A stretch of 64,000 nucleotides of DNA, from NCBI RefSeq assembly GCF_024300645.1, contig NZ_CP101291.1:1736001-1800000 (forward strand), written 5' to 3'. Positions 1-64,000 of this stretch are shown here, in pieces. The stretch comes from Alteromonas sp. LMIT006. Lineage in GTDB: Bacteria; Pseudomonadota; Gammaproteobacteria; Enterobacterales; Alteromonadaceae. The notes below the pieces were generated by a model. The model searched no databases, had not been told where the DNA came from, and saw only the letters and a list, made by a program, of their open reading frames with translations. Position numbers and translations under genes: made by a program. Numbering within the stretch: the stretch's first letter is position 1; each line of letters starts with the position of its first letter.

Positions 1-2
1 AT

Positions 3-914
3 GATTTTTATGCCTTATTGTTGATGGCAGAAAAACCAGAAGAAGACGGCGGCATGCATGCCAATAGTGCGGTACAAATCGAACTGGATTGTCCAGAGTG
101 TTCGCGTCCGATGAATGTTCGTACCGCAAGCACAGGCGTGTTTTTGGGGTGTACAGGATACAACTTACCTCCCAAAGAGCGTTGCACTAAAACCTTAAAC
201 CTCACACCTGGCGATGAAGCCGTTGCTGTGGTAGACGAGGAAGATTTTGAGACTGAAGCGCTGCGTGCTAAAAAACGCTGTCCTTTGTGTGACACCGCGA
301 TGGATAGTTATTTGGTAAACGAAACCACCAAACTCCATGTGTGTGGAAATACGCCCAATTGTCCAGGTACTGAGATTGAGAAAGGCACATACAAGATCAA
401 AGGTTATGATGGCCCCGTCTTGGAATGCGACAAATGCCAGTCTGATATGGAGCTCAAAAACGGCCGTTTTGGCAAATATTTTGATTGTACTAACGAAGCA
501 TGCAAAAACACTCGTAAGTTACTCAAAAACGGGGAGCCTGCTCCACCGAAAGAAGATCCGGTGCATTTGCCAGAATTACCATGTCAAAAGTCGGAAGGAG
601 CCTATTTTGTTCTGCGTGATGGCGCATCAGGTATTTTCTTAGCTGCGCATAACTTCCCTAAATCTAGAGAAACGCGAGCACCTTTAGTCAGTGAGCTTAA
701 ACGCTTTAAGGACCGTATCTCGCCTAAGTTTTATTACCTAGCGGATGCACCAGCAAAGGATCCTGACGGACAACCTGCTATTGTTCGTTATAGTCGCAAA
801 ACCAAACAGCAATACGTTATGTCAGAGAATGAAAACGGTAAAGCATCAGGTTGGGCTGCTTGGTTCCAAGAAGGTAAATGGGTAGTTGATGATAAACGCA
901 AGAAAGCGAAGTAA
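3..914 (+). CDS. topA: DNA topoisomerase I, C-terminal part (5' truncated by window)
   Basis: C-terminal 303 residues of the type IA topoisomerase that relaxes negative supercoils. The reading frame is open from base 3, so the gene enters from outside the window; the catalytic tyrosine domain is not visible. What remains is the zinc-ribbon tail: four-cysteine clusters of the CPEC...C type, a CPLC/CGNTPNC cluster and a CDKC/CTNEAC cluster, then the conserved SRKTKQQYV stretch and a basic end. This closely follows the E. coli TopA tail, including the [11 protein letters not shown] and [12 protein letters not shown] motifs. It converges on rne with a shared terminator between them. Confidence 0.97.
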
Positions 915-946
915 TTTCATTTCTTAAGCGACAAAAGTTAGATATT

Positions 947-980
947 AAAAAAGGCACTTCATTGGGAAGTGCCTTTTTGG
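947..980. terminator. Bidirectional terminator between topA and rne
   Basis: Perfect 13-bp stem (948-960 with 966-978), 5-nt loop, flanked by A-run and T-run on opposite sides, so it can stop transcripts from topA (+) and rne (-). Confidence 0.9.
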
Positions 981-1003
981 TTTGAATGATTCAAGTCATT
1001 CGA

Positions 1004-3832
1004 CTAGTCAACACTTGCTGGTCTAGTCATTGGAGCTTGTGCACGATTCACGACTGAGGCAATCGCTGCTTGGCGTGCAGTGCGAGCAATAGTCGGACGA
1101 GATGCATCATTTAATACGTTGATAACGATATCGCCAAACTCACTTTCTAACGCTTTTGGTAAAGCAGTAGGATGTGATGCTCGAGCTTTACTTGGTAATG
1201 CAGCTTGTTTAGTCGGTTCTGCATCCACTAACTTAGCTGGTTCAGCATCCACCGGGGGGTGAATATCAATACCCGGCTCAGTGACTGTCTCAGTAACGGC
1301 AATCTCGCTTTCAGCGACCATTTCCGTGACACTCGCCGTTTCCACTGCTTGGGTAACTTCAGCCGAGGTCGACGGTTCAGCTTGCTTACCAGATTCGGCC
1401 ATAATAGTCGCATCTTCGTTTTGTTCACTCACGACTGGCTCAACAACGTCTGATTCAACCGCATCGTCCAGTGGCAGTTCTGCTTGCGCCTGTTCTTGTT
1501 TGCGTTTTTGCCCCGCTGCACGTGCATGCCGTGGTGAGCGGCGAGAGCGAGTACGACGCTCTTTGTGTTCAGAGGCTTCATTCTCAGTGTTTTCAGCAGT
1601 ATGCTCTGACACCGACTCCGTTGCAACAGCTGAATCAGTGACTGGTTCAGGTTGCTCTGCCGCTGTATCCGGCGCTGAAGGTATTGTAACAGGTGCTTGA
1701 GTAGACTCAGATACGTTAGGAGTCTCGGTAACGCTTTCTTGCACAACCACTGATGAATCTAGTTCACCATTACTTTCTGCTTCAACTGGCGCTACACGAA
1801 CCGACCTGCGATTATCGCGACGCTTGCGACGTTCACGTGGTGGCTTGCTGACTGTTTCCGCTTCAGCAGCTTCACTGGCTGCACGTTTTGTCTCATTGCG
1901 CTCTGTTTTTGCATTGCGGTCTCTTTTGTCATGCTGTTCGTTGCGTTCGTTACGCTGAGAACGACGTGATTTAGACTTGCGTTCTTTATCTCCATGATCC
2001 CCACGCTCTTCCCCATCACTCTTGTTAGAGCGTTTGCTTTGCGTGCGCGCTTGACCATTACGTCCATTGCGCGCTTGATTGCGACGGTTGGTATTGCGAC
2101 GTTGATTCTGGTTACGGCCACGACCTTTGCCTTTCTTGGCAGGAGCTGGTTTCGGCGCGAACAAAGCGGTTAACCAAGCAATAAATTGAGTTAATATGCT
2201 TGGGGTACTCTCAACTTTTGGTGCGGGTGCTTGTGGTGGCGCAGCCATTCCTTGCAAAGCGGGTTCTTCACGTTTAACTGGTGCGGCTGCCGCAGCAGAC
2301 TCTTGTTTTGCTTCAACCGATTCGGTTAATTCAAGTTTGTAACTGATGTCAGTTAATGCATCTTCTGATCGACGACGATTGATCTCGAAGTGTGGAGTGG
2401 TCAAGTTCACATTTGGCAGTACCAAGATTTGAACTTTATTACGCTCTTCTAGTTGACGTACGGCTTTACGTTTTTCATTCAAAATATACGTTGCAACATC
2501 GACCGGTAATTGCGCTTCAACTTGCGCCGTGTTGTCCTTGATGCATTCTTCTTCAATGATGCGCAAAACGGAAAGCGCTAATGACTCTGTACCTCGAATC
2601 GTACCCAGACCAGTACAACGAGGGCAGACATTATGCGCCGACTCACCTAATGATGGACGCAAGCGTTGACGTGACATCTCCAGTAAGCCAAAACGTGAAA
2701 TGCGGCTTAATTGCACACGCGCGCGGTCACCACTGACTGAGTCTTTCATGCGATTTTCGACTTCACGCTGATGCTTATTCACAGACATGTCAATGAAGTC
2801 AATCACCACAAGACCACCTAAATCACGTAAGCGCAGTTGTCTAGCGATCTCTTCGGCGGCTTCTAAGTTGGTATTAAACGCTGTTTCTTCGATATCGCCA
2901 CCTTTGGTCGCCCGCGCTGAGTTAATATCGATTGAGGTTAATGCTTCTGTTGGATCAATAACGATAGACCCACCAGAGGGTAGACGTACTTCGCGTTTGA
3001 AAGCTGATTCGATTTGGCTTTCAATTTGGTAGTGGCTAAATAATGGCACTTCACCAGTGTATAGTTTGACGCGATTAGCAAAATCAGGACGCACCAATTT
3101 AATATGCTGCAAGGCCTGCTCGTAGACAGACTTCTTGTCGATGACAATCTCACCCACATCACGACGCAAATAATCGCGAATAGCCCGTACAATGACGTTT
3201 GATTCCTGGTGAATCAAAAAGGGTGCAGGGCGGTCTTGAGCAACATCAGATATTGCCTGCCAATGGGTTAATAATACCTTGAGATCCCATGCCAACTCTT
3301 CAGCTGATTTACCCACACCTGCGGTGCGGACAATCAGTCCCATACCTTTGGGTAGGTCAAGTTGATCTAAGGCAGCTTTTAAGTCTGAGCGCTCATCGCC
3401 TTCAATACGACGAGAGATACCACCCGCCCGTGGGTTATTAGGCATCAGGACTAAATAAGAACCAGCTAAACTAATGAACGTAGTCAGGGCTGCGCCTTTC
3501 TGGCCACGTTCTTCTTTGTCGATTTGAATGATGACTTCTTGGCCTTCTTTGACGGCATCCTTGATGTTTGGACGTCCTTCAAATGTGTAGTCATCTGGGA
3601 AGTAATTTCTCGCGATTTCTTTGAGTGGTAAAAATCCGTGACGCTCAGCGCCATAATCAACGAACGCCGCTTCTAGGCTAGGTTCTACGCGAGTGATGGT
3701 GCCTTTGTAGATGTTGGCTTTTTTTTGTTCATGGCCGGGGCTTTCGATGTCTAAATCATATAGCTTTTGACCATCAACAAGTGCAACACGCAGTTCTTCT
3801 TGCTGCGTGGCATTGATGAGCATTCTTTTCAT
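1004..3832 (-). CDS. rne: Ribonuclease E
   Basis: Endoribonuclease E, the scaffold of the RNA degradosome; cleaves single-stranded AU-rich RNA in mRNA decay and rRNA/tRNA processing. The first ~500 residues follow E. coli RNase E almost throughout: S1 domain, 5'-sensor/RNase H region, DNase I-like domain with catalytic aspartates in IDINSAR and VIDFIDM, and the CPRC Zn-link near residue 404. A short hydrophobic amphipathic segment ([14 protein letters not shown], about residue 545) fits the membrane-anchoring helix. The rest is low-complexity and Arg/Glu-rich; it keeps [10 protein letters not shown] (Arg-rich RNA-binding region) and ends with RAQAPMTRP, resembling the PNPase-binding tail. At 942 residues it is shorter than the 1061 of E. 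coli; the disordered tail accounts for this. Confidence 0.97.
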
Positions 3833-4326
3833 ATTGTCATATTCTCAATTACGCTGACGCATGAGAATTAGGGCAGGGCTGTGTCCACACTTATAGTGGT
3901 CTGTTCAGACAAAGATATATACACCATGTTCACAACATGGCTTTGCTCCGCTAATTTGTGCATAGCGGGAATAAATTATCTCGTTTTTCTCTTTTAGGTA
4001 TCTACATCAACCTAAAATTGCTCTAATTCTGATTAGTTTGCATCAGCAAAGGTCTTATAAAAAAATGCACAAGCGCAAACGGAGTTAGTTCTCTGTGCGT
4101 TGTGACAACGTGTCATGCTTTGTAAATACCGTGTGTTCGATGGCTTGCTATGTGCATGACGTGCGGTTTGTATTAAGTTAGTAGTGTTCGCATTATGGCG
4201 AGAGACACTTGCTTATGTAGCTTCGTACCAAAAATACAATTTCGCTGTGCATATTATCGCCTGTATTTGGAATTACTGCAACAAAATTCCATGCATGATC
4301 ATAAGCTTATTGATATAATCCGCACC
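3833..4326. promoter_or_regulatory. rne leader and divergent rne/rluC regulatory region
   Basis: About 490 bases between the start codons of rne (-) and rluC (+). The rne side carries several hairpins: arms 3841-3847/3862-3868 (ATTCTCA/TGAGAAT) whose arm nearest rne contains the GAGAAT that would serve as ribosome-binding site; 3924-3930/3934-3940 (CCATGTT/AACATGG); and 3948-3953/3963-3968 (CCGCTA/TAGCGG). In E. coli the rne 5' UTR is about 360 nt and mediates autoregulation by RNase E; a similar role here is inferred. I could not place a convincing sigma-70 promoter for rne. Nothing else coding is seen. Confidence 0.6.
4311..4319 (+). promoter_or_regulatory. Extended -10 promoter of rluC
   Basis: TGATATAAT is a perfect extended -10 (TGn-TATAAT). 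It ends 7 bases before the rluC ATG at 4327, so the predicted transcription start falls on or next to the A of the start codon. No good -35 is visible, which is tolerated by extended -10 promoters. Confidence 0.55.
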
Positions 4327-5292
4327 ATGAATCAAGAATCATCTCCCCAAGTCCGCTTTGTTAACGTTGACAATGATATGTCAGGGCAACGCATTGACAA
4401 TTTTTTGATCACTTATCTTAAAAGTGTCCCTAAAAGTTTGGTTTATCGCTTGTTGCGCAAAGGCGAAATCAGAGTGAACAAAAAGCGCATTAAGGCTGAA
4501 TATAAATTACAGCCTTCTGACATCATTCGAATTGCCCCAATTAAGATTGAACAGAAACATACGGATCAACTCAATCCTAAACTGGATAAAATCGCATCAT
4601 TAGAACAGGCAATTTTGTTTGAGGATGATCGAGTGTTAGCGATAAATAAGCCCTCTGGTCTTGCCGTGCATGGTGGCAGTGGGCTTAATTTTGGCATGAT
4701 TGAAGGGCTCAGAGCGTTGCGTCCACAGCAAGATTTTTTGGAGTTAGTGCATCGCCTTGACCGCGATACATCCGGCGTGATTTTGGTCGCTAAGCGCCGT
4801 TCAGCTTTGCGCAGTTTGCACGAGCAGTTACGGGAAAAACAAATGCAAAAGCGTTACCATGCGATTGTCCACGGCCATTGGCCAGAACATCGGCACAAGG
4901 TTAAGGCGCCTTTGTACAAGAATACTTTACAATCGGGGGAACGGGTTGTGGTGGTAAGGGAAGATGGCAAACCCAGTGAAACACGCTATCGTGTGTTACA
5001 GACGTTTTGCGATGCTACTCTGGTTGAGGCTTCACCGATTACTGGGCGTACCCATCAGATCAGAGTGCATTGTCAAAGTGCAGGGCATGCCATTATTGGC
5101 GATGTAAAATACTGCGAGCCTGAAATCAATAATCAATATGCACAGAATGGCTTTTCCCGACTCGCTTTACATGCGGCTACGCTGTCTTTTATGCATCCAG
5201 CTACCCAAGAGCCTATGCGAATTATGGCTAAATACGACAAACCGTTTAAATATGTGATCCAACAACTTGAAGCCTTGTCAAATCAATCATGA
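4327..5292 (+). CDS. rluC: 23S rRNA pseudouridine synthase RluC
   Basis: Makes pseudouridines at three sites of 23S rRNA (955, 2504 and 2580 in E. coli). N-terminal S4 RNA-binding domain (QRIDNFL...RKGEIRVNKKR), then the RluA-type catalytic domain with the active aspartate in HRLDRDTSGV and the TGRTHQIRVH motif. 321 residues, normal for the family. The frame stays open upstream to 4195, but homology begins at MNQESS, so 4327 is chosen; there is no Shine-Dalgarno sequence before it. It diverges from rne as in E. coli and overlaps the next gene by ATGA. Confidence 0.95.
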   Translation: MNQESSPQVRFVNVDNDMSGQRIDNFLITYLKSVPKSLVYRLLRKGEIRVNKKRIKAEYKLQPSDIIRIAPIKIEQKHTDQLNPKLDKIASLEQAILFEDDRVLAINKPSGLAVHGGSGLNFGMIEGLRALRPQQDFLELVHRLDRDTSGVILVAKRRSALRSLHEQLREKQMQKRYHAIVHGHWPEHRHKVKAPLYKNTLQSGERVVVVREDGKPSETRYRVLQTFCDATLVEASPITGRTHQIRVHCQSAGHAIIGDVKYCEPEINNQYAQNGFSRLALHAATLSFMHPATQEPMRIMAKYDKPFKYVIQQLEALSNQS

Positions 5293-5933
5293 AGCAACCT
5301 TATAAGTGCATTATTTTTGACTGGGATGGCACGCTGATGGATTCTGCTGATAAAATCGTTAACACGATGCAAGAAGCGGCGAGGCGTTCGGATTTGGCTG
5401 TCCCTTCTGCCCCTGCTGTTCATCAGATTGTCGGGATCAGCTTAACTCCTGCAATCGCACGTTTATTCGGTCTGTCTTGTCCAGTTAAAACACAAGAAGT
5501 TGTTGAGCATTATAAGTCAGTTTTTGTGTCATATGACCAAACGCCTTGCCCGTTATTTTTAGGTACCGAGCAATTATTAGAAAACTTAATTGACAAATAT
5601 CGCTTGGCAGTTGCTACTGGTAAAGCGCGAAGGGGGTTGGAGCGTGCTTGGCAGCATACTCAGACAAAAAGTTATTTTGTTGATTCATGCTGTGCCGATG
5701 AGGCTGAATCTAAGCCATCACCGGATATGCTGTTACAGATCCTAGAACGGCAAAAGCTGGCGCCTGAAGAGTGTCTGATGGTGGGGGATACATCCTTTGA
5801 TATGCAAATGGCGCAAAGCATCAATATGCCAAGGGTTGGGGTAAGTTACGGTGTGCATTCGGTGGCGCAACTCAACCAACACAATCCCGTTGCAATCATT
5901 GACTCACCCATCGAGTTACTTAACTGGCTCTAG
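5289..5933 (+). CDS. HAD-superfamily phosphatase (phosphoglycolate-phosphatase-like)
   Basis: Haloacid dehalogenase-type phosphohydrolase, subfamily IA, 214 residues, cytoplasmic. Motif I is DWDGTLMDS (nucleophile and acid/base aspartates), motif II the Thr of VATGK, motif III the Lys of ESKPSP, motif IV VGDTSFDM. The helical cap lies at about residues 20-85. Substrate cannot be told from sequence; Gph-like activity on 2-phosphoglycolate or nucleotides is possible. It overlaps rluC by 4 bases, so it is probably translationally coupled, and its 3' end overlaps yceF by 18 bases on the other strand. Confidence 0.88.
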   Translation: MKQPYKCIIFDWDGTLMDSADKIVNTMQEAARRSDLAVPSAPAVHQIVGISLTPAIARLFGLSCPVKTQEVVEHYKSVFVSYDQTPCPLFLGTEQLLENLIDKYRLAVATGKARRGLERAWQHTQTKSYFVDSCCADEAESKPSPDMLLQILERQKLAPEECLMVGDTSFDMQMAQSINMPRVGVSYGVHSVAQLNQHNPVAIIDSPIELLNWL

Positions 5934-6506
5934 GACATCCACACCGAGTTCGAACAGGATGGCGGTTAACTCAATCAGCGGTAACCCGACCAGCGTATTG
6001 GTATCGCGACCGTTCAAAAATTTGAATAAAGCGATACCTAATCCTTCTGATTTAAAACTCCCCGCACAATCAAACGGTTGCTCACGGTCGACATACCCCT
6101 CAATCTGCTCTTGAGTCAAATCGCGAAAGCCAACAATAAAGGGCTCGACAATGGTTTTTTCAAATTCTTGTTCGGGCAAAAGCACACACAAAGAGGTATA
6201 AAATGTGACCGTTTGACCGCTGCATTGACGTAATTGGGCAATCGCATTGTCGCGATTACCGGGTTTGGTCAAAATAGTATTATCTATGCATGCGACTTGA
6301 TCAGAAGCAATGGTGATGGCATTAGGTTGTCTGGCTGCTACCACTTTGGCTTTCTGATATGCTAATCGGTGCACTAAAGCAGCGGGTGACTCATCTTTAG
6401 CTGGCGTTTCGTCAATCTCTGGGGACACAGAATCGTAGCTGAGTCCAAGTTGGTTTAACAAAGTGCGACGATATTTTGATGATGAAGCTAATATAATTTT
6501 TTTCAT
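5916..6506 (-). CDS. yceF: Maf-family nucleotide pyrophosphatase YceF (7-methyl-GTP pyrophosphatase)
   Basis: Maf/Ham1-fold pyrophosphatase, 196 residues. Visible family motifs: ASSSKYRR near the N-terminus (substrate loop), EIDET, the AYQKA helix, ASDQVACID (metal site) and FDCAGSFKSEG. The family sanitises the nucleotide pool; YceF proteins hydrolyse m7GTP. Placement between rluC and yceD is the E. coli order, which supports the YceF assignment over its paralogue YhdE. It is convergent with, and slightly overlaps, the HAD gene. Confidence 0.9.
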   Translation of the reverse strand: MKKIILASSSKYRRTLLNQLGLSYDSVSPEIDETPAKDESPAALVHRLAYQKAKVVAARQPNAITIASDQVACIDNTILTKPGNRDNAIAQLRQCSGQTVTFYTSLCVLLPEQEFEKTIVEPFIVGFRDLTQEQIEGYVDREQPFDCAGSFKSEGLGIALFKFLNGRDTNTLVGLPLIELTAILFELGVDVLEPVK

Positions 6507-6562
6507 AGATGGTATATCGTTAGAAAATGAATAAAATAAACGATCAATCCACTATATATCCT

Positions 6563-6589
6563 TTGACAGTTGTTGTGCAAATCTATAAT
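6563..6589 (+). promoter_or_regulatory. Promoter of the yceD-rpmF-plsX-fab operon
   Basis: TTGACA at 6563-6568 and TATAAT at 6584-6589, both perfect matches to consensus, separated by a short 15-bp spacer. The expected start is near 6596, only about 5 bases before the yceD ATG. Confidence 0.7.
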
Positions 6590-6600
6590 ATGCGCGCCGT

Positions 6601-7131
6601 ATGCAGAAAGTTAAATTGCCAAAATACCTTGATCCGGTCAAAGCCGCTACCAAGCGTTCTGAGTATTCAGGCGTAATGGTGTCGAAAGACATGCCAAGGT
6701 GGGAAGCGTCCGTCGCTTCATGTGATGAGTTTATCCAAGTGGATGTTAAGTTTGCAAAAGACGCGCAGGGTCTTACTTACTTCCAAGGCGAACTCAGCAC
6801 AGGGGCTCAACTTATCTGTCAACGTTGTAATTCAATCATGCCGCAAGCGACACAAGTGGCTTTTTGTTTCACTCCCGTGCAGGGGAATGAACTTGAGCAC
6901 GATGAATTACCTGACGCTTACGAACCGGTTGCCGTCAACGAACACGGAGAAGTGGACTTGGTGCAATTATTCGAAGACGAATTGATTATTACTTTGCCAA
7001 TTGTACCTGTTCATGCAGAGGATGAGTGCAGTGTTACGCAAAACGATATGACGTTTGGTCAACTTGAACCGGAACAGGAGCGTGAAAACCCATTTGCGGT
7101 TTTACAAAAACTTAAGCGAGACCAGGAGTAA
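6601..7131 (+). CDS. yceD: YceD family protein (DUF177), 23S rRNA accumulation protein
   Basis: 176 residues, DUF177 family. The conserved CQRCN pair of cysteines (about residues 78-81) and the acidic EDELIITLPIVP stretch identify it. E. coli YceD is linked to 23S rRNA accumulation; the molecular role is unclear. It heads the rpmF-plsX-fab cluster, as in most gammaproteobacteria. The ATG lies about 12 bases from a perfect -10, with no Shine-Dalgarno sequence in between. Confidence 0.93.
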   Translation: MQKVKLPKYLDPVKAATKRSEYSGVMVSKDMPRWEASVASCDEFIQVDVKFAKDAQGLTYFQGELSTGAQLICQRCNSIMPQATQVAFCFTPVQGNELEHDELPDAYEPVAVNEHGEVDLVQLFEDELIITLPIVPVHAEDECSVTQNDMTFGQLEPEQERENPFAVLQKLKRDQE

Positions 7132-7134
7132 ATT

Positions 7135-7305
7135 ATGGCAGTACAGCAAAATCGTAAAACCCGCGCTAAGCGTGGTATGCGTCGTTCACATGATGCTCTC
7201 ACAGGCGCAACTTTGTCTGTCGATTCTACATCAGGTGAAACGCACCGTCGTCACCACGTGACGGCTGATGGTTTTTACAAAGGCAAAAAAGTCGTAGGCA
7301 ACTAA
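7135..7305 (+). CDS. rpmF: 50S ribosomal protein L32
   Basis: 56-residue ribosomal protein, nearly identical in pattern to E. coli L32 ([35 protein letters not shown]). It is the cysteine-free, zinc-independent form. The AGGAG ribosome-binding site sits in the last codons of yceD and the start is 3 bases after its stop. Co-transcription with fatty-acid genes links ribosome and membrane synthesis. Confidence 0.98.
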
Positions 7306-7315
7306 GCTCGATTTT

Positions 7316-8353
7316 ATGTCAGTACTAACCATTGCGTTAGATTCAATGGGGGGAGATCATGGTCCCCCCATTATTATTTCTGGAGCAATAAAAGCGCTCC
7401 ACCAACACTCGCATCTCTTTCTTATCTTGTGCGGCGACGCACACCTTATCAACCGTGAACTCAAAGAAGTCCAAACAGCAATTTGTCAGCGAATTAAAGT
7501 CGTGCATTGCCAAGATGTGGTTACCATGGAGGATAAACCGTCGACCGCTTTGCGTCGCAAAAAAGACTCTTCCATGCGTCGAGCGATTGAGCTAGTCGCC
7601 TCAGGTGAAGCCGATGCTTGCGTCAGTGCAGGTAATACTGGGGCTTTGTTTGCTCTTGCAGCGGTGTTACTCAAAACTTTACCCGGTATTGACCGTCCAG
7701 CACTGGTTTCGCATTTGCCTTGCCAGTCAGAGCAATCAGTATGGTTATTGGACTTGGGCGCGAATATCAGTAACTCAGACACTACCTTAGTACAAAATGC
7801 CGTCATGGGCTCAGTGCTTGCGCAAACCGTTGGTCATTTAGGTGCTAAGCGGGGTAATTTTGCCCCTAAAGTCGCCTTGTTGAACGTAGGTGAAGAACAT
7901 ACCAAAGGTCACGAAAGCATCCAAAAAGCCGCTAACAGGCTGAGACAATTAAATAAAATTAATTTCATTGGTTATCTGGAAGCCAATGACATTTTAAGTG
8001 GTAAAGCTGACGTCATCGTCACTGACGGTTTTACTGGAAATGTGGCGTTAAAAGCAAGTGAAGGCATTTACACCTTTCTGCGAGCGGAGATTTATCGTAT
8101 TACTTGCAGCAGTTTATGGATGAAATTGCTGGCTATGTTATGTATTCCGATCCTCAAAAAACTATACAAAAAGATCAAGCCCGACCAGTATAACGGCGCG
8201 AGTTTGATAGGATTAGCAGGTATTGTGGTAAAAAGTCATGGCAACGCGAATGCAAACGCGGTAGCTTCTGCAATAACTCAAGCAGTACATGAAGTCGAGC
8301 AAGACATTCCACACAAAATAAAAACAACAATCGCCAACATATTGCTGGAGTAA
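7316..8353 (+). CDS. plsX: Phosphate acyltransferase PlsX
   Basis: Converts acyl-ACP and phosphate to acyl-phosphate, the donor for glycerol-3-phosphate acylation in phospholipid synthesis; peripheral at the inner membrane. 345 residues, usual length. Conserved ALDSMGGDHGP N-terminus, CVSAGNTGAL, LDLGAN, LLNVGEE and the DGFTGNVALK signature. Ten bases after rpmF and ten before fabH, so one transcript. Confidence 0.97.
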   Translation: MSVLTIALDSMGGDHGPPIIISGAIKALHQHSHLFLILCGDAHLINRELKEVQTAICQRIKVVHCQDVVTMEDKPSTALRRKKDSSMRRAIELVASGEADACVSAGNTGALFALAAVLLKTLPGIDRPALVSHLPCQSEQSVWLLDLGANISNSDTTLVQNAVMGSVLAQTVGHLGAKRGNFAPKVALLNVGEEHTKGHESIQKAANRLRQLNKINFIGYLEANDILSGKADVIVTDGFTGNVALKASEGIYTFLRAEIYRITCSSLWMKLLAMLCIPILKKLYKKIKPDQYNGASLIGLAGIVVKSHGNANANAVASAITQAVHEVEQDIPHKIKTTIANILLE

Positions 8354-8362
8354 TACCCAATT

Positions 8363-9322
8363 ATGTATTCAAAAATCATTGGCACGGGAAGCTATTTCCC
8401 CAGTGAGGTTCGCAGCAACGCCGACCTGGAACTTATGGTCGATACCTCAGATCAATGGATCACCGATCGCACTGGTATTAAAGAACGTCGTATTATTGGG
8501 CCAGATGAGACGGCTGGTACAATGGGTGCTGAAGCGGCTCGGTCAGCCTTCGAATATAATCAAATTGATCCTAAATCAATGGATATGATCGTGTGTGCCA
8601 CAACGTCTGGGAAGACGGCTTTGCCCAGCACGGCATGCGAAATTCAACGTATTCTAGAGTTAGATGGTATTCCTGCGTTTGATGTGGCTGCAGCATGTGC
8701 CGGATTTTGTTATGCGCTCAGTGTTGCCGACCAATACATCAAGTCAGGTATGGCAAAGCGTATTTTGGTCATTGGCACAGACTGCTTGTCACGACTGGTC
8801 GACCCTAAAGATCGCTCTATGGTGATCTTATTCGGTGATGGCGCAGGCGCTACCATTATTGAAGCCTCTGAAGAACCGGGGATTTTATCCACCCATATTC
8901 ATGCCGCCGGTTCCTATTCTGATTTATTGTATGTAGGGAATCCGACTCGTGGTGATGAAGCCTCCGTTCATGAAAATTGGGGGGTGATGAAAGGCAATGA
9001 AGTCTTCAAAATGGCGGTAACTAAGCTAAGTGAAGTGGTTGAGCAAACTCTTGCAGCGAATAATTTGGACAAATCCGACATTGATTGGTTAGTACCACAT
9101 CAAGCTAACTTTCGCATTATCAACGCCATTGCCAAAAAGCTGAATATGTCACTTGAACAAGTTGTTATCACGCTCGAGTATTACGGAAATACGTCGGCCG
9201 CAACCGTTCCTACTGCTTTGGATACCGCTATTCGTGATGGTCGTATCCAACGTGGACAAAACTTATTGCTTGAAGCATTTGGCGGCGGATTCGCTTGGGC
9301 TTCTGCGTTAATTAAATATTAG
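8363..9322 (+). CDS. fabH: 3-oxoacyl-ACP synthase III (FabH)
   Basis: Starts fatty-acid elongation by condensing acetyl-CoA with malonyl-ACP. 319 residues. Thiolase fold with the catalytic triad visible: Cys in AAACAGF (about residue 112), His in PHQANFRI, Asn in YYGNTSAAT. The C-terminal FGGGFAWAS motif is typical. Second gene of the fatty-acid synthesis run. Confidence 0.98.
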
Positions 9323-9338
9323 TTCGAAAGGAATTTTT

Positions 9339-10268
9339 ATGAGTAAAACCATTGCGATGGTCTTTCCTGGCCAAGGCTCTCAAGCGGTTGGTATGCTTGC
9401 AGAACTTGCCGAATACACGCCTATTATTACCGATACGTTTGCTGAGGCATCAGATGCCCTAGGTTATGATTTGTGGCAAGTAGTGAGCACCGATCCAAAC
9501 AGCCAATTAAATCAAACAGAAGTCACGCAACCAGCATTATTAACAGCCTCGGTTGCGGTCTATCGAAGCTTGCAAGAATTAACTGATTTAACCGCTCATG
9601 CTTTGGCCGGTCATAGTCTGGGTGAGTATTCGGCCTTAACGTGTGCTGGCGTATTTTCGCTTGCGGATGCGGTGCAGCTGGTGCGTGCTCGTGGTCAATA
9701 CATGCAAGCTGCAGTACCAGCAGGTGTAGGCGCTATGTACGCTATTATTGGTTTGGATGATGCCACGATTGAGCAAATCTGTGCGGATGTTGCGCAACAA
9801 TCGGATGCAGTGGTGTCAGCTGTCAATTATAACTCCCCGGGTCAGGTGGTGATTGCCGGACATAAAGACGCTGTTGCTCAGGCCGGTGCTTTGTGTAAAG
9901 AGGCGGGTGCTAAGCGAGCATTGCCTCTTCCTGTTTCTGTTCCTTCTCATTGTGCCCTTATGCAGCCAGCAGCAGAGCAACTTGCCATACTGCTAGACGA
10001 TATTGAGATGGCTAATCCGGTGCTTCCAGTGATCAATAACGTGGATGTTAAAGTGAATTTTGAAGCCGCAGCAATTCGCGATGCATTGGTACGTCAGTTG
10101 TATCGTCCAGTACAGTGGACGAAAACCGTTGAGTCGTTGTCAGCTCAAGGGATTACTACTGTACTAGAAGTTGGCCCAGGTAAAGTATTAACGGGCTTGA
10201 ATAAACGCATTGTTAAGACGTTGGACTGTAGCAGCATTAATGCTCCAGAACATTTAGAAGTAGGATAA
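9339..10268 (+). CDS. fabD: Malonyl-CoA:ACP transacylase
   Basis: Transfers malonyl from CoA to ACP to supply FabH and FabF. 309 residues. FPGQGSQ at the N-terminus, nucleophile serine in GHSLGEYSAL (about residue 92), and the His of VPSHCALM. AAGGA ribosome-binding site before the ATG. Sixteen bases after fabH and four before fabG. Confidence 0.98.
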   Translation: MSKTIAMVFPGQGSQAVGMLAELAEYTPIITDTFAEASDALGYDLWQVVSTDPNSQLNQTEVTQPALLTASVAVYRSLQELTDLTAHALAGHSLGEYSALTCAGVFSLADAVQLVRARGQYMQAAVPAGVGAMYAIIGLDDATIEQICADVAQQSDAVVSAVNYNSPGQVVIAGHKDAVAQAGALCKEAGAKRALPLPVSVPSHCALMQPAAEQLAILLDDIEMANPVLPVINNVDVKVNFEAAAIRDALVRQLYRPVQWTKTVESLSAQGITTVLEVGPGKVLTGLNKRIVKTLDCSSINAPEHLEVG

Positions 10269-10272
10269 AAAC

Positions 10273-11004
10273 ATGTCAGATAAAAAAATTGCGTTAGTGA
10301 CTGGTGCTTCACGTGGTATTGGTAAAGCCACCGCACTAGCACTCACCGAACAAGGGTATTTTGTGGTGGGTACGGCAACGAGTGAGAATGGAGCCGCTAC
10401 TATTTCTGAGTATTTAGGTGAAAATGGTGCAGGCCGTGCACTGAATGTGACTGAAGAGGGGGCAATTGATGCATTAGTCGGTGAGGTCAGCACCACGTTT
10501 GGTCCGATTGCTATATTAATTAATAACGCTGGGATTACTCGCGATAACCTTCTCATGAGAATGAAAGACTCAGAATGGGATGACATAATTCAAACCAATC
10601 TCAGTGCTATTTTTAAACTGTCAAAAGCGGTTTTGCGTGGAATGATGAAACAGCGTTTTGGCAGAATTATTAATGTTGGTTCTGTCGTAGGGTCGACCGG
10701 TAATCCTGGTCAAGCGAACTATGCGGCGGCTAAAGCTGGCGTTATTGGTTTTTCTAAATCCATGGCTCGTGAAGTGGCATCTCGTGGAATTACCGTCAAT
10801 GTCGTTGCGCCTGGGTTCATCGATACGGATATGACTAAGGTGCTCACCGACGAACAAAAAGCAGAAATATTCAAAGATATCCCTGCAAATCGCTTAGGCC
10901 AACCTGAAGAAATTGCTGCGGCTGTCGCTTTTTTGGCCACTGAATCGGCTGCTTACATTACGGGGGAAACCTTGCATGTAAACGGCGGTATGCACATGGG
11001 TTAA
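10273..11004 (+). CDS. fabG: 3-oxoacyl-ACP reductase
   Basis: NADPH-dependent short-chain dehydrogenase reducing 3-oxoacyl-ACP. 243 residues. Cofactor motif TGASRGIG, NNAG, catalytic Ser in NVGSVVGS and Tyr/Lys in NYAAAKAG. The C-terminus ETLHVNGGMHM is the usual FabG end. It precedes acpP after a gap that contains a hairpin. Confidence 0.98.
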   Translation: MSDKKIALVTGASRGIGKATALALTEQGYFVVGTATSENGAATISEYLGENGAGRALNVTEEGAIDALVGEVSTTFGPIAILINNAGITRDNLLMRMKDSEWDDIIQTNLSAIFKLSKAVLRGMMKQRFGRIINVGSVVGSTGNPGQANYAAAKAGVIGFSKSMAREVASRGITVNVVAPGFIDTDMTKVLTDEQKAEIFKDIPANRLGQPEEIAAAVAFLATESAAYITGETLHVNGGMHMG

Positions 11005-11029
11005 GGTTTTCTTGTAGTTTTACAACTTC

Positions 11030-11078
11030 TTGGCTATTATTGAGCCTTGAGGTGGTTTGACCACGAAGTTATAGCCAA
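11030..11078 (+). repeat. Two-level hairpin in the fabG-acpP gap
   Basis: Outer arms TTGGCTAT (11030-11037) and ATAGCCAA (11071-11078) are perfect; inside is GTGGT-TTG-ACCAC (11052-11064). There is no T-run after it, so it is not a classic terminator; it may stabilise an mRNA end or separate fabG and acpP expression. Confidence 0.5.
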
Positions 11079-11157
11079 TCAAAACTTGCTAATATCACAT
11101 TTGCAACCTAGAATACGTTAGATTTTTTTTCCAAAGAACAATTAGGGAATGTACAAA

Positions 11158-11397
11158 ATGAGTAATATCGAAGAACGCGTCAAAAAAATTATCATTGAAC
11201 AGCTTGGCGTTAAAGAAGAAGAAGTGAAATCTGAAGCGGCATTTGTTGATGACTTAGGCGCTGATTCTTTAGACACAGTTGAATTAGTAATGGCTCTTGA
11301 AGAAGAATTCGATACTGAAATCCCAGACGAAGAAGCTGAAAAGATCACGACTGTTCAATCTGCAATTGATTACATCAACGCGAACAGCGACGCATAA
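11158..11397 (+). CDS. acpP: Acyl carrier protein
   Basis: 79-residue acidic carrier of growing acyl chains. The phosphopantetheine serine is Ser37 in GADSLDTVE. The open frame extends three codons upstream, but [10 protein letters not shown] is the universal AcpP start, so 11158 is used. It has a 150-base gap before it and its own terminator after it, consistent with separate high-level expression. Confidence 0.98.
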
Positions 11398-11415
11398 TTT
11401 TATTTATGTGTGACT

Positions 11416-11441
11416 AAACGGCTCTTAACGGGCCGTTTTTT
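11416..11441 (+). terminator. Terminator after acpP
   Basis: Stem AAACGGCTC / GGGCCGTTT with loop TTAAC (one G.U pair) followed by a T-run. Confidence 0.88.
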
Positions 11442-11481
11442 GTTTCTATTACAATAAATATATTTGCTTTAGGAGAATGTG

Positions 11482-12720
11482 ATGGCAAAACGCAGAGTTG
11501 TCGTTACGGGTCTTGGGTTAATTACCCCAGTTGGTAATGACGTTGCTAGTACATGGCAGAACATCAAATCAGGCGTGTCAGGGGTAGGTCAAATTACCCA
11601 TTTTGACGCAAGTGAGTACGGCACTAAGTTTGCAGCAGAAGTTAAAGATTTTGATGCAACACAGTACATCGATAAAAAAGAAACCAAAAAGATGGATCGC
11701 TTCATCCAGCTAGGAATTGCCGCAGGTATGCAGGCATTGGATGATAGTAAGCTTACGATTACTCCAGAAAACGCCGCTCGGGTCGGGGTTGCGATTGGTT
11801 CTGGCATCGGGGGCTTACCTCTGATTGAAGAAAACCATCATAAATTGATCAACTCTGGTCCACGTCGAGTGTCACCCTTTTTTGTCCCTTCGACCATTAC
11901 CAATATGGTATCCGGCTTTTTATCCATCATGCGTGGTCTGAAAGGGCCCAACCTGAATGTAGTTACGGCCTGTACGACAGGTGTTCACAACATTGGCATT
12001 GGGGCGCGTGCCATCGCTTATGGTGATGCAGATGTCATGGTTGCCGGTGGTGCAGAATCGACGATTACTCCTTTAGCGATTGCAGGTTTTGGTTCAGCTA
12101 GAGCGCTGTCTACGCAAAATGATCGTCCACAACAAGCATCTCGTCCGTGGGATGACGAGCGTGACGGTTTTGTCATGGGTGAGGGGGCTGGTGTTATGGT
12201 GCTCGAGGAGTATGAGCATGCTGTTGCCCGAGGCGCTACGATTTATGCTGAGCTATCTGGTTTTGGTATGTCAGGCGATGCGTATCATATGACATCTCCT
12301 CCAGCTGACGGTGAAGGTGCGGCGGCGGCAATGCAAAATGCAATCAACGATGCAGCGGTTATTCCAGCACAAATTGGTTACATCAATGCCCATGGTACCT
12401 CTACGCCGGCCGGTGATATTGCAGAGATAAGTGCAGTGAAAAGTATTTTTGGCGATGCAGCGAAGGACGTCAAAGTATCTTCTACTAAATCCATGATCGG
12501 TCATTTATTAGGCGCTGCTGGTTCTGTTGAAGCTATTTTCACGGTGTTAGCATTGCGCGAACAAATTGCGCCTCCAACTATTAACCTGGATAACCCAAGC
12601 GAAGGTTGTGACTTAAATTTGGTGCCTCATGAAGCACAAGCTATGGACACAGAATACGCCTTGTGTAACTCTTTTGGTTTTGGTGGCACGAATGGTTCTT
12701 TGTTATTTAAAAAAGCGTAA
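11482..12720 (+). CDS. fabF: 3-oxoacyl-ACP synthase II (FabF)
   Basis: Elongating condensing enzyme of fatty-acid synthesis, also responsible for temperature control of unsaturated chains in E. coli. 412 residues. Cys-His-His triad visible: [22 protein letters not shown] and [12 protein letters not shown]; glycine-rich GFGGTNGSL end. An AGGAG site six bases before ATG 11482 favours this start over the GTG one codon earlier. Confidence 0.98.
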
Positions 12721-12737
12721 TTATTCGTAATTTGATG

Positions 12738-12772
12738 AAAACGTCATTGTTATTGAGCAATGACGTTTTTTT
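12738..12772 (+). terminator. Terminator after fabF
   Basis: Perfect 12-bp stem AAAACGTCATTG / CAATGACGTTTT, 8-nt loop, then a T-run. Confidence 0.92.
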
Positions 12773-12822
12773 ATGTCTTTTTTATGCGTATGATAGAGCA
12801 ACTGTAGTAATGTGTGTCTGTT

Positions 12823-13674
12823 ATGCAAATAATCCGTGACGCGATGTCTTTGAGCTCTAATCGAAACTTTAATTATGGCGATGGCTGTTTTACCACCATG
12901 CGCGTGGAATCCGGCCGTGTTGAATTTTTATCGTCTCATCTTACACGCTTGCAACATGATTCTGCTAAATTGATGATTACGCAGATAGATTGGTCAGAAG
13001 TAATGCAAGTAATCGAAGATATGGCCAAAAAAATGCAAGCGGGCGTCTTAAAGGTCTTGATTTGTCGTGGTGAAGGTGGGCGAGGCTACGATCCCAAAGG
13101 GGTAAATGAACCCTTGGTGTACTGTTCGAGTTATCCAATGCCAACCCTTAATACCCAACCTTTATCCGTAGCTATCGCACAAGGCTATCTCAGTACGCAA
13201 CCTATGCTAGCAGGCAGTAAGCACTGCAATCGCTTAGAAAACGTGTTATTTAAACAGCAAGCAAACCACTTAGGTGTGGATGATGTAATTTGTTTGGATC
13301 AGAAGCACAACGTGGTTGAAGCTACGAGTGCTAATATTTTGTGGTATTTTGATGACCGGTGGCATATTCCGCATATTGAAAATGCTGGCGTAGCGGGTAT
13401 TTTGCGAGCGCAGTTAATCGAGTCATTTCAATTATATGATGTGCCATTTGTGGTCGGAGATTATGGTGTCATTGATTTAGCTAAGGCCGATACGGTCGTC
13501 TTATGTAATTGTGTGCGTCACCTGCAAGTCGTTAATGAACTTCGCTTACCGATAAATAACACCCAAAATATGGCCAGTATGTCCGAAGAGGACAATATTA
13601 TTTTTGCTAATTCTAAATTTCAAAGTTTGCAGCAGCATTGGCAGATTTATCTTAGTCAATTGACGCAGTGGTAG
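12823..13674 (+). CDS. pabC: Aminodeoxychorismate lyase
   Basis: PLP-dependent fold-type IV enzyme that releases pyruvate from aminodeoxychorismate to give p-aminobenzoate for folate. FNYGDGCFTTMRV N-terminus, the lysine region SKHCNRLENVLFK and EATSANILW match PabC. Start set at ATG 12823 by family length; a GTG at 12814 is in frame. Partner pabB is at 39.6-41.0 kb in the same window. Probably the first gene of the pabC-mltG-tmk-holB-tatD unit, since fabF has its own terminator. Confidence 0.93.
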   Translation: MQIIRDAMSLSSNRNFNYGDGCFTTMRVESGRVEFLSSHLTRLQHDSAKLMITQIDWSEVMQVIEDMAKKMQAGVLKVLICRGEGGRGYDPKGVNEPLVYCSSYPMPTLNTQPLSVAIAQGYLSTQPMLAGSKHCNRLENVLFKQQANHLGVDDVICLDQKHNVVEATSANILWYFDDRWHIPHIENAGVAGILRAQLIESFQLYDVPFVVGDYGVIDLAKADTVVLCNCVRHLQVVNELRLPINNTQNMASMSEEDNIIFANSKFQSLQQHWQIYLSQLTQW

Positions 13675-13677
13675 CTT

Positions 13678-14655
13678 ATGAAGTCATTTTTAGTTGGGTT
13701 GTGTATATTATGTATCGTGTTCTGTGTCAGTTTTGGTGTTGCTTTTACTTCGATATCTTCTGATAAAGTAAAGGTGAGTGAGGTGAAAATCATCACTATT
13801 TCTCCTGGAGCAACCGTCTCCCAAGTCATGAGTCAGTTACGAAACTCACCTTTACACTTGTTGGACAAAATATGGCTAAGGCTTCATCCCGAATTCCAAA
13901 ATATTAAAGCCGGTGCTTATGAAGTTGATCCGTCAATGACGTTGAGTCAAGCACTAAACAAGATTGTTGATGGTAACGTCCTGACCCACAGTGTGACCTT
14001 GGTAGAGGGACAAACGTTGCGTGAATGGTTAATGCAGCTAGCTAATGCTCCAGGCTTGGTGATGGATGTGTCATATGATCAAATCGCATGGCGTTATTAT
14101 GATGAGGATAAAGAGTACCTTGAGGGCTTTTTATTACCGAATACGTATCAGTACAATCACGGTAGCCGGGTGTCTGATTTATTAAAAAGAGCTGAAGCTG
14201 CTCAAGCAATCTTGATAGAAGAGCTCTTATCTAAGGCATCTCTACCACCAGAAATCAAAAATGCAGAAGATTGGGTCATACTCGCTTCGATTATTGAAAA
14301 AGAAACGGGGCTAGCTGAAGAACGAGAGCGCATCGCAGGTGTATTTTTGAACAGGCTGCGCTTAGGCATGAGATTACAAACAGATCCCACTGTAATTTAT
14401 GGTATCGGGCCTAACTTTAATGGCAATATTACGCGTCGTGATTTAAAAACCAAAACCAGCCATAATACTTATCGCATTGATGGTTTACCCCCGACACCCA
14501 TCGCTGCACCGAGTGAAGCGAGTTTAACAGCCGTTCTTTATCCTGACGAGACTGACGATTTGTATTTTGTGGCCAAAGGAGATGGTAGTCATCATTTTTC
14601 GAAATCATTGGCAGAACACAATGCAGCTGTGAGAAAATACCAATTAAACAAATAA
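13678..14655 (+). CDS. mltG: Endolytic murein transglycosylase MltG
   Basis: Inner-membrane lytic transglycosylase that cuts nascent glycan strands and is thought to set their length. 325 residues: N-terminal membrane anchor (about 3-24), a LysM-like region, then the YceG domain with the catalytic glutamate in ASIIEKETG and the conserved FLNRLRLGMRLQTDPTVIYG. Three bases after pabC, as in E. coli (yceG). Confidence 0.96.
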   Translation: MKSFLVGLCILCIVFCVSFGVAFTSISSDKVKVSEVKIITISPGATVSQVMSQLRNSPLHLLDKIWLRLHPEFQNIKAGAYEVDPSMTLSQALNKIVDGNVLTHSVTLVEGQTLREWLMQLANAPGLVMDVSYDQIAWRYYDEDKEYLEGFLLPNTYQYNHGSRVSDLLKRAEAAQAILIEELLSKASLPPEIKNAEDWVILASIIEKETGLAEERERIAGVFLNRLRLGMRLQTDPTVIYGIGPNFNGNITRRDLKTKTSHNTYRIDGLPPTPIAAPSEASLTAVLYPDETDDLYFVAKGDGSHHFSKSLAEHNAAVRKYQLNK

Positions 14656-14674
14656 ACGAAGCAAAGTGACTAAG

Positions 14675-15319
14675 ATGCGTGGACAATTTATTGTGGTTGA
14701 AGGTCTAGAAGGCGCTGGCAAGAGTACGGTCATTGATACGATCTCTCAAGTACTGCATGAAGCAGGTAAATCCGTTGTGCGGACACGAGAGCCGGGTGGC
14801 ACACCATTAGCAGAAGCACTTCGTGATTGCGTTAAAAAAGAGTGGTCAGAATCAGTAACCACCACCACTGAATTATGCTTGATGTACGCGGCTCGTTCGC
14901 AGCTACTCGAAAATGTCATTACGCCAGCTTTAGCACGAGGGCAGTGGATATTAGCCGATCGTCACGACTGGTCATCCGTTGCTTATCAAGGGGGAGGACG
15001 CCAGATCCCAATGGATGAGATTGATAGTTTGCGCAATATCACCCTCAAAGGCGTGAAACCTGACTTTACCATTTTGTTAGATATTGATCCTGAAATTGGC
15101 TTAAAACGCGCAAGTCAACGTGGCGAGTTAGATCGAATTGAACAATCTGGATTACTTTTCTTTGCACGTACCAGACAGAAGTACCTTGAACTAGCGGCTG
15201 CTCATTCTGATAGTTCTGTTGTGATTGATGCCAGTCAAAGTATCGATGAGGTAAGACAAGACGTCCTCCAAGCATTGCATCATTATCTTGGTACAGAGAA
15301 GGACATTGATAAAATATGA
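14675..15319 (+). CDS. tmk: Thymidylate kinase
   Basis: Phosphorylates dTMP to dTDP. P-loop GLEGAGKST, DR motif in ADRHDWSS, and the lid RGELDRIEQ of the bacterial type. Start at ATG 14675 aligns with E. coli Tmk; a GTG three codons upstream is also in frame. Its stop overlaps the holB start (ATGA). Confidence 0.97.
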   Translation: MRGQFIVVEGLEGAGKSTVIDTISQVLHEAGKSVVRTREPGGTPLAEALRDCVKKEWSESVTTTTELCLMYAARSQLLENVITPALARGQWILADRHDWSSVAYQGGGRQIPMDEIDSLRNITLKGVKPDFTILLDIDPEIGLKRASQRGELDRIEQSGLLFFARTRQKYLELAAAHSDSSVVIDASQSIDEVRQDVLQALHHYLGTEKDIDKI

Positions 15320-16191
15320 TTTTTCCTTGGTATGAACCTGAATTGGCGCAACTGGCATCACGTCTAGAGCGTCAGACTCTCCATCATGCTCCGTTAATAC
15401 TTGGCCCCAACGGTTTAGGAAAAAGTGAGTTTGCCGAAGCACTCTGCGAACTGATACTTTGCCACAGACCGGTTGCAGGTCAACCTTGTGGTAAGTGTCA
15501 GAGTTGTCAGCTAATCCAAGCACAGACGCATCCTGACAAACATCACATTACAACTGATAATCTATCTATTGGTGTTGACAGTATTCGCCAAGGAATTGAT
15601 AGGCTTCAGGGCAGTGCGCAGCTTTCCCAAAATAAAGTATTGTTGCTCACTGATGGCCAGCGTATGACAACGGCTGCGGCAAACGCTTTACTCAAAACCT
15701 TAGAAGAACCGACCAATAATACCTATATCATTATGACGGCAATCAGCGCTCACAGTTTGTTACCTACGGTATTAAGTCGATGCGAGAAGCAGGTGTTGGC
15801 CCTGCCAGAGCCCAAGAAGATACAGAATTGGTTGCGTGATGAATATCGAATCGACATGTCGTTAGAAGAAATATCAGCTTATCGCGCTTTACCTAAGTTG
15901 TGTCTAGCTGCTCACTCAGAAGATGCTGTGACTTACGCTATGTTTATTGAGGCGTTGCAGAGCTTGAATTCTTCTGGTTCAGTTCTGAGTATGGCACAAA
16001 AATGGGAAGCCCATGTCCAAGATTGTTTGATCTGGCTCCAACAATGGTGTCGACAAGCCCCATCATCCAAACAGTACAAGAGTATTTATGACCTATCAGT
16101 ACAGTTGATGCAAGAGGCTCAGCATCCAGGTGTTAACAAATCCATGTTGTTATACAAAATTTTAAACCGTGTAAAAGAGGTCTTATCGTGA
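15316..16191 (+). CDS. holB: DNA polymerase III subunit delta'
   Basis: Clamp-loader subunit. Degenerate P-loop GPNGLGKSEFA, a four-cysteine zinc site (CH...CGKCQSC at about residues 50-67), the LLKTLEEPTNNTY sensor motif and LSRC. 291 residues, somewhat short of E. coli's 334, with divergence in the C-terminal collar. Overlaps tmk and tatD by 4 bases each. Confidence 0.94.
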   Translation: MIFPWYEPELAQLASRLERQTLHHAPLILGPNGLGKSEFAEALCELILCHRPVAGQPCGKCQSCQLIQAQTHPDKHHITTDNLSIGVDSIRQGIDRLQGSAQLSQNKVLLLTDGQRMTTAAANALLKTLEEPTNNTYIIMTAISAHSLLPTVLSRCEKQVLALPEPKKIQNWLRDEYRIDMSLEEISAYRALPKLCLAAHSEDAVTYAMFIEALQSLNSSGSVLSMAQKWEAHVQDCLIWLQQWCRQAPSSKQYKSIYDLSVQLMQEAQHPGVNKSMLLYKILNRVKEVLS

Positions 16192-16967
16192 CGTTTGTAG
16201 ATTCTCATTGTCATCTCGATAAAATTGATGAAAACAATCCAGACGCCATCGCCAATTACGTAGCCAATGCGCATTCTCGTAATGTTGAACATATGTTGTG
16301 TGTCGCTGTAAATGTGGCTGAATTTGATCGCATGTATGAGCAAGTGTCAGGCTTTAACAATGTTTCTGTGTCGTGTGGTGTTCATCCTTGTTACGATGAA
16401 GACGTTGTGCCAATTGAGACATTACGTGCATATGCTAACCGTGAACAGGTGGTTGCGATAGGTGAAACCGGTCTAGATTATTATCATACTCAAGATACGA
16501 TTGCGGTACAGAAGCAAAGTTTTATTGACCATATTCACGTAGCGCTTGAAGTGGATAAGCCCTTAATCGTGCATACTCGCAACGCTCGCAAAGACACTAT
16601 TGCTATACTTAAAGAGCATGGCAAAGGAAAGGTGCGAGGCGTACTACACTGTTTTACCGAAGATCTGGCGATGGCTGAAGCGGCTATTGAGCTAGGCTTC
16701 TACATCAGTTTTTCTGGAATTGTCACCTTTAAATCGGCAAAAGAGTTACAGCAGGTGGCCAAATCCATCCCATTAGAGCGTATGCTGATTGAAACAGATT
16801 CCCCATGGTTAGCGCCTGTACCTTATCGAGGTAAAACGAACCAGCCAGCGTATGTTGTAGAAGTTGCTGAGTGTATTGCTGAGCTTAGGGGGGTGCCCGT
16901 TGCGCACATCGCAGAGCAAACGACGGCGAATTTTTATCGGTTATTTGACTCGGTAAAAATGAGCTAA
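16188..16967 (+). CDS. TatD-family metal-dependent hydrolase (YcfH-like)
   Basis: 259-residue TIM-barrel metallohydrolase; members have DNase/deacylase-type activities and E. coli YcfH sits in the same place after holB. Metal-binding motifs DSHCHLD, GETGLDYY, HCFTED and ETDSPWLAP are all present. Start is GTG at 16188, overlapping the holB stop. Confidence 0.93.
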   Translation: MTFVDSHCHLDKIDENNPDAIANYVANAHSRNVEHMLCVAVNVAEFDRMYEQVSGFNNVSVSCGVHPCYDEDVVPIETLRAYANREQVVAIGETGLDYYHTQDTIAVQKQSFIDHIHVALEVDKPLIVHTRNARKDTIAILKEHGKGKVRGVLHCFTEDLAMAEAAIELGFYISFSGIVTFKSAKELQQVAKSIPLERMLIETDSPWLAPVPYRGKTNQPAYVVEVAECIAELRGVPVAHIAEQTTANFYRLFDSVKMS

Positions 16968-16980
16968 GGATTGCACAGGC

Positions 16981-17487
16981 ATGATATGGAAACAACGTCT
17001 TGCTCGCTCTTTGCATCTATCGAGAAGCAAACCTGATAGCCGTTATCTTCAACTTGCTACATATTGCGAGGCACTTGGTGTACAAAACCGTACGATTGTG
17101 TTTCGTGGTTTTAATGATGCGGATACGCAATTGTATTTCGTAACTGAAAAAGATTGCGATAAAGTCCGCTCATTACAGAGTCAACCTCAAGCCGAGATTG
17201 CTTGGTATTTTGCTAAAACTAGAGAGCAGTATCGGTTGCGTGTTGAGTGCCAGTTGGTAGGAGATGATGCCGATATAAACGACGCACAGTGTCGGCAACA
17301 AATTTGGCAAGAGCTTTCAGTGTCTGCGCGTGAGTCCTTTAAACCAGCTAACGACAGACCTCCTGCTAACTTTATCGTTTCGGTATGTACGATTACACAG
17401 GTGGACTACTTGTATCTAGGCCAGTCACATGAGCGGTATCTATACCAACCTTGTACATCCTGGCAAGAGCAGTCGATTCCGGTGTAA
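16981..17487 (+). CDS. Pyridoxamine 5'-phosphate oxidase-family FMN-binding protein
   Basis: 168-residue split-barrel protein resembling the Alr4036-type branch of the pyridoxamine-phosphate-oxidase family: TIVFRGFND, a segment with paired basic residues around FVTEKDCDKVRSLQ, AEIAWYF and the QYRLRVEC strand. Likely binds FMN; the reaction is unknown. Fourteen bases after the tatD-like gene, so probably the last gene of that operon. It converges on the SulA-like gene. Confidence 0.78.
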   Translation: MIWKQRLARSLHLSRSKPDSRYLQLATYCEALGVQNRTIVFRGFNDADTQLYFVTEKDCDKVRSLQSQPQAEIAWYFAKTREQYRLRVECQLVGDDADINDAQCRQQIWQELSVSARESFKPANDRPPANFIVSVCTITQVDYLYLGQSHERYLYQPCTSWQEQSIPV

Positions 17488-17515
17488 GTTGACTAAATCA
17501 ATCATCTGATGTCTC

Positions 17516-17887
17516 TTACCAAGGTCCGTATACTACATTATTTGTTTTGGTTTGTGGTGCTTTGGTCAAGTGTACTAAATTCACTCGCTTATTTTTGCAC
17601 AGCATGGTTAGGTTAAACAGCTCAGAGGCAGTAAAAGAGTGTTGTTCTATGTACAGGGTATCGACTTGTTGTTGAGATACGATCTTTACGCAATAATCAA
17701 ACACCATGTCTTTTGCAGGTTTCTGGATACGAATGCCATGGGTTTGTGTATCACTAAAGCGCAACGTATCAGACAATAAATAATTCCACTTACGAGCCAC
17801 TTTGCCAGTTTTTAATGAACTAGAAACGTTAGCAAGTATTTGCGGAGCAAAGTCTGTTGTATTAATGTGTTGTGTGTGCAGTGACAT
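17516..17887 (-). CDS. SOS-controlled SulA-like protein (putative cell-division inhibitor)
   Basis: 123 residues, no signal peptide or membrane segment. Sequence identity to known SulA is low. The C-terminal ~65 residues can be laid on SulA's without gaps in the key part: RIQKPAKDMVFDY (SulA QISQLSPCHTVES), VDTLYIEQHSFTASELFNL (SulA [20 protein letters not shown]) and VNLVHLT (SulA MGFIMRP). Upstream are two LexA-type boxes and a good promoter between and across them, which is strong independent support for an SOS role. SulA blocks FtsZ after DNA damage; that function is inferred here, not shown. It is shorter than E. coli SulA (169) mainly at the N-terminus. Single-gene unit, convergent with the FMN-binding gene. 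Confidence 0.65.
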   Translation of the reverse strand: MSLHTQHINTTDFAPQILANVSSSLKTGKVARKWNYLLSDTLRFSDTQTHGIRIQKPAKDMVFDYCVKIVSQQQVDTLYIEQHSFTASELFNLTMLCKNKRVNLVHLTKAPQTKTNNVVYGPW

Positions 17888-17898
17888 CTCTATACCTA

Positions 17899-17918
17899 TA
17901 CTGGTTAAATAAACAGTA
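17899..17918 (-). promoter_or_regulatory. LexA box 1 (proximal)
   Basis: TACTG-N10-CAGTA with CTG at 17901-17903 and CAG at 17914-17916, 11 bases upstream of the SulA-like ATG. It is the core of a longer perfect palindrome (13-bp arms, 17891-17903 and 17914-17926). Confidence 0.85.
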
Positions 17919-17923
17919 TAGGT

Positions 17924-17952
17924 ATATTAGTACTGTGTTTTTATACAGTCAA
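17924..17952 (-). promoter_or_regulatory. Promoter of the SulA-like gene
   Basis: Read on the minus strand: -35 TTGACT (17952-17947), 17-bp spacer, -10 TAATAT (17929-17924). The predicted start near 17917 falls inside LexA box 1 and the -35 overlaps LexA box 2, an arrangement that fits tight repression. Confidence 0.7.
17931..17950 (-). promoter_or_regulatory. LexA box 2 (distal)
   Basis: TACTG-N10-CAGTC with CTG at 17933-17935 and CAG at 17946-17948; N10 is AT-rich as in the LexA consensus. Centre-to-centre distance to box 1 is 32 bp, about three helical turns. Confidence 0.82.
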
Positions 17953-17960
17953 ATGTTTTT

Positions 17961-19256
17961 TTACTTGGTACCAAATAAATTGTGGTGCATTTTAAAAGCA
18001 TACTCGTCAGTCATACCGGCAAGATAGTCAACGATTGCCCGTTTTTCCAAGCCTATTTCACGGTTTTTCAGCCATCTGCGGTAAGTGTTCGTCGGCAGTA
18101 ATCGTTCGGGATCAGACTGAAAAGCTTGAAATAATTCAATGACAATTTGCTGCCCTCGATACTCTGCGATTTGCACATCTGTCGTTTGAATAACGTGTTT
18201 CCAAACAAATCCTTTGAAACTCAACAGGTCCTGTTTATCCGCATCGGGCAGTACCGCTTGAAAATCAAGTAAAGGGGTTTTGAAGCGTTCTTGGCGAGTG
18301 ATTTCGATAGCGGTTATGAAATTATTTACAATGGCACCAATGGCATTTTTACGACGATAACTCTCTTCGGAAAACAGCTCTTTTGCTAGAGTGTTAATGC
18401 GTTCGGATAAACGCGTGTTGTTGCGTTGTATGGGGGTAACGACTTCTTCCATAAATTGTGCAATATGAACTTTATGTAACACGATAGCGTCTTCCAAATC
18501 ATGGATCCCATATGCTATATCATCAGCAAGTTCCATGACGGAACAATCAAAACTTTTATACAGTGTTTTACTATGTGCATTAGGAATTTCACAGAAATCC
18601 ATGAATGTCTGAGCATCATCTTGGTCAATACCAGATAGCAACCATTCAAATACGTTTGCATCACACTGATACAGTCCTTTTGGTGGGATATAGTTTCGGG
18701 CAATAATTTCTCTGATGCTGCTAGCCTGACAATCAGGGTAGGGTGCACTTAGATTATCAAGATAATTTGGGTATTTAATCAGACCCAGTAAAGTACGTCT
18801 TGACAGATTCATACCATTGGCTTTGGTATAGGGTTCGAGAGCCGAAACGATGCGAAAGGTTTGTCCATTTCCTTCAAAACCACCGTTGTCTTTTAAAACA
18901 TAATTTAATGCAATTTCGCCACCATGGCCAAATGGCGGATGACCGATATCATGCGCCATACATATGGTTTCGATTAAATCGCTGTCCAAAGACAACATCT
19001 TTGACTGTGTTGGAAATTTAGAATTGAGTTGTTCGGTGATCCCTGCACCAATTTGAGCCGCCTCAAGTGAATGAGTCAGACGAGTGCGATAAAAATCATT
19101 AACCCCGATACCGTGTATTTGTGTCTTGGCTTGCAAGCGACGAAATGCAGCTGAGTGCATTACTCTTGCTTTATCGCGCTGAGCCGCACTGCGGTGGTCG
19201 CCGTCCCTTAAATCGGTTCTCGGTTGAAAACGTTGTTCCCAAATTTGGTGAGTCAT
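17961..19256 (-). CDS. dGTPase-like HD-domain triphosphohydrolase
   Basis: 431 residues, HD superfamily. RTRLTHSLEAAQIG supplies the first metal His, AHDIGHPPFGHGGE the His-Asp pair and following His residues, and the later ELADDIAYGIHDLEDA carries the last Asp. This is the dGTPase/dGTPase-like family that splits dNTPs into deoxynucleosides and triphosphate; the length matches the dGTPase-like branch rather than E. coli Dgt (505). Its start is close to the CheB-CheR gene's terminator, so it is transcribed separately. Confidence 0.9.
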   Translation of the reverse strand: MTHQIWEQRFQPRTDLRDGDHRSAAQRDKARVMHSAAFRRLQAKTQIHGIGVNDFYRTRLTHSLEAAQIGAGITEQLNSKFPTQSKMLSLDSDLIETICMAHDIGHPPFGHGGEIALNYVLKDNGGFEGNGQTFRIVSALEPYTKANGMNLSRRTLLGLIKYPNYLDNLSAPYPDCQASSIREIIARNYIPPKGLYQCDANVFEWLLSGIDQDDAQTFMDFCEIPNAHSKTLYKSFDCSVMELADDIAYGIHDLEDAIVLHKVHIAQFMEEVVTPIQRNNTRLSERINTLAKELFSEESYRRKNAIGAIVNNFITAIEITRQERFKTPLLDFQAVLPDADKQDLLSFKGFVWKHVIQTTDVQIAEYRGQQIVIELFQAFQSDPERLLPTNTYRRWLKNREIGLEKRAIVDYLAGMTDEYAFKMHHNLFGTK

Positions 19257-19273
19257 TCCTTAAATCCTTCTCA

Positions 19274-19306
19274 TAAAAAAGGGCAATGCGCTCACATTAC
19301 CCTTTA
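19274..19306 (-). terminator. Terminator after the CheB-CheR-PAS gene
   Basis: On the minus strand AAGGGTAATG pairs with CATTGCCCTT (one G.U) and is followed by a T-run. Confidence 0.85.
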
Positions 19307-19329
19307 ACTTGGTGAATGTCGATAAGACG

Positions 19330-21858
19330 TTATTTGAGCTCTCGCATGGAGATAACCACACCATTGTTATTCTGACCAATGGTGTAAGGACTGATTGATA
19401 TCTCAACTTCTCGCCCATTTTCAGCTTTGGTCGTTTGATGGACACTTTCACCGCCGTTGTTGACGCTGTTTATGTGTTCGTGCAAACCTTCAAATTCGAA
19501 CTTGAGTGACAAATCCATAAATGGACGATTCAAATCGAAGTCCATGATATTCATAAAGTTCGTTAATGGACGAGTATAACGACGAATGCGCAAATCAGAA
19601 TCCAAGAACAACACGGCAAGTTCTGTGGCAGTTAATAAATTCTCTAAGTCATTATTAATATCTGTCAGTTCGACAATTTTTTGTTGATATTCGCTGTTTA
19701 CCGTATACAACTCTTCGTTTACCGATTGCAATTCTTCGTTGGTTGATTGCAACTCTTCGTTGGCCGCCATGAGTTCTTCATTACTCGACTGTAATTCCTC
19801 ACTAGTGGTATCCAAATCCTCTAATGCCTCACGATACATACGCTGACATTCAACAAGCGAGCTATCGAGTTCCATAATTCGTTGCTGGGTTTGTTCATCT
19901 GGGGTATAAACTACGTCAGCAACTGGCTTGCTACTGACGCTTTCTTCAATAAAGCTGATGGCGATGTATTTTTCGACTTCATCATCTTCGGTAAAGGTAT
20001 AGCAGTTCAAACCATAGCTTTTAAGCATGCCCTCGGCGTCCTTTTCGCTTAACACACTTTCCATTAATACGCTTTTGTCTTCCCTAATTACTTGGTGTGC
20101 AGCAGACAAAACGTGACTGGTTAATTCAGGAATCAAAATATCAGCAACATCTTTAGTGACTTCGCCGGGCTTAAGTTTTGTCGTGAAGATCGACGTATCC
20201 CCGTAGCTGTATACCAGTTGTAGTTTGGAATCGATGATAAACGTAGGCGGAATATAACGTTCTTGTAATGACTTTATTCCGATCAAGCGATTGCGCGGCT
20301 TAATCGCACGTTTGTTGATGCGTTCGATGTATTGTGGAATGGTTTTTGGTTCATACCCGCCGCGACGGATCCCTTGCGTGGTAATCGATGAAACAGGGAT
20401 GCGTAAATCTTGGGTTTTTTGGTATACGCGCAGTTTTGAGTCAATGGTGTGGAAATAGTTTGAGAAATTTCCTGGGGATTCAGCGCTACCAAGCACCATG
20501 TAGCCATTTTTCTTGAGCGCAAAATGGAAAAATGCGAGCGCTTTTTGTTGTGCTGGGGTCTGTAAATAAATCAATGTATTACGACAGCTAACCAAATCCA
20601 TGTTCGAGAATGGCGGATCTTGAATGACATTGTGTGTGGCCAATACAACCAGCGAGCGTAGCTCTTTTGTAACTTGGTAATTTCCATCAGAAAGGGTATG
20701 GAAGTAGGTGCTTAGGTATCTACTGGGCACCTCATTGGAGATGCCAGTAGGGTAAATTCCGGTCGCTGCGTACGCGACAGCGGACTGATCAATGTCTGAA
20801 GCAAAAACCTTGATTTGACGCTCTAAGCCAAGTTCTCGAATTGTACTGTCAAATAACATGGCAATCGTGTAAGCCTCTTCACCGGTGGAGCAACCCGTAC
20901 ACCATACGCGAATAGGGTCCTTCGGAGTACTTTCCATTACTAGAGGTTTAACAACGTCTTCACGTACCTTGTCCCATAACTCTTTGTCACGGAAAAACTG
21001 AGTGACACCAATGAGTAGATCTTGTTTAACCAGTTCTATTTCATTTTCGTTTTCTTGTAGGTATTCCCAATACTCTTGCAAAGAAAGTTTATTGTTAATA
21101 CTCATACGGTGCTCAATACGGCGAGCAACAGTGGACTCTTTGTAAGCTTTAAAGTCCAAGTCCGTTTGTTTTTGGATGAGCTTGAGGATCTGTTCCAAAA
21201 TGCCTGTATTCTGTGATAAATGGAACTTGAATTTGTCAGTAGTGGTCGCAGTTAATGGATGCGAGATAAAGTTTTTGATGTACTTTGGCATCTCAGTGAC
21301 TTTTAATACAAAATCCACTGAGCCCGTGTTTATCGCATTTTGTGGCATGCCATTAAATTGTGCTTCTTCAGGATCTTGTGCAATGACCATCGCACCAGCT
21401 TCTTTTAATGCCTGAATGCCTCGACAGCCATCTGAACCAGTCCCGGATAAGATAATACCAACCGCTTTATTTTGGGAATCTTCTGCAAGAGTCCTAAAAA
21501 ACTCATTGATGGGTAAGTTGATGCGATTGTCAGGTGGCAGTTCAGACAAGTAAATCTTACCATCAGTTACTCGCATAAGTTTACCGGCAGGAATCAAATA
21601 GACAGTGTCGGCAAGTAACGTTTCACCTTCAGTCGCTTGATGCGTTGGCATGTTCGTATGCTTTTTGAGGAGTTCATCCATCATACTCTTGAAGTCGGGT
21701 GACAAATGTTGCACCACAACAAAAGCACAACCCAAATCATCGGGTAATGCATCAAATAAACTTTCTAAAGCCTCGAGACCACCAGCTGAAGCCCCGATAG
21801 CGACAATGTGAGAAGGGGTGTTGCCTGAACGAGATTCATCTTGCATCGATATATCCAT
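19330..21858 (-). CDS. CheB-CheR-PAS fusion protein
   Basis: 842 residues in four parts. Residues ~15-200: CheB methylesterase domain with Ser in GASAGG, His in VVQHLS and Asp in GTGSDG; no receiver domain precedes it. About 205-480: CheR methyltransferase with the SAM motif CTGCSTGEEAY. About 655-740: a long coiled coil built on repeats of EELQSxNEEL. About 740-842: a PAS domain ending in SPYTIGQNNNGVVISM. Many relatives continue into a histidine kinase; this one stops after PAS, and a separate PAS kinase lies directly upstream on the same strand. No receptor, CheA or CheY gene is nearby, so the methylated target is unknown; it may act as a signalling scaffold and not in classical chemotaxis. 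Cytoplasmic, no membrane segments. Confidence 0.92.
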   Translation of the reverse strand: MDISMQDESRSGNTPSHIVAIGASAGGLEALESLFDALPDDLGCAFVVVQHLSPDFKSMMDELLKKHTNMPTHQATEGETLLADTVYLIPAGKLMRVTDGKIYLSELPPDNRINLPINEFFRTLAEDSQNKAVGIILSGTGSDGCRGIQALKEAGAMVIAQDPEEAQFNGMPQNAINTGSVDFVLKVTEMPKYIKNFISHPLTATTTDKFKFHLSQNTGILEQILKLIQKQTDLDFKAYKESTVARRIEHRMSINNKLSLQEYWEYLQENENEIELVKQDLLIGVTQFFRDKELWDKVREDVVKPLVMESTPKDPIRVWCTGCSTGEEAYTIAMLFDSTIRELGLERQIKVFASDIDQSAVAYAATGIYPTGISNEVPSRYLSTYFHTLSDGNYQVTKELRSLVVLATHNVIQDPPFSNMDLVSCRNTLIYLQTPAQQKALAFFHFALKKNGYMVLGSAESPGNFSNYFHTIDSKLRVYQKTQDLRIPVSSITTQGIRRGGYEPKTIPQYIERINKRAIKPRNRLIGIKSLQERYIPPTFIIDSKLQLVYSYGDTSIFTTKLKPGEVTKDVADILIPELTSHVLSAAHQVIREDKSVLMESVLSEKDAEGMLKSYGLNCYTFTEDDEVEKYIAISFIEESVSSKPVADVVYTPDEQTQQRIMELDSSLVECQRMYREALEDLDTTSEELQSSNEELMAANEELQSTNEELQSVNEELYTVNSEYQQKIVELTDINNDLENLLTATELAVLFLDSDLRIRRYTRPLTNFMNIMDFDLNRPFMDLSLKFEFEGLHEHINSVNNGGESVHQTTKAENGREVEISISPYTIGQNNNGVVISMRELK

Positions 21859-22045
21859 AATTCATCTTTTCATTTATGTATTTAAAATAGCACACGAGCA
21901 CAAACCATTCACTATTCAAGAAGTAAATATTCTAATTGTCACAGCGGCATCCTAGTGTTGCGGTATCCTTGTGTTGCAACATCGTGGAGTATTCCAGCAG
22001 CGTCGGTTGATCATCGCCAAACAACATGATGGTGTGTCCTTTTAA

Positions 22046-23614
22046 TTATCGTTTAGTATAGTCAAAATGTTTAATATTAGTGGGAATTTTTTGGAGAGTT
22101 GTGATCGCCATGGGGACGCTAAAGATAAATGTCGAACCCACACCAACGATCGATGAAACCTTGATTTCACCTCCCATTAATTCTGCGATACTTTTACAAA
22201 TCGCTAAACCCAAGCCGGTCCCACCAAAGTGGCGAGTGGTTGACTCATCAGCTTGTTTAAAGGGTTCAAAAATCGAATTCAACTTGGCAGCAGGGATGCC
22301 AATGCCTGTATCTTTTACACTAAAAGATACATTTTCTGTATCGCCAGAAATACGCAATAAAACGGCGCCTGTTTGAGTAAACTTGATGGCATTTGCCAAA
22401 AAGTTATTGAGAACTTGGTTGATCCTGATGGGGTCTGTACTGCGTTTAGGGTTAAAGCCTGGTGAGATTTCAATATCGAGCTTTAATGGTTTTTGTAGTT
22501 GTAATTTAAACTTATCAATAGCCTTTTTGCCTAAGTCGGTAATGTCGACAGCGATACTTTCAAGTGCCATTTCATGGGAGTCAATTTTAGATAAGTCGAG
22601 AATATCATTAATCAGCGAGAGGAGATCGTTTGACGACTGCATGGCCATTTCGATGAGACTTTGCGAGTCTGCATCCAAATCATAACTTTGTAGGATTTGT
22701 AATGCACCCATAATCGTATTCATTGGAGTGCGGATTTCGTGACTCATATTGGCTAAAAAACGGGTGCGAGCATTCGTCGCATCCTGTGCCTTAATCATAT
22801 TTTCTTGTGCAAGCGTAGCCTGATTGACAATTTCTTGCTGGATTATTTCACTTTCAGTGGTATCTACACAGGTTCCGACGATACGAAAATTTTGTCCAGT
22901 TTCATCGATGTAAAACCGAGCATTGATTTTGATAAATGCGATACGGCCGAGTGCCGTCATTATTCTAGAGGTAATCAGGAGGGTGTTATTTTCCAACAAT
23001 CCTTTACTACCCTGGTTAAAATTATCAATGAATTCCTTGCGATCCTCTGGGTGGATCATATCTACCCATGAACTAAAACCTCGAATATCATGAGCTGAGA
23101 CGACATCAAAAAGCACAAACATAGAATCATCCCAATACAACTTATCGCTTGCAACATGATAATCCCATGTACCGGTATTGGATGCGTAAAGGGCAAGATT
23201 CACGCGTTCACGGAAAAACGCACTTTCCTCTTGTTCTTTTATTTCTAATGTTACATCTTGAGCCGTACCAAATCGTCTGTGGATTACCCCATCGACAAAT
23301 TCACCGGTCATAGACAGTTTGATTTTTTTTTGTTTATTTTTTGCTGTGCGGATTGTGGTAATCAGTTCAAAGGGTTTTTGAAATCTTTCCAACTGCTTCA
23401 AGGCACTAGTGATTTTTTCCATATCATCGGCATTGAAAAAAATCGAGTGTTGTTCGATGACTGGGGAGTAATTCTCAATATCACAGTCAAATACTTGATA
23501 CATTCCCTGCGACCACAACATCTCACCAGACACATAGTTAAATTCAAAGGAACCCAGTCTTTGTGAATCTTCTATGAACTTATTAAGTTGTGATTGAGGT
23601 TGCATTAAATCCAT
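22046..23614 (-). CDS. Soluble PAS-PAS sensor histidine kinase
   Basis: 522 residues, no membrane segment. Two PAS/PAC modules (about 15-135 and 140-265), a short coiled linker, then HisKA with the phospho-accepting His in LANMSHEIRTPM (about residue 290), and HATPase_c with N-box NFLANAIKFT, G1 DTGIGIP, F-box FEPFKQAD and G2 GGTGLGL. No receiver or Hpt domain, so its phosphate goes to a separate protein not seen here. It ends 187 bases before the CheB-CheR-PAS gene and starts 12 bases after yfbR, so kinase and fusion protein probably work together. Confidence 0.93.
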   Translation of the reverse strand: MDLMQPQSQLNKFIEDSQRLGSFEFNYVSGEMLWSQGMYQVFDCDIENYSPVIEQHSIFFNADDMEKITSALKQLERFQKPFELITTIRTAKNKQKKIKLSMTGEFVDGVIHRRFGTAQDVTLEIKEQEESAFFRERVNLALYASNTGTWDYHVASDKLYWDDSMFVLFDVVSAHDIRGFSSWVDMIHPEDRKEFIDNFNQGSKGLLENNTLLITSRIMTALGRIAFIKINARFYIDETGQNFRIVGTCVDTTESEIIQQEIVNQATLAQENMIKAQDATNARTRFLANMSHEIRTPMNTIMGALQILQSYDLDADSQSLIEMAMQSSNDLLSLINDILDLSKIDSHEMALESIAVDITDLGKKAIDKFKLQLQKPLKLDIEISPGFNPKRSTDPIRINQVLNNFLANAIKFTQTGAVLLRISGDTENVSFSVKDTGIGIPAAKLNSIFEPFKQADESTTRHFGGTGLGLAICKSIAELMGGEIKVSSIVGVGSTFIFSVPMAITTLQKIPTNIKHFDYTKR

Positions 23615-23626
23615 TTGCTTATCTGC

Positions 23627-24229
23627 TTAATTGTGACTTAATTCATCGACGCTAACCGCACATAATTCAGCAAACGTTTCAAGAAAAAACTCGACTTCAG
23701 GCATGTCTTCAGCAAAGTTTTGAATCATTATTGATAAGCGTTGAGCGACATGATCAAACTCGTGATTGCCAAATCGAAGTTCGTCTTTTGCTTTGAGATA
23801 AGCTGAGAGTAAATCTGCCGCTTTAACAATTTGCTTGTATTCTGGGTCCACATTATTTTGGATCAATAAAGAATCGAATAACGGTTGTAATTTAGGGGGT
23901 AATGTTGCCAGACATTCTTGCTCAGCAAGCGCTTCGAGTTTTTTGAATTCAGCCGTGAGGGCAGGATTATGGTATTTGGTTACGTGGTTGATATCTTGAA
24001 GTTTGGTTTCCGAAACCTCATGGTAGAGTGCGGTTGTTGCGACCTTGTCAGGATTAATATTACCGCCGAAATACGTGTTTCGGATGACCGCAAGCAGATG
24101 TGCAATCACAGCAACTTGGTGTGAATGCTCTGCGACATTCTCAGACTTTATGCTGTGCATCAATGCCCAACGCTTGATTAATGGCATTCGCAAAATCCAA
24201 GCTAAAAAAGCACTTTGCTGCTTCATCAT
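23627..24229 (-). CDS. YfbR-like 5'-deoxynucleotidase with altered HD motif
   Basis: 200-residue HD-domain protein matching E. coli YfbR, which dephosphorylates deoxynucleoside 5'-monophosphates. N-terminus (WALMHSIKSENVAEHSHQVAV) and the later Asp in VKAADLLSAYLKA are conserved. The HD pair itself reads His-Glu (LYHEVSE; the Glu codon is GAG, complement of 24017-24019) where E. coli has HDASE, and the following TGDLPTPVKY motif is replaced by KLQDINHVTKY. So one of the four metal ligands is changed. Activity cannot be assumed. Five bases after alaA and probably co-transcribed with it. Confidence 0.85.
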   Translation of the reverse strand: MMKQQSAFLAWILRMPLIKRWALMHSIKSENVAEHSHQVAVIAHLLAVIRNTYFGGNINPDKVATTALYHEVSETKLQDINHVTKYHNPALTAEFKKLEALAEQECLATLPPKLQPLFDSLLIQNNVDPEYKQIVKAADLLSAYLKAKDELRFGNHEFDHVAQRLSIMIQNFAEDMPEVEFFLETFAELCAVSVDELSHN

Positions 24230-24234
24230 GTTAC

Positions 24235-25449
24235 TTAACCTTGTTGATAAGTAGAAAAGAAACGTTCAAGTCGAGAAAAAGCGGAAGATAAGACATCAGT
24301 ATGTGGTAAGAACACTAACCTAAAATAGCATCCTTCGTTCAAATTAAAAGCTCGGCCGTGGACTAAAAGCATTTTTTCTTCTTGCAGTAAATCAAAAATC
24401 ATTTGTTCGTCATTACGTATTCTGAATTTTTCAGCATCGACACGAGCGAATGCATACAAAGCTCCCATTGGTTTAACACAGGTTATACCTTCGATCTGGT
24501 TGAGCTTGTCATACGCCATGTTACGCTGTTGCAATAAACGCCCACCATCGTGTACCAGATCATTTATCGATTGGTAACCACCTAAAGCCGTTTGAATGGC
24601 ATGTTGGCAAGGAACATTGGCACACATACGCATTGAAGATAGCATATTAAGACCATTAATATACTCACGAGCAATTCGCTTATTTCCCGATACCACTAAC
24701 CAGCCAGCCCGAAAACCGGCAACGCGATAATTCTTTGATAAACCTGAGAAGGTGACCATAAACAAGTCATCTGCTAACGATGCAATACACGTATGCTGCG
24801 CCTCGTCATATAAGATTTTGTCATAGATTTCATCACTAAAGATGACCAAGTTATGCTCTCTGGCAATATCGATGATCGATAATAGTAATTCTTTGGAATA
24901 CACCGCACCGGTCGGGTTGTTTGGATTGATTAACACAATGGCTTTCGTGTTGGCTGTGATTTTCCCGCGAATATCATCCAAATCCGGGAACCAACCCGCT
25001 TGCTCATCACAGCGATAATGCACAGGTGTGCCAGATGAAAGACTGACCGCCGCGGTCCATAGAGGATAATCTGGTGCAGGCAACAACACTTCGTCGCCGG
25101 TGTCGAGTAAAGCTTGCATTGACATCATAATCATTTCACTGACGCCATTACCAATAAAGACATCCTGAGCCGAAATGCCCATGACAGCCTTTTGTTGATA
25201 ATATTGCATTACAGCTACTTTGGCAGCGTAAATCCCAGTTGCTTCCGAGTAGCCTTGTGCGGAAGGTAAATTATAGATGACGTCTTTTAAAATATCGTCG
25301 GGTGCCTCAAAGCCAAATGGGGCAGGGTTACCGATGTTTAATTTGAGGATACGATGACCTTCTTCTTCCATGATTCTGGCTTTTTCATGAATAGGGCCTC
25401 GGATGTCATAACAGACGTTATCCAATTTACTGGATTTGTTTACTAACAC
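24235..25449 (-). CDS. alaA: Alanine/glutamate-pyruvate aminotransferase AlaA-type
   Basis: PLP fold-type I aminotransferase forming alanine from pyruvate and glutamate. KSSKLDNVCYDIRGP, NIGNPAPFGF, INPNNPTGAVYSKELL and the Schiff-base Lys in GLSKNYRVAGFR follow E. coli AlaA. GTG at 25449 gives 404 residues, the family length; the frame is open to GTG 25506, which would add 19 residues without homology and no better ribosome-binding site. First gene of the alaA-yfbR-kinase-CheBR run. Confidence 0.93.
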   Translation of the reverse strand: MLVNKSSKLDNVCYDIRGPIHEKARIMEEEGHRILKLNIGNPAPFGFEAPDDILKDVIYNLPSAQGYSEATGIYAAKVAVMQYYQQKAVMGISAQDVFIGNGVSEMIMMSMQALLDTGDEVLLPAPDYPLWTAAVSLSSGTPVHYRCDEQAGWFPDLDDIRGKITANTKAIVLINPNNPTGAVYSKELLLSIIDIAREHNLVIFSDEIYDKILYDEAQHTCIASLADDLFMVTFSGLSKNYRVAGFRAGWLVVSGNKRIAREYINGLNMLSSMRMCANVPCQHAIQTALGGYQSINDLVHDGGRLLQQRNMAYDKLNQIEGITCVKPMGALYAFARVDAEKFRIRNDEQMIFDLLQEEKMLLVHGRAFNLNEGCYFRLVFLPHTDVLSSAFSRLERFFSTYQQG

Positions 25450-25619
25450 AATTATTTCGCTCTTGTTTCTGATACGGAAAGAATACCTTACATCACTTGA
25501 TTTCACTAGTGTTTTTCATAGACAGTAGAAACTTTTCTAGTGCAGAACGGTCTTAGCTAATAGGAGGTATTATATTACCAATTTATTTGGCAGGTTTGAC
25601 CTTTGCGCGTTAGCCATTG

Positions 25620-25664
25620 AATCTGGACCAACGATGAGTTCGTTGAGTTAGCGGGTTCCAGATT
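25620..25664. repeat. Nested inverted repeat upstream of the DUF2189 gene
   Basis: Outer arms AATCTGGA (25620-25627) and TCCAGATT (25657-25664); inner CAACGA (25629-25634) and TCGTTG (25640-25645). Lies in the 316-base gap between alaA (-) and the DUF2189 gene (+). No T-run. Function unknown. The same gap holds a weak promoter (TTAGGA, 18 bp, TATAAT at 25719-25724) for the DUF2189 gene. Confidence 0.5.
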
Positions 25665-25765
25665 AGTTCGCTTAGGGAACAACATCGATTTTCATTAGGA
25701 TATTATCCAATTTGCCGTTATAATGTTAATTGAATGTAAATTAATAGTTAACAGCTGAGGTTCAG

Positions 25766-26560
25766 ATGTCTAGACATTTTGATGAAATGCCAGAAACGGC
25801 GATAAGTAAAAGCGGGATATCTCGTGTTATTCCATGTAAAGAACTCGAGCTGGGCGACCCGATAAAGTGGCTTTCTTTGGCTTTGCAAGATTGGCAAAGA
25901 GCCCCCATAATATCACTCTTTTATGGGCTTATTTTTGCATTCATACCTTGGGTGATAACCTATTGGGTGGCAATGACTGGGTGGCACCTTGTGATCCTCC
26001 CTGCCATAGTATGCTTTATGCTAATTGGTCCGTTTCTTGCCGCTGGTTTATATGATGTGAGCTGGGAAATCGAAAAGCAACATGAGCCTTCGCTGCGTCA
26101 TTCGCTCCGCGCAATTCGCCGCAACACAGTGAATGAGTGGGCATTTGGTGTGATGCTCATGATCTTTATGGTATTTTGGCTTCGCGTAGCCTCTCTTATT
26201 CATGCCTTATATCCCGCCTACTTAGATCCTAATTTTACTAATCTTTTACCCTTTTTAGTTCTGGGTGTGGGCGTGGGGGCAGTGTTTACCGCCATCGTGT
26301 TTTTCATTACCGCATTTACACAACCGATTCTCATGGAACGTCAAGTTGACTTAGCGACGGCGGTATTAACGAGCATCAATGCCGTCTGGTTAAATAAAAT
26401 GCCGATGTTGATTTGGTCAGGTATTATCTTTTCTGCCGTTGCAATTGGCTTCGTTACAGGGTTCTTAGGCTTCATCTTTCTGATGCCGCTGATTGGTTAT
26501 GCGTCGTGGCATGCTTACATTGATACGATAGAAACCAAGCGCGAGCGTAATTATGAGTAA
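25766..26560 (+). CDS. DUF2189 integral membrane protein
   Basis: 264 residues with about six hydrophobic membrane segments, the first pair near residues 48-95 and others near 125-145, 160-190 and 210-245. Pattern WLSLALQDWQRAP at the N-terminal edge and FTQPILMERQVDLATAV in the second half are typical of DUF2189 proteins. No enzymatic motif is seen; function unknown. Transcribed alone between alaA and gmhB. Confidence 0.8.
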   Translation: MSRHFDEMPETAISKSGISRVIPCKELELGDPIKWLSLALQDWQRAPIISLFYGLIFAFIPWVITYWVAMTGWHLVILPAIVCFMLIGPFLAAGLYDVSWEIEKQHEPSLRHSLRAIRRNTVNEWAFGVMLMIFMVFWLRVASLIHALYPAYLDPNFTNLLPFLVLGVGVGAVFTAIVFFITAFTQPILMERQVDLATAVLTSINAVWLNKMPMLIWSGIIFSAVAIGFVTGFLGFIFLMPLIGYASWHAYIDTIETKRERNYE

Positions 26561-26705
26561 TTTTATTTAATCGAATTGGTGGGCTTACGCTACGGACTTA
26601 AATTGACTTTTGAGTAATCCCCAGCGCGCCCACAAGCTATTGGCATTTTGTTGTCATTCACAAAAGACTAGGCACTGATTTACCACTATCAAACTCAAAA
26701 TTACA

Positions 26706-26748
26706 TATAACCAATTCAAACTGCTCGTGATAACATTGTTTGGTTATA
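26706..26748. repeat. Inverted repeat upstream of gmhB
   Basis: Perfect 9-bp arms TATAACCAA (26706-26714) and TTGGTTATA (26740-26748), about 70 bases before gmhB. Possible operator; no regulator is assigned. Confidence 0.4.
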
Positions 26749-26816
26749 ACGTATCTATCTTAATAATGAACTTATCAAATAACACAACTGATATAACGCA
26801 TAAGAGAGTCTGACAG

Positions 26817-27401
26817 GTGAGAAACAAAGCTGTTTTTTTTGACCGTGATGGCATAATCAATATCGATAAAGGGTATGTCAGCGATAGCGATGATTTTGAG
26901 TTTGTCGATGGTATTCACGCGTTAATACGCCATATTAATAGCAAAAAGTTACAGTGCATTGTAGTGACAAATCAATCTGGCATCGCCCGAGGAATGTATA
27001 GCGTTGAGCAATTTAAGCGCTTAACTCAATGGATGTTGGATACTCTGCTGTCTGATGCAGCCATCATTGATGATGTGTACTTTTGCCCACATCATCCAAG
27101 CGCAGGAGACACATCAAATACCCGTAAGTGTATTTGTCGTAAACCACAGCCAGGTATGCTGTTTTTTGCGTCGGTAGAACACGACATTGATTTGACCCAA
27201 TCCATTATGATTGGTGATAGTGAACGCGATATTGAAGCTGCAATAATCGCCAATCTAAAACAGGCAATCTGGGTAACGAGCACTACAGACCCGGTAGCGC
27301 TGGAACGTTTGCATTACACCAAAGAGGCTTATCAAGCCGACACGCAGATTACTATCGTGCCGACTGTATCGAGTATTTTAGCTACCTTGCGAATTGACTG
27401 A
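26817..27401 (+). CDS. gmhB: D-glycero-beta-D-manno-heptose 1,7-bisphosphate 7-phosphatase
   Basis: HAD-type phosphatase of the ADP-heptose pathway for LPS inner core. 194 residues. FFDRDGIIN motif I, VVTNQSGIARG motif II, the zinc loop CPHHP...CICRKP, and GDSERDIEAA motif IV. The zinc loop and size separate it from other HAD enzymes. Start is GTG. Its last 20 bases overlap the 3' end of yejM on the other strand. Confidence 0.92.
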   Translation: MRNKAVFFDRDGIINIDKGYVSDSDDFEFVDGIHALIRHINSKKLQCIVVTNQSGIARGMYSVEQFKRLTQWMLDTLLSDAAIIDDVYFCPHHPSAGDTSNTRKCICRKPQPGMLFFASVEHDIDLTQSIMIGDSERDIEAAIIANLKQAIWVTSTTDPVALERLHYTKEAYQADTQITIVPTVSSILATLRID

Positions 27402-28896
27402 GGTGTTTCATACTGCGATTGAATATCTGCGTATTTAGCTCTTGGTTAATCAAAGCGCCAGTTTGACTTGAAACGGAATAACTCGCCCCATTACTTTCAA
27501 TGTATGAGATGGAATCGTCGTTAAAAATGACAACGCGATTATCTTCGGTTGTCACATGCCATGGACGTTGTTCACTTTGTATTGGTTTACCGGTTGAATA
27601 AGTATCTGATGCTACATTACAGCCCATACTATTCATCAAAGTTGCGGGTATGTCTTCGTTGAGTACCAAGGCAGAATTCATCGATAATGTGCTATAAGCA
27701 ACACCAAGCTTTTGAGCATCATTCGATGGGCTCAAAATCAATATATTAACGCTTTCTCGGTCAAGTCCTTGCAATGCAGTGCTAATAGAAAGTGCATCGC
27801 TGTATATAATATATACAGCATTACTGAATTCTGTTGTCTCCTTAAGGGAAAAAGATCGAATGTTACGGGTAGCAAGATAGGTGTCGGCTGGGACATCCAT
27901 ATAGACATCTATGCCAAAACCAAATAGCAAATCAAACAATACCGGATTAGTCGTTCGTAAATATTGATGATAGAGGTTAGGTAAACCATAGGTCATTGTT
28001 TTGATCTGACTTTCAGGCGATGCACTCGAGCGATAATAGGGCGCCTGATTGAGGCTAAACGGTAGTGAATCGGCCGCTAAATGTTCCGTTGCGAAAAATA
28101 CTAACCAAGGCTTATCGATAGCAACCGGACAGTAAATGGGTTGAGTGGGGTAATTTAAGGCATCAATGGCGAAGGCAAACTGGATTGACTTGCGTTGGTT
28201 GTAATCTTCGATATCCAATAATCCATAACGGGATAAAGTCGTTTTTGCAGTTGCGGGATAAGATAATGGAAACATATTATCCTGCTGTACGATAGGTTGA
28301 TACAGTTTGGCATCAGCCCAGATATGTAAACCATGTGCACCGATAAAACAAGCCAAAAATATACCAATAACAGACTGCTCAATACGTTGTCGACTGAAAC
28401 GGTCAATTCGTTGCCAGATAGCATTTGCAATGAGCAACTGAAAGCTCAGCCAAACCACAAACAATAAGCCGAAGAATAAAAGCTGCTCCGTCCCAAAGGT
28501 TGCCACTTGTTGTACGGTTTCGTCTACCACCAGCTCGGATTCCTGCCACGATATGTGTAATCCAGTGCGATGGTAGAGTAGTGCATCAAAAGCAAGTATG
28601 GCTTGTCCAAGGGCGGCAATGGTTGAACTTAACCCTTTGACTAAACGACTGTTGTTGATCAAATAGCACAAAGGAATAATGGCGATCACGAACCCCATAA
28701 AGGTCAAAAAACTAACGTGGCCGAGCCAATTCATCACCAAGTAGATTTGTCCAAGGAGAGATTCTGGTAATGGTTCAGCAAAGATATACATAGAGGCGAT
28801 GACTAAAGCCACTAGAATATTGTAAAAGGCAAACCAATGTCCCCAACTGACTAAGCGAGAGACGCGCTGACGGCGAGGAGATTCTCCAAGAAGCAT
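27382..28896 (-). CDS. yejM: YejM/PbgA-like inner-membrane protein with shortened periplasmic domain
   Basis: Homologue of YejM (PbgA/LapC), which controls LPS synthesis through LapB-FtsH in E. coli. 504 residues against 586. The membrane part matches well: VSWGHWFAFYN, five hydrophobic helices, HIWADAKLYQPI, LPLSYPATA, GLLD. The periplasmic sulfatase-like part is kept at its end (WHVTTEDN...VIFND) but is about 80 residues shorter, and the DGLNYSR region is replaced by ATEHLAADSLP. ATG 28896 matches the E. coli start in length; an ATG at 28935 would overlap yejL. Downstream of yejL. Confidence 0.85.
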   Translation of the reverse strand: MLLGESPRRQRVSRLVSWGHWFAFYNILVALVIASMYIFAEPLPESLLGQIYLVMNWLGHVSFLTFMGFVIAIIPLCYLINNSRLVKGLSSTIAALGQAILAFDALLYHRTGLHISWQESELVVDETVQQVATFGTEQLLFFGLLFVVWLSFQLLIANAIWQRIDRFSRQRIEQSVIGIFLACFIGAHGLHIWADAKLYQPIVQQDNMFPLSYPATAKTTLSRYGLLDIEDYNQRKSIQFAFAIDALNYPTQPIYCPVAIDKPWLVFFATEHLAADSLPFSLNQAPYYRSSASPESQIKTMTYGLPNLYHQYLRTTNPVLFDLLFGFGIDVYMDVPADTYLATRNIRSFSLKETTEFSNAVYIIYSDALSISTALQGLDRESVNILILSPSNDAQKLGVAYSTLSMNSALVLNEDIPATLMNSMGCNVASDTYSTGKPIQSEQRPWHVTTEDNRVVIFNDDSISYIESNGASYSVSSQTGALINQELNTQIFNRSMKHLSQFAR

Positions 28897-28903
28897 ATTG
28901 AAA

Positions 28904-29119
28904 CTATTCCTTAATCGTGCGAATGAGCACTTCACAAAATTGTGTGGCGAGTTTTTGTCTTACCTTCGCATCGACGCGTTGATTAAAAATGTGTGTGAGG
29001 GCATCACCTAAAACCATTAATGCAAGGTCGGTTTTGACGTTGTTTTGTTCAAGTACTGCGAGCACCTGCTCAAGTATTTCATTATATTGAGCGTCATTGT
29101 ATTGGGATTGAACCGGCAT
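28904..29119 (-). CDS. yejL: YejL family protein (DUF1414)
   Basis: 71-residue protein of unknown function; the core KTDLALMVLGDALTHIFN matches E. coli YejL PTDLSLMVLGNMVTNLIN. The open frame reaches 29263, but homology starts at MPVQSQY, so 29119 is used. Adjacent to yejM and divergent from yejK as in E. coli. Confidence 0.92.
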   Translation of the reverse strand: MPVQSQYNDAQYNEILEQVLAVLEQNNVKTDLALMVLGDALTHIFNQRVDAKVRQKLATQFCEVLIRTIKE

Positions 29120-29130
29120 TTTTTTACTCT

Positions 29131-29158
29131 TTGACACAGAATATGTAGAGAATAATAC
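29131..29158 (+). promoter_or_regulatory. Promoter of yejK
   Basis: TTGACA (29131-29136), 16-bp spacer, TAATAC (29153-29158), about 70 bases before the yejK ATG. A second TATAAT lies at 29190-29195 without a clear -35. Confidence 0.6.
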
Positions 29159-29227
29159 AAAAAACTCCATCATATAAGGATAAATTTTATATAATGTCTC
29201 AAAACTAAAGAGCGAATAACGACATCT

Positions 29228-30289
29228 ATGAGTATTTTGATCCATCATTTTGTAATGCATCAATTACGAGCCAATGAGAAGGGTGCCATGAGCTTAGTTC
29301 CAAACGCATCTTGTGTTGCACTAAACCAGGCCACAACTACCTTAGCGCAAGAGATTCAGCAAGTGTTTGCGAGTAAACCCAGCAAGGGTATTGGTTCATT
29401 TGTGTTAGCAGAATCGCAAGTCGATGTGGAAGATGATGGAACCCCGCCTGAGGCACTTGTCCCGTTTGTTGAATTATTAAGCAACGCTTTCTCATCAGAT
29501 GATGCTTTTTTGCACATGTCCACTCAAGCTAGTCAGTCGTTGATTACCACAATGGCACAAGATAATATCGTTGAGACCGGCTTTATTGTCTTCAGTCATT
29601 ACGAGTTTTTAGCAACGGAATATTTGTTTATAGGCATAATCAATACTAAGCAACATGTGGAAGTGAGTGAAGACTTGGAATTGTTGTATTCGGACCATTT
29701 GGATATAGCCAAAATGCAACTTGCGCTGCGCATAGATTTGACGGCTTGGAAAGTCCAACCAGAACAAGAGCGATACATCAGTTTTATTAAAGGTCGTATG
29801 GGGCGCAAGGTGTCTGACTTTTTTATGCGTTTCTTACAATGTGAAGAAAAAGTCGATGTCAAACAGCAAAATCAACAGTTATTAACAACAGTTGAAACTT
29901 ACCTGGCCGAAGAGTCGCTGTCGGTTGATGAAAAAAATACGTCACTAGCTGAAGTCCAAGACTACTACAAAAAGCAAATCAACAGTGGCAATAATATAAA
30001 AGTTTCTGACCTTGCCGATGTGCTACCAAAACGTGTAGACGAAAACGAAGTGGCTGATTTTAGTGTCTTTGCTGCGCATCTTGAAACTCCGTTAGAACCT
30101 GAGTTTCAGCCAGATGGTGCAGCAGTTCGCAAGCTGGCGCGTTTTTCTGGACAAGGTGGTGGCGTAACGGTTGCCTTTGACCGCAAGTTACTTGGAGATA
30201 AGGTACACTATGACCCGGTAACTGATACATTGGTGATCAAAGGAATTCCACCCAATTTGAAAGATCAACTAACTAAAGCGCAAGATTAA
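29228..30289 (+). CDS. yejK: Nucleoid-associated protein YejK/NdpA
   Basis: 353 residues; family members bind DNA and associate with the nucleoid. Clear alignment with E. coli YejK: FVLFxHYEFLAxEYL, RIDLTAWKVQPE, RYISFIKGRMGRKVSDFFMRFL and the end LVIKGIPPNLKDQL. Slightly longer than E. coli (335). Followed 8 bases later by the QueD-like gene, so co-transcription is likely. Confidence 0.94.
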   Translation: MSILIHHFVMHQLRANEKGAMSLVPNASCVALNQATTTLAQEIQQVFASKPSKGIGSFVLAESQVDVEDDGTPPEALVPFVELLSNAFSSDDAFLHMSTQASQSLITTMAQDNIVETGFIVFSHYEFLATEYLFIGIINTKQHVEVSEDLELLYSDHLDIAKMQLALRIDLTAWKVQPEQERYISFIKGRMGRKVSDFFMRFLQCEEKVDVKQQNQQLLTTVETYLAEESLSVDEKNTSLAEVQDYYKKQINSGNNIKVSDLADVLPKRVDENEVADFSVFAAHLETPLEPEFQPDGAAVRKLARFSGQGGGVTVAFDRKLLGDKVHYDPVTDTLVIKGIPPNLKDQLTKAQD

Positions 30290-30297
30290 GGTAGACC

Positions 30298-31179
30298 ATG
30301 CAATTATTTGTGAACGACTTAACGGTGATGGACTTTTCGTACCTGTGCCCAGAGCGAGGAATGGTGGGTGAGAGTTGGATCGTTGATGTCGAGTTAGATG
30401 GTGATTTGAACGAAGAAAGTATGATCCAAGATTTTGCTATCGTAAAAAAGCAGCTTAAGTCATTAATCGATCAATATGTTGATCATAAGCTCCTTATTCC
30501 AGTTGAGCATGAATTTACCAAGGTTGTTAGAGATTTACCAGACGAGTTAGTCAGGGTGGATTTTGTGCGACCAGAACAAAAATCAATACATTTGACATGT
30601 CCTGCAGATGCTTATGCGTTCATTTATGCAAACACCATTACCATGGCATCTGTCGGCGAATATTTGCAAGATATCTTAGCGATTCATCTACCCAATAACG
30701 TGGCTGGAATTAATCTGTCGCTGAGAACTGAACACATCCCAACTGCGTTTTATCATTACACGCATGGACTAAAAAAGCACGACGGTAATTGCCAGCGCAT
30801 CGCCCACGGTCACCGCTCCAAAATCCATATTTATTACAATGATCAGAATCAGCCAGAAGCTGAGGCGCATTGGGCTTCTCGTTGGGCTGACATTTACATT
30901 GGCACACGTGAAGATGAAGTAATGTGTGATCAATTGTCGCAATATTACCCAGAGATAAGTGATGTAACCCATGTTGCTTTTCGCTATACCGCGTCGCAAG
31001 GTGATTTTGAATTAGCTATCCCACGGAGTGAATGTGAAGTCATTGAGTTAGATACGACGGTTGAATGCCTGGCTCAGTATGTGTTGACTGAAGAGCAAGC
31101 TCGAAGTGGTCAAGCCAAGGTCACCGTTATGGCGTTTGAAGGTGTAGGGAAGGGAGCCAAAATCAGCACTTTGAGTTAA
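30298..31179 (+). CDS. Tandem T-fold protein, 6-carboxytetrahydropterin/6-pyruvoyl-tetrahydropterin synthase family
   Basis: 293 residues made of two QueD/PTPS-like halves. Half 1 (about 1-115) keeps the MIQDFAIVKKQLKSLIDQ helix and DHKLL, as in QueD IIDFAELK...LDHHYLN, but lacks the HGH zinc pair (GES stands there). Half 2 (about 140-293) keeps the zinc-site pattern H...C...HGH (THGLKK, NCQRIAHGHRS) and a final glutamate (MAFEG) but has no clear LDHxxLN. The two halves may form one complete site. QueD makes the queuosine precursor; the true reaction here is uncertain. Start ATG 30298 with AAGG upstream. Confidence 0.75.
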   Translation: MQLFVNDLTVMDFSYLCPERGMVGESWIVDVELDGDLNEESMIQDFAIVKKQLKSLIDQYVDHKLLIPVEHEFTKVVRDLPDELVRVDFVRPEQKSIHLTCPADAYAFIYANTITMASVGEYLQDILAIHLPNNVAGINLSLRTEHIPTAFYHYTHGLKKHDGNCQRIAHGHRSKIHIYYNDQNQPEAEAHWASRWADIYIGTREDEVMCDQLSQYYPEISDVTHVAFRYTASQGDFELAIPRSECEVIELDTTVECLAQYVLTEEQARSGQAKVTVMAFEGVGKGAKISTLS

Positions 31180-31252
31180 AGAGAATAGTCTTTTCAGTCA
31201 GGACCCTTGCTCTTATCAGAATGTTTATTCCCTTAAAATAATTGTGGTTTTA

Positions 31253-31282
31253 TTCGCATTTAAATAGAAATCCAAGTATAAT
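31253..31282 (+). promoter_or_regulatory. Promoter of trhO
   Basis: TTCGCA (31253-31258), 18-bp spacer and perfect TATAAT (31277-31282), giving a leader of about 48 bases to the trhO ATG. Confidence 0.5.
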
Positions 31283-31336
31283 CGCTTGCTATATTATTGC
31301 TCTGGATTTGCGTTCCAGCCCCGCAAGGAAAAACAC

Positions 31337-32332
31337 ATGACACAATATATTGTTTGCGCAATGTACAAATTTGTTGCGCTTGAAAACTTCAAAGAAATGC
31401 GTCAGCCACTGCTCGATGTAATGCTACAAAATCACATAAAAGGTACCTTGTTACTCGCATCGGAAGGCATTAACGGTACGATCTCAGGCCCTCGAGAAGG
31501 CATCGACGCCTTACTTGCCTATCTCAATAGTGATGCGCGCCTAAACCCGATTTCCTATAAAGAATCATTACACAACGAGCAACCGTTCTATCGCACTAAG
31601 GTCAAACTCAAAAAAGAAATTGTGACTTTGGGGGTTGAGGGTATTGACCCGAATCAATCGGTTGGTACCTATGTCAAACCCAAAGACTGGAATGCGTTAA
31701 TAAGCGATCCTGAAGTATTTGTCGTCGATACTCGTAATGACTATGAAATTGAAATAGGCACGTTTAAACACGCAGTGGATCCAAATACCAAAACATTTCG
31801 TGAATTTCCGGAGTATGTCGCCCAAAATATGGATCCAGCAAAGCACAAAAAAGTGGCCATGTTCTGCACTGGAGGCATTCGTTGTGAAAAATCCACTGCC
31901 TTTATGAAACAACAGGGTTTCTCTGAGGTGTATCACCTTGAAGGTGGTATTTTGCAATATCTCGAGGATGTGCCTAAGGATGAGAGTCTATGGGAGGGTG
32001 ACTGCTTCGTGTTTGACAATCGTGTCGCCGTTAATCACGACTTGGAAAAAAGTCATTACGACCAGTGTTATGGCTGTCGCTTACCAATCACGGAAGAAGA
32101 TAAACAATCACCTCAATATGAAGCGGGCGTAACGTGTCCAAAATGTTTCGGTACACATTCAGAAGACCAACTCGAGCGATTCCGTGAAAGAGAAAAGCAG
32201 GTTCAGCTAGCAAAAGAACGCCAAGAGGTCCATATGGGCAGTGAGGCACGTGATGTGACGAAACAACGTCGACTTGCTAAAGCCCAAGCGCAACGCGAAA
32301 GACAACTAGCAAAGAATCAACAAGATAACTAA
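31337..32332 (+). CDS. trhO: tRNA uridine(34) hydroxylase (rhodanese-like)
   Basis: 331 residues. TrhO (YceA family) makes 5-hydroxyuridine at wobble position 34 of some tRNAs. N-terminal acylphosphatase-like domain with EGINGTISG, rhodanese domain with active Cys in [13 protein letters not shown], then a cysteine pair YGC...TCPKCFG and a basic tail. Start at ATG 31337 after AAGGA; the frame opens at 31286 but the extra part has no homology. Own promoter upstream. Confidence 0.93.
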
Positions 32333-32417
32333 TATAGCTAAAATTTAGTACTTTGGGTTAGTTGCTTCAATCTCAATTTACTGTAATATCTTATTAAATT
32401 GTATGAAGGAAGTAAGT

Positions 32418-32663
32418 ATGTCGAAAGTTGACCTATCGCCGGAGGAGCTGGCCAGCATTAAGGAAGAATTCAACTTCTTTGATAAAGACAAAAATGGTCT
32501 TATCGAGTTACCAGAGTTTATTGAGCTCCTAACTGTGTTAAGCCCTAAAACTAAAGTCAAAGCGGTTGAAGAAGGCTTTTCTCTGATTGATAAGAACCAC
32601 GATGGATCGATTGACTTTGATGAATTTGTCAAATGGTGGCAGGAAGGCTGGTGGGAGTATTAA
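32418..32663 (+). CDS. Small EF-hand calcium-binding protein
   Basis: 81 residues with two complete EF-hand loops: DKDKNGLIELPE (about residues 22-33) and DKNHDGSIDFDE (about 59-70), both with acidic residues at 1, 3, 5 and Glu at 12 and Gly at 6. No signal peptide, so a cytosolic calmodulin-like calcium sensor or buffer is expected; partner unknown. Start at ATG 32418, 8 bases after AAGGA; an ATG at 32403 is in frame. It ends WWQEGWWEY, rich in Trp. Convergent with the helicase. Confidence 0.9.
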   Translation: MSKVDLSPEELASIKEEFNFFDKDKNGLIELPEFIELLTVLSPKTKVKAVEEGFSLIDKNHDGSIDFDEFVKWWQEGWWEY

Positions 32664-32692
32664 TCTAACCATTCACACCAAGTGTTTTACTC

Positions 32693-34006
32693 TTAATCCT
32701 CGGCTTCTGGCCGAGGTTTTCGTTTAATAGGGACATGTCCTATATCCGTACCAGAAGTATTATCGACACGTTTTGTGTGTGTTTTGGGTGCTTTTGATGT
32801 CGGTTTTTTCTTAAACGTTTTCGTTTGCTCTGTTGAAAGCTTCTTCTTTATGGCTTTTCCTTTGAACTCGCCGGGTAGAGCAGGGTGAGCATGAACTGGT
32901 AATTCCTGAGTAATGTGTTTGCTCAATGCGCGATAACTTTGCCAATCACGCGGGCCGACGAAGGATATAGCAGTGCCCTTTTCTCCTGCACGACCAGTTC
33001 TGCCGACGCGGTGAACAAATTCCTCAACGTGTTTGGGTAAGTCAAAGTTGATGACTAAATTGACTTTCCGCAAATCTAATCCACGAGCACCCAAGTCAGT
33101 ACATACCAAAATATCATGTTGCCCATTCCCAAAGGCGTTAATGACATTAGCTCGCTGGTTCTGTAACAAATCACCATGCAAAGCGACACAATTCATCTTA
33201 GTTTGTTGGAGCCATGATGAAAGCCTATCTGCATCTGCTTTGGTCGCAACAAACACAATGGCTTGGTTGTACTGGCGTGTTTCTAATTCATGCTTGAGAA
33301 GGTCTTGTTTGTGTTCAACATGATCAGCAAAAAATAAAGTCTGGGTGATATCAGCATGCAGTTCATAGCTGGCATCGAGCATAATTTCTTGCGGATTATT
33401 AAGAAGACTGTCTAACAAATGTCTAAGTTTTGGATCATCCAAGGTAGCAGAAAATAATAATGTTTGTCGTTTGCGATGGTCTGCTTGTCGATGAATGGCC
33501 AGTAACTGTTCGTTAAAGCCCAAATCCAACATGCGATCGGCTTCGTCATAAACTAGAATTTCTAAGCCGTTAAGAAAAAAGCTGCGATCGGATAAGTGAT
33601 CGGCAATCCTCCCTGGGGTACCGACAAGAATATGGGGATCTTTGCGTAATACTTTGGCTTGGTCGTTATAGTTATCTCCGCCGACAATTAACGCCGTTTT
33701 TAAATTCAAAGCACGAGCCATATCTCGTGTGACTTGGAAAACTTGTTTGGCTAGTTCACGAGTAGGTGCCAAAATCATCGCCCGAGGATCGCGTTTAGTC
33801 ATCGCTTTTTGCGAGATAAGACGAGCAATGATAGGAATGACAAACGCTAAGGTTTTGCCTGAACCGGTTTTAGCACAGCCAAGAATATCTCGTCCATGTG
33901 CCGCATAGGGAATAGCTTGACGCTGAATAGGCGTGGTTTCAGTGAATTTTTGGTTTTCAAGTGCCTGAACAATACGATTGTCTAGGCCAAGTTCGGAAAA
34001 TAACAA
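32693..34006 (-). CDS. DEAD-box RNA helicase, SrmB-like
   Basis: 437 residues. All helicase motifs are visible: Q motif FTETTPIQRQAIP, Walker A AKTGSGKT, PTRELA, GTPGR, DEAD (VYDEADRM), SAT, then VFVATKADA, LVCTDLGARGLD and HRVGRTGRAG. The linker ADHVEHKQDLLKHEL and the basic tail ending GHVPIKRKPRPE are closest to SrmB, which helps 50S assembly in E. coli; RhlE is the alternative. Its 3' end holds the terminator of the EF-hand gene. Confidence 0.9.
   Translation of the reverse strand: MLFSELGLDNRIVQALENQKFTETTPIQRQAIPYAAHGRDILGCAKTGSGKTLAFVIPIIARLISQKAMTKRDPRAMILAPTRELAKQVFQVTRDMARALNLKTALIVGGDNYNDQAKVLRKDPHILVGTPGRIADHLSDRSFFLNGLEILVYDEADRMLDLGFNEQLLAIHRQADHRKRQTLLFSATLDDPKLRHLLDSLLNNPQEIMLDASYELHADITQTLFFADHVEHKQDLLKHELETRQYNQAIVFVATKADADRLSSWLQQTKMNCVALHGDLLQNQRANVINAFGNGQHDILVCTDLGARGLDLRKVNLVINFDLPKHVEEFVHRVGRTGRAGEKGTAISFVGPRDWQSYRALSKHITQELPVHAHPALPGEFKGKAIKKKLSTEQTKTFKKKPTSKAPKTHTKRVDNTSGTDIGHVPIKRKPRPEAED
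32698..32725 (+). terminator. Terminator of the EF-hand gene, inside the helicase 3' end
   Basis: CCTCGGC-TTCTG-GCCGAGG (32698-32716), perfect 7-bp GC-rich stem followed by TTTTCGTTT. It lies within the last codons of the convergent helicase gene. Confidence 0.65.
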
Positions 34007-34067
34007 AAGCGTGTCTCTGATATAATTAACAAATCTAATTGTATCAAAAACACGCGTACCGACCTAG

Positions 34068-34724
34068 TTAGAATTGCATTTCTGGCACATGGTCTGGCAC
34101 AACCAACTCACCGGCAGTTTTTTCTTTGATTTCTTCTACCGTCACACCAGGTGCTCGTTCTAATAAATAGTAAGCTTTATTTTTGACTTCTAACACAGCC
34201 AAATCAGTGATGATTTTGGTAATGCAGTTCACGCCAGTCAACGGTAAGGTGCATTCAGCCAGAAGCTTTGAATTACCGTGTTTATCAGCGTGGGTCATAG
34301 TGACAATAATGTTCTTAGCACCCGCCACTAAATCCATCGCACCGCCCATGCCTTTGATGAGTTTATTGGGGATCATCCACGAAGCAATATTACCGTTTAC
34401 ATCGACCTCAAAAGCGCCTAATACCGTAATATCGACATGACCACCACGGATCATGGCAAAGCTTTCTGCAGAGCTAAAGATACTGGCACCGGTTACCGCG
34501 GTAACGGTTTCTTTGCCGGCATTGATCATGTCCGCATCCACCTGCTCCTCAGTTGGATTAGGCCCCATGCCAAGTAAACCGTTTTCTGATTGGAGCATCA
34601 CCGATATACCATCAGGAACAAAATTAGCAGCAAGGGTAGGGATCCCAATGCCTAAGTTTACGTAATCACCGTCTTTGAATTCTTGTGCGACACGTGTTGC
34701 GATTTGATCTCGAGTTAACGCCAT
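34068..34724 (-). CDS. scoB: 3-oxoacid CoA-transferase subunit B
   Basis: 218 residues. Beta subunit of a class I CoA transferase moving CoA between succinyl-CoA and acetoacetate or another 3-oxoacid. Active-site glutamate in LQSENGLLGMGP; VNLGIGIPT and GGAMDLVAGAKN are class motifs. Eleven bases after scoA. Used for ketone-body or branched-chain breakdown. Specific acyl substrate is inferred from family likeness. Confidence 0.93.
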   Translation of the reverse strand: MALTRDQIATRVAQEFKDGDYVNLGIGIPTLAANFVPDGISVMLQSENGLLGMGPNPTEEQVDADMINAGKETVTAVTGASIFSSAESFAMIRGGHVDITVLGAFEVDVNGNIASWMIPNKLIKGMGGAMDLVAGAKNIIVTMTHADKHGNSKLLAECTLPLTGVNCITKIITDLAVLEVKNKAYYLLERAPGVTVEEIKEKTAGELVVPDHVPEMQF

Positions 34725-34735
34725 AGTGATTCTCC

Positions 34736-35434
34736 TTATTTAGCCAAGACGCGACGTTCGATGCGTTTTTCAAATGTGCCTAGAATGACGCGGTCAACGT
34801 AAATACCAGGGGTATGGATGTGAGCGGGGTCAAGTTCGCCTGGCTCAACGATTTCTTCGACTTCTACAACTGTAATCTTACCTGCTGTGGCAGCCATTGG
34901 ATTAAAATTTTGTGCGGTATGACGATAGATACAGTTACCATAGCGGTCTGCTTTCCACGCTTTGACAATTGCAAAATCACCGGTAATGCTTTCTTCGAGT
35001 ATATAAGGACGTCCGTTAAACTCTTTGACTTCTTTGCCTTCACCGACAGGTGTGCCATAGCCAGTTGCGGTGTAAAACGCAGGAATGCCTGCACCACCTG
35101 CGCGCATCTTTTCGGCCAATGTGCCCTGAGGCGTTAATTCAACTTCCAGTTCTCCATTGAGCAGTTGTTGCTCAAATAAGGCGTTTTCGCCTACGTAAGA
35201 GGACACCATCTTTTTGACTTGTTTGTCTTCCAACAGAATGCCAAGACCGAAATCATCAACACCACAGTTATTTGAAACAATCGTTAATCCAGAGGTGCCC
35301 ATTGTTTTGATTTGTGCAATGAGTCCTTCTGGGATCCCACATAACCCAAATCCACCTGCGATTATTGTCATATTGTCGTTTAGCCCCGCCATTGCATCGG
35401 CGTAACTTGTTACTACTTTGTCAAAACCAGCCAT
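34736..35434 (-). CDS. scoA: 3-oxoacid CoA-transferase subunit A
   Basis: 232 residues. Alpha subunit of the same enzyme; glycine-rich [13 protein letters not shown], the [11 protein letters not shown] loop, and [19 protein letters not shown] are diagnostic. Start at ATG 35434 behind a strong AAGGAG; an upstream ATG at 35461 would read through this site. Divergent from a LysR regulator, which probably controls it. Confidence 0.94.
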
Positions 35435-35513
35435 GTTTGCTCCTTCAAGCTGTAAGGTCATTTACCCTAGTATAAAAAGGTTTAATTATTTGTAAAATTG
35501 ATTTAATTTATGT

Positions 35514-35536
35514 ATTAATAACTTTTTGTTAATAAT
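35514..35536. promoter_or_regulatory. Near-palindromic candidate LysR operator between scoA and its divergent regulator
   Basis: ATTAATAAC-TTTTT-GTTAATAAT: arms pair except for one A/A mismatch. AT-rich interrupted dyad of the size LysR proteins bind, located 9 bases before the regulator start. Binding is inferred from position only. Confidence 0.4.
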
Positions 35537-35545
35537 GTCGATATT

Positions 35546-36442
35546 ATGCTTTCATTCAAACAACTCCAAGCGTTTATTACCCTTGCGGAGTGCCAGAGTT
35601 TTGCCCTTGCCTCGGAAAAACTCTTTGTATCTCAACCTGCATTATCGGCTACGATAAAAAAATGTGAGGAGCTGCTCGGTGGCCAGCTTTTTGAAAGAAC
35701 CACTCGTCAAGTCACGTTAACCAAAGAAGGTCAGTGGTTTTATCCAAAGGCCTTACAGTACTATCGGGAATATGTCGGGTTGAATCAACACGTCAAAGAA
35801 ATGTTTGCTAAAGAACAAGGTATGTTGCATTTTGCTTGTATCCCATCTTTTGCTCAGGGCGGTCTTGCTAAACATCTAAAGGCGTTTCTTGAGCTCTATC
35901 CCAACATTCATTTGCACATTCAAGATATGGTCGTAGAGCATGCAATTAATGCGGTGTTGACCGAGAAAGTGGAAATCGCCTTCACGTTTGAGCCGGAGAC
36001 AGTACAAGACATAGTATTTTTGCCTTTGTTTAATGATGGATTCATGGTGGTCACTCCTCCTGAGCATCGTTTTGTAAAGCATACTCAAATCCATCTTAAA
36101 GACTTATCCGATGAACCATTTATAGCGATGGATCACCAAGCAAGCCTGCGTGTTTATGTTGATCAAGCCGCAGATTATGCAGGTATAGAGTTGAATCAAA
36201 TTGCCCAAGCAAGTCAAATCGCAACCATAGGGCATATGATTCAAGCTGGACTAGGAATTTCCATATTGCCCGATTTGGCGCGCCAGCATATGTTGGATTT
36301 GGGTTTGAATTGTGTCAGTTTACCCAAGCGTGAGATATCTCGTCAGATGGGGATGGTGCGGTCTAAACACCATGGTTTATCCGTATTAGGCAATGCGTTT
36401 TGGCAGTTTATGCAACAACGAGTCACTACCACTTTGTTTTAG
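35546..36442 (+). CDS. LysR-family transcriptional regulator
   Basis: 298 residues. N-terminal winged HTH (FKQLQAFITLAECQSFALASEKLFVSQPALSATIKKCEELLG) in the first 60 residues, then a periplasmic-binding-like effector domain (about 90-295). Divergent from scoAB with 111 bases between the starts, the common layout for a regulator of its neighbour. Effector unknown; a CoA-ester or ketoacid is a reasonable guess. Confidence 0.9.
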   Translation: MLSFKQLQAFITLAECQSFALASEKLFVSQPALSATIKKCEELLGGQLFERTTRQVTLTKEGQWFYPKALQYYREYVGLNQHVKEMFAKEQGMLHFACIPSFAQGGLAKHLKAFLELYPNIHLHIQDMVVEHAINAVLTEKVEIAFTFEPETVQDIVFLPLFNDGFMVVTPPEHRFVKHTQIHLKDLSDEPFIAMDHQASLRVYVDQAADYAGIELNQIAQASQIATIGHMIQAGLGISILPDLARQHMLDLGLNCVSLPKREISRQMGMVRSKHHGLSVLGNAFWQFMQQRVTTTLF

Positions 36443-36531
36443 TCGCAAATTGGTCGTCCTCATAATGGTGAGTAGCATGAATAATACCCTGATGACAGGT
36501 TCTTATGTCGGCATTGACAAAAAGATGTTAA

Positions 36532-37572
<1,041 letters not shown>

Positions 37573-37573
37573 C

Positions 37574-38941
37574 TTAGCATTCGATGATGTTGACAGCGAG
37601 GCCGCCACGGGCAGTTTCTTTGTATTTGTTTTTCATATCTCGGCCAGTCTCACGCATGGTCTTGATCACTTTATCTAATGATACTTTGTGTTGACCATTA
37701 CCACGCAGCGCTAGGCGTGAAGCATTTATCGCTTTGATGGCGCCCATTGCGTTGCGCTCTATACAAGGGACTTGAACTAAACCACCCACCGGGTCACAGG
37801 TTAAACCCAAATTATGTTCCATGCCGATTTCGGCAGCGTTTTCGACAGCCAGTACAGTGCCACCCAAGATTTCGGTTAACGCACCGGCCGCCATGGAACA
37901 AGCAACACCGACTTCACCTTGGCAACCCACTTCTGCGCCAGAGATAGAAGCATTTTTCTTATACAAAATACCAATCGCGGCTGCGGTTAACAAAAATCGC
38001 ATCGCAATTTCATCTGTGACGGGTTCGATAAACTTATCGTAATAGCTCAATACGGCAGGAATGATACCCGCAGCGCCATTCGTTGGCGCCGTGACCACCC
38101 GACCGCCAGCCGCATTTTCTTCGTTTACGGCTAAAGCATACAGATTCACCCAGTCCATAGCAGCCATGGGGTCGGCTGTTTTTTCTGTCTTGAGGCGACG
38201 ATAGAGAGCAGGAGCACGACGTGTGACCTTTAAACCACCAGGTAAAATTCCTTCGTTTTGTATTCCTTGCTCAATACAGGAGCGCATTACTTGCCAGAGA
38301 TTGGCACACTGTTGTTTGACTTGTTCTTTTGTGCGAATTTGAGCTTCGTTAGCCAGCATTAGACTTGAAATAGTGAGTCCGTTTGCCTGACATTGAGCAA
38401 TGAGTTGTTCTGCAGTATCAAATGGGTAAACCGGCCGGGTTGTCTGTCGCGCTATGTGATCGGACGCTGAATCGACAAAATCTTTGTCGTTGATAATGAA
38501 GCCGCCACCGATACTGTAATACGTTTCGCTTTTGATTAACCGATCTTTATTATAGGCATTGATGGTCATTGCGTTGGAATGTCGCGGTAATGTTTTGTGA
38601 CGATGAAATATCATCGCGCCAGAGTTTGGAAATGCGATGCGATGTTGTTGCATGAGGCTCAGATGTTGAGTGGCTGCAACATCTTCTAAAATACGCTTGA
38701 CCATCTCAACTTCAATTTGCTCAGGTTGGTATCCTGACAAGCCTAAAATAATCGCTTTACCCGTACCATGGCCGATACCGGTTTGTCCTAATGAACCATA
38801 TAACTCAGTGTGAATATGGGTAACTTCTTTTAGTTTGTCTTCAAGCGATTGAGCAAAATCATATGCTGCTCGCATTGGGCCCACGGTATGCGAACTTGAC
38901 GGGCCAATACCAATACTGAACATATCAAAAACACTGATCAT
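37574..38941 (-). CDS. sdaA: L-serine ammonia-lyase (L-serine dehydratase)
   Basis: 455 residues. Oxygen-sensitive 4Fe-4S enzyme turning L-serine into pyruvate and ammonia. [14 protein letters not shown]-terminus, [26 protein letters not shown], and cluster cysteines in [17 protein letters not shown] and VPCIERN. Placed pabB-nudL-sdaA on one strand as in E. coli, though with a 102-base AT-rich gap that contains TGATAA/TTATCA dyad (38952-38970 region). Confidence 0.97.
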
Positions 38942-39043
38942 GAAAATACTTCCTGATAACTCTATGAATTATCATGAGACAAATTAATACATTTAACAAT
39001 TGATTAAATTTTATTTTATATATAAAAATTATTTATCAATATC

Positions 39044-39652
39044 TTAGGGGAGATACGTAGCAGAGCATAGGTTCATTAGCATCCCCGCGGTGGCTCCCCA
39101 GATATAGGTATTTTGCCATGGCAGGAAGTAAACTGGGTACTTTGCGCCGTTACGCGTAACAAAATGTGAGAGGTAATTATTCGGGTTTAATAAGTATTCT
39201 AATGGGACATAGAAAGATTCACTGACTTCATTACGGTCAATCGTTATGTTGGGTACAGTGTCGAGAATGGCTACATAGGGTGTAACACTGAAACCTGAAA
39301 TTGTAGGGTATTGTGATAAGGAGCCGACAATATTTTGCTCAGCAACAGCAAAGCCAACTTCTTCATGAGTTTCTCTAATTGCGGTATGCATTAAACTCGG
39401 ATCAGAACCTTCGTACTTTCCACCAGGAAAACTGATTTGGCCTCCGTGGTGTTTAAGATGTACTGAGCGACGTGTGAATAAAGCGTGAAGTGTCGGTTTT
39501 GCTTGGTCCTTGGATGACGTATCAGGTGGAAATAATAAAACAAGGTTGATCATCACTGCAGCTTGCCTGGTAACTGGCAAATCGGGAAAGTCTCGCTGTG
39601 GTAAGAGGGTTGTCGGTGATTGAAACCGTGCAATAAATTCAGCGGGCTGCAC
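39044..39652 (-). CDS. nudL: Nudix hydrolase, CoA pyrophosphatase-like
   Basis: 202 residues. Nudix box recognisable as SFPGGKYEG...RETHEEVGF with the catalytic REx2EExG core; upstream LFTRRSVHLKHHGGQISFPGG is the NudL/CoA-type signature. Expected to cleave CoA or related dinucleotides. Overlaps pabB by 14 bases, so translationally coupled; the same order is found in E. coli. Confidence 0.92.
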   Translation of the reverse strand: MQPAEFIARFQSPTTLLPQRDFPDLPVTRQAAVMINLVLLFPPDTSSKDQAKPTLHALFTRRSVHLKHHGGQISFPGGKYEGSDPSLMHTAIRETHEEVGFAVAEQNIVGSLSQYPTISGFSVTPYVAILDTVPNITIDRNEVSESFYVPLEYLLNPNNYLSHFVTRNGAKYPVYFLPWQNTYIWGATAGMLMNLCSATYLP

Positions 39653-41045
39653 CTGGTGATTGTTCCTTCAATAGCGGCAGTATTTTACTGACCTTAGCGT
39701 GTAATTCAGCATACTCAGCTTGGGCATTTGAATCAAGTACAATCCCTCCACCAGCCCAACAATAAATTTGCCCGTTTTCGCATAATAAGGTGCGTATGGC
39801 AATGTTGCTGTCCATGTCGTTTTTGATTCCCACGTAGCCAATACTGCCACAGTAAATGTGACGTGCGGTATCTTCTAATTCATGAATGACTTCCATTGCA
39901 CGGACTTTGGGTGCACCAGTGATTGAGCCACCAGGAAAAGCACCTGAAAATAGTTGCCAAGGATGAACATTATCTTGTAGTTGTCCTTCAATCGTACTTA
40001 CTAAATGGTGTACGGCAGGGTAGGATTCTAATGCAAACAACTTTGGTACTTTGACACTGTGCGGTTCACAGTGTTTGGATAAATCGTTGCGCAAGAGATC
40101 GACAATCATGAGATTTTCGGCGCGGTCTTTCTCCGAATCAAGCAGCGATTTAGCCGATGCTTGATCTTCTATCGGATCGACAAAGCGTGGCATAGTGCCT
40201 TTAATCGGCTTGGTATTGACTTGGTTATCTTTAATTTGGATAAAGCGTTCAGGAGAAATGGATAAAATAGCCCCTTGTTCAGTGCGAATAAAACTCGAAA
40301 ACGGTGCTTGGTTATACTGACTTAACAAACAATATGCCGCGTATTCATCGCCACTGTAATGAGCAGTAAAGCGCATGGCAAAATTCACTTGATAACAATC
40401 ACCACTCAAAATGTATTCGTGGATCGCATTGATGCTGTGTACGTATTGTTCTTGCGTTTTGTCGGCCTTCCAATCACTGGTGAGTGTGAATTCAGACTGA
40501 TCACGTGTCACATCACCCACTTTGGGTGCCTCTAGTGGAACACGACTGAGATAACAATGGTAGTAACACTGTTCCGTACGATCATAAATAATTGATTGAG
40601 TGAAGACCCCCGCAATCATATCTGGAGTTTGATAACGATTCTTAGGCGCGGGGAGTGTTTCTAGAAATGCATTGAGCTCGTAACCAAAACTGCCAGCAAT
40701 ACCAACGACAAAAGGTAATTTTTGATATATCGGCAGTATTTTGCTGGGGATTTCAATGTCTGTTTCTGCAAAATAATGTGTTTGCAGGCTGGTAAGACTT
40801 TCAAACAAAGACGTTTGCAGTGTAAATGTACTGTCTTGTGCTTTGATAAGCTGAAAATGTAATTGTTGCTCGTGTGCTGTGAGCACTGCCTCTGGCGCAA
40901 ATAATATCAGATCAAAGCCTGCACTAGGATGTTGCGCACTATCAAACAGCATATGAAAAGGCTGATGTGCAAACTGAGCAAACACTTGCTGTGGGGTGAG
41001 GTGATTCAGCTGGGGTAATGGCTCAATAAATAAGGTGCGTTTCAT
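39639..41045 (-). CDS. pabB: Aminodeoxychorismate synthase component I
   Basis: 468 residues. Adds ammonia to chorismate to make aminodeoxychorismate, the substrate of PabC (encoded at 12.8 kb). Chorismate-binding domain with the PIKGT motif whose lysine marks PabB over TrpE, DLLRNDLSKHCEP, LVSTIEGQL, GAFPGGSITGAPK and YCGSIGYVG. PabA, the glutaminase, is not in this window. Divergent from the fumarase gene. Confidence 0.96.
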   Translation of the reverse strand: MKRTLFIEPLPQLNHLTPQQVFAQFAHQPFHMLFDSAQHPSAGFDLILFAPEAVLTAHEQQLHFQLIKAQDSTFTLQTSLFESLTSLQTHYFAETDIEIPSKILPIYQKLPFVVGIAGSFGYELNAFLETLPAPKNRYQTPDMIAGVFTQSIIYDRTEQCYYHCYLSRVPLEAPKVGDVTRDQSEFTLTSDWKADKTQEQYVHSINAIHEYILSGDCYQVNFAMRFTAHYSGDEYAAYCLLSQYNQAPFSSFIRTEQGAILSISPERFIQIKDNQVNTKPIKGTMPRFVDPIEDQASAKSLLDSEKDRAENLMIVDLLRNDLSKHCEPHSVKVPKLFALESYPAVHHLVSTIEGQLQDNVHPWQLFSGAFPGGSITGAPKVRAMEVIHELEDTARHIYCGSIGYVGIKNDMDSNIAIRTLLCENGQIYCWAGGGIVLDSNAQAEYAELHAKVSKILPLLKEQSPGAAR

Positions 41046-41194
41046 ATCACTCTTTTAATAATAGTCAAATTAGTTATTAGCTGTTTAGGTTAGAGCCTAG
41101 GCCAAAGTTGTAGCTTTTTGGCTTGGTAACTGTGTTAACAAAATAGTATTATAACCTAATACATTCCAATTTAAATCTTAACATTGAGGTTACA

Positions 41195-42709
41195 ATGACG
41201 GTCATTCGCCAAGCAGATTTTATTGAAAGCATCGCTGATTCGTTGCAGTTTATTTCTTACTACCACCCATTAGATTATATCAAAGCTGTCGAGGACGCTT
41301 ACCATCGCGAAGAAAGCCAAGCAGCTAAAGACGCTATGGCGCAAATTTTAATCAATTCTCGTATGTCAGCAGAAGGCAAACGTCCTATTTGTCAAGACAC
41401 AGGTATTGTGACCTGCTTCGTCAAAATTGGTATGGAAGTACAGTGGGACAAACACGATATGACTGTTCAACAAATGGTCGATGAAGGTACTCGCCGAGCT
41501 TACAACAATCAAGATAATCCTCTACGTGCTTCAATAGTGGCAGATCCCGCTGGAAAACGCATCAATACCAAAGATAACTCACCAGCCGTAGTTCACATCG
41601 ATATGGTGCCAGGTAATCAGGTAGAAGTCATGATTGCGGCGAAAGGTGGCGGTTCAGAGAATAAATCTAAGATGGTGATGTTGAATCCATCTGATGATAT
41701 TGCTGAGTGGGTCGCTAAAACAGTCCCTACAATGGGCGCAGGTTGGTGTCCTCCGGGGATGTTGGGGCTAGGCATTGGCGGAACGGCTGAAAAAGCGGCA
41801 GTACTTGCTAAAGAGAGCTTAATGGATCCCGTTGATATTCATGAGTTAATTGAGCGAGGCCCGGAAACGACTGAAGAAAAACTTCGAGTTGAAATCTTTA
41901 AGCGCGTTAATGCATTAGGCATCGGGGCGCAAGGCTTAGGCGGTTTGACTACGGTCGTCGACATCAAAGTCAAATCTGTGCCAACACATGCTGCCTCTAA
42001 ACCCGTGGTTATGATCCCAAATTGTGCGGCTACTCGTCATGCGCATTTTCACTTAGATGGTTCAGGTCCAGCTGAACTTAAGGCGCCAAAGTTAGAAGAC
42101 TGGCCAGAAGTGACTTGGGAAGTAGGTGAAAACACCCGTCGCGTTAATTTAGATGAGTTGACTCCAGAAGCCATTCAAGAATGGAAGGTCGGTGAAACGT
42201 TATTACTCAATGGTAAAATGCTTACCGGACGTGATGCCGCTCATAAACGTATCCAAACGATGTTTGATAATGGTGAAGGCTTACCCGACGGTGTAGATTT
42301 AACCAACAAGTTTATTTACTACGTGGGTCCGGTAGATGCCGTGGGTGACGAAGTAGTCGGCCCCGCAGGCCCGACCACGGCAACACGAATGGACAAGTTT
42401 ACTGACATGATGCTTGAGAAGACAGGTTTACTCGGTATGATTGGTAAAGCTGAGCGCGGTCCAGCAACGGTTGAGAGCATTGCCAAACACAAATCAGCTT
42501 ATTTAATGGCCGTTGGCGGCGCAGCATATCTAGTATCAAAGGCCATCAAAAAAGCGCGTGTGGTAGCGTTTGAAGATTTGGGTATGGAAGCCATTTACGA
42601 GTTCGAAGTAGAAGATATGCCAGTCACGGTTGCCGTAGATTCTGAAGGGCAAAATGCACATGCGATCGGACCAGATATTTGGAAAGTGAAAATCGCTGAA
42701 AAAAGCTAA
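41195..42709 (+). CDS. Class I fumarate hydratase (Fe-S)
   Basis: 504 residues, FumA/FumB type but single-chain and shorter than E. coli FumA (548). Interconverts fumarate and malate. Three cluster cysteines seen in RPICQDTG, GAGWCPPGML and IPNCAATRH; C-terminal beta domain has the DAVGDEVVGPAGPTTATRM swivel region. GAGG ribosome-binding site before ATG. Own terminator follows. Confidence 0.96.
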   Translation: MTVIRQADFIESIADSLQFISYYHPLDYIKAVEDAYHREESQAAKDAMAQILINSRMSAEGKRPICQDTGIVTCFVKIGMEVQWDKHDMTVQQMVDEGTRRAYNNQDNPLRASIVADPAGKRINTKDNSPAVVHIDMVPGNQVEVMIAAKGGGSENKSKMVMLNPSDDIAEWVAKTVPTMGAGWCPPGMLGLGIGGTAEKAAVLAKESLMDPVDIHELIERGPETTEEKLRVEIFKRVNALGIGAQGLGGLTTVVDIKVKSVPTHAASKPVVMIPNCAATRHAHFHLDGSGPAELKAPKLEDWPEVTWEVGENTRRVNLDELTPEAIQEWKVGETLLLNGKMLTGRDAAHKRIQTMFDNGEGLPDGVDLTNKFIYYVGPVDAVGDEVVGPAGPTTATRMDKFTDMMLEKTGLLGMIGKAERGPATVESIAKHKSAYLMAVGGAAYLVSKAIKKARVVAFEDLGMEAIYEFEVEDMPVTVAVDSEGQNAHAIGPDIWKVKIAEKS

Positions 42710-42724
42710 TTTTAATATACAAAT

Positions 42725-42764
42725 AAAAACGCACTGAATGATGGATGTTCAGTGCGTTTTTTTT
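42725..42764 (+). terminator. Terminator after fumarase
   Basis: Perfect 14-bp stem (42725-42738 with 42748-42761), 9-nt loop, followed by a long T-run. Confidence 0.93.
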
Positions 42765-42842
42765 AAGTTCAATTTGAGTGTAATCTTAGACTTTTGCCTA
42801 ATACTAAATTGACAACTATCAACTATAGTTAATTATGACAAT

Positions 42843-42916
42843 GGTAGATAGTATGAGGCACGTTATGTGGCCGTTATCTTGTGACGGTAGTCTCAATCTC
42901 GTACTATCTGCCACCA
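42843..42916 (+). other. Structured 74-nt element with tRNA-like shape (possible small RNA)
   Basis: Arms 42843-42858 and 42897-42912 pair over 16 consecutive positions, three of them G.U as + strand RNA (they would be A.C on the other strand). Inside sits CCGTT-ATCTTGT-GACGG (42871-42887), a 5-bp stem with a 7-nt loop like an anticodon arm (T before CTT, purine after). The 3' end reads ACCA directly after the stem. D- and T-arm hallmarks are missing, so it is not called a tRNA gene. TTGACA at 42809-42814 with a weak TATGAC at 42834-42839 could start a transcript near 42846. The rest of the 360-base gap (42710-43069) holds only the fumarase terminator and AT-rich DNA. Confidence 0.45.
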
Positions 42917-43069
42917 AATCATGTCTCACACACAACTATATTCTATATCGTCTATCAGAGTATACTTTATTGTGTTAAGTAGAATGATATTTACCGATTA
43001 CAAAAAAATTATTTTGTATAAAAAACTCTACAGTTACGTCAAAACTAATAGATGCTTGGATTTATGCAC

Positions 43070-43723
43070 CTATACGAGTTTTATAAATTCTGGGTTAAGA
43101 ATGATTTTCTTTTGTTTGTATAGTGCGCCAATGGCTTTTTTGTAACTGCCTTTACTGACATGAAAAGCGTGTTGGATTTCTTCAGGGCTACTTTTATCCG
43201 TGATAGTCAACAGCCCATTATGTGCCTCGAGCGCATCCAAAATTTGTTCTTCTAGAGATTTTCGCGCGCCGGGTGTGTGAAGCTGTAAACATACATCGAT
43301 TTTACCATCTTCTCGAACCTGCTTAATAAAGCCCTGACATTCGTCACCAATCCGTTTGCTGCCTAATGCATCTACTTTGAATAATAATCCCAAATGAGTG
43401 TCATTAATGATGACTTTGTAGCCTAAATCGGAAGCAGCAAATATGTGCAAAACGACACTTTGACCTTGGGCAAATTCACCTGTTTTGTCTAGTTCAGGTA
43501 GGTAATGTGATAGCTTCGTACTACCCAAAATACGATCTGTATTGTCCTCATAAAATACGTAGACATAGAGCATGTCTCCAATGTTCACAGCTTGCTGTAA
43601 ATGTCGCTCTGGGATCAGTAAATCCTCGTGCTCATCCATAGCTAAAAATACACCAAACTCAGTGATGTGTTTTACGGGTTGTCGGATGATGGTTCCGACA
43701 AGAGGGGTAAATGGGTGGCTCAT
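43070..43723 (-). CDS. S1-like RNA-binding protein, CvfB/YitL family
   Basis: 217 residues. N-terminal S1-like barrel with TEFGVFLAMDEHEDLLIPERHL, a second S1-like repeat (LGYKVIINDTHLGLLFKVDALG, GFIKQVREDGKIDVCL), and a C-terminal winged-helix with HVSKGSYKKAIGALYKQKKI. These are the features of CvfB, an RNA-binding regulator in Gram-positive bacteria, but here it is shorter. Target unknown. It faces the structured element across a 150-base gap and is divergent from pxpA. Confidence 0.85.
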   Translation of the reverse strand: MSHPFTPLVGTIIRQPVKHITEFGVFLAMDEHEDLLIPERHLQQAVNIGDMLYVYVFYEDNTDRILGSTKLSHYLPELDKTGEFAQGQSVVLHIFAASDLGYKVIINDTHLGLLFKVDALGSKRIGDECQGFIKQVREDGKIDVCLQLHTPGARKSLEEQILDALEAHNGLLTITDKSSPEEIQHAFHVSKGSYKKAIGALYKQKKIILNPEFIKLV

Positions 43724-43793
43724 ACATTATGCTTATGGTCTAGATTTATATAATCGTTTATATTACCTGAAATGATTTATAAATGGGAATCTC

Positions 43794-44519
43794 GTGAAGA
43801 TAAATTGTGATTTAGGAGAGGGCTTCGGTCGTTATCAGCTGTGCGATACAAGTGCCATTATGCCGTATATTGATCAAGCAAATATTGCATGTGGTATGCA
43901 CGCAGGTGATCCAGTTGAAACCATTCATACCCTTAAATTAGCAAAACAGCATCATGTGACGATTGGAGCGCACCCAAGTTACCCCGATAGACAGGGATTT
44001 GGCCGTCGCCATATGCGAATGTCAGCATCTGAGTTGGCTGATTGTATCACCTATCAAATTGCGTTGCTTCTCGGTTTATGTCAGCGCTATGATTGCACCT
44101 TAAGCTATGTAAAACCTCACGGTGCGCTGTATCATGACATGGTGAGTGATACCCAAATTCGCAAAACGCTATTTCAAGTTATTAAAGACTTTGAACAGGA
44201 TTTATCTTGCATGGTGCCAGCGTTTATTAAATCAAATGAAATGCTGGAAGACGCTGAACAGGTTGGGTTAAATTTGCAGTTTGAGGCGTTTGCTGATCGC
44301 GCTTATCACAATACTGGAGAACTAGTGGCACGCTCTCAACCCAATTCGGTTTTGACACTTATCGAGGCCCAAGCTCAAGCCAAAAACGTGGCAAACGGTT
44401 CACCGGTTACTACGGTTGAAGGCGATGAATTGTTGCTACACGCCGACACTCTATGTGTCCATTCTGATACCCCGAATGCCTTAGAATTAATCAAAGCTGT
44501 CGATTGCGCATGCAGATAA
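43794..44519 (+). CDS. pxpA: 5-oxoprolinase subunit PxpA
   Basis: 241 residues, LamB/YcsF family. With PxpB and PxpC it opens 5-oxoproline to glutamate using ATP. NCDLGEGFG N-terminus, ANIACGMHAGDP, VTIGAHPSYPDRQGFGRR, VKPHGALYHDM and EAFADRAY are conserved. Start is GTG at 43794. First gene of pxpABC; E. coli has the order B-C-A. It overlaps pxpB by 10 bases. Confidence 0.95.
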   Translation: MKINCDLGEGFGRYQLCDTSAIMPYIDQANIACGMHAGDPVETIHTLKLAKQHHVTIGAHPSYPDRQGFGRRHMRMSASELADCITYQIALLLGLCQRYDCTLSYVKPHGALYHDMVSDTQIRKTLFQVIKDFEQDLSCMVPAFIKSNEMLEDAEQVGLNLQFEAFADRAYHNTGELVARSQPNSVLTLIEAQAQAKNVANGSPVTTVEGDELLLHADTLCVHSDTPNALELIKAVDCACR

Positions 44520-45151
44520 CGAATTTATCTATTGAGCGTCTAAATGAAAACTCTTGGCTCTGCACGCCACGTCATTCATCCCTGAAAGTGACCGAATGGG
44601 TGAGGGGATTGACCACTGATCCCCCAGATTGGTTACGCGATTGCGTCATGGTCGCCAATAGTGTCATGTTAGTCACCCAAGATGAGTTTGACCCATGGCA
44701 AATACGTCGTTCAATCGCTCAGACCTTCTCATTGATTGGCCGTCACACACAACCAACTAGGCATCATCACCTCACAATTGACACAGCATGTGCACTGGAT
44801 TTAGAAGAAGTGCTTGAACACGTTGCAATGGATGCAAAAGCCCTTTATGAAGCGCTAAGTAATATTGAATTTGTGGTCAGTGCCAATGGTTTTGCTCCGG
44901 GGTTCTCGTATTTGTCTGGTCTCCCTAAATCATTGCACCTCCCACGTAAAGCTACCCCAAGAACGGCCGTGCCAGCAGGTAGTTTTGCCATTGCTAGTGA
45001 ATACGCTGCCATTTATCCCAAAGTATCACCAGGTGGATGGTATTTACTTGGACATTGTGAGCAAACGCTATTTGACGTTATGCAACATCCTCCGAGTTTT
45101 TTGCAATTAGGCGACACAGTCCATTTTGATTTTGTAGGGTGCCATGCTTGA
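44510..45151 (+). CDS. pxpB: 5-oxoprolinase subunit PxpB
   Basis: 213 residues, KipI/carboxyltransferase-subdomain B family. FAPGFSYLSGLP, LPRKATPRTAVPAGSFAIA and SPGGWYLLGHC are signatures. ATG 44510 chosen; a TTG two codons upstream is also open. It overlaps both neighbours by about ten bases, so the three subunits are translationally coupled. Confidence 0.94.
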   Translation: MQITNLSIERLNENSWLCTPRHSSLKVTEWVRGLTTDPPDWLRDCVMVANSVMLVTQDEFDPWQIRRSIAQTFSLIGRHTQPTRHHHLTIDTACALDLEEVLEHVAMDAKALYEALSNIEFVVSANGFAPGFSYLSGLPKSLHLPRKATPRTAVPAGSFAIASEYAAIYPKVSPGGWYLLGHCEQTLFDVMQHPPSFLQLGDTVHFDFVGCHA

Positions 45152-46067
45152 GTTTTCCATGATCAATACGCCTTCGCTGTGGGTCGACCGCCATCGTCGT
45201 ATGGTAGGACATATGGCAGTCACTTTATCTGGGCCATTAGATGAGTTGAGCTTTCGTCACAACCAATATCTGCTCGGTGAATACGCACAAGTGCAGCTCG
45301 AAAGTCGCGGGGGACTTCAATTTACCGTAAGTGCTCCGGTGAGTTTTTGTATTGCCGGTGCTGCGGTAGAAGTAAATGTTGCACACAAGACCTATTCAAG
45401 CTACGAAATCATTCCTGTTTTACCTAAGCAAACCGTGACTGTTGGCCTGCCAAATTCGGGGAAAATAATTTATTTATGTTTTAGTACGCAATTTTCATTA
45501 CCGAAAGTGTTAGACAGTACATGTTGTGTGGCTAGAGAAGAATTTGGTGGCGAATACTGCGATGGAAAGATGTTACGAGCGCCGTATTCTTGTACGATGA
45601 CTGATCCTAAAGTATTGCCTTACAAAAACATGCACTTCACTCCAGTTTGGCAAAACACTCTGAATCCGAATTTATCAGTTATTCCAGCATATCAATATAC
45701 AAAATTTGATGTGGTCAATAAGATGAAATTCACTTCAGCACAGTACAGAATATCCAGTAAAGCTGACAGAATGGGCTATCGCTTAAAATCTGAAACCCTA
45801 CTTGAAACGCCTACCATTACAGAATCCCAACCGATTGCATTAGGTGCGATTCAAGTTCCAAAAGATGGACTGCCAATTGTGTTACTTGCAGATAAGCAAA
45901 CCACCGGAGGTTACCCAATCATTGGCTGTTTGTCACGGTTGGGTATTACGCAATTAGTACAATTGAATGACGAGTTCACATTTGAATGGACTGAACCAGA
46001 AACTGCACATAGCCAATGGCATGCGCAGTTGGCGCATGACAAAGGTCGATTAGAAACGAATAATTAG
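45144..46067 (+). CDS. pxpC: 5-oxoprolinase subunit PxpC
   Basis: 307 residues, KipA/carboxyltransferase-subdomain A family. The closing region (ITESQPIALGAIQVPKDG, LLADKQTTGGYPIIG) is diagnostic. The middle part is more divergent than usual. Last gene of pxpABC; its stop overlaps the fur stop on the other strand by 4 bases, and no terminator of its own is visible. Confidence 0.93.
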   Translation: MLEFSMINTPSLWVDRHRRMVGHMAVTLSGPLDELSFRHNQYLLGEYAQVQLESRGGLQFTVSAPVSFCIAGAAVEVNVAHKTYSSYEIIPVLPKQTVTVGLPNSGKIIYLCFSTQFSLPKVLDSTCCVAREEFGGEYCDGKMLRAPYSCTMTDPKVLPYKNMHFTPVWQNTLNPNLSVIPAYQYTKFDVVNKMKFTSAQYRISSKADRMGYRLKSETLLETPTITESQPIALGAIQVPKDGLPIVLLADKQTTGGYPIIGCLSRLGITQLVQLNDEFTFEWTEPETAHSQWHAQLAHDKGRLETNN

Positions 46068-46489
46068 TCGTTATTTTCGCAGTTGTTTTTATTGCACTCA
46101 CCATATAAATATAATGAGTGATGTGTAAGAGACATATTGTTCTCTTTGGCAACTTCGATTTGACGTTGTTCAATAACTGGGTCTTCGAACTCAACCACCT
46201 TACCACAAGTTAAGCATACTAAGTGGTCATGATGTTCTTTTTGACTGATTTCAAATACTGATTTACCACCTTCAAAATGGTGTCGAATTAGAATACCTGC
46301 ATCGTCAAACTGGTTGAGTACACGATAAACAGTTGCCAAACCGATGTCTTCATCCTGTTCCAAAAGAATCTTATAAACATCTTCAGCACTGATGTGTTGG
46401 TTGTTGGGCTGTTGCAATATTTCAAGGATTTTAAGTCTGGGGAGAGTGACTTTTAAGCCTGCTTTTTTTAGTTCTTTATTTTGATCCAT
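46064..46489 (-). CDS. fur: Ferric uptake regulator Fur
   Basis: 141 residues. Iron-dependent repressor. Winged HTH with VTLPRLKILEIL and GLATVYRVLNQF (recognition helix), metal site HHFEGGKSVFE and HHDHL, structural zinc cysteines CLTC (about 92/95) and CNKNNC at the C-terminus. The frame opens 20 codons upstream, but MDQNKELKKAGLK is the family start. Gene order fur-fldA follows E. coli. Confidence 0.97.
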   Translation of the reverse strand: MDQNKELKKAGLKVTLPRLKILEILQQPNNQHISAEDVYKILLEQDEDIGLATVYRVLNQFDDAGILIRHHFEGGKSVFEISQKEHHDHLVCLTCGKVVEFEDPVIEQRQIEVAKENNMSLTHHSLYLYGECNKNNCENND

Positions 46490-46559
46490 GATGGCAATCC
46501 CAATTCTGATTTTGTGAAAGAGTATAAGCAAACTTACAACAAATTTCACCCATAAAATA

Positions 46560-46588
46560 AAAAGGCACAGGATAACCCGTGCCTTTTT
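46560..46588 (-). terminator. Terminator between fldA and fur
   Basis: AAAGGCAC (46561-46568) with GTGCCTTT (46579-46586), A-run before and T-run after; stops fldA transcripts on the minus strand before fur. Confidence 0.85.
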
Positions 46589-46605
46589 ACAGCTTTGTAT
46601 AGAGT

Positions 46606-47130
46606 TTAAGCTAATTCAGATAAACACATCTCTTCACGGATCTGCGCACACCAGTTTTTGACACGTTCTTCTGTCAACTCCGGCTGCCGGTCTTCATCAA
46701 TTCCTAAACCAACAAAGTGGGTATCATCTGCCATCCCCTTTGAAGCTTCAAAATCATATCCATCGGTAGACCATTGTCCGATCAAAATAGCGCCTTTAGC
46801 TTCTACAATATCTCTTACCATGCCCATCGCATCTAAAAAATATTCAGCGTAGTCTTCTTGATCACCGCAACCAAAAATCGCAACCAACTTATCATTGAAA
46901 TCAATTTCTTCTAGTTCTGGAAAAAAATCATCCCAATCACACTGAGCTTCACCGTAATACCAAGTTGGAATCCCAAAAAGAAGTAAGTCAAACTCAGCAA
47001 TCTCTTCTTTGGTACTTTTGGCGATGTCGTGTACCTCAATTAGATTTTTTCCAAGCTCCTTTTGGATCATCTTTGCAACATGCTCAGTGTTGCCTGTATC
47101 ACTACCAAAAAATAAACCGACACTTGCCAT
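46606..47130 (-). CDS. fldA: Flavodoxin
   Basis: 174-residue long-chain flavodoxin, FMN-carrying electron donor for radical-SAM enzymes and other low-potential reactions. FMN phosphate loop GSDTGNTE, isoalloxazine loops around FGIPTWYYGEAQCDWDDF and FGCGDQEDYAEYF. Acidic throughout. Fifteen bases after the DUF2788 gene. Confidence 0.96.
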   Translation of the reverse strand: MASVGLFFGSDTGNTEHVAKMIQKELGKNLIEVHDIAKSTKEEIAEFDLLLFGIPTWYYGEAQCDWDDFFPELEEIDFNDKLVAIFGCGDQEDYAEYFLDAMGMVRDIVEAKGAILIGQWSTDGYDFEASKGMADDTHFVGLGIDEDRQPELTEERVKNWCAQIREEMCLSELA

Positions 47131-47145
47131 TAATTACTCCAAGAC

Positions 47146-47367
47146 TTAATTGACACCACTGGATACCCAGAATATTTGAATCAACCCTTTTGCGACAAAA
47201 CCTAATGCACCAAGACCCAGCACGCCATAGGCAACGGCTCGGCCGATAAATGGGACGTCGTTTTTTTTGAGTACATCATGAACGGCAAATCCCATTAACA
47301 AAAACAGGATCAACAAACCCAAGTTCATCATTACACTTTCAATTAATTCAAAATGTTCTGCTAACAT
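47146..47367 (-). CDS. DUF2788 small membrane protein
   Basis: 73 residues with two hydrophobic segments (about 15-32 and 45-67), separated by VHDVLKKNDVPFIGR. Matches the DUF2788 family, common in marine gammaproteobacteria at this locus; function unknown. It stands where E. coli has ybfE, between ybfF and fldA. Confidence 0.85.
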   Translation of the reverse strand: MLAEHFELIESVMMNLGLLILFLLMGFAVHDVLKKNDVPFIGRAVAYGVLGLGALGFVAKGLIQIFWVSSGVN

Positions 47368-47464
47368 CTGTGATAAATAGTTAAATATTCTGAGTGCATT
47401 TTAGCATAAGGCGGAACGTTTTCGCACTAGATGTTGGACTTAATGAGGATAAACTTGTGCTAAA

Positions 47465-48256
47465 TCAAGTTTGTGACTGTAAGAATCTCGCAACAACCCG
47501 ATTAAATACGACAGGTTTTTGAGCATGCAACCAGTGACCTGCAGCCTCAATGATATGCGCTTTGGCATTAGGGAAACTAGAAATGATAGCGCCCTGCATG
47601 GAGGGCTGTATGTAATCAGAATCACTGCCTTTGATAAATAGCGTAGGCACAGAAGCATGCAAACCTGTGAACGGCCAATCAATTAGTTTGGCATAATCGC
47701 GCTGTAAAAGGGGTAAATTAAATGCCCAATGCCATTTGCCATCTTTTTGTTTGAGGGATTTAAGTAAAAATTGTCTCGTGCTCTCGTCTTGTAGGGCCTT
47801 ATCAAATATGGTTTTTACCTCTGAACGGCTTTTCACTGCAGCTAGTTCAACTTGGTTTAATGCATTGAAAACTGCATCGTGTCGGGGCGGATAGGCAACT
47901 GGCGCAATATCAGCAACCACTAATGACCGGATGTTCAACCTATTATTTAATGCCATGGCCATGGCTATTTTGCCACCTAATGAATGACCGACTATGTGCG
48001 GATTATCAATATTCTTAGCCTTGATCGTATCGGCAATCATTTGTGCGTAAACCACAAAATCAAACGAATCAGTCGCTGGAGACTGTCCATGAGCAGGCAA
48101 GTCGACTAATAATACATTTGCAAATCGATTGAGCTCTCTGGCGAGATTTTTTAGATTATCTAAATCCCCAAATAATCCATGAATAAGAATAACCCACTCA
48201 TCAGATGATGAATCGGTCATTGTTTGGGTATGACATAAATGCATTGATTGGCGCAT
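47465..48256 (-). CDS. ybfF: Alpha/beta-hydrolase YbfF
   Basis: 263 residues, esterase of the alpha/beta-hydrolase fold. ILIHGLFGDLDNL (oxyanion region), nucleophile in GHSLGGKIAMAM, DIAPVAYPPRHDAVF, and the catalytic His in AAGHWLHAQKP. E. coli YbfF hydrolyses acyl-CoA and acyl esters. The first 10-12 residues have no homology, so the true start may be the internal ATG at 48220. Order ybfF-(DUF2788)-fldA-fur is conserved. Confidence 0.92.
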   Translation of the reverse strand: MRQSMHLCHTQTMTDSSSDEWVILIHGLFGDLDNLKNLARELNRFANVLLVDLPAHGQSPATDSFDFVVYAQMIADTIKAKNIDNPHIVGHSLGGKIAMAMALNNRLNIRSLVVADIAPVAYPPRHDAVFNALNQVELAAVKSRSEVKTIFDKALQDESTRQFLLKSLKQKDGKWHWAFNLPLLQRDYAKLIDWPFTGLHASVPTLFIKGSDSDYIQPSMQGAIISSFPNAKAHIIEAAGHWLHAQKPVVFNRVVARFLQSQT

Positions 48257-48279
48257 TGTAAAGATTGTTATCCAAAAAA

Positions 48280-48681
48280 CTAAACAGCGTAATCTTCCAA
48301 AGAACCGCCGGATTCTAACACTTCACGGAATACTACTGGCATACGACCGATACCTGTCCATTTGGTTTCTTGGCCGTCTTGGGTAATTGCATAACGAACA
48401 GGACGTTTTTGCCCTTTGCGACGTGTTTGCTTTGGTTTTACGTTATGTTCAGCATCGAAGTCAGAAATATCGAGACCAGCTTCGATCATTTGTTGACGAA
48501 TCGCTTCAATTTTAGCCTTTTTCTCCTCAAGTTCAGCTTGTTCTGCAACAAGTTGTGCACGACGCTTTTCGATAACTGATGCCAATTTTTCTTGAACATC
48601 TAATAATTCATCAATGCTTAGTGATTTTGTTGCGCCTTGTAAGCGACGCCCATGAGTCAAAATATTGACAAAATCGTTCAT
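48280..48681 (-). CDS. H-NS-family DNA-binding protein
   Basis: 133 residues. Long N-terminal coiled coil for oligomerisation (about 20-70, rich in Glu/Lys/Gln) and a C-terminal DNA-binding core, RPVRYAITQDGQETKWTGIGRMPVVFREVLESG, aligned with H-NS TWTGQGRTPAVIKKAM. Expected to bind and silence AT-rich DNA. Preceded by an AT-rich 81-base gap that could be its own target. Followed 23 bases later by ybfF. Confidence 0.92.
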   Translation of the reverse strand: MNDFVNILTHGRRLQGATKSLSIDELLDVQEKLASVIEKRRAQLVAEQAELEEKKAKIEAIRQQMIEAGLDISDFDAEHNVKPKQTRRKGQKRPVRYAITQDGQETKWTGIGRMPVVFREVLESGGSLEDYAV

Positions 48682-48762
48682 TTTTATTTTCCTTTTGTTT
48701 TATTATTAATGACACTCTAACAAAACGGAGTATAGTAATTTAAATTTTAATTTCAACGTTTT

Positions 48763-50403
48763 TTACATGTTAGGATAATTTGGGCCTCCGCCACCTTCAG
48801 GTGGCACCCATGAAATATTTTGACTCGGCTCTTTTATGTCGCATGTTTTACAATGAATGCAATTTTGACTGTTAATTTTAAATTCATCTTTGCCACTCTC
48901 GTTTTTAATGATTTCGTATACGCCAGCAGGACAATATCGTTGCGCAGGTTCTGCATAGTGTTTAAGCGTAAATGATACAGGTAAATCTGGATCAATGAGC
49001 AGCAAATGACAGGGCTGGTCTTCTTCGTGATTGGTATTACTGATATAAACAGATGAAAGCTTATCAAACGTTAGTTTATTATCTGGTTTTGGGTACTCAA
49101 TTACCTTCGATTGCTCTGCGGGTTTCAGTGATTTGTGGTCAGAACCAAGATCGTAAATATTTAAAGGTGTTTTTCCTTTAAATAAATTTTGCTCAAATAT
49201 ATTTAAGGCACCGCCTAACACATTTCCATACTTGTGAATCAAAGAGCCAAAATTTCTAGAGCGATACAACTCATTATAGAGCCATGAAGCGTTAAATAAT
49301 TGATTATGGATATCTGCCATATTTTGCTGTTCAAACAGGGCAGTAATAATCGCCTCGGCAGCTAACATACCCGATTTCATTGCTGTATGGTTGCCTTTTA
49401 TTTTACTAAAATTAAGTGTACCAGCTTCACAACCCACCATAATTCCCCCAGGCATAGTCATTTGTGGAAGTGAATGCAGCCCACCTTTTGCAATGGCTCT
49501 TGCGCCATAAGAAAGACGTTGTCCGTTATTTAAATGTTTGGCAAAAACAGGATGGGTTTTTAATTGTTGAAATTCATCAAAAGGACTCAAATATGGGTTG
49601 GAATAATTTAAATCGACAATAAGGCCAACATAAACCTGATTATTATCGCCATGATAAAGATAACCACCGCCAGTTGCTTTCCCCAATGGCCATCCAGCAG
49701 AGTGCACTACTAATCCCGGTTGATGTTGATCGGCTGGTACTTCCCATACTTCTTTAAAGCCTATGGCATAGTGCTGTGGTTGTTTAACGTCTTTATCTAA
49801 TTCGAACTCACTGATGAGTTTTTTTCCTAAATGGCCTCGACATCCTTCTGCAAATACAGTGTATTTTGCTCTGATCTCCATAGCTGGAACAAAGCTTGGT
49901 TTCTCTTTACCGCTGCGCGAGCGACCCATTTCTGAGGTAACGATGCCTTTTACTTCACCGTCTTCGAAAATGGTTTCAGCTGCGGCGAACCCTGGAAATA
50001 TTTCCACACCAAGGTTTTCCGCTTGTTCTGCTAACCAACGACAGACATTGCCCATTGATACGATGAAATTACCTTCATTGTGCATGGTGTTTGGCGTTAA
50101 CCAGTTGGGTAATCGAATTGATGTTTGGGCGTTATTTAATAAATAAATCTCATCTTTACTCACGTGAGTGTAAAGCGGAGCTTTTAACTCTCGCCAATTG
50201 GGGAGTAATTCATCTAGAGACCTTGTTTCAAGTACGGCACCAGAAAGAATATGCGCACCCACTTCAGAACCTTTCTCTACAACACACACCAAGAGTTCTC
50301 GGTCAGAGGCTTGTGCCATTTGTTGCAGTTTAATAGCACAAGACAAGCCAGCCGGTCCGGCACCGACAATTACTACGTCAAATTCCATGATTTCTCGAGT
50401 CAT
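48763..50403 (-). CDS. etfD: Electron transfer flavoprotein-ubiquinone oxidoreductase
   Basis: 546 residues. Passes electrons from ETF to the quinone pool. FAD-binding VVIVGAGPAGLSCAIKL, VEKGSEVGAHILSGAV, then a C-terminal 4Fe-4S domain with CPAGVYE and CIHCKTCDIK and the conserved end WVPPEGGGGPNYP. Start at ATG 50403 after AGAG; upstream ATG 50424 is in frame but outside homology. Divergent from its partner genes etfB-etfA. Confidence 0.96.
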   Translation of the reverse strand: MTREIMEFDVVIVGAGPAGLSCAIKLQQMAQASDRELLVCVVEKGSEVGAHILSGAVLETRSLDELLPNWRELKAPLYTHVSKDEIYLLNNAQTSIRLPNWLTPNTMHNEGNFIVSMGNVCRWLAEQAENLGVEIFPGFAAAETIFEDGEVKGIVTSEMGRSRSGKEKPSFVPAMEIRAKYTVFAEGCRGHLGKKLISEFELDKDVKQPQHYAIGFKEVWEVPADQHQPGLVVHSAGWPLGKATGGGYLYHGDNNQVYVGLIVDLNYSNPYLSPFDEFQQLKTHPVFAKHLNNGQRLSYGARAIAKGGLHSLPQMTMPGGIMVGCEAGTLNFSKIKGNHTAMKSGMLAAEAIITALFEQQNMADIHNQLFNASWLYNELYRSRNFGSLIHKYGNVLGGALNIFEQNLFKGKTPLNIYDLGSDHKSLKPAEQSKVIEYPKPDNKLTFDKLSSVYISNTNHEEDQPCHLLLIDPDLPVSFTLKHYAEPAQRYCPAGVYEIIKNESGKDEFKINSQNCIHCKTCDIKEPSQNISWVPPEGGGGPNYPNM

Positions 50404-50538
50404 GTTTACTCTCTTTGTTGGCAATTTTGTTCACTCATTAATAATGTAATACAGGTTGACGTTAACGTAAACTATAAGTAGATTACATAAGTGTTACATT
50501 TGGTTAGCGTTTATCTAACACTGTAGAGGATTAATAGA

Positions 50539-51291
50539 TTGAAAATACTGGTTCCGATCAAGCGCGTTGTCGATTACAACGTTAAAATCAAAGTCAATAA
50601 TGAACACACTGCCGTCGATTTAAATAACGTCAAAATGTCCATGAATCCATTTTGCGAAATTGCTGTGGAAGAAGCGATTCGTTTAAAAGAATCTGGCGCA
50701 GCAGGTGAAGTCGTTGTTGTCTCTATCGGTAGCGCAGAGGTGGTTGAGCAGTTGCGAACCGCCCTTGCTTTAGGGGCTGACCGCGCCATACACATTGCAG
50801 GTCCTAATCAATTAGACTCGCTCGATGTGGCTAAAGTGCTCAAACATCTTGTAGATCAAGAGTCCCCGGATATAGTGATATTAGGCAAGCAAGCAATCGA
50901 TTCGGACAACAATCAAACCGGGCAAATGTTAGCTGCATTAACGGGAATGCCTCAGGCGACGTTTGCTTCTAAGGTATCCCTCCAACAAGGACAGCTGCAC
51001 GTCACACGAGAAGTTGATGGAGGTTTGCAAACGTTGGCGTTGAAACTGCCAGCTATTGTCACTACGGATTTACGCCTTAATGAGCCAAGATATGCCACCT
51101 TACCGAACATAATGAAAGCAAAGCGCAAGCCATTAGAGTCAATCAATATGAGCGATAGTGGAGTGACGCCACACGCTTGTTTGACGACGTTGAAGGTAAC
51201 GCCACCTGCGCAGCGAAAAGCAGGCATTAAGGTGGCTGATGTGGCCGAGTTAGTGGATAAATTAAAAAACGAAGCCAAGGTGATCGCATGA
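50539..51291 (+). CDS. etfB: Electron transfer flavoprotein subunit beta
   Basis: 250 residues. Beta subunit of ETF, binds AMP and takes electrons from acyl-CoA dehydrogenases. [19 protein letters not shown] start, [31 protein letters not shown] and [17 protein letters not shown] are conserved. The start codon is TTG (50539), 8 bases after GAGGA; no ATG or GTG fits. Overlaps etfA by ATGA. Confidence 0.96.
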
Positions 51292-52214
51292 GAACGTTAA
51301 TTTATGCCGAACATGATAATCAACATCTAAAAGGCGAAACCGCCAAAGTAGTGGGAGCGGCTGGTGCGCTCAATACGCCTATCGATGTATTGGTTGCAGG
51401 GCACAATGTGGAAGCAGTCGTTGCCGATGCTGTAAGATTATCTGGCGTTGAACGCGTTTTGGTGGCTGATGCGTCAGAATATGTTGCACAGCTTGCAGAG
51501 AACATTGCATTACTAGTGCACTCTCTATCAAGTGAATACGATTATATCTTGGCGCCCGCTACCACAACTGGCAAAAACTTTTTGCCTCGAGTGGCCGCGC
51601 TGTGCGATGTGCCACAATTGTCTGATGTCATTGCGATCGAATCAAGTGATACTTTTGTAAGACCCATTTATGCTGGTAATGCGATTGCCACCGTACAAAG
51701 CAGCGCAAAAAAACATGTGCTGACAGTGCGAGCCAGTGCGTTTGATGCAGTGGTTTATGAAGGCAATGCCGAGGTAACCACCATCGAGTCGATTTTTAAT
51801 ACAGATGGTGCCTCTTTTGTCAGTGCTGAACTCTCAGCGTCTGAGCGTCCTGAACTCACCGCTGCCAGTGTGGTGGTGTCTGGTGGTCGAGGTATGCAAA
51901 ATGGTAAAAACTTTGCGCTGCTTGAAGGTATTGCCGATAAGTTAAACGCCGCCATTGGTGCTTCTCGTGCGGCAGTGGATGCCGGGTTTGTGCCGAACGA
52001 TATGCAAGTAGGACAAACCGGCAAAATCGTCGCTCCGGATTTATATATCGCAGTGGGAATTTCTGGGGCCATTCAACATCTTGCTGGAATGAAGGACTCA
52101 AAAGTCATTGTCGCGATAAATAAAGATGAGGAGGCACCTATCTTTCAAGTGGCCGATTATGGACTGGTAGGGGATTTGTTTGAGATATTGCCCGAATTAG
52201 AGAATTCTTTGTAA
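51288..52214 (+). CDS. etfA: Electron transfer flavoprotein subunit alpha
   Basis: 308 residues. FAD-binding alpha subunit. [11 protein letters not shown]-terminus, [45 protein letters not shown] and the end [15 protein letters not shown] form the FAD domain signature. Follows etfB with 4-base overlap; strong terminator after it. Confidence 0.97.
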
Positions 52215-52232
52215 TATATTCCTTAATCATTA

Positions 52233-52264
52233 AAAAGGCTCATCGTTGGATGAGCCTTTTGTCT
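52233..52264 (+). terminator. Terminator after etfA
   Basis: Perfect 12-bp stem (52233-52244 with 52249-52260), loop GTTG, then T-rich. Confidence 0.92.
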
Positions 52265-52297
52265 TTTTAAGAATATTGGTGAGTCCAAAATCCACCT

Positions 52298-52606
52298 TTA
52301 CACTTCAACCACAGAGTTATCATCAAAGGTCAACTCGTTGGGAATGTAGGCATCTGCTGCCCAATCATTTTGCCATTCTTTATCATCTACGAGATAGCGA
52401 AATGCATAGCGTTTATTTTTAGGTAAATTGATGGTTTGCGTAAACTCTCCGGATTTGAGTTTTTTCATAGGGTTTACTTGGGTTTCCCAATCGTTAAAAT
52501 CACCAATAAGTTTTACGGTCTGTGCTGTTGCAGCTTGTTCTTTGGGTAAACGAAAGGTGACCTTACATTCGTCTTTGGATTTGAGATAGGTTTTCTTAAG
52601 TGGCAT
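52298..52606 (-). CDS. Single-domain glycogen-binding (CBM48/AMPK-type) protein
   Basis: 102 residues, essentially one carbohydrate-binding domain: VTFRLPKEQAATAQTVKLIGDFNDWE, then RYAFRYLVDDKEWQNDWAADAYIPNE. The VKLIGDFNDW and YAFRYLVD strands are those of the isoamylase N-domain/AMPK-beta glycogen-binding fold. No catalytic domain is attached and no glycogen gene is adjacent, so it may target glycogen or act as a free adaptor. Convergent with etfA. Confidence 0.85.
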   Translation of the reverse strand: MPLKKTYLKSKDECKVTFRLPKEQAATAQTVKLIGDFNDWETQVNPMKKLKSGEFTQTINLPKNKRYAFRYLVDDKEWQNDWAADAYIPNELTFDDNSVVEV

Positions 52607-52797
52607 AAATAACGGTCCTTATGTAATTTTGCTACATTAATTGTAGATATATTGCTCGGATTCTCAATCTTTTTGTAATTAAATTTCATTGAATAGGTAT
52701 GTATTTTGTTTACATTTGCTAACAAGTTTAGCCCTCATAAATGATATTCACAGGTTATGCCTCGTTGTAAAATAAAGCCAGTACATTGGGAGTTTTT

Positions 52798-53985
52798 ATG
52801 AGTTTTATTCGCAAAGTTGGGTTACCTATTCTTATCTTACTGGTTGCTGTGGTAATCATGGTGGTTTTGATCATGAACAAGCCCAAACCTGATATCAAAG
52901 AAGTCGAAGAAAAAGCGTTTTTAGTTGATGTTATGCCGGTTGAGGTCACTGACATTACGTATACCGTTCGTTCACAAGGCTCGGTGATACCCAAAGTACA
53001 AAGCGCATTAACCAGTCAAGTTTCTGGGATTATCGAGTCCGTATCGAACGTATTTGTCACCGGTGGGATGTTTCACGCAGGAGATATCCTAATCACCTTA
53101 GAGCAAGCGGATCGCAAAACGGAACTGCAACTCGCTCAAGCAGAACTTGCCCGTGCGCAAGCAGCTTATGAACTTGAACTTGCACGAGGTAAAGTGGCAG
53201 AGGAAGAATGGCGCAGTGTGGGGCGCAGTCCTTCTACCACGCCAGAATTGGGTTTGCGTAAACCCCAGTTAGACAGTGAAAAAGCCAACCTTCAGGCTGC
53301 AAAGGCCAATCTTGAACGTGCAAAGCGCAATTTAGAGCGTACTGTCATTAGAGCCCCTTATAACGGTATGATCATGCAAAAGAATGTTGATATAGGTCAG
53401 TTTGTTAATACCGGAATGGTCTTAGCCCAAATTGCTAGTACTGATGTGGCTGAAGTACGTTTGCCTCTGACCGATAGCGATTTAGCGTATTTGAATCTGG
53501 ATGCTTCTGCTGATGGTAATGTGATTTTGCGTGCCAATGTAGGGGGGCGACCAACACAGTGGCCTGCGAATTTAACTCGCGATGAGGGGGTGCTGAACAG
53601 CCAAAATCGCGTGATTTATGCCATCGCAGAAGTGCGCGACCCTTATGCACGCAATGCAGATACCGCGCACAAAGTATTGCGGTATGGTACCTTTGTCAGA
53701 GCAGAAATCACTGGATTGAGTGCAGACGATATGGTGGTTTTACCGCGCAATCTTGTGCGTTTAGACGGTACCGTGTTGTTGGTTGATGAAAACAATCGTA
53801 TTGAAATCCGTGATGTGGAAGTACAGCGCGCAGATGATAACGACATCTATATCAGTGCTGGTTTACAACCTGGAGAGCAAATTATTACCAGTGCCGTTCC
53901 TAATGCCTATGCACAAATGCCGGTGCGCCTAGCTGGCGAGGCAAGAACGTCTGATAGCGCCTCAACGAATAGCACAGTGGAGTAA
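52798..53985 (+). CDS. RND efflux periplasmic adaptor subunit
   Basis: 395 residues, HlyD/MFP family. N-terminal membrane anchor (about 6-28), lipoyl halves around GSVIPKVQSALTSQVSG and ERTVIRAPYNGMI, a long hairpin (about 105-180) rich in Ala/Glu/Lys, then a beta-barrel. Start at ATG 52798 after GGGAG. Partner pump follows after three bases. No outer-membrane channel or regulator is encoded here. Confidence 0.93.
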   Translation: MSFIRKVGLPILILLVAVVIMVVLIMNKPKPDIKEVEEKAFLVDVMPVEVTDITYTVRSQGSVIPKVQSALTSQVSGIIESVSNVFVTGGMFHAGDILITLEQADRKTELQLAQAELARAQAAYELELARGKVAEEEWRSVGRSPSTTPELGLRKPQLDSEKANLQAAKANLERAKRNLERTVIRAPYNGMIMQKNVDIGQFVNTGMVLAQIASTDVAEVRLPLTDSDLAYLNLDASADGNVILRANVGGRPTQWPANLTRDEGVLNSQNRVIYAIAEVRDPYARNADTAHKVLRYGTFVRAEITGLSADDMVVLPRNLVRLDGTVLLVDENNRIEIRDVEVQRADDNDIYISAGLQPGEQIITSAVPNAYAQMPVRLAGEARTSDSASTNSTVE

Positions 53986-53988
53986 GTG

Positions 53989-56900
53989 ATGGCGGAAACG
54001 ATAAATACTCACAAAGGGATCATCGCGTGGTTTGCGCGCAACCATGTTGCAGCTAATTTGTTGATGTGGATTTTGTTGTTTGGTGGTGTATTTGGGATTA
54101 TTCAAATTCAAAAACAAGTCTTTCCGACCTTTGAACTCAATATCGTTTCGGTACGTGTCCCATATTTGGGTGCGGCGCCTGAAGAAGTTGAGCAAGGAGT
54201 AATTTTAAAATTAGAAGAAGCGATTAAAGATCTCGAAGGCATCAAAAAACTGTCTTCACGAGCGGTAGAAGGGCTAGGCACGGTCACCATCGAAGTCGAA
54301 GACGATTATGATGTACAAACCTTGCTCGATGAAGTCAAGGTACAGGTCGATGCGATCCCAACGTTTCCAGCGAATACTGAAAAGCCTGTGGTTTATCGTA
54401 TTAAAGCTCCGCAAGATGTCTTATGGGTGTCTGCTTATGGCGACGCGACCGAGCGAGAATTAAAAGACTTTACGAAGCGCTTACGTGACGATATTGCTAA
54501 CCTACCTGGGGTATCTGATGTTCAGGTGCTCGGTGCACGTCCTTATGAGGTGGCAATTGAAGTCTCTGAAGCGACTTTGCAGCAGTATAATTTGACCTTT
54601 GATCAAGTCGTGAGTGCGGTAAGGCGCTCATCCATTGACGTTCCTGGTGGTGCCATTCGTTCAGATAACGGCAATATTCTACTTAGAGCCAAAGGCCAAG
54701 CCTATGATGCGTATGATTTTGCTAACTTGGTATTAATCTCACGTGCCGATGGCACACGGCTGTATCTTGGGGATATTGCGACTATTAACGACGGGTTTAT
54801 TGAAGACAATAATTTTGCCTATTTTGATGGTAAACCTGCGATCAGTATTCGGGTAAGAGCAGTTGGCGATCAAAATTCATTAGAAATCTCTAAAGCCGTC
54901 AATGCGTATCTCGCCGAGCAAAAAGAAAACTTCCCGCCCAATATCCAAGCGGATACATGGGGAGACAGTTCGTTTTATTTGGCAGACCGCTTGAATATGA
55001 TGCTTGAAAACATGGGCTTTGGAGCCTTGCTCGTGTTTTTGGTGTTATCCCTATTTTTAAAAATACGTTTGGCGTTTTGGGTGATATGGGGCTTGCCGGT
55101 GTGCTTCATGGGAACACTCGCGGTATTGCCCATGGAGTTTTTGAGTGTATCGATCAATATGATTTCACTCTTTGCTTTTATCTTGGTGCTGGGGATCGTG
55201 GTGGATGACGCCATTATTATGGGGGAGTCGGCCTATTCAGCAATTGATAAAGATGGGCATTCGGTAGACAACGTCATTAAAGGTGTCAAACGCGTGGCGA
55301 TGCCTGCGACATTTGGGGTGTTAACCACAATCGCGGCGTTCTCGCCTATGATGATGGTGTCGGGTACCTTTGGCGTGATCTGGAAAACCATTGGTGGCGT
55401 GGTGATCGTGTGTTTGATCTTCTCACTCATTGAATCCAAATTAATTTTGCCTGCGCATTTGGCGCACATGAAATTGGAACCGTATGATCCAAGCAAAGCC
55501 AATGCGTTTCAACGTTTTCGGGATATCTTTGCAGAAGGCATTAAGTCCTTTATCAGTAACACCTATCAGCCATTTTTGCGCAAAGCCATCAAAAACCGCT
55601 ACACCACATTAGCGAGTTTCGTTGGCGCATTGATTATTACCATCGGGTTATTCCAAGGTGGGATCGTGCGCTTTGTGTTTTTCCCATCGATTCCATCTGA
55701 TTTTATGTTTGCCTCGGTTGAGCTTGAGCAAGGTTCGACTTTGCAACAGCGTGACCTAGCGATTCGCATGTTGCTAGATGGCTTGGATGAAATGAACCGC
55801 GAAGTCCGTGAGCAAACCGGTGAGGATGCAGTCAAACACGCGATTGCCTTTGATCAGGGCAGCCTCGGTGGACAGGTGTTTGTCGAATTATCCAAAGGGG
55901 AAGAACGAGAAATCAAGGATACTGAATTGGCGGATATTTGGCGTAAATATCTTCCTGAAATGGCCGGAGTCAAGGCGCTCAATCTCGGTAATCCGGGTGG
56001 GCCGGGCGGTGGCTCTGACTTGAGTTTTGAATTCAGCGGCAAAGATGTCGAGCAGCTGCGTTTAGTAGCACAAGAGCTTGAGTCCTTTTTGGAGCAGTAT
56101 GATGGGGTGTCGGATATCAATGATAGTTTTAGCCAAGGTAGCGATGAGATCCAAATTAATATCCGTCCAGAAGGCGAAGCCTTAGGATTATCTTTGGCGT
56201 CTTTAGCACAACAGGTACGCTACGGTTTTTATGGTGCAGAAGCACAGCGCATTCAGCGTGATGATGAAGAAATCAAAGTCATGGTGCGCTACCCCAAAGA
56301 AGAACGCAGCTCGATTGGCCATCTAGAAACCATGCGCGTGCGCACGAGCAACGGCGAAGAAATTCCTTTTGCCCAGGTAGCGGACATCGACATTGGCAAA
56401 GGCTATGCCAGTATTAATCGAGTAGACGGTAAACGTGCAGTGAGCGTCACAGCAAAGGTCAATTCAGACATTATTGAGCCAAATACGATTGTGAAGGATT
56501 TGATGACCAAGGCGATCCCGGATTATCTCAAGCGTTACCCCGGCGTAGAATTTAAACTGCAAGGCAATACCAAGGAGCAGGGCGATGCACTGGTATCGTT
56601 ATTACAAGGCTTCTTGTTTGCGTTATTTGCAATCTATGCGCTGATGGCCATTCCATTAAAATCGTATTCGCAGCCGTTGATCATCATGTCGGTCATTCCC
56701 TTTGGCATGGTTGGTGCGATTATTGGTCATTTGGTACTGGGGCAAGCGGTCAGTGTATTGTCAATTTGTGGCATCATCGCGTTGTCTGGGGTAGTAGTGA
56801 ATGATAGCTTGATCATGGTGGATTTTGTCAATCGTGCACGCAAAGAAGGCGCATCACTGGTTGAAGCGGCCATGCAGGCTGGGGGACAGCGTTTTAGAGC

Positions 56901-57141
56901 GATTGTGCTGACGTCCTTAACTACATTTATGGGATTGCTACCGATTATTTTTGAACGCTCACTACAAGCACAAGTAGTCATTCCCATGGCAATATCGTTA
57001 GCGTTTGGTATTTTGTTTGCAACAGTGATTACCTTGTTATTAGTGCCTGCGCTGTATTTGATTTTGGATGATATCAAGGCGTTTTTCAGTAAGAGCTACG
57101 CGGCACAGAGACAGGCTGAGATGACTGAGCAGCGCATTTAA
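53989..57141 (+). CDS. RND efflux transporter, permease subunit
   Basis: 1050 residues, AcrB/HAE1-like inner-membrane pump with 12 membrane segments and two large periplasmic loops. FARNHVAANLLMWI start of TM1, VPYLGAAPEEVEQGV porter motif, TM4 GIVVDDAIIMGES with the proton-relay aspartates, TM10 VVVNDSLIMVDFVNRA. Substrate cannot be told; the branch resembles pumps without a fixed drug range. ATG 53989 lies 6 bases after GGAG; a GTG one codon earlier is open. Confidence 0.95.
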   Translation: MAETINTHKGIIAWFARNHVAANLLMWILLFGGVFGIIQIQKQVFPTFELNIVSVRVPYLGAAPEEVEQGVILKLEEAIKDLEGIKKLSSRAVEGLGTVTIEVEDDYDVQTLLDEVKVQVDAIPTFPANTEKPVVYRIKAPQDVLWVSAYGDATERELKDFTKRLRDDIANLPGVSDVQVLGARPYEVAIEVSEATLQQYNLTFDQVVSAVRRSSIDVPGGAIRSDNGNILLRAKGQAYDAYDFANLVLISRADGTRLYLGDIATINDGFIEDNNFAYFDGKPAISIRVRAVGDQNSLEISKAVNAYLAEQKENFPPNIQADTWGDSSFYLADRLNMMLENMGFGALLVFLVLSLFLKIRLAFWVIWGLPVCFMGTLAVLPMEFLSVSINMISLFAFILVLGIVVDDAIIMGESAYSAIDKDGHSVDNVIKGVKRVAMPATFGVLTTIAAFSPMMMVSGTFGVIWKTIGGVVIVCLIFSLIESKLILPAHLAHMKLEPYDPSKANAFQRFRDIFAEGIKSFISNTYQPFLRKAIKNRYTTLASFVGALIITIGLFQGGIVRFVFFPSIPSDFMFASVELEQGSTLQQRDLAIRMLLDGLDEMNREVREQTGEDAVKHAIAFDQGSLGGQVFVELSKGEEREIKDTELADIWRKYLPEMAGVKALNLGNPGGPGGGSDLSFEFSGKDVEQLRLVAQELESFLEQYDGVSDINDSFSQGSDEIQINIRPEGEALGLSLASLAQQVRYGFYGAEAQRIQRDDEEIKVMVRYPKEERSSIGHLETMRVRTSNGEEIPFAQVADIDIGKGYASINRVDGKRAVSVTAKVNSDIIEPNTIVKDLMTKAIPDYLKRYPGVEFKLQGNTKEQGDALVSLLQGFLFALFAIYALMAIPLKSYSQPLIIMSVIPFGMVGAIIGHLVLGQAVSVLSICGIIALSGVVVNDSLIMVDFVNRARKEGASLVEAAMQAGGQRFRAIVLTSLTTFMGLLPIIFERSLQAQVVIPMAISLAFGILFATVITLLLVPALYLILDDIKAFFSKSYAAQRQAEMTEQRI

Positions 57142-57165
57142 TTTCATCATTAAAAATTTAATTTT

Positions 57166-57201
57166 AAAGCGGGTAATGTATTTGCATTACTCGCTTTTTT
57201 G
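57166..57201 (+). terminator. Terminator after the RND operon
   Basis: 13-bp stem (57166-57178 with 57185-57197, one G.U), loop TATTTG, T-run. Confidence 0.9.
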
Positions 57202-57240
57202 TTCGTAAACAATAACTGGTAAATACAAATCTAAGTCACA

Positions 57241-57275
57241 AAAAAACGTACATACCACAACAGTATGTACGTTTT
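57241..57275 (-). terminator. Terminator of the TonB receptor gene
   Basis: Perfect 13-bp stem AAAACGTACATAC / GTATGTACGTTTT with a 7-nt loop; on the minus strand it is followed by a T-run. Confidence 0.85.
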
Positions 57276-57306
57276 CACTGATACACGATTGTTAAATTAT
57301 TAAGCC

Positions 57307-59595
57307 TTAGAAGAACTCAACTTTAAACTCAACACCCCATACTGCAGGGTCGTTCACAAAACCAGTTAGGTTATTGAAATCAATACCGCCCTTAAGGTTG
57401 TCTTCGTCTGTGATGTTGCGACCGAATAATGCAACAGAGTAATTGTTTTCAAAATCTTGATAACCGATGCGAATACCGCCTTCAAAGTTTTCATCACTTC
57501 TGAATTCATCTGATTCATATAGGAACAAGTTCGTTTCACCTTGGACTGCCCAATCGGTGAAGACAAATACTTCTGCATTGTCGCCAACCGGTTGTGCAAA
57601 GCGTGCAGTAAACGTAAATACCGTTTCAGGTGCTTGCGGGAACGGGTTGCCGTCAATTAATGCACGGTTATCTACAGTACGTGGATCACGAACGTTACAG
57701 TTGCCGGCAAATGTTGCGTTTGCGCCACAAGGGAAAACAGATAACGCGCGGTCGTTGATAGATGTGTTGTTGTAGCTATAGCCAGCAGTGAATACCAATT
57801 GGTCATGTGGAACATACTGTGCATCGACTTCAAAGCCATAACCACGTGCTTGGTCTGCATTGATTAGCGCAGTGTTGTTAGCACCACCACCAATTGCAGA
57901 TAACTGTAAATCGTCAATCACATAGTAGAATGCTGCCGCATTTAAGCGCAATGTATCTTCAAGTAAATCAGATTTGAAACCAACTTCAATCGAGTTAATC
58001 GTTTCTGCGTCAGCTACAGAAGGTGCGCCTTCAAACGCCACATCACGACCTTGAATGGTTTGTGCGCGGAAACCGTTGGCATAGCGTGCAAATACCGCAG
58101 TGTCGCTATCGACTGTATAATGTAAGCTGACTTCGTAGCTAAGTTTGCCATCATCAACATTGATGTCTGCATAGTCCTGAACGCTTGCCGCACCAATGAC
58201 CAAAGCAAAGCCATCGACGTTTTGCTCACCCACGACTAATGATTTTTCATCATAGGTATAACGCAAACCACCAGTAATAGTTAACTTGTCATTGATTTCA
58301 TAAGTTGATTGACCAAACACAGCCCATGTGGTGTTCTCGTGGAATACGGTTGATGCACCAAAGAACCCATCAACAGACGTTACGTTAAATGACGAGTCAA
58401 AGAAGAACGCACCGGCTTGCCAGTTGTAAGGGCCATCGTTATTGCTCGCCCAGCGAATTTCTTGAGTGAACTGTTCAAGATCATTAAGTAAGTCTTGTGT
58501 GACTGCACCAAAAGGCACAAAACCAGGGAAGGTCGTTTCAACTGAACCGTCACCATTGATGTCTGCTGCTTCGTTTAATACGACACCGCCATCAACGTCA
58601 CCTAATGAATAACCTTCAGCCGTTTCTAACGCGGTGATTGAGGTGAATGACACAGTATCCATATCGTATTCAACCGTTAAAGAAACGCCGTTACCTTCGT
58701 ATTCTTGTGGGTTGTTATCAAAACCATTGCCCAAAAGGTTCGCATCATACCAAACGGTATTGCGGTCGTAATTTTGATTCAGTGTGCGTGAACCGCGGGA
58801 TAATATGTTTGCGCGGAATACCGATGCAGTGCCGTCAAGGTCACGACCGTGAACGCGTAACAATGCAGATAAGTCATCACCATTGTCATATAAAAACTGT
58901 AGACGGTAAGCTGTTTCATCATAGCCACCAAATGCATCATCTTGACCCGAGAAACCGTTGTCAATCCAGTCATCACGCGTTTGATTTAGAACAGATACAC
59001 GTGCAGAGATAGTATCGGTTAAGCCACCGCCAATTGCTGCTTCAATGTTGCGTGTGCCCATTGAGGCAAAGCCGACTTTGGCATAAGCATTAAAATCTTC
59101 CGAAGGTTTCACAGAATCAAACTTGACGATACCAGCAGTTGTGTTGCGACCGAATAGTGTCCCTTGTGGACCGCGAATGACTTCAACTTGTTCAATATCG
59201 AATATGGGTGTGCTTTTAAGCACAACGTTTTCCATTACTACATTGTCCATGACGATGGAAACAGGCTGTGAAGCCGCTAGGTCAAAATCGGTGTTGCCGA
59301 TGCCACGCATATAGAAACGCGGTGCTACTCGTCCATTTGAGCTTTCTGCGTACAAACCCGGTACGCGAACGGCAAGTGATAAAATGTCGTCACCCGCTGA
59401 AAATAAACTTTCAAAACGCTCACCGTTTAATGTGGCAATTGAAATCGGTACTTCTTGAATCGATTGTGTGCGTTTTTGCGCCGTGACCGTGATGGTCTCT
59501 AAAACAGATTCGTCGTTAGTTACTTCATCAGCCTGTGCATGGCCAAATGCCAAAGCAACAGCTAACGCAACAGAAGCCTTGTTAAAAGCAGTCAT
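57307..59595 (-). CDS. TonB-dependent outer-membrane receptor
   Basis: 762 residues. Signal peptide of 22 residues ending GHAQA, a TonB-box-like ETITVTAQKR, plug domain (VPISIATLNG, RGIGNTDFD, EVIRGPQGTLFGRNTTAG) and a 22-strand barrel ending in VEFKVEFF with terminal Phe. The plug motif VRGPQGTLFGRNTTAG-type is frequent in receptors for non-iron substrates such as glycans or lipophilic compounds; no Fur box is seen before the gene, in line with that. Ligand unknown. Divergent from the acyl-CoA dehydrogenase gene. Confidence 0.94.
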   Translation of the reverse strand: MTAFNKASVALAVALAFGHAQADEVTNDESVLETITVTAQKRTQSIQEVPISIATLNGERFESLFSAGDDILSLAVRVPGLYAESSNGRVAPRFYMRGIGNTDFDLAASQPVSIVMDNVVMENVVLKSTPIFDIEQVEVIRGPQGTLFGRNTTAGIVKFDSVKPSEDFNAYAKVGFASMGTRNIEAAIGGGLTDTISARVSVLNQTRDDWIDNGFSGQDDAFGGYDETAYRLQFLYDNGDDLSALLRVHGRDLDGTASVFRANILSRGSRTLNQNYDRNTVWYDANLLGNGFDNNPQEYEGNGVSLTVEYDMDTVSFTSITALETAEGYSLGDVDGGVVLNEAADINGDGSVETTFPGFVPFGAVTQDLLNDLEQFTQEIRWASNNDGPYNWQAGAFFFDSSFNVTSVDGFFGASTVFHENTTWAVFGQSTYEINDKLTITGGLRYTYDEKSLVVGEQNVDGFALVIGAASVQDYADINVDDGKLSYEVSLHYTVDSDTAVFARYANGFRAQTIQGRDVAFEGAPSVADAETINSIEVGFKSDLLEDTLRLNAAAFYYVIDDLQLSAIGGGANNTALINADQARGYGFEVDAQYVPHDQLVFTAGYSYNNTSINDRALSVFPCGANATFAGNCNVRDPRTVDNRALIDGNPFPQAPETVFTFTARFAQPVGDNAEVFVFTDWAVQGETNLFLYESDEFRSDENFEGGIRIGYQDFENNYSVALFGRNITDEDNLKGGIDFNNLTGFVNDPAVWGVEFKVEFF

Positions 59596-59804
59596 GTATT
59601 CACCTAAAAATTAAATGGAATGTTGTGTAGTTATGTGGAACGTGCGGATTATATAAGGTGTTGCTTAATCTTTCTAGACTCAGGTTGTTTCGCTTGTTTT
59701 TTATTTATTTTACAAAGAGTTATTTATTCAACAAAATGATTGTGGGTTTTGTTAACCTTTATGTCACAATTAGTCCTAGATAATGAGTTTATGTAGAGTA
59801 CGTT

Positions 59805-61559
59805 ATGCTGTTTAATTCCCACGAAATTCCATTTCAAGTGTATGAGTGTCTAGCGACCAGTGAACTGACTAAAACCGAGGCTTTTGGTGAGCACGATGTC
59901 GCGACATTTAATGATGTAATGCGCACAGCTGATACCATAGCCAGTGAGTATTTTGCCCCTCACAATCATTTAGCAGATGCAAATGAACCGACGTTCGATG
60001 GACAGCGCATTTATATGCTGGATGATGTGCAAACCGCCTATCAGCATTATGCTGACGCGGGCTTTATCGCCGCTAAATTTCCCTTCGATTTAGGTGGTAT
60101 GCAGTTACCTGAGACGATCACGACAGCTTGTGCGAGTTATTTTATGGCGGCGAACCCAAGTACCACAGCATATCCTTTTTTGACTAGTGCTGCGGCAAAT
60201 GTCATTGCACATTGTGCGTCTGATGCCTTGCAAGCTGAGTTTCTGGAGCCGATGTTAACCGGGCAGTTTAGCGGCACCATGGCACTCACAGAACCTCATG
60301 CAGGCTCAAGTTTGGCAGAGATTACGACCAGCGCAAAACCTGCTGAAGATGGCAGTTATCGCATCAAAGGCTCAAAACTCTACATCAGCGGTGGCGAGCA
60401 TGAGCTGACTGACAACATCGTGCATTTAGTACTAGCTAAAATCCCAGGTGGGCCAGCAGGCGTTAAAGGGATCTCATTGTTTATTGTGCCTAAATATCGA
60501 CAAGATGCACAAGGCGCTTGGTCGGTGCGAAATGATGTGACATTAGCCGGCTTGATTCACAAACTTGGTTATCGCGGCACCACGTCGACCGCGCTCACCT
60601 TTGGTGAAAATGACGACTGTCATGGCTATCTTGTTGGTGAGCCGCATCAGGGCTTGCGTTATATGTTTATGATGATGAATGAAGCGCGAATTGGTGTGGG
60701 CTTTGGCGCTGCCATGATTGGCTATCAGGGCTATCGCTATGCGCTTAATTATGCCAAAGACCGGATGCAAGGCGGACGGGCGATTGTGGAGTACGGCGAT
60801 GTGAAGCGTATGTTGTTGGCACAAAAAGCCTATACCGAAGGCGCGATGGCTTTGTGTTTTTATGGGGCGTCTTTGCTGGATGAGCAAAAGACCAGCACAG
60901 CTGAAAAAGCGAAAGACGTGGCTTTATTATTGGACTTGCTGACGCCGATTATCAAAGCTTGGCCAAGTGAATACGGCCCCAAAGCGAACGATTTGGCGAT
61001 TCAAGTATTGGGTGGCGCTGGGTACACCCGTGAGTATCCAGTGGAACAATATTGGCGTGATAACCGACTCAATCCTATTCACGAAGGCACCAACGGCATT
61101 CAAGCACTGGATCTGTTGGGCCGTAAACTGTGGCAAGCCAATGGTGACGGTTGTCAGTTATTAGCAAAGAGGATGATGCAGGATATTAAAGCTGCACAGG
61201 GTGATGTATCGCTTAAATTAGCCAAAAAATTAGGCGACGCATTAACTCAATTCAATGATGGATTACCTGTGCTTGCCCAGATGTTGCAATCTGAGGACCA
61301 AGAGGCGGTCTTATCTAACGCTGACAATATGATGAAATATTGTGGCCATCTGGTCATTGGTTGGATGTGGTTAAGACAAGCGAATGTGGCATATGCGTCA
61401 AGAGATAATGCGCAAGGTGACAAGTATGATTTCTATCAAGGCAAAATACAAGCTGCGCAATATTATGCAGATTGGGAAATGCCAGCCATGCATCAGGCGT
61501 GGGCGTTGTTAGTAGAAGCGAATGCGACGTGTGCAGACACCCAGGTGTCGTGGTTTTAA
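59805..61559 (+). CDS. Acyl-CoA dehydrogenase
   Basis: 584 residues, FAD enzyme removing two hydrogens from acyl-CoA and passing electrons to ETF (encoded at 50.5-52.2 kb). ALTEPHAGSSLAEI, GSKLYISGGEHEL, HKLGYRGTTSTALTFG, MMMNEARIGVGFGAAMIGYQGY, VLGGAGYTREYPVEQYWRD and IHEGTNGIQALDLLGRK are present. Length with C-terminal extra domain fits medium/long-chain enzymes. Nineteen nucleotides before the SDR gene's ATG, so co-transcribed. Confidence 0.95.
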   Translation: MLFNSHEIPFQVYECLATSELTKTEAFGEHDVATFNDVMRTADTIASEYFAPHNHLADANEPTFDGQRIYMLDDVQTAYQHYADAGFIAAKFPFDLGGMQLPETITTACASYFMAANPSTTAYPFLTSAAANVIAHCASDALQAEFLEPMLTGQFSGTMALTEPHAGSSLAEITTSAKPAEDGSYRIKGSKLYISGGEHELTDNIVHLVLAKIPGGPAGVKGISLFIVPKYRQDAQGAWSVRNDVTLAGLIHKLGYRGTTSTALTFGENDDCHGYLVGEPHQGLRYMFMMMNEARIGVGFGAAMIGYQGYRYALNYAKDRMQGGRAIVEYGDVKRMLLAQKAYTEGAMALCFYGASLLDEQKTSTAEKAKDVALLLDLLTPIIKAWPSEYGPKANDLAIQVLGGAGYTREYPVEQYWRDNRLNPIHEGTNGIQALDLLGRKLWQANGDGCQLLAKRMMQDIKAAQGDVSLKLAKKLGDALTQFNDGLPVLAQMLQSEDQEAVLSNADNMMKYCGHLVIGWMWLRQANVAYASRDNAQGDKYDFYQGKIQAAQYYADWEMPAMHQAWALLVEANATCADTQVSWF

Positions 61560-61580
61560 TCAAAAATTGAGGTGATCAAA

Positions 61581-62318
61581 ATGGCTAAAAATAACAGAAC
61601 CATCGTCATTACTGGTGCCGGCACAGGCATTGGTGCCGCGGCGGCAAAACACTTTGTGGCATTGGGCGATGATGTGATTTTACTCGATATCAATGCGCAA
61701 TCACTGGCGGATACGGCCCAAACACTAGGCTCTGATAACGTCACGACACATGTACTCGATGTGGCTGACAAATCCTCAGTATTAGACGTGTTTGCCAGCA
61801 TCGACAAGATGGATGTATTGGTCAATAACGCTGGTGTAGAGCATATTCCAACGCCCATGCATTTGGTGAGCGACGAGATGCTGGATAAAAACCTTAATAT
61901 CAACGTCAAAGGCTTGTGGTGGTGCATGCAACAGGCACTTCATAAGATGCTTGCTCAAGGGCAGGGGAACATTATTAATATTGCTTCTGTGGCGGGCTTG
62001 CGTTCTGCGCCAATGATTGCCGCTTACTCAGCCACCAAACATGCGGTGATTGGGATCACCAAATCTGCAGCGGTTGAATATGCTCGCCAAAATATCCGCA
62101 TTAATGCCGTGTGTCCGAGTTTCATCGATACGGATATGGTGCGTCGGACTCTGTCCATAATGGATGAAAAAGGGCAACGCTCGATTGTGGGAGCAAATCC
62201 AATGAAGCGTTTGGGTGATGTCGACGAAATTGCCAATGCGATAGTCTGGTTAGCATCGGATGAGTCAAGCTTCATGACAGGGCATGCCATGACGTTGGAT
62301 GGGGGGATGACGGCTTAA
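61581..62318 (+). CDS. Short-chain dehydrogenase/reductase
   Basis: 245 residues, Rossmann-fold NAD(P) oxidoreductase. TGAGTGIGAAAAKHF cofactor site, NNAG, catalytic Ser in NIASVAGL and YxxxK as YSATKHAVIG, C-terminal GHAMTLDGGM. A 3-hydroxyacyl-CoA dehydrogenase-like role beside the acyl-CoA dehydrogenase is plausible but not shown. Start at ATG 61581, 6 bases after GAGGTG; a GTG at 61572 is in frame. Confidence 0.92.
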   Translation: MAKNNRTIVITGAGTGIGAAAAKHFVALGDDVILLDINAQSLADTAQTLGSDNVTTHVLDVADKSSVLDVFASIDKMDVLVNNAGVEHIPTPMHLVSDEMLDKNLNINVKGLWWCMQQALHKMLAQGQGNIINIASVAGLRSAPMIAAYSATKHAVIGITKSAAVEYARQNIRINAVCPSFIDTDMVRRTLSIMDEKGQRSIVGANPMKRLGDVDEIANAIVWLASDESSFMTGHAMTLDGGMTA

Positions 62319-62335
62319 TTTACAGAAGAGCAAAA

Positions 62336-62367
62336 AAAGCCGAATGTCTCAATAAACACTCGGCTTT
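62336..62367. terminator. Bidirectional terminator between SDR and aminotransferase genes
   Basis: AAAGCCGA / TCGGCTTT stem with extra pairs toward the loop, A-run on the left and T-rich tail; serves both converging genes, best on the minus strand. Confidence 0.78.
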
Positions 62368-62386
62368 ATAAATGACTTAGTGTAGG

Positions 62387-63577
62387 TTACAGCACACTCA
62401 CCAAGGCCTTGGCCAGTGTATCCACGTTAGATTGGTTGATACCCGCAATATTCACACGCGAAGAATCAACAAAATACACGCTGTGCTCAGCACGGACTTT
62501 TTGTACTTGCTCTGGTGTGATACACAAGAAAGAGAACATGCCTTTTTGCTCGTTGACGAAGCTAAAGTCTTTGTTGGCACCGTATTCAGCCATCTTGCTG
62601 ACTAACATGGCACGAAGCTGTTTCATGCGCTCACGCATTTCATCGACTTCATTAACCCACATTAGCTTCAATTCTGCATCGTGCAAAATAATATCAACCA
62701 GTGCACCGCCGTACGATGGAGGCATAGAGTAAATGCCACGCGCAACGCTTTGAATTTGCGATTGTGCAATGGATTTTGTTGCGCTGTCATTCGTAATAAT
62801 CGCTGCCATGCCGACGCGCTCACGATATAAACCAAAGTTCTTAGAACAAGACGCGGCAATCATGACTTCTGGTAAGTGCTCGGTCATATAACGCATACCG
62901 TAAGCATCTGTTTCTAAATCATCGCCAAAACCTAAATACGCACTGTCTATAAACGGCACCCAACCTTGTTGTTGCGCAACGGCTGTGATCTCACGCCATT
63001 GGGCTTGTGTCAAATCCGCACCAGTAGGGTTGTGACAGCATGCGTGTAATAATACTACATCGCCTTTAGGAATGGTTTTTAATTGCTCTAGCATGGCATC
63101 AAAACGTATCGATGCGTTTGCTTTGTCAAAATATGGATAGGTTTTTAATTCAAGTCCCGCATTGCCAATCAATGGAATATGATTGGCCCACGTTGGGTCA
63201 GATACCCAAACCGTGGTGTCTTTGTTACAACGAGTGAGTAATTCAGCCAAAATGCGCAATGCACCACAACCACCGGGTGCTTGTACTGCCGCGACACGGT
63301 CTGCAATCAGCGCAGGGTGGGCTGAGCCCAATAAAAGTCCTAGCATGCCATCAATAAAGCCTTGTACACCTTGTGGTGTGATATAGGTTTTGGAATCTTC
63401 AATGGCTAATAATCGTGTTTGAGCTTCAGCAACTGCTTTGACAATCGGGGTCTTGCCATCTTCATCTTTATAAACACCCACGCCTAAATCGATTTTGTTG
63501 GGGTTGGTATCCGCTTTAAATGCGGCAGATAATCCAAGAATGGGATCGGGAGCAAGGGCAGGGAGAACTTCAAACAC
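62387..63577 (-). CDS. Aspartate/aromatic amino-acid aminotransferase
   Basis: 396 residues, PLP fold-type I, AspC/TyrB branch. MFEVLPALAPDPILGL start, LGVGVYKDEDGKTPI, CCHNPTGADLTQAQW, Schiff-base Lys in ASCSKNFGLYRERVG, and MFSFLCITPEQV. Transfers amino groups between aspartate or aromatic amino acids and 2-oxoglutarate; substrate choice cannot be decided here. The usual DFAYQGF reads DSAYLGF. Convergent with the SDR gene. Confidence 0.94.
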   Translation of the reverse strand: MFEVLPALAPDPILGLSAAFKADTNPNKIDLGVGVYKDEDGKTPIVKAVAEAQTRLLAIEDSKTYITPQGVQGFIDGMLGLLLGSAHPALIADRVAAVQAPGGCGALRILAELLTRCNKDTTVWVSDPTWANHIPLIGNAGLELKTYPYFDKANASIRFDAMLEQLKTIPKGDVVLLHACCHNPTGADLTQAQWREITAVAQQQGWVPFIDSAYLGFGDDLETDAYGMRYMTEHLPEVMIAASCSKNFGLYRERVGMAAIITNDSATKSIAQSQIQSVARGIYSMPPSYGGALVDIILHDAELKLMWVNEVDEMRERMKQLRAMLVSKMAEYGANKDFSFVNEQKGMFSFLCITPEQVQKVRAEHSVYFVDSSRVNIAGINQSNVDTLAKALVSVL

Positions 63578-63668
63578 GGTAAATTCCTAATGTGACATTA
63601 CAATAAAAGGGTATTATGCCAGTTTTTTGGGTTCTGTGAACTGAAAATGTGCATATACGACCACTTGT

Positions 63669-64000
63669 TTAACCGCGGTGATGCACACGTCCTGTTTCAA
63701 TCCCATTGGCATCGTAACTGCGTTCCTGCCAATCCATTTTGCCGATATTATCGACGGTTAATATGGTCGAACTACGCGTCCCGTAATCAGGCGAGCAGAT
63801 GAAGATGGATGAGAGCATTTTTTCCCATGGTTTGGCAATGCCAGTATCCGGTAAATGCTCATCAGACGCGGTCTCACGATTGTGTAAAATCGCAAATAAA
63901 TCTTCTATATCCAATTCTCCCGATTTCTGGCAAGCTTTATTTAATGAATCGACACCCAGTTGTACTTTTGGCCATGGGGTGTTTAAGGAAGCATTGGATA
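63669..64000 (-). CDS. NRDE/TANGO2-family protein, C-terminal part (5' cut by window)
   Basis: The frame is open from 63669 to the window edge, giving about 110 residues. SNASLNTPWPKV, then LPDTGIAKPWEKMLSSIFI and SPDYGTRSSTILTVD, match the C-terminal half of NRDE (TANGO2-like) proteins; the N-terminal NRDE motif lies outside. Function is poorly known. A TTG at 63912-63914 is only an internal Leu codon, since homology continues upstream of it. Confidence 0.85.
   Translation of the reverse strand, partial: SNASLNTPWPKVQLGVDSLNKACQKSGELDIEDLFAILHNRETASDEHLPDTGIAKPWEKMLSSIFICSPDYGTRSSTILTVDNIGKMDWQERSYDANGIETGRVHHRG

Follow-up and report, generated by a model that had tools for sequence, protein, structure and literature searches.

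The best-described relative of the gene analyzed here is SulA, for which 1OFT and 1OFU are structures of the Pseudomonas aeruginosa protein (PA3008). In Escherichia coli SulA (b0958), R62, L67, W77, and K87 are important residues, and the C-terminal histidine marks the protein for Lon. ImuA is a SulA-like protein of the imuA-imuB-dnaE2 cassette, distinguished by a long frame (>210 aa), an N-terminal RecA-like part, and the cassette itself. SulA sequesters FtsZ, binding at the T7 loop (PMC4929429), the F268C change in E. coli FtsZ confers resistance to SulA and MinCD (PMC10714956), and Lon degrades P. aeruginosa SulA despite an end that does not resemble the E. coli degron (PMC12221181). SosA of Staphylococcus (PMC6851548) is likened to our gene by its proposed role, that of an SOS-induced division inhibitor.

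We analyzed a window of 64,000 nucleotides from Alteromonas sp. LMIT006, whose genome is a single contig of 2.53 Mb. A gene of 123 codons, the length given in the preliminary description, lies there between dgt and a PNPOx-like gene (Table 1). Of the two proposals made for it, the first, a diverged, N-terminally short SulA, is supported by bridging profiles, chromosomal slot, operator layout, phylogeny, and predicted fold. We consider it most probable that this is the sulA orthologue of a Glaciecola-like bacterium, of a diverged subfamily, and that it encodes a LexA-controlled FtsZ inhibitor with a remodeled interface. LexA on two boxes over and beside the promoter would keep the gene off, to judge from the boxes; RecA filaments would trigger LexA cleavage, allowing a small protein of RecA-like fold to be made; and this protein, if it acts as its ancestry suggests, would bind and sequester FtsZ and delay division. 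LexA-box control, core fold, ancestry through bridge proteins, and the stand-alone gene are its likenesses with SulA of E. coli and P. aeruginosa. On this reading it is a diverged SulA orthologue of a subfamily that the models we tried do not recognize, and its unexpected features are a deletion within the core, a C-terminal GPW, and a parallel change in FtsZ. The earlier proposal is thereby extended, since the shortening affects the core as well as the N terminus, and the gene is one of a subfamily that spans the clade and shares a conserved C-terminal GPW.

Table 1. Features of the sulA-like locus in the window
Feature	Position	Strand	Basis or remark
Diverged SulA-type gene	17516..17887	-	123 aa, stop 17516-17518; ORF list, homologues, bridge to SulA, predicted fold
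Proximal LexA box TACTGTTTATTTAACCAGTA (minus-strand reading)	17899..17918	-	Sequence match
Distal LexA box GACTGTATAAAAACACAGTA	17931..17950	-	Sequence match; overlaps -35 hexamer
Sigma-70-like promoter TTGACT-17-TAATAT	17924..17952	-	9/12 matches
34-bp palindrome, 12-bp perfect arms, centered on proximal LexA box	17892..17925	-	
dgt (HD-domain dGTPase-like; named by eye), cluster c2	17961..19256	-	Upstream syntenic neighbor, outside claimed function

The two LexA boxes reported before were found in place, TACTGGTTAAATAAACAGTA proximally and TACTGTGTTTTTATACAGTC distally, at a spacing of 32 bp or about three helical turns. Within the window the pattern ACTGT-N9-CAGT occurs only at these boxes (three strand-matches versus 0.45 expected; two of 100 shuffles reached three). 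The proximal box is kept in the homologous locus L002, whereas those of L003 and L004 differ from it by one to three changes, and the distal box is found with changes in L002–L010. The promoter named in the preliminary description is present but weak by itself, 2.0 such scores being expected there by chance. The distal box overlaps its -35 hexamer and spacer, and the proximal box lies just downstream from the -10 hexamer. Genome-wide, the bare pattern was found at 17 distinct places, and its match count (14 forward, eight reverse) was not significant against a backward control (10 and nine, hardly below the real count). Six of the 17 places have an AT-rich center (at least seven A/T in the nine central bases), and they pair up at this gene, at recA, and in the interval separating umuDC from a divergent YebG-like gene (neighbors named by eye); at lexA of the window genome, no box was seen under the strict AT-rich-center pattern. 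Because the strict count does not exceed its control, the argument for LexA rests on the AT-rich centers and their neighbors. With its two boxes, the window gene is predicted to be under LexA control.

Curated resources missed the gene. The window protein fell below every curated SulA cut-off tried (PF03846 and TIGR00623): There was no SulA match in Pfam or NCBIfam, and PHROGs and PADLOC gave nothing usable. We built a profile of the subfamily from 24 members (A1; L025 and L026, weak matches in unrelated frames, were excluded) and a second one from 13 SulA sequences, each above the Pfam cut-off (A2; the broken frame L053, ImuA-length matches, and the SulA-length L027, L032, L044, and L055 were left out). 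Neither PF03846 nor A2 had a single match anywhere in the window genome. Among the 24 A1 members, the SulA models appeared once each (E 0.85 and 0.037). Searched against the PDB, the window protein (phmmer) returned only hits with E above 1, and the A1 profile only ribosomal proteins (E 0.63 and 0.85). The best of the Pfam, NCBIfam, PHROGs, and PADLOC results, a PADLOC hit to GajB (E 0.001, 15.6 bits, 59 residues aligned to a helicase model of 738 positions), had no other support and was judged to be chance. In the literature we searched, we found no description of the A1 subfamily.

Two metagenome-assembled genomes of Glaciecola sp. encode homologous proteins with 93% and 72% identity (two of 32 candidate stretches confirmed). 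A single-sequence search matched 25 of 98 relative genomes, the window's own included, although the sole match in G010 was an unrelated frame. The A1 profile extended this to 95 of 295 genomes of the family, 72 of them with E < 1e-20; the remaining 23 matches were weaker and included bridge proteins and SulAs. Across the order it matched 12 of 295 genomes, of which 11, the window's own included, were of the same family and the twelfth was marginal (E 9.6e-4, 303-aa frame). As far as sampled, the A1 subfamily is limited to a single clade within the Alteromonas family. A mobile-element reading was dropped because no relative was found in viral contigs (a search reaching close relatives only), in a plasmid collection queried with the window protein, or in a phage collection queried with its relative L014.

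The link to SulA runs through five bridge proteins (L087–L091), which match the A1 profile with E-values of 3e-14 to 2e-13 and of which three end in -LH or -VH, as SulA does. With a profile made from them (A3), hhalign gave probabilities of 98.9% for A1–A3 and 96.5% for A3–A2, versus 79.8% for A1–A2 directly, and column-shuffle controls stayed at or below 2.2% (60 draws each). The A2 profile in turn recovered the P. aeruginosa SulA structures from the PDB (E 4e-20 and 9e-20). The profile search proposed earlier connects the protein to SulA by the path A1–A3–A2; PF03846 has no match in its own genome. In a phylogeny of 52 proteins, for which six ImuA sequences served as outgroup, A1, the bridge proteins, and the c24 proteins formed one clade (support 99/96) nested within a paraphyletic SulA; several deeper forks were weakly supported, and many branches were long. 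By sequence profile, the A1 subfamily shares common ancestry with SulA.

Structure prediction, also suggested beforehand, gave the window protein a SulA/RecA-like core and not an unrelated fold. In structure comparison RecA ranked first by Z, so the fold alone was not used to prefer SulA over RecA. RecA itself does not fit, as the window protein has 123 aa in place of a full ATPase with Walker motifs, shows no Walker A motif by eye, and recA is located elsewhere in the genome. That the gene might be an SOS orphan with no kinship to SulA, resembling it through fold convergence on a common alpha-beta sandwich, is scarcely credible given bridge proteins in the same slot, the shared operator, the shuffle controls, and the nested tree.

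Clustering of neighboring genes (names by eye) defined a chromosomal slot flanked by dgt and/or msrP-msrQ to one side and by ychJ and c7 to the other. In each of the 24 A1 loci, at least one of dgt, msrQ, and ychJ lies within 1.5 kb, and all five bridge proteins occupy the same slot, as does L096, a Pfam-positive SulA. Of eight Pfam-positive SulA-length loci retrieved from the family (L038, L043, L045, L046, L047, L048, L052, and L055), ychJ adjoins six, the exceptions being L038 and L046. Slot-mate SulAs of related genera (such as L096, L043, and L047) have the neighborhood c9, ychJ, and c7 in common with A1 but, unlike A1, possess the complete segment linking core strands 1 and 2 and score high enough for the Pfam cut-off; another slot-mate, L093, is below that cut-off. 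The window's genus contributes ten loci, in which ychJ was not seen; a PNPOx-like gene and tatD are found there instead, and this arrangement is linked to the rest through c24 loci ordered dgt-msrP-msrQ-c24-PNPOx-tatD. Genus g3 has in this slot (L092, L094, and L095) a more diverged c24 protein with the same deletion and without GPW, and L094 retains an operator resembling that of other slot genes.

A pair of LexA boxes with a five-base overlap (TACTGTATATCCATACACTGTATAAA-like) precedes the slot-mates L096 and L093 and, with changes, L055, L043, and L048; the same layout is found at the A1 genes L017 and L022 and, with changes, at L013, L015, L018, and L024. The E. coli sulA operator, TACTGTACATCCATACAGTA, has the same CC center. 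The window gene has two separate boxes in place of the overlapping layout. As the ImuA-length L028 and, with changes, L030 also carry the overlapping layout, the operator alone cannot tell SulA from ImuA. In chromosomal position together with operator, the gene fits a sulA orthologue. Outside Glaciecola, most A1 genes (L013–L024 and L069–L081) are preceded by three consecutive LexA-like sites, in each of which one half is good and the other poor, within a conserved upstream stretch of about 60 bp (TTGCATGTTTATTTATACAGTACTACTGT...).

The N terminus of the protein is shorter than that of SulA. Within the core, the stretch matching E. coli SulA 67–91 has 25 residues in all 14 SulA rows and 17 in 29 of the 32 A1, bridge, and c24 rows (the others have 15, 16, and 21). 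About eight residues are deleted where, in SulA, a helix and loop join core strands 1 and 2; in the predicted structure, strand 34–38 is followed by strand 51–54 with no helix between. The gapless alignment to SulA over some 65 residues claimed earlier stands for about residues 49–110, with a gap just before. Finally, in place of the C-terminal histidine by which Lon recognizes E. coli SulA, the window protein ends in GPW, a motif within the last seven residues of 40 of 42 distinct A1 C termini (the exact end in 36) and new with respect to SulA, as are a conserved VEN and a conserved IRIQKP-like motif. The conserved GPW probably replaces the Lon-directing histidine. As the P. aeruginosa protein lacks the E. 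coli end and is degraded by Lon all the same (PMC12221181), a C-terminal histidine is not strictly defining and a new end need not imply a new fate.

GPW also lies near the C terminus of four of 13 ImuA-length proteins (L030, L031, L037, and L041; hand count), a puzzling likeness to the tails of the SulA-like proteins. Together with the operators of L028 and L030, the scores of ImuA-length frames in PF03846 searches, and the related core, this could suggest that the window gene encodes a shortened ImuA-like accessory of translesion synthesis, ImuA being related to SulA. We regard this as very improbable. ImuA frames, assigned here by length and resemblance, have at least 213 aa and are a separate gene, whereas the window gene encodes 123 aa between dgt and the PNPOx-like gene, in a genome without any PF03846 or A2 match. 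Of the 72 strong-A1 genomes, 60 have A2 matches, and all 62 of these matches are in frames of at least 222 aa (ImuA length or unrelated), so that most have a separate ImuA-length gene. The tree, too, nests A1 within SulA and apart from ImuA, but support for the ImuA split itself was only 81/86. The other side of this pattern is that none of the 72 strong-A1 genomes has a SulA-length A2 match, whereas at least 128 of the remaining 223 genomes in this draw do (cut at 215 aa, with 150 rows counted and the figure thus a lower bound). We use the counts alone as evidence of replacement because descent inflates the Fisher value.

In FtsZ, the T7-loop stretch NVDFADV is identical in 30 of 30 genomes compared, the window genome included. 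Residue 268 (E. coli numbering; FtsZ loci L147–L176 and L178–L217) is Pro in all 23 A1 and bridge genomes and nowhere else among 71 sequences, E. coli included; it is Leu in all four g3 genomes, and Met in 28 and Leu in seven of 35 other family genomes sampled (for 32 'cl' genomes and the g3 genome G011, the SulA type is presumed). A1 genomes are set apart from SulA genomes by 16 FtsZ columns, including 268, 270, and 271, and four columns, 268 among them, are fixed differently in g3 than in A1 and bridge genomes. Since the FtsZ tree unites the A1, bridge, and g3 genomes in a single clade (84/97, with the long branch G068 beside it), the correlation at 268 is confounded by descent and represents at most two events. 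It is a lead toward joint change and no proof, and because g3 combines the SulA deletion with Leu, deletion and Pro 268 are not coupled without exception.

The core deletion of about eight residues and a different FtsZ 268 in the same genomes make it probable that the interface was remodeled. The same two observations, with the new IRIQKP-like, VEN, and GPW motifs, could also speak for a SulA descendant that has kept SOS control and the SulA fold while its target has changed, so that it would not sequester FtsZ and would act, for example, on another division or repair protein. We think this unlikely: The 72 A1 genomes hold no other SulA-length A2 match, the T7 loop is unchanged, and the retained slot and operator suggest the same job. 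A bolder form of the SulA-orthologue reading, which we find possible but doubtful, is that the clade re-engineered its SulA–FtsZ interface, the SulA core deletion accompanying a change of FtsZ 268 to Pro and again to Leu in g3, with GPW as a new turnover tag. Nature would then have supplied an example of coordinated change between an essential protein and the inhibitor that the same cell directs against it. If the orthologue reading is correct, a clade scored as SulA-less by curated models has a damage checkpoint on division too altered for recognition. Full SulA, bridge, and GPW forms would then make a natural series that could reveal which part of SulA stops FtsZ and how inhibitor and essential target change together.

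A final observation concerns the leader of the window gene, where the palindrome centered on the proximal LexA box is predicted to form a 5' mRNA hairpin (-12.4 kcal/mol, z -2.45) that extends to the AGG of the probable ribosome-binding site; the corresponding values are -12.9 in L003 and -16.2 in L002.
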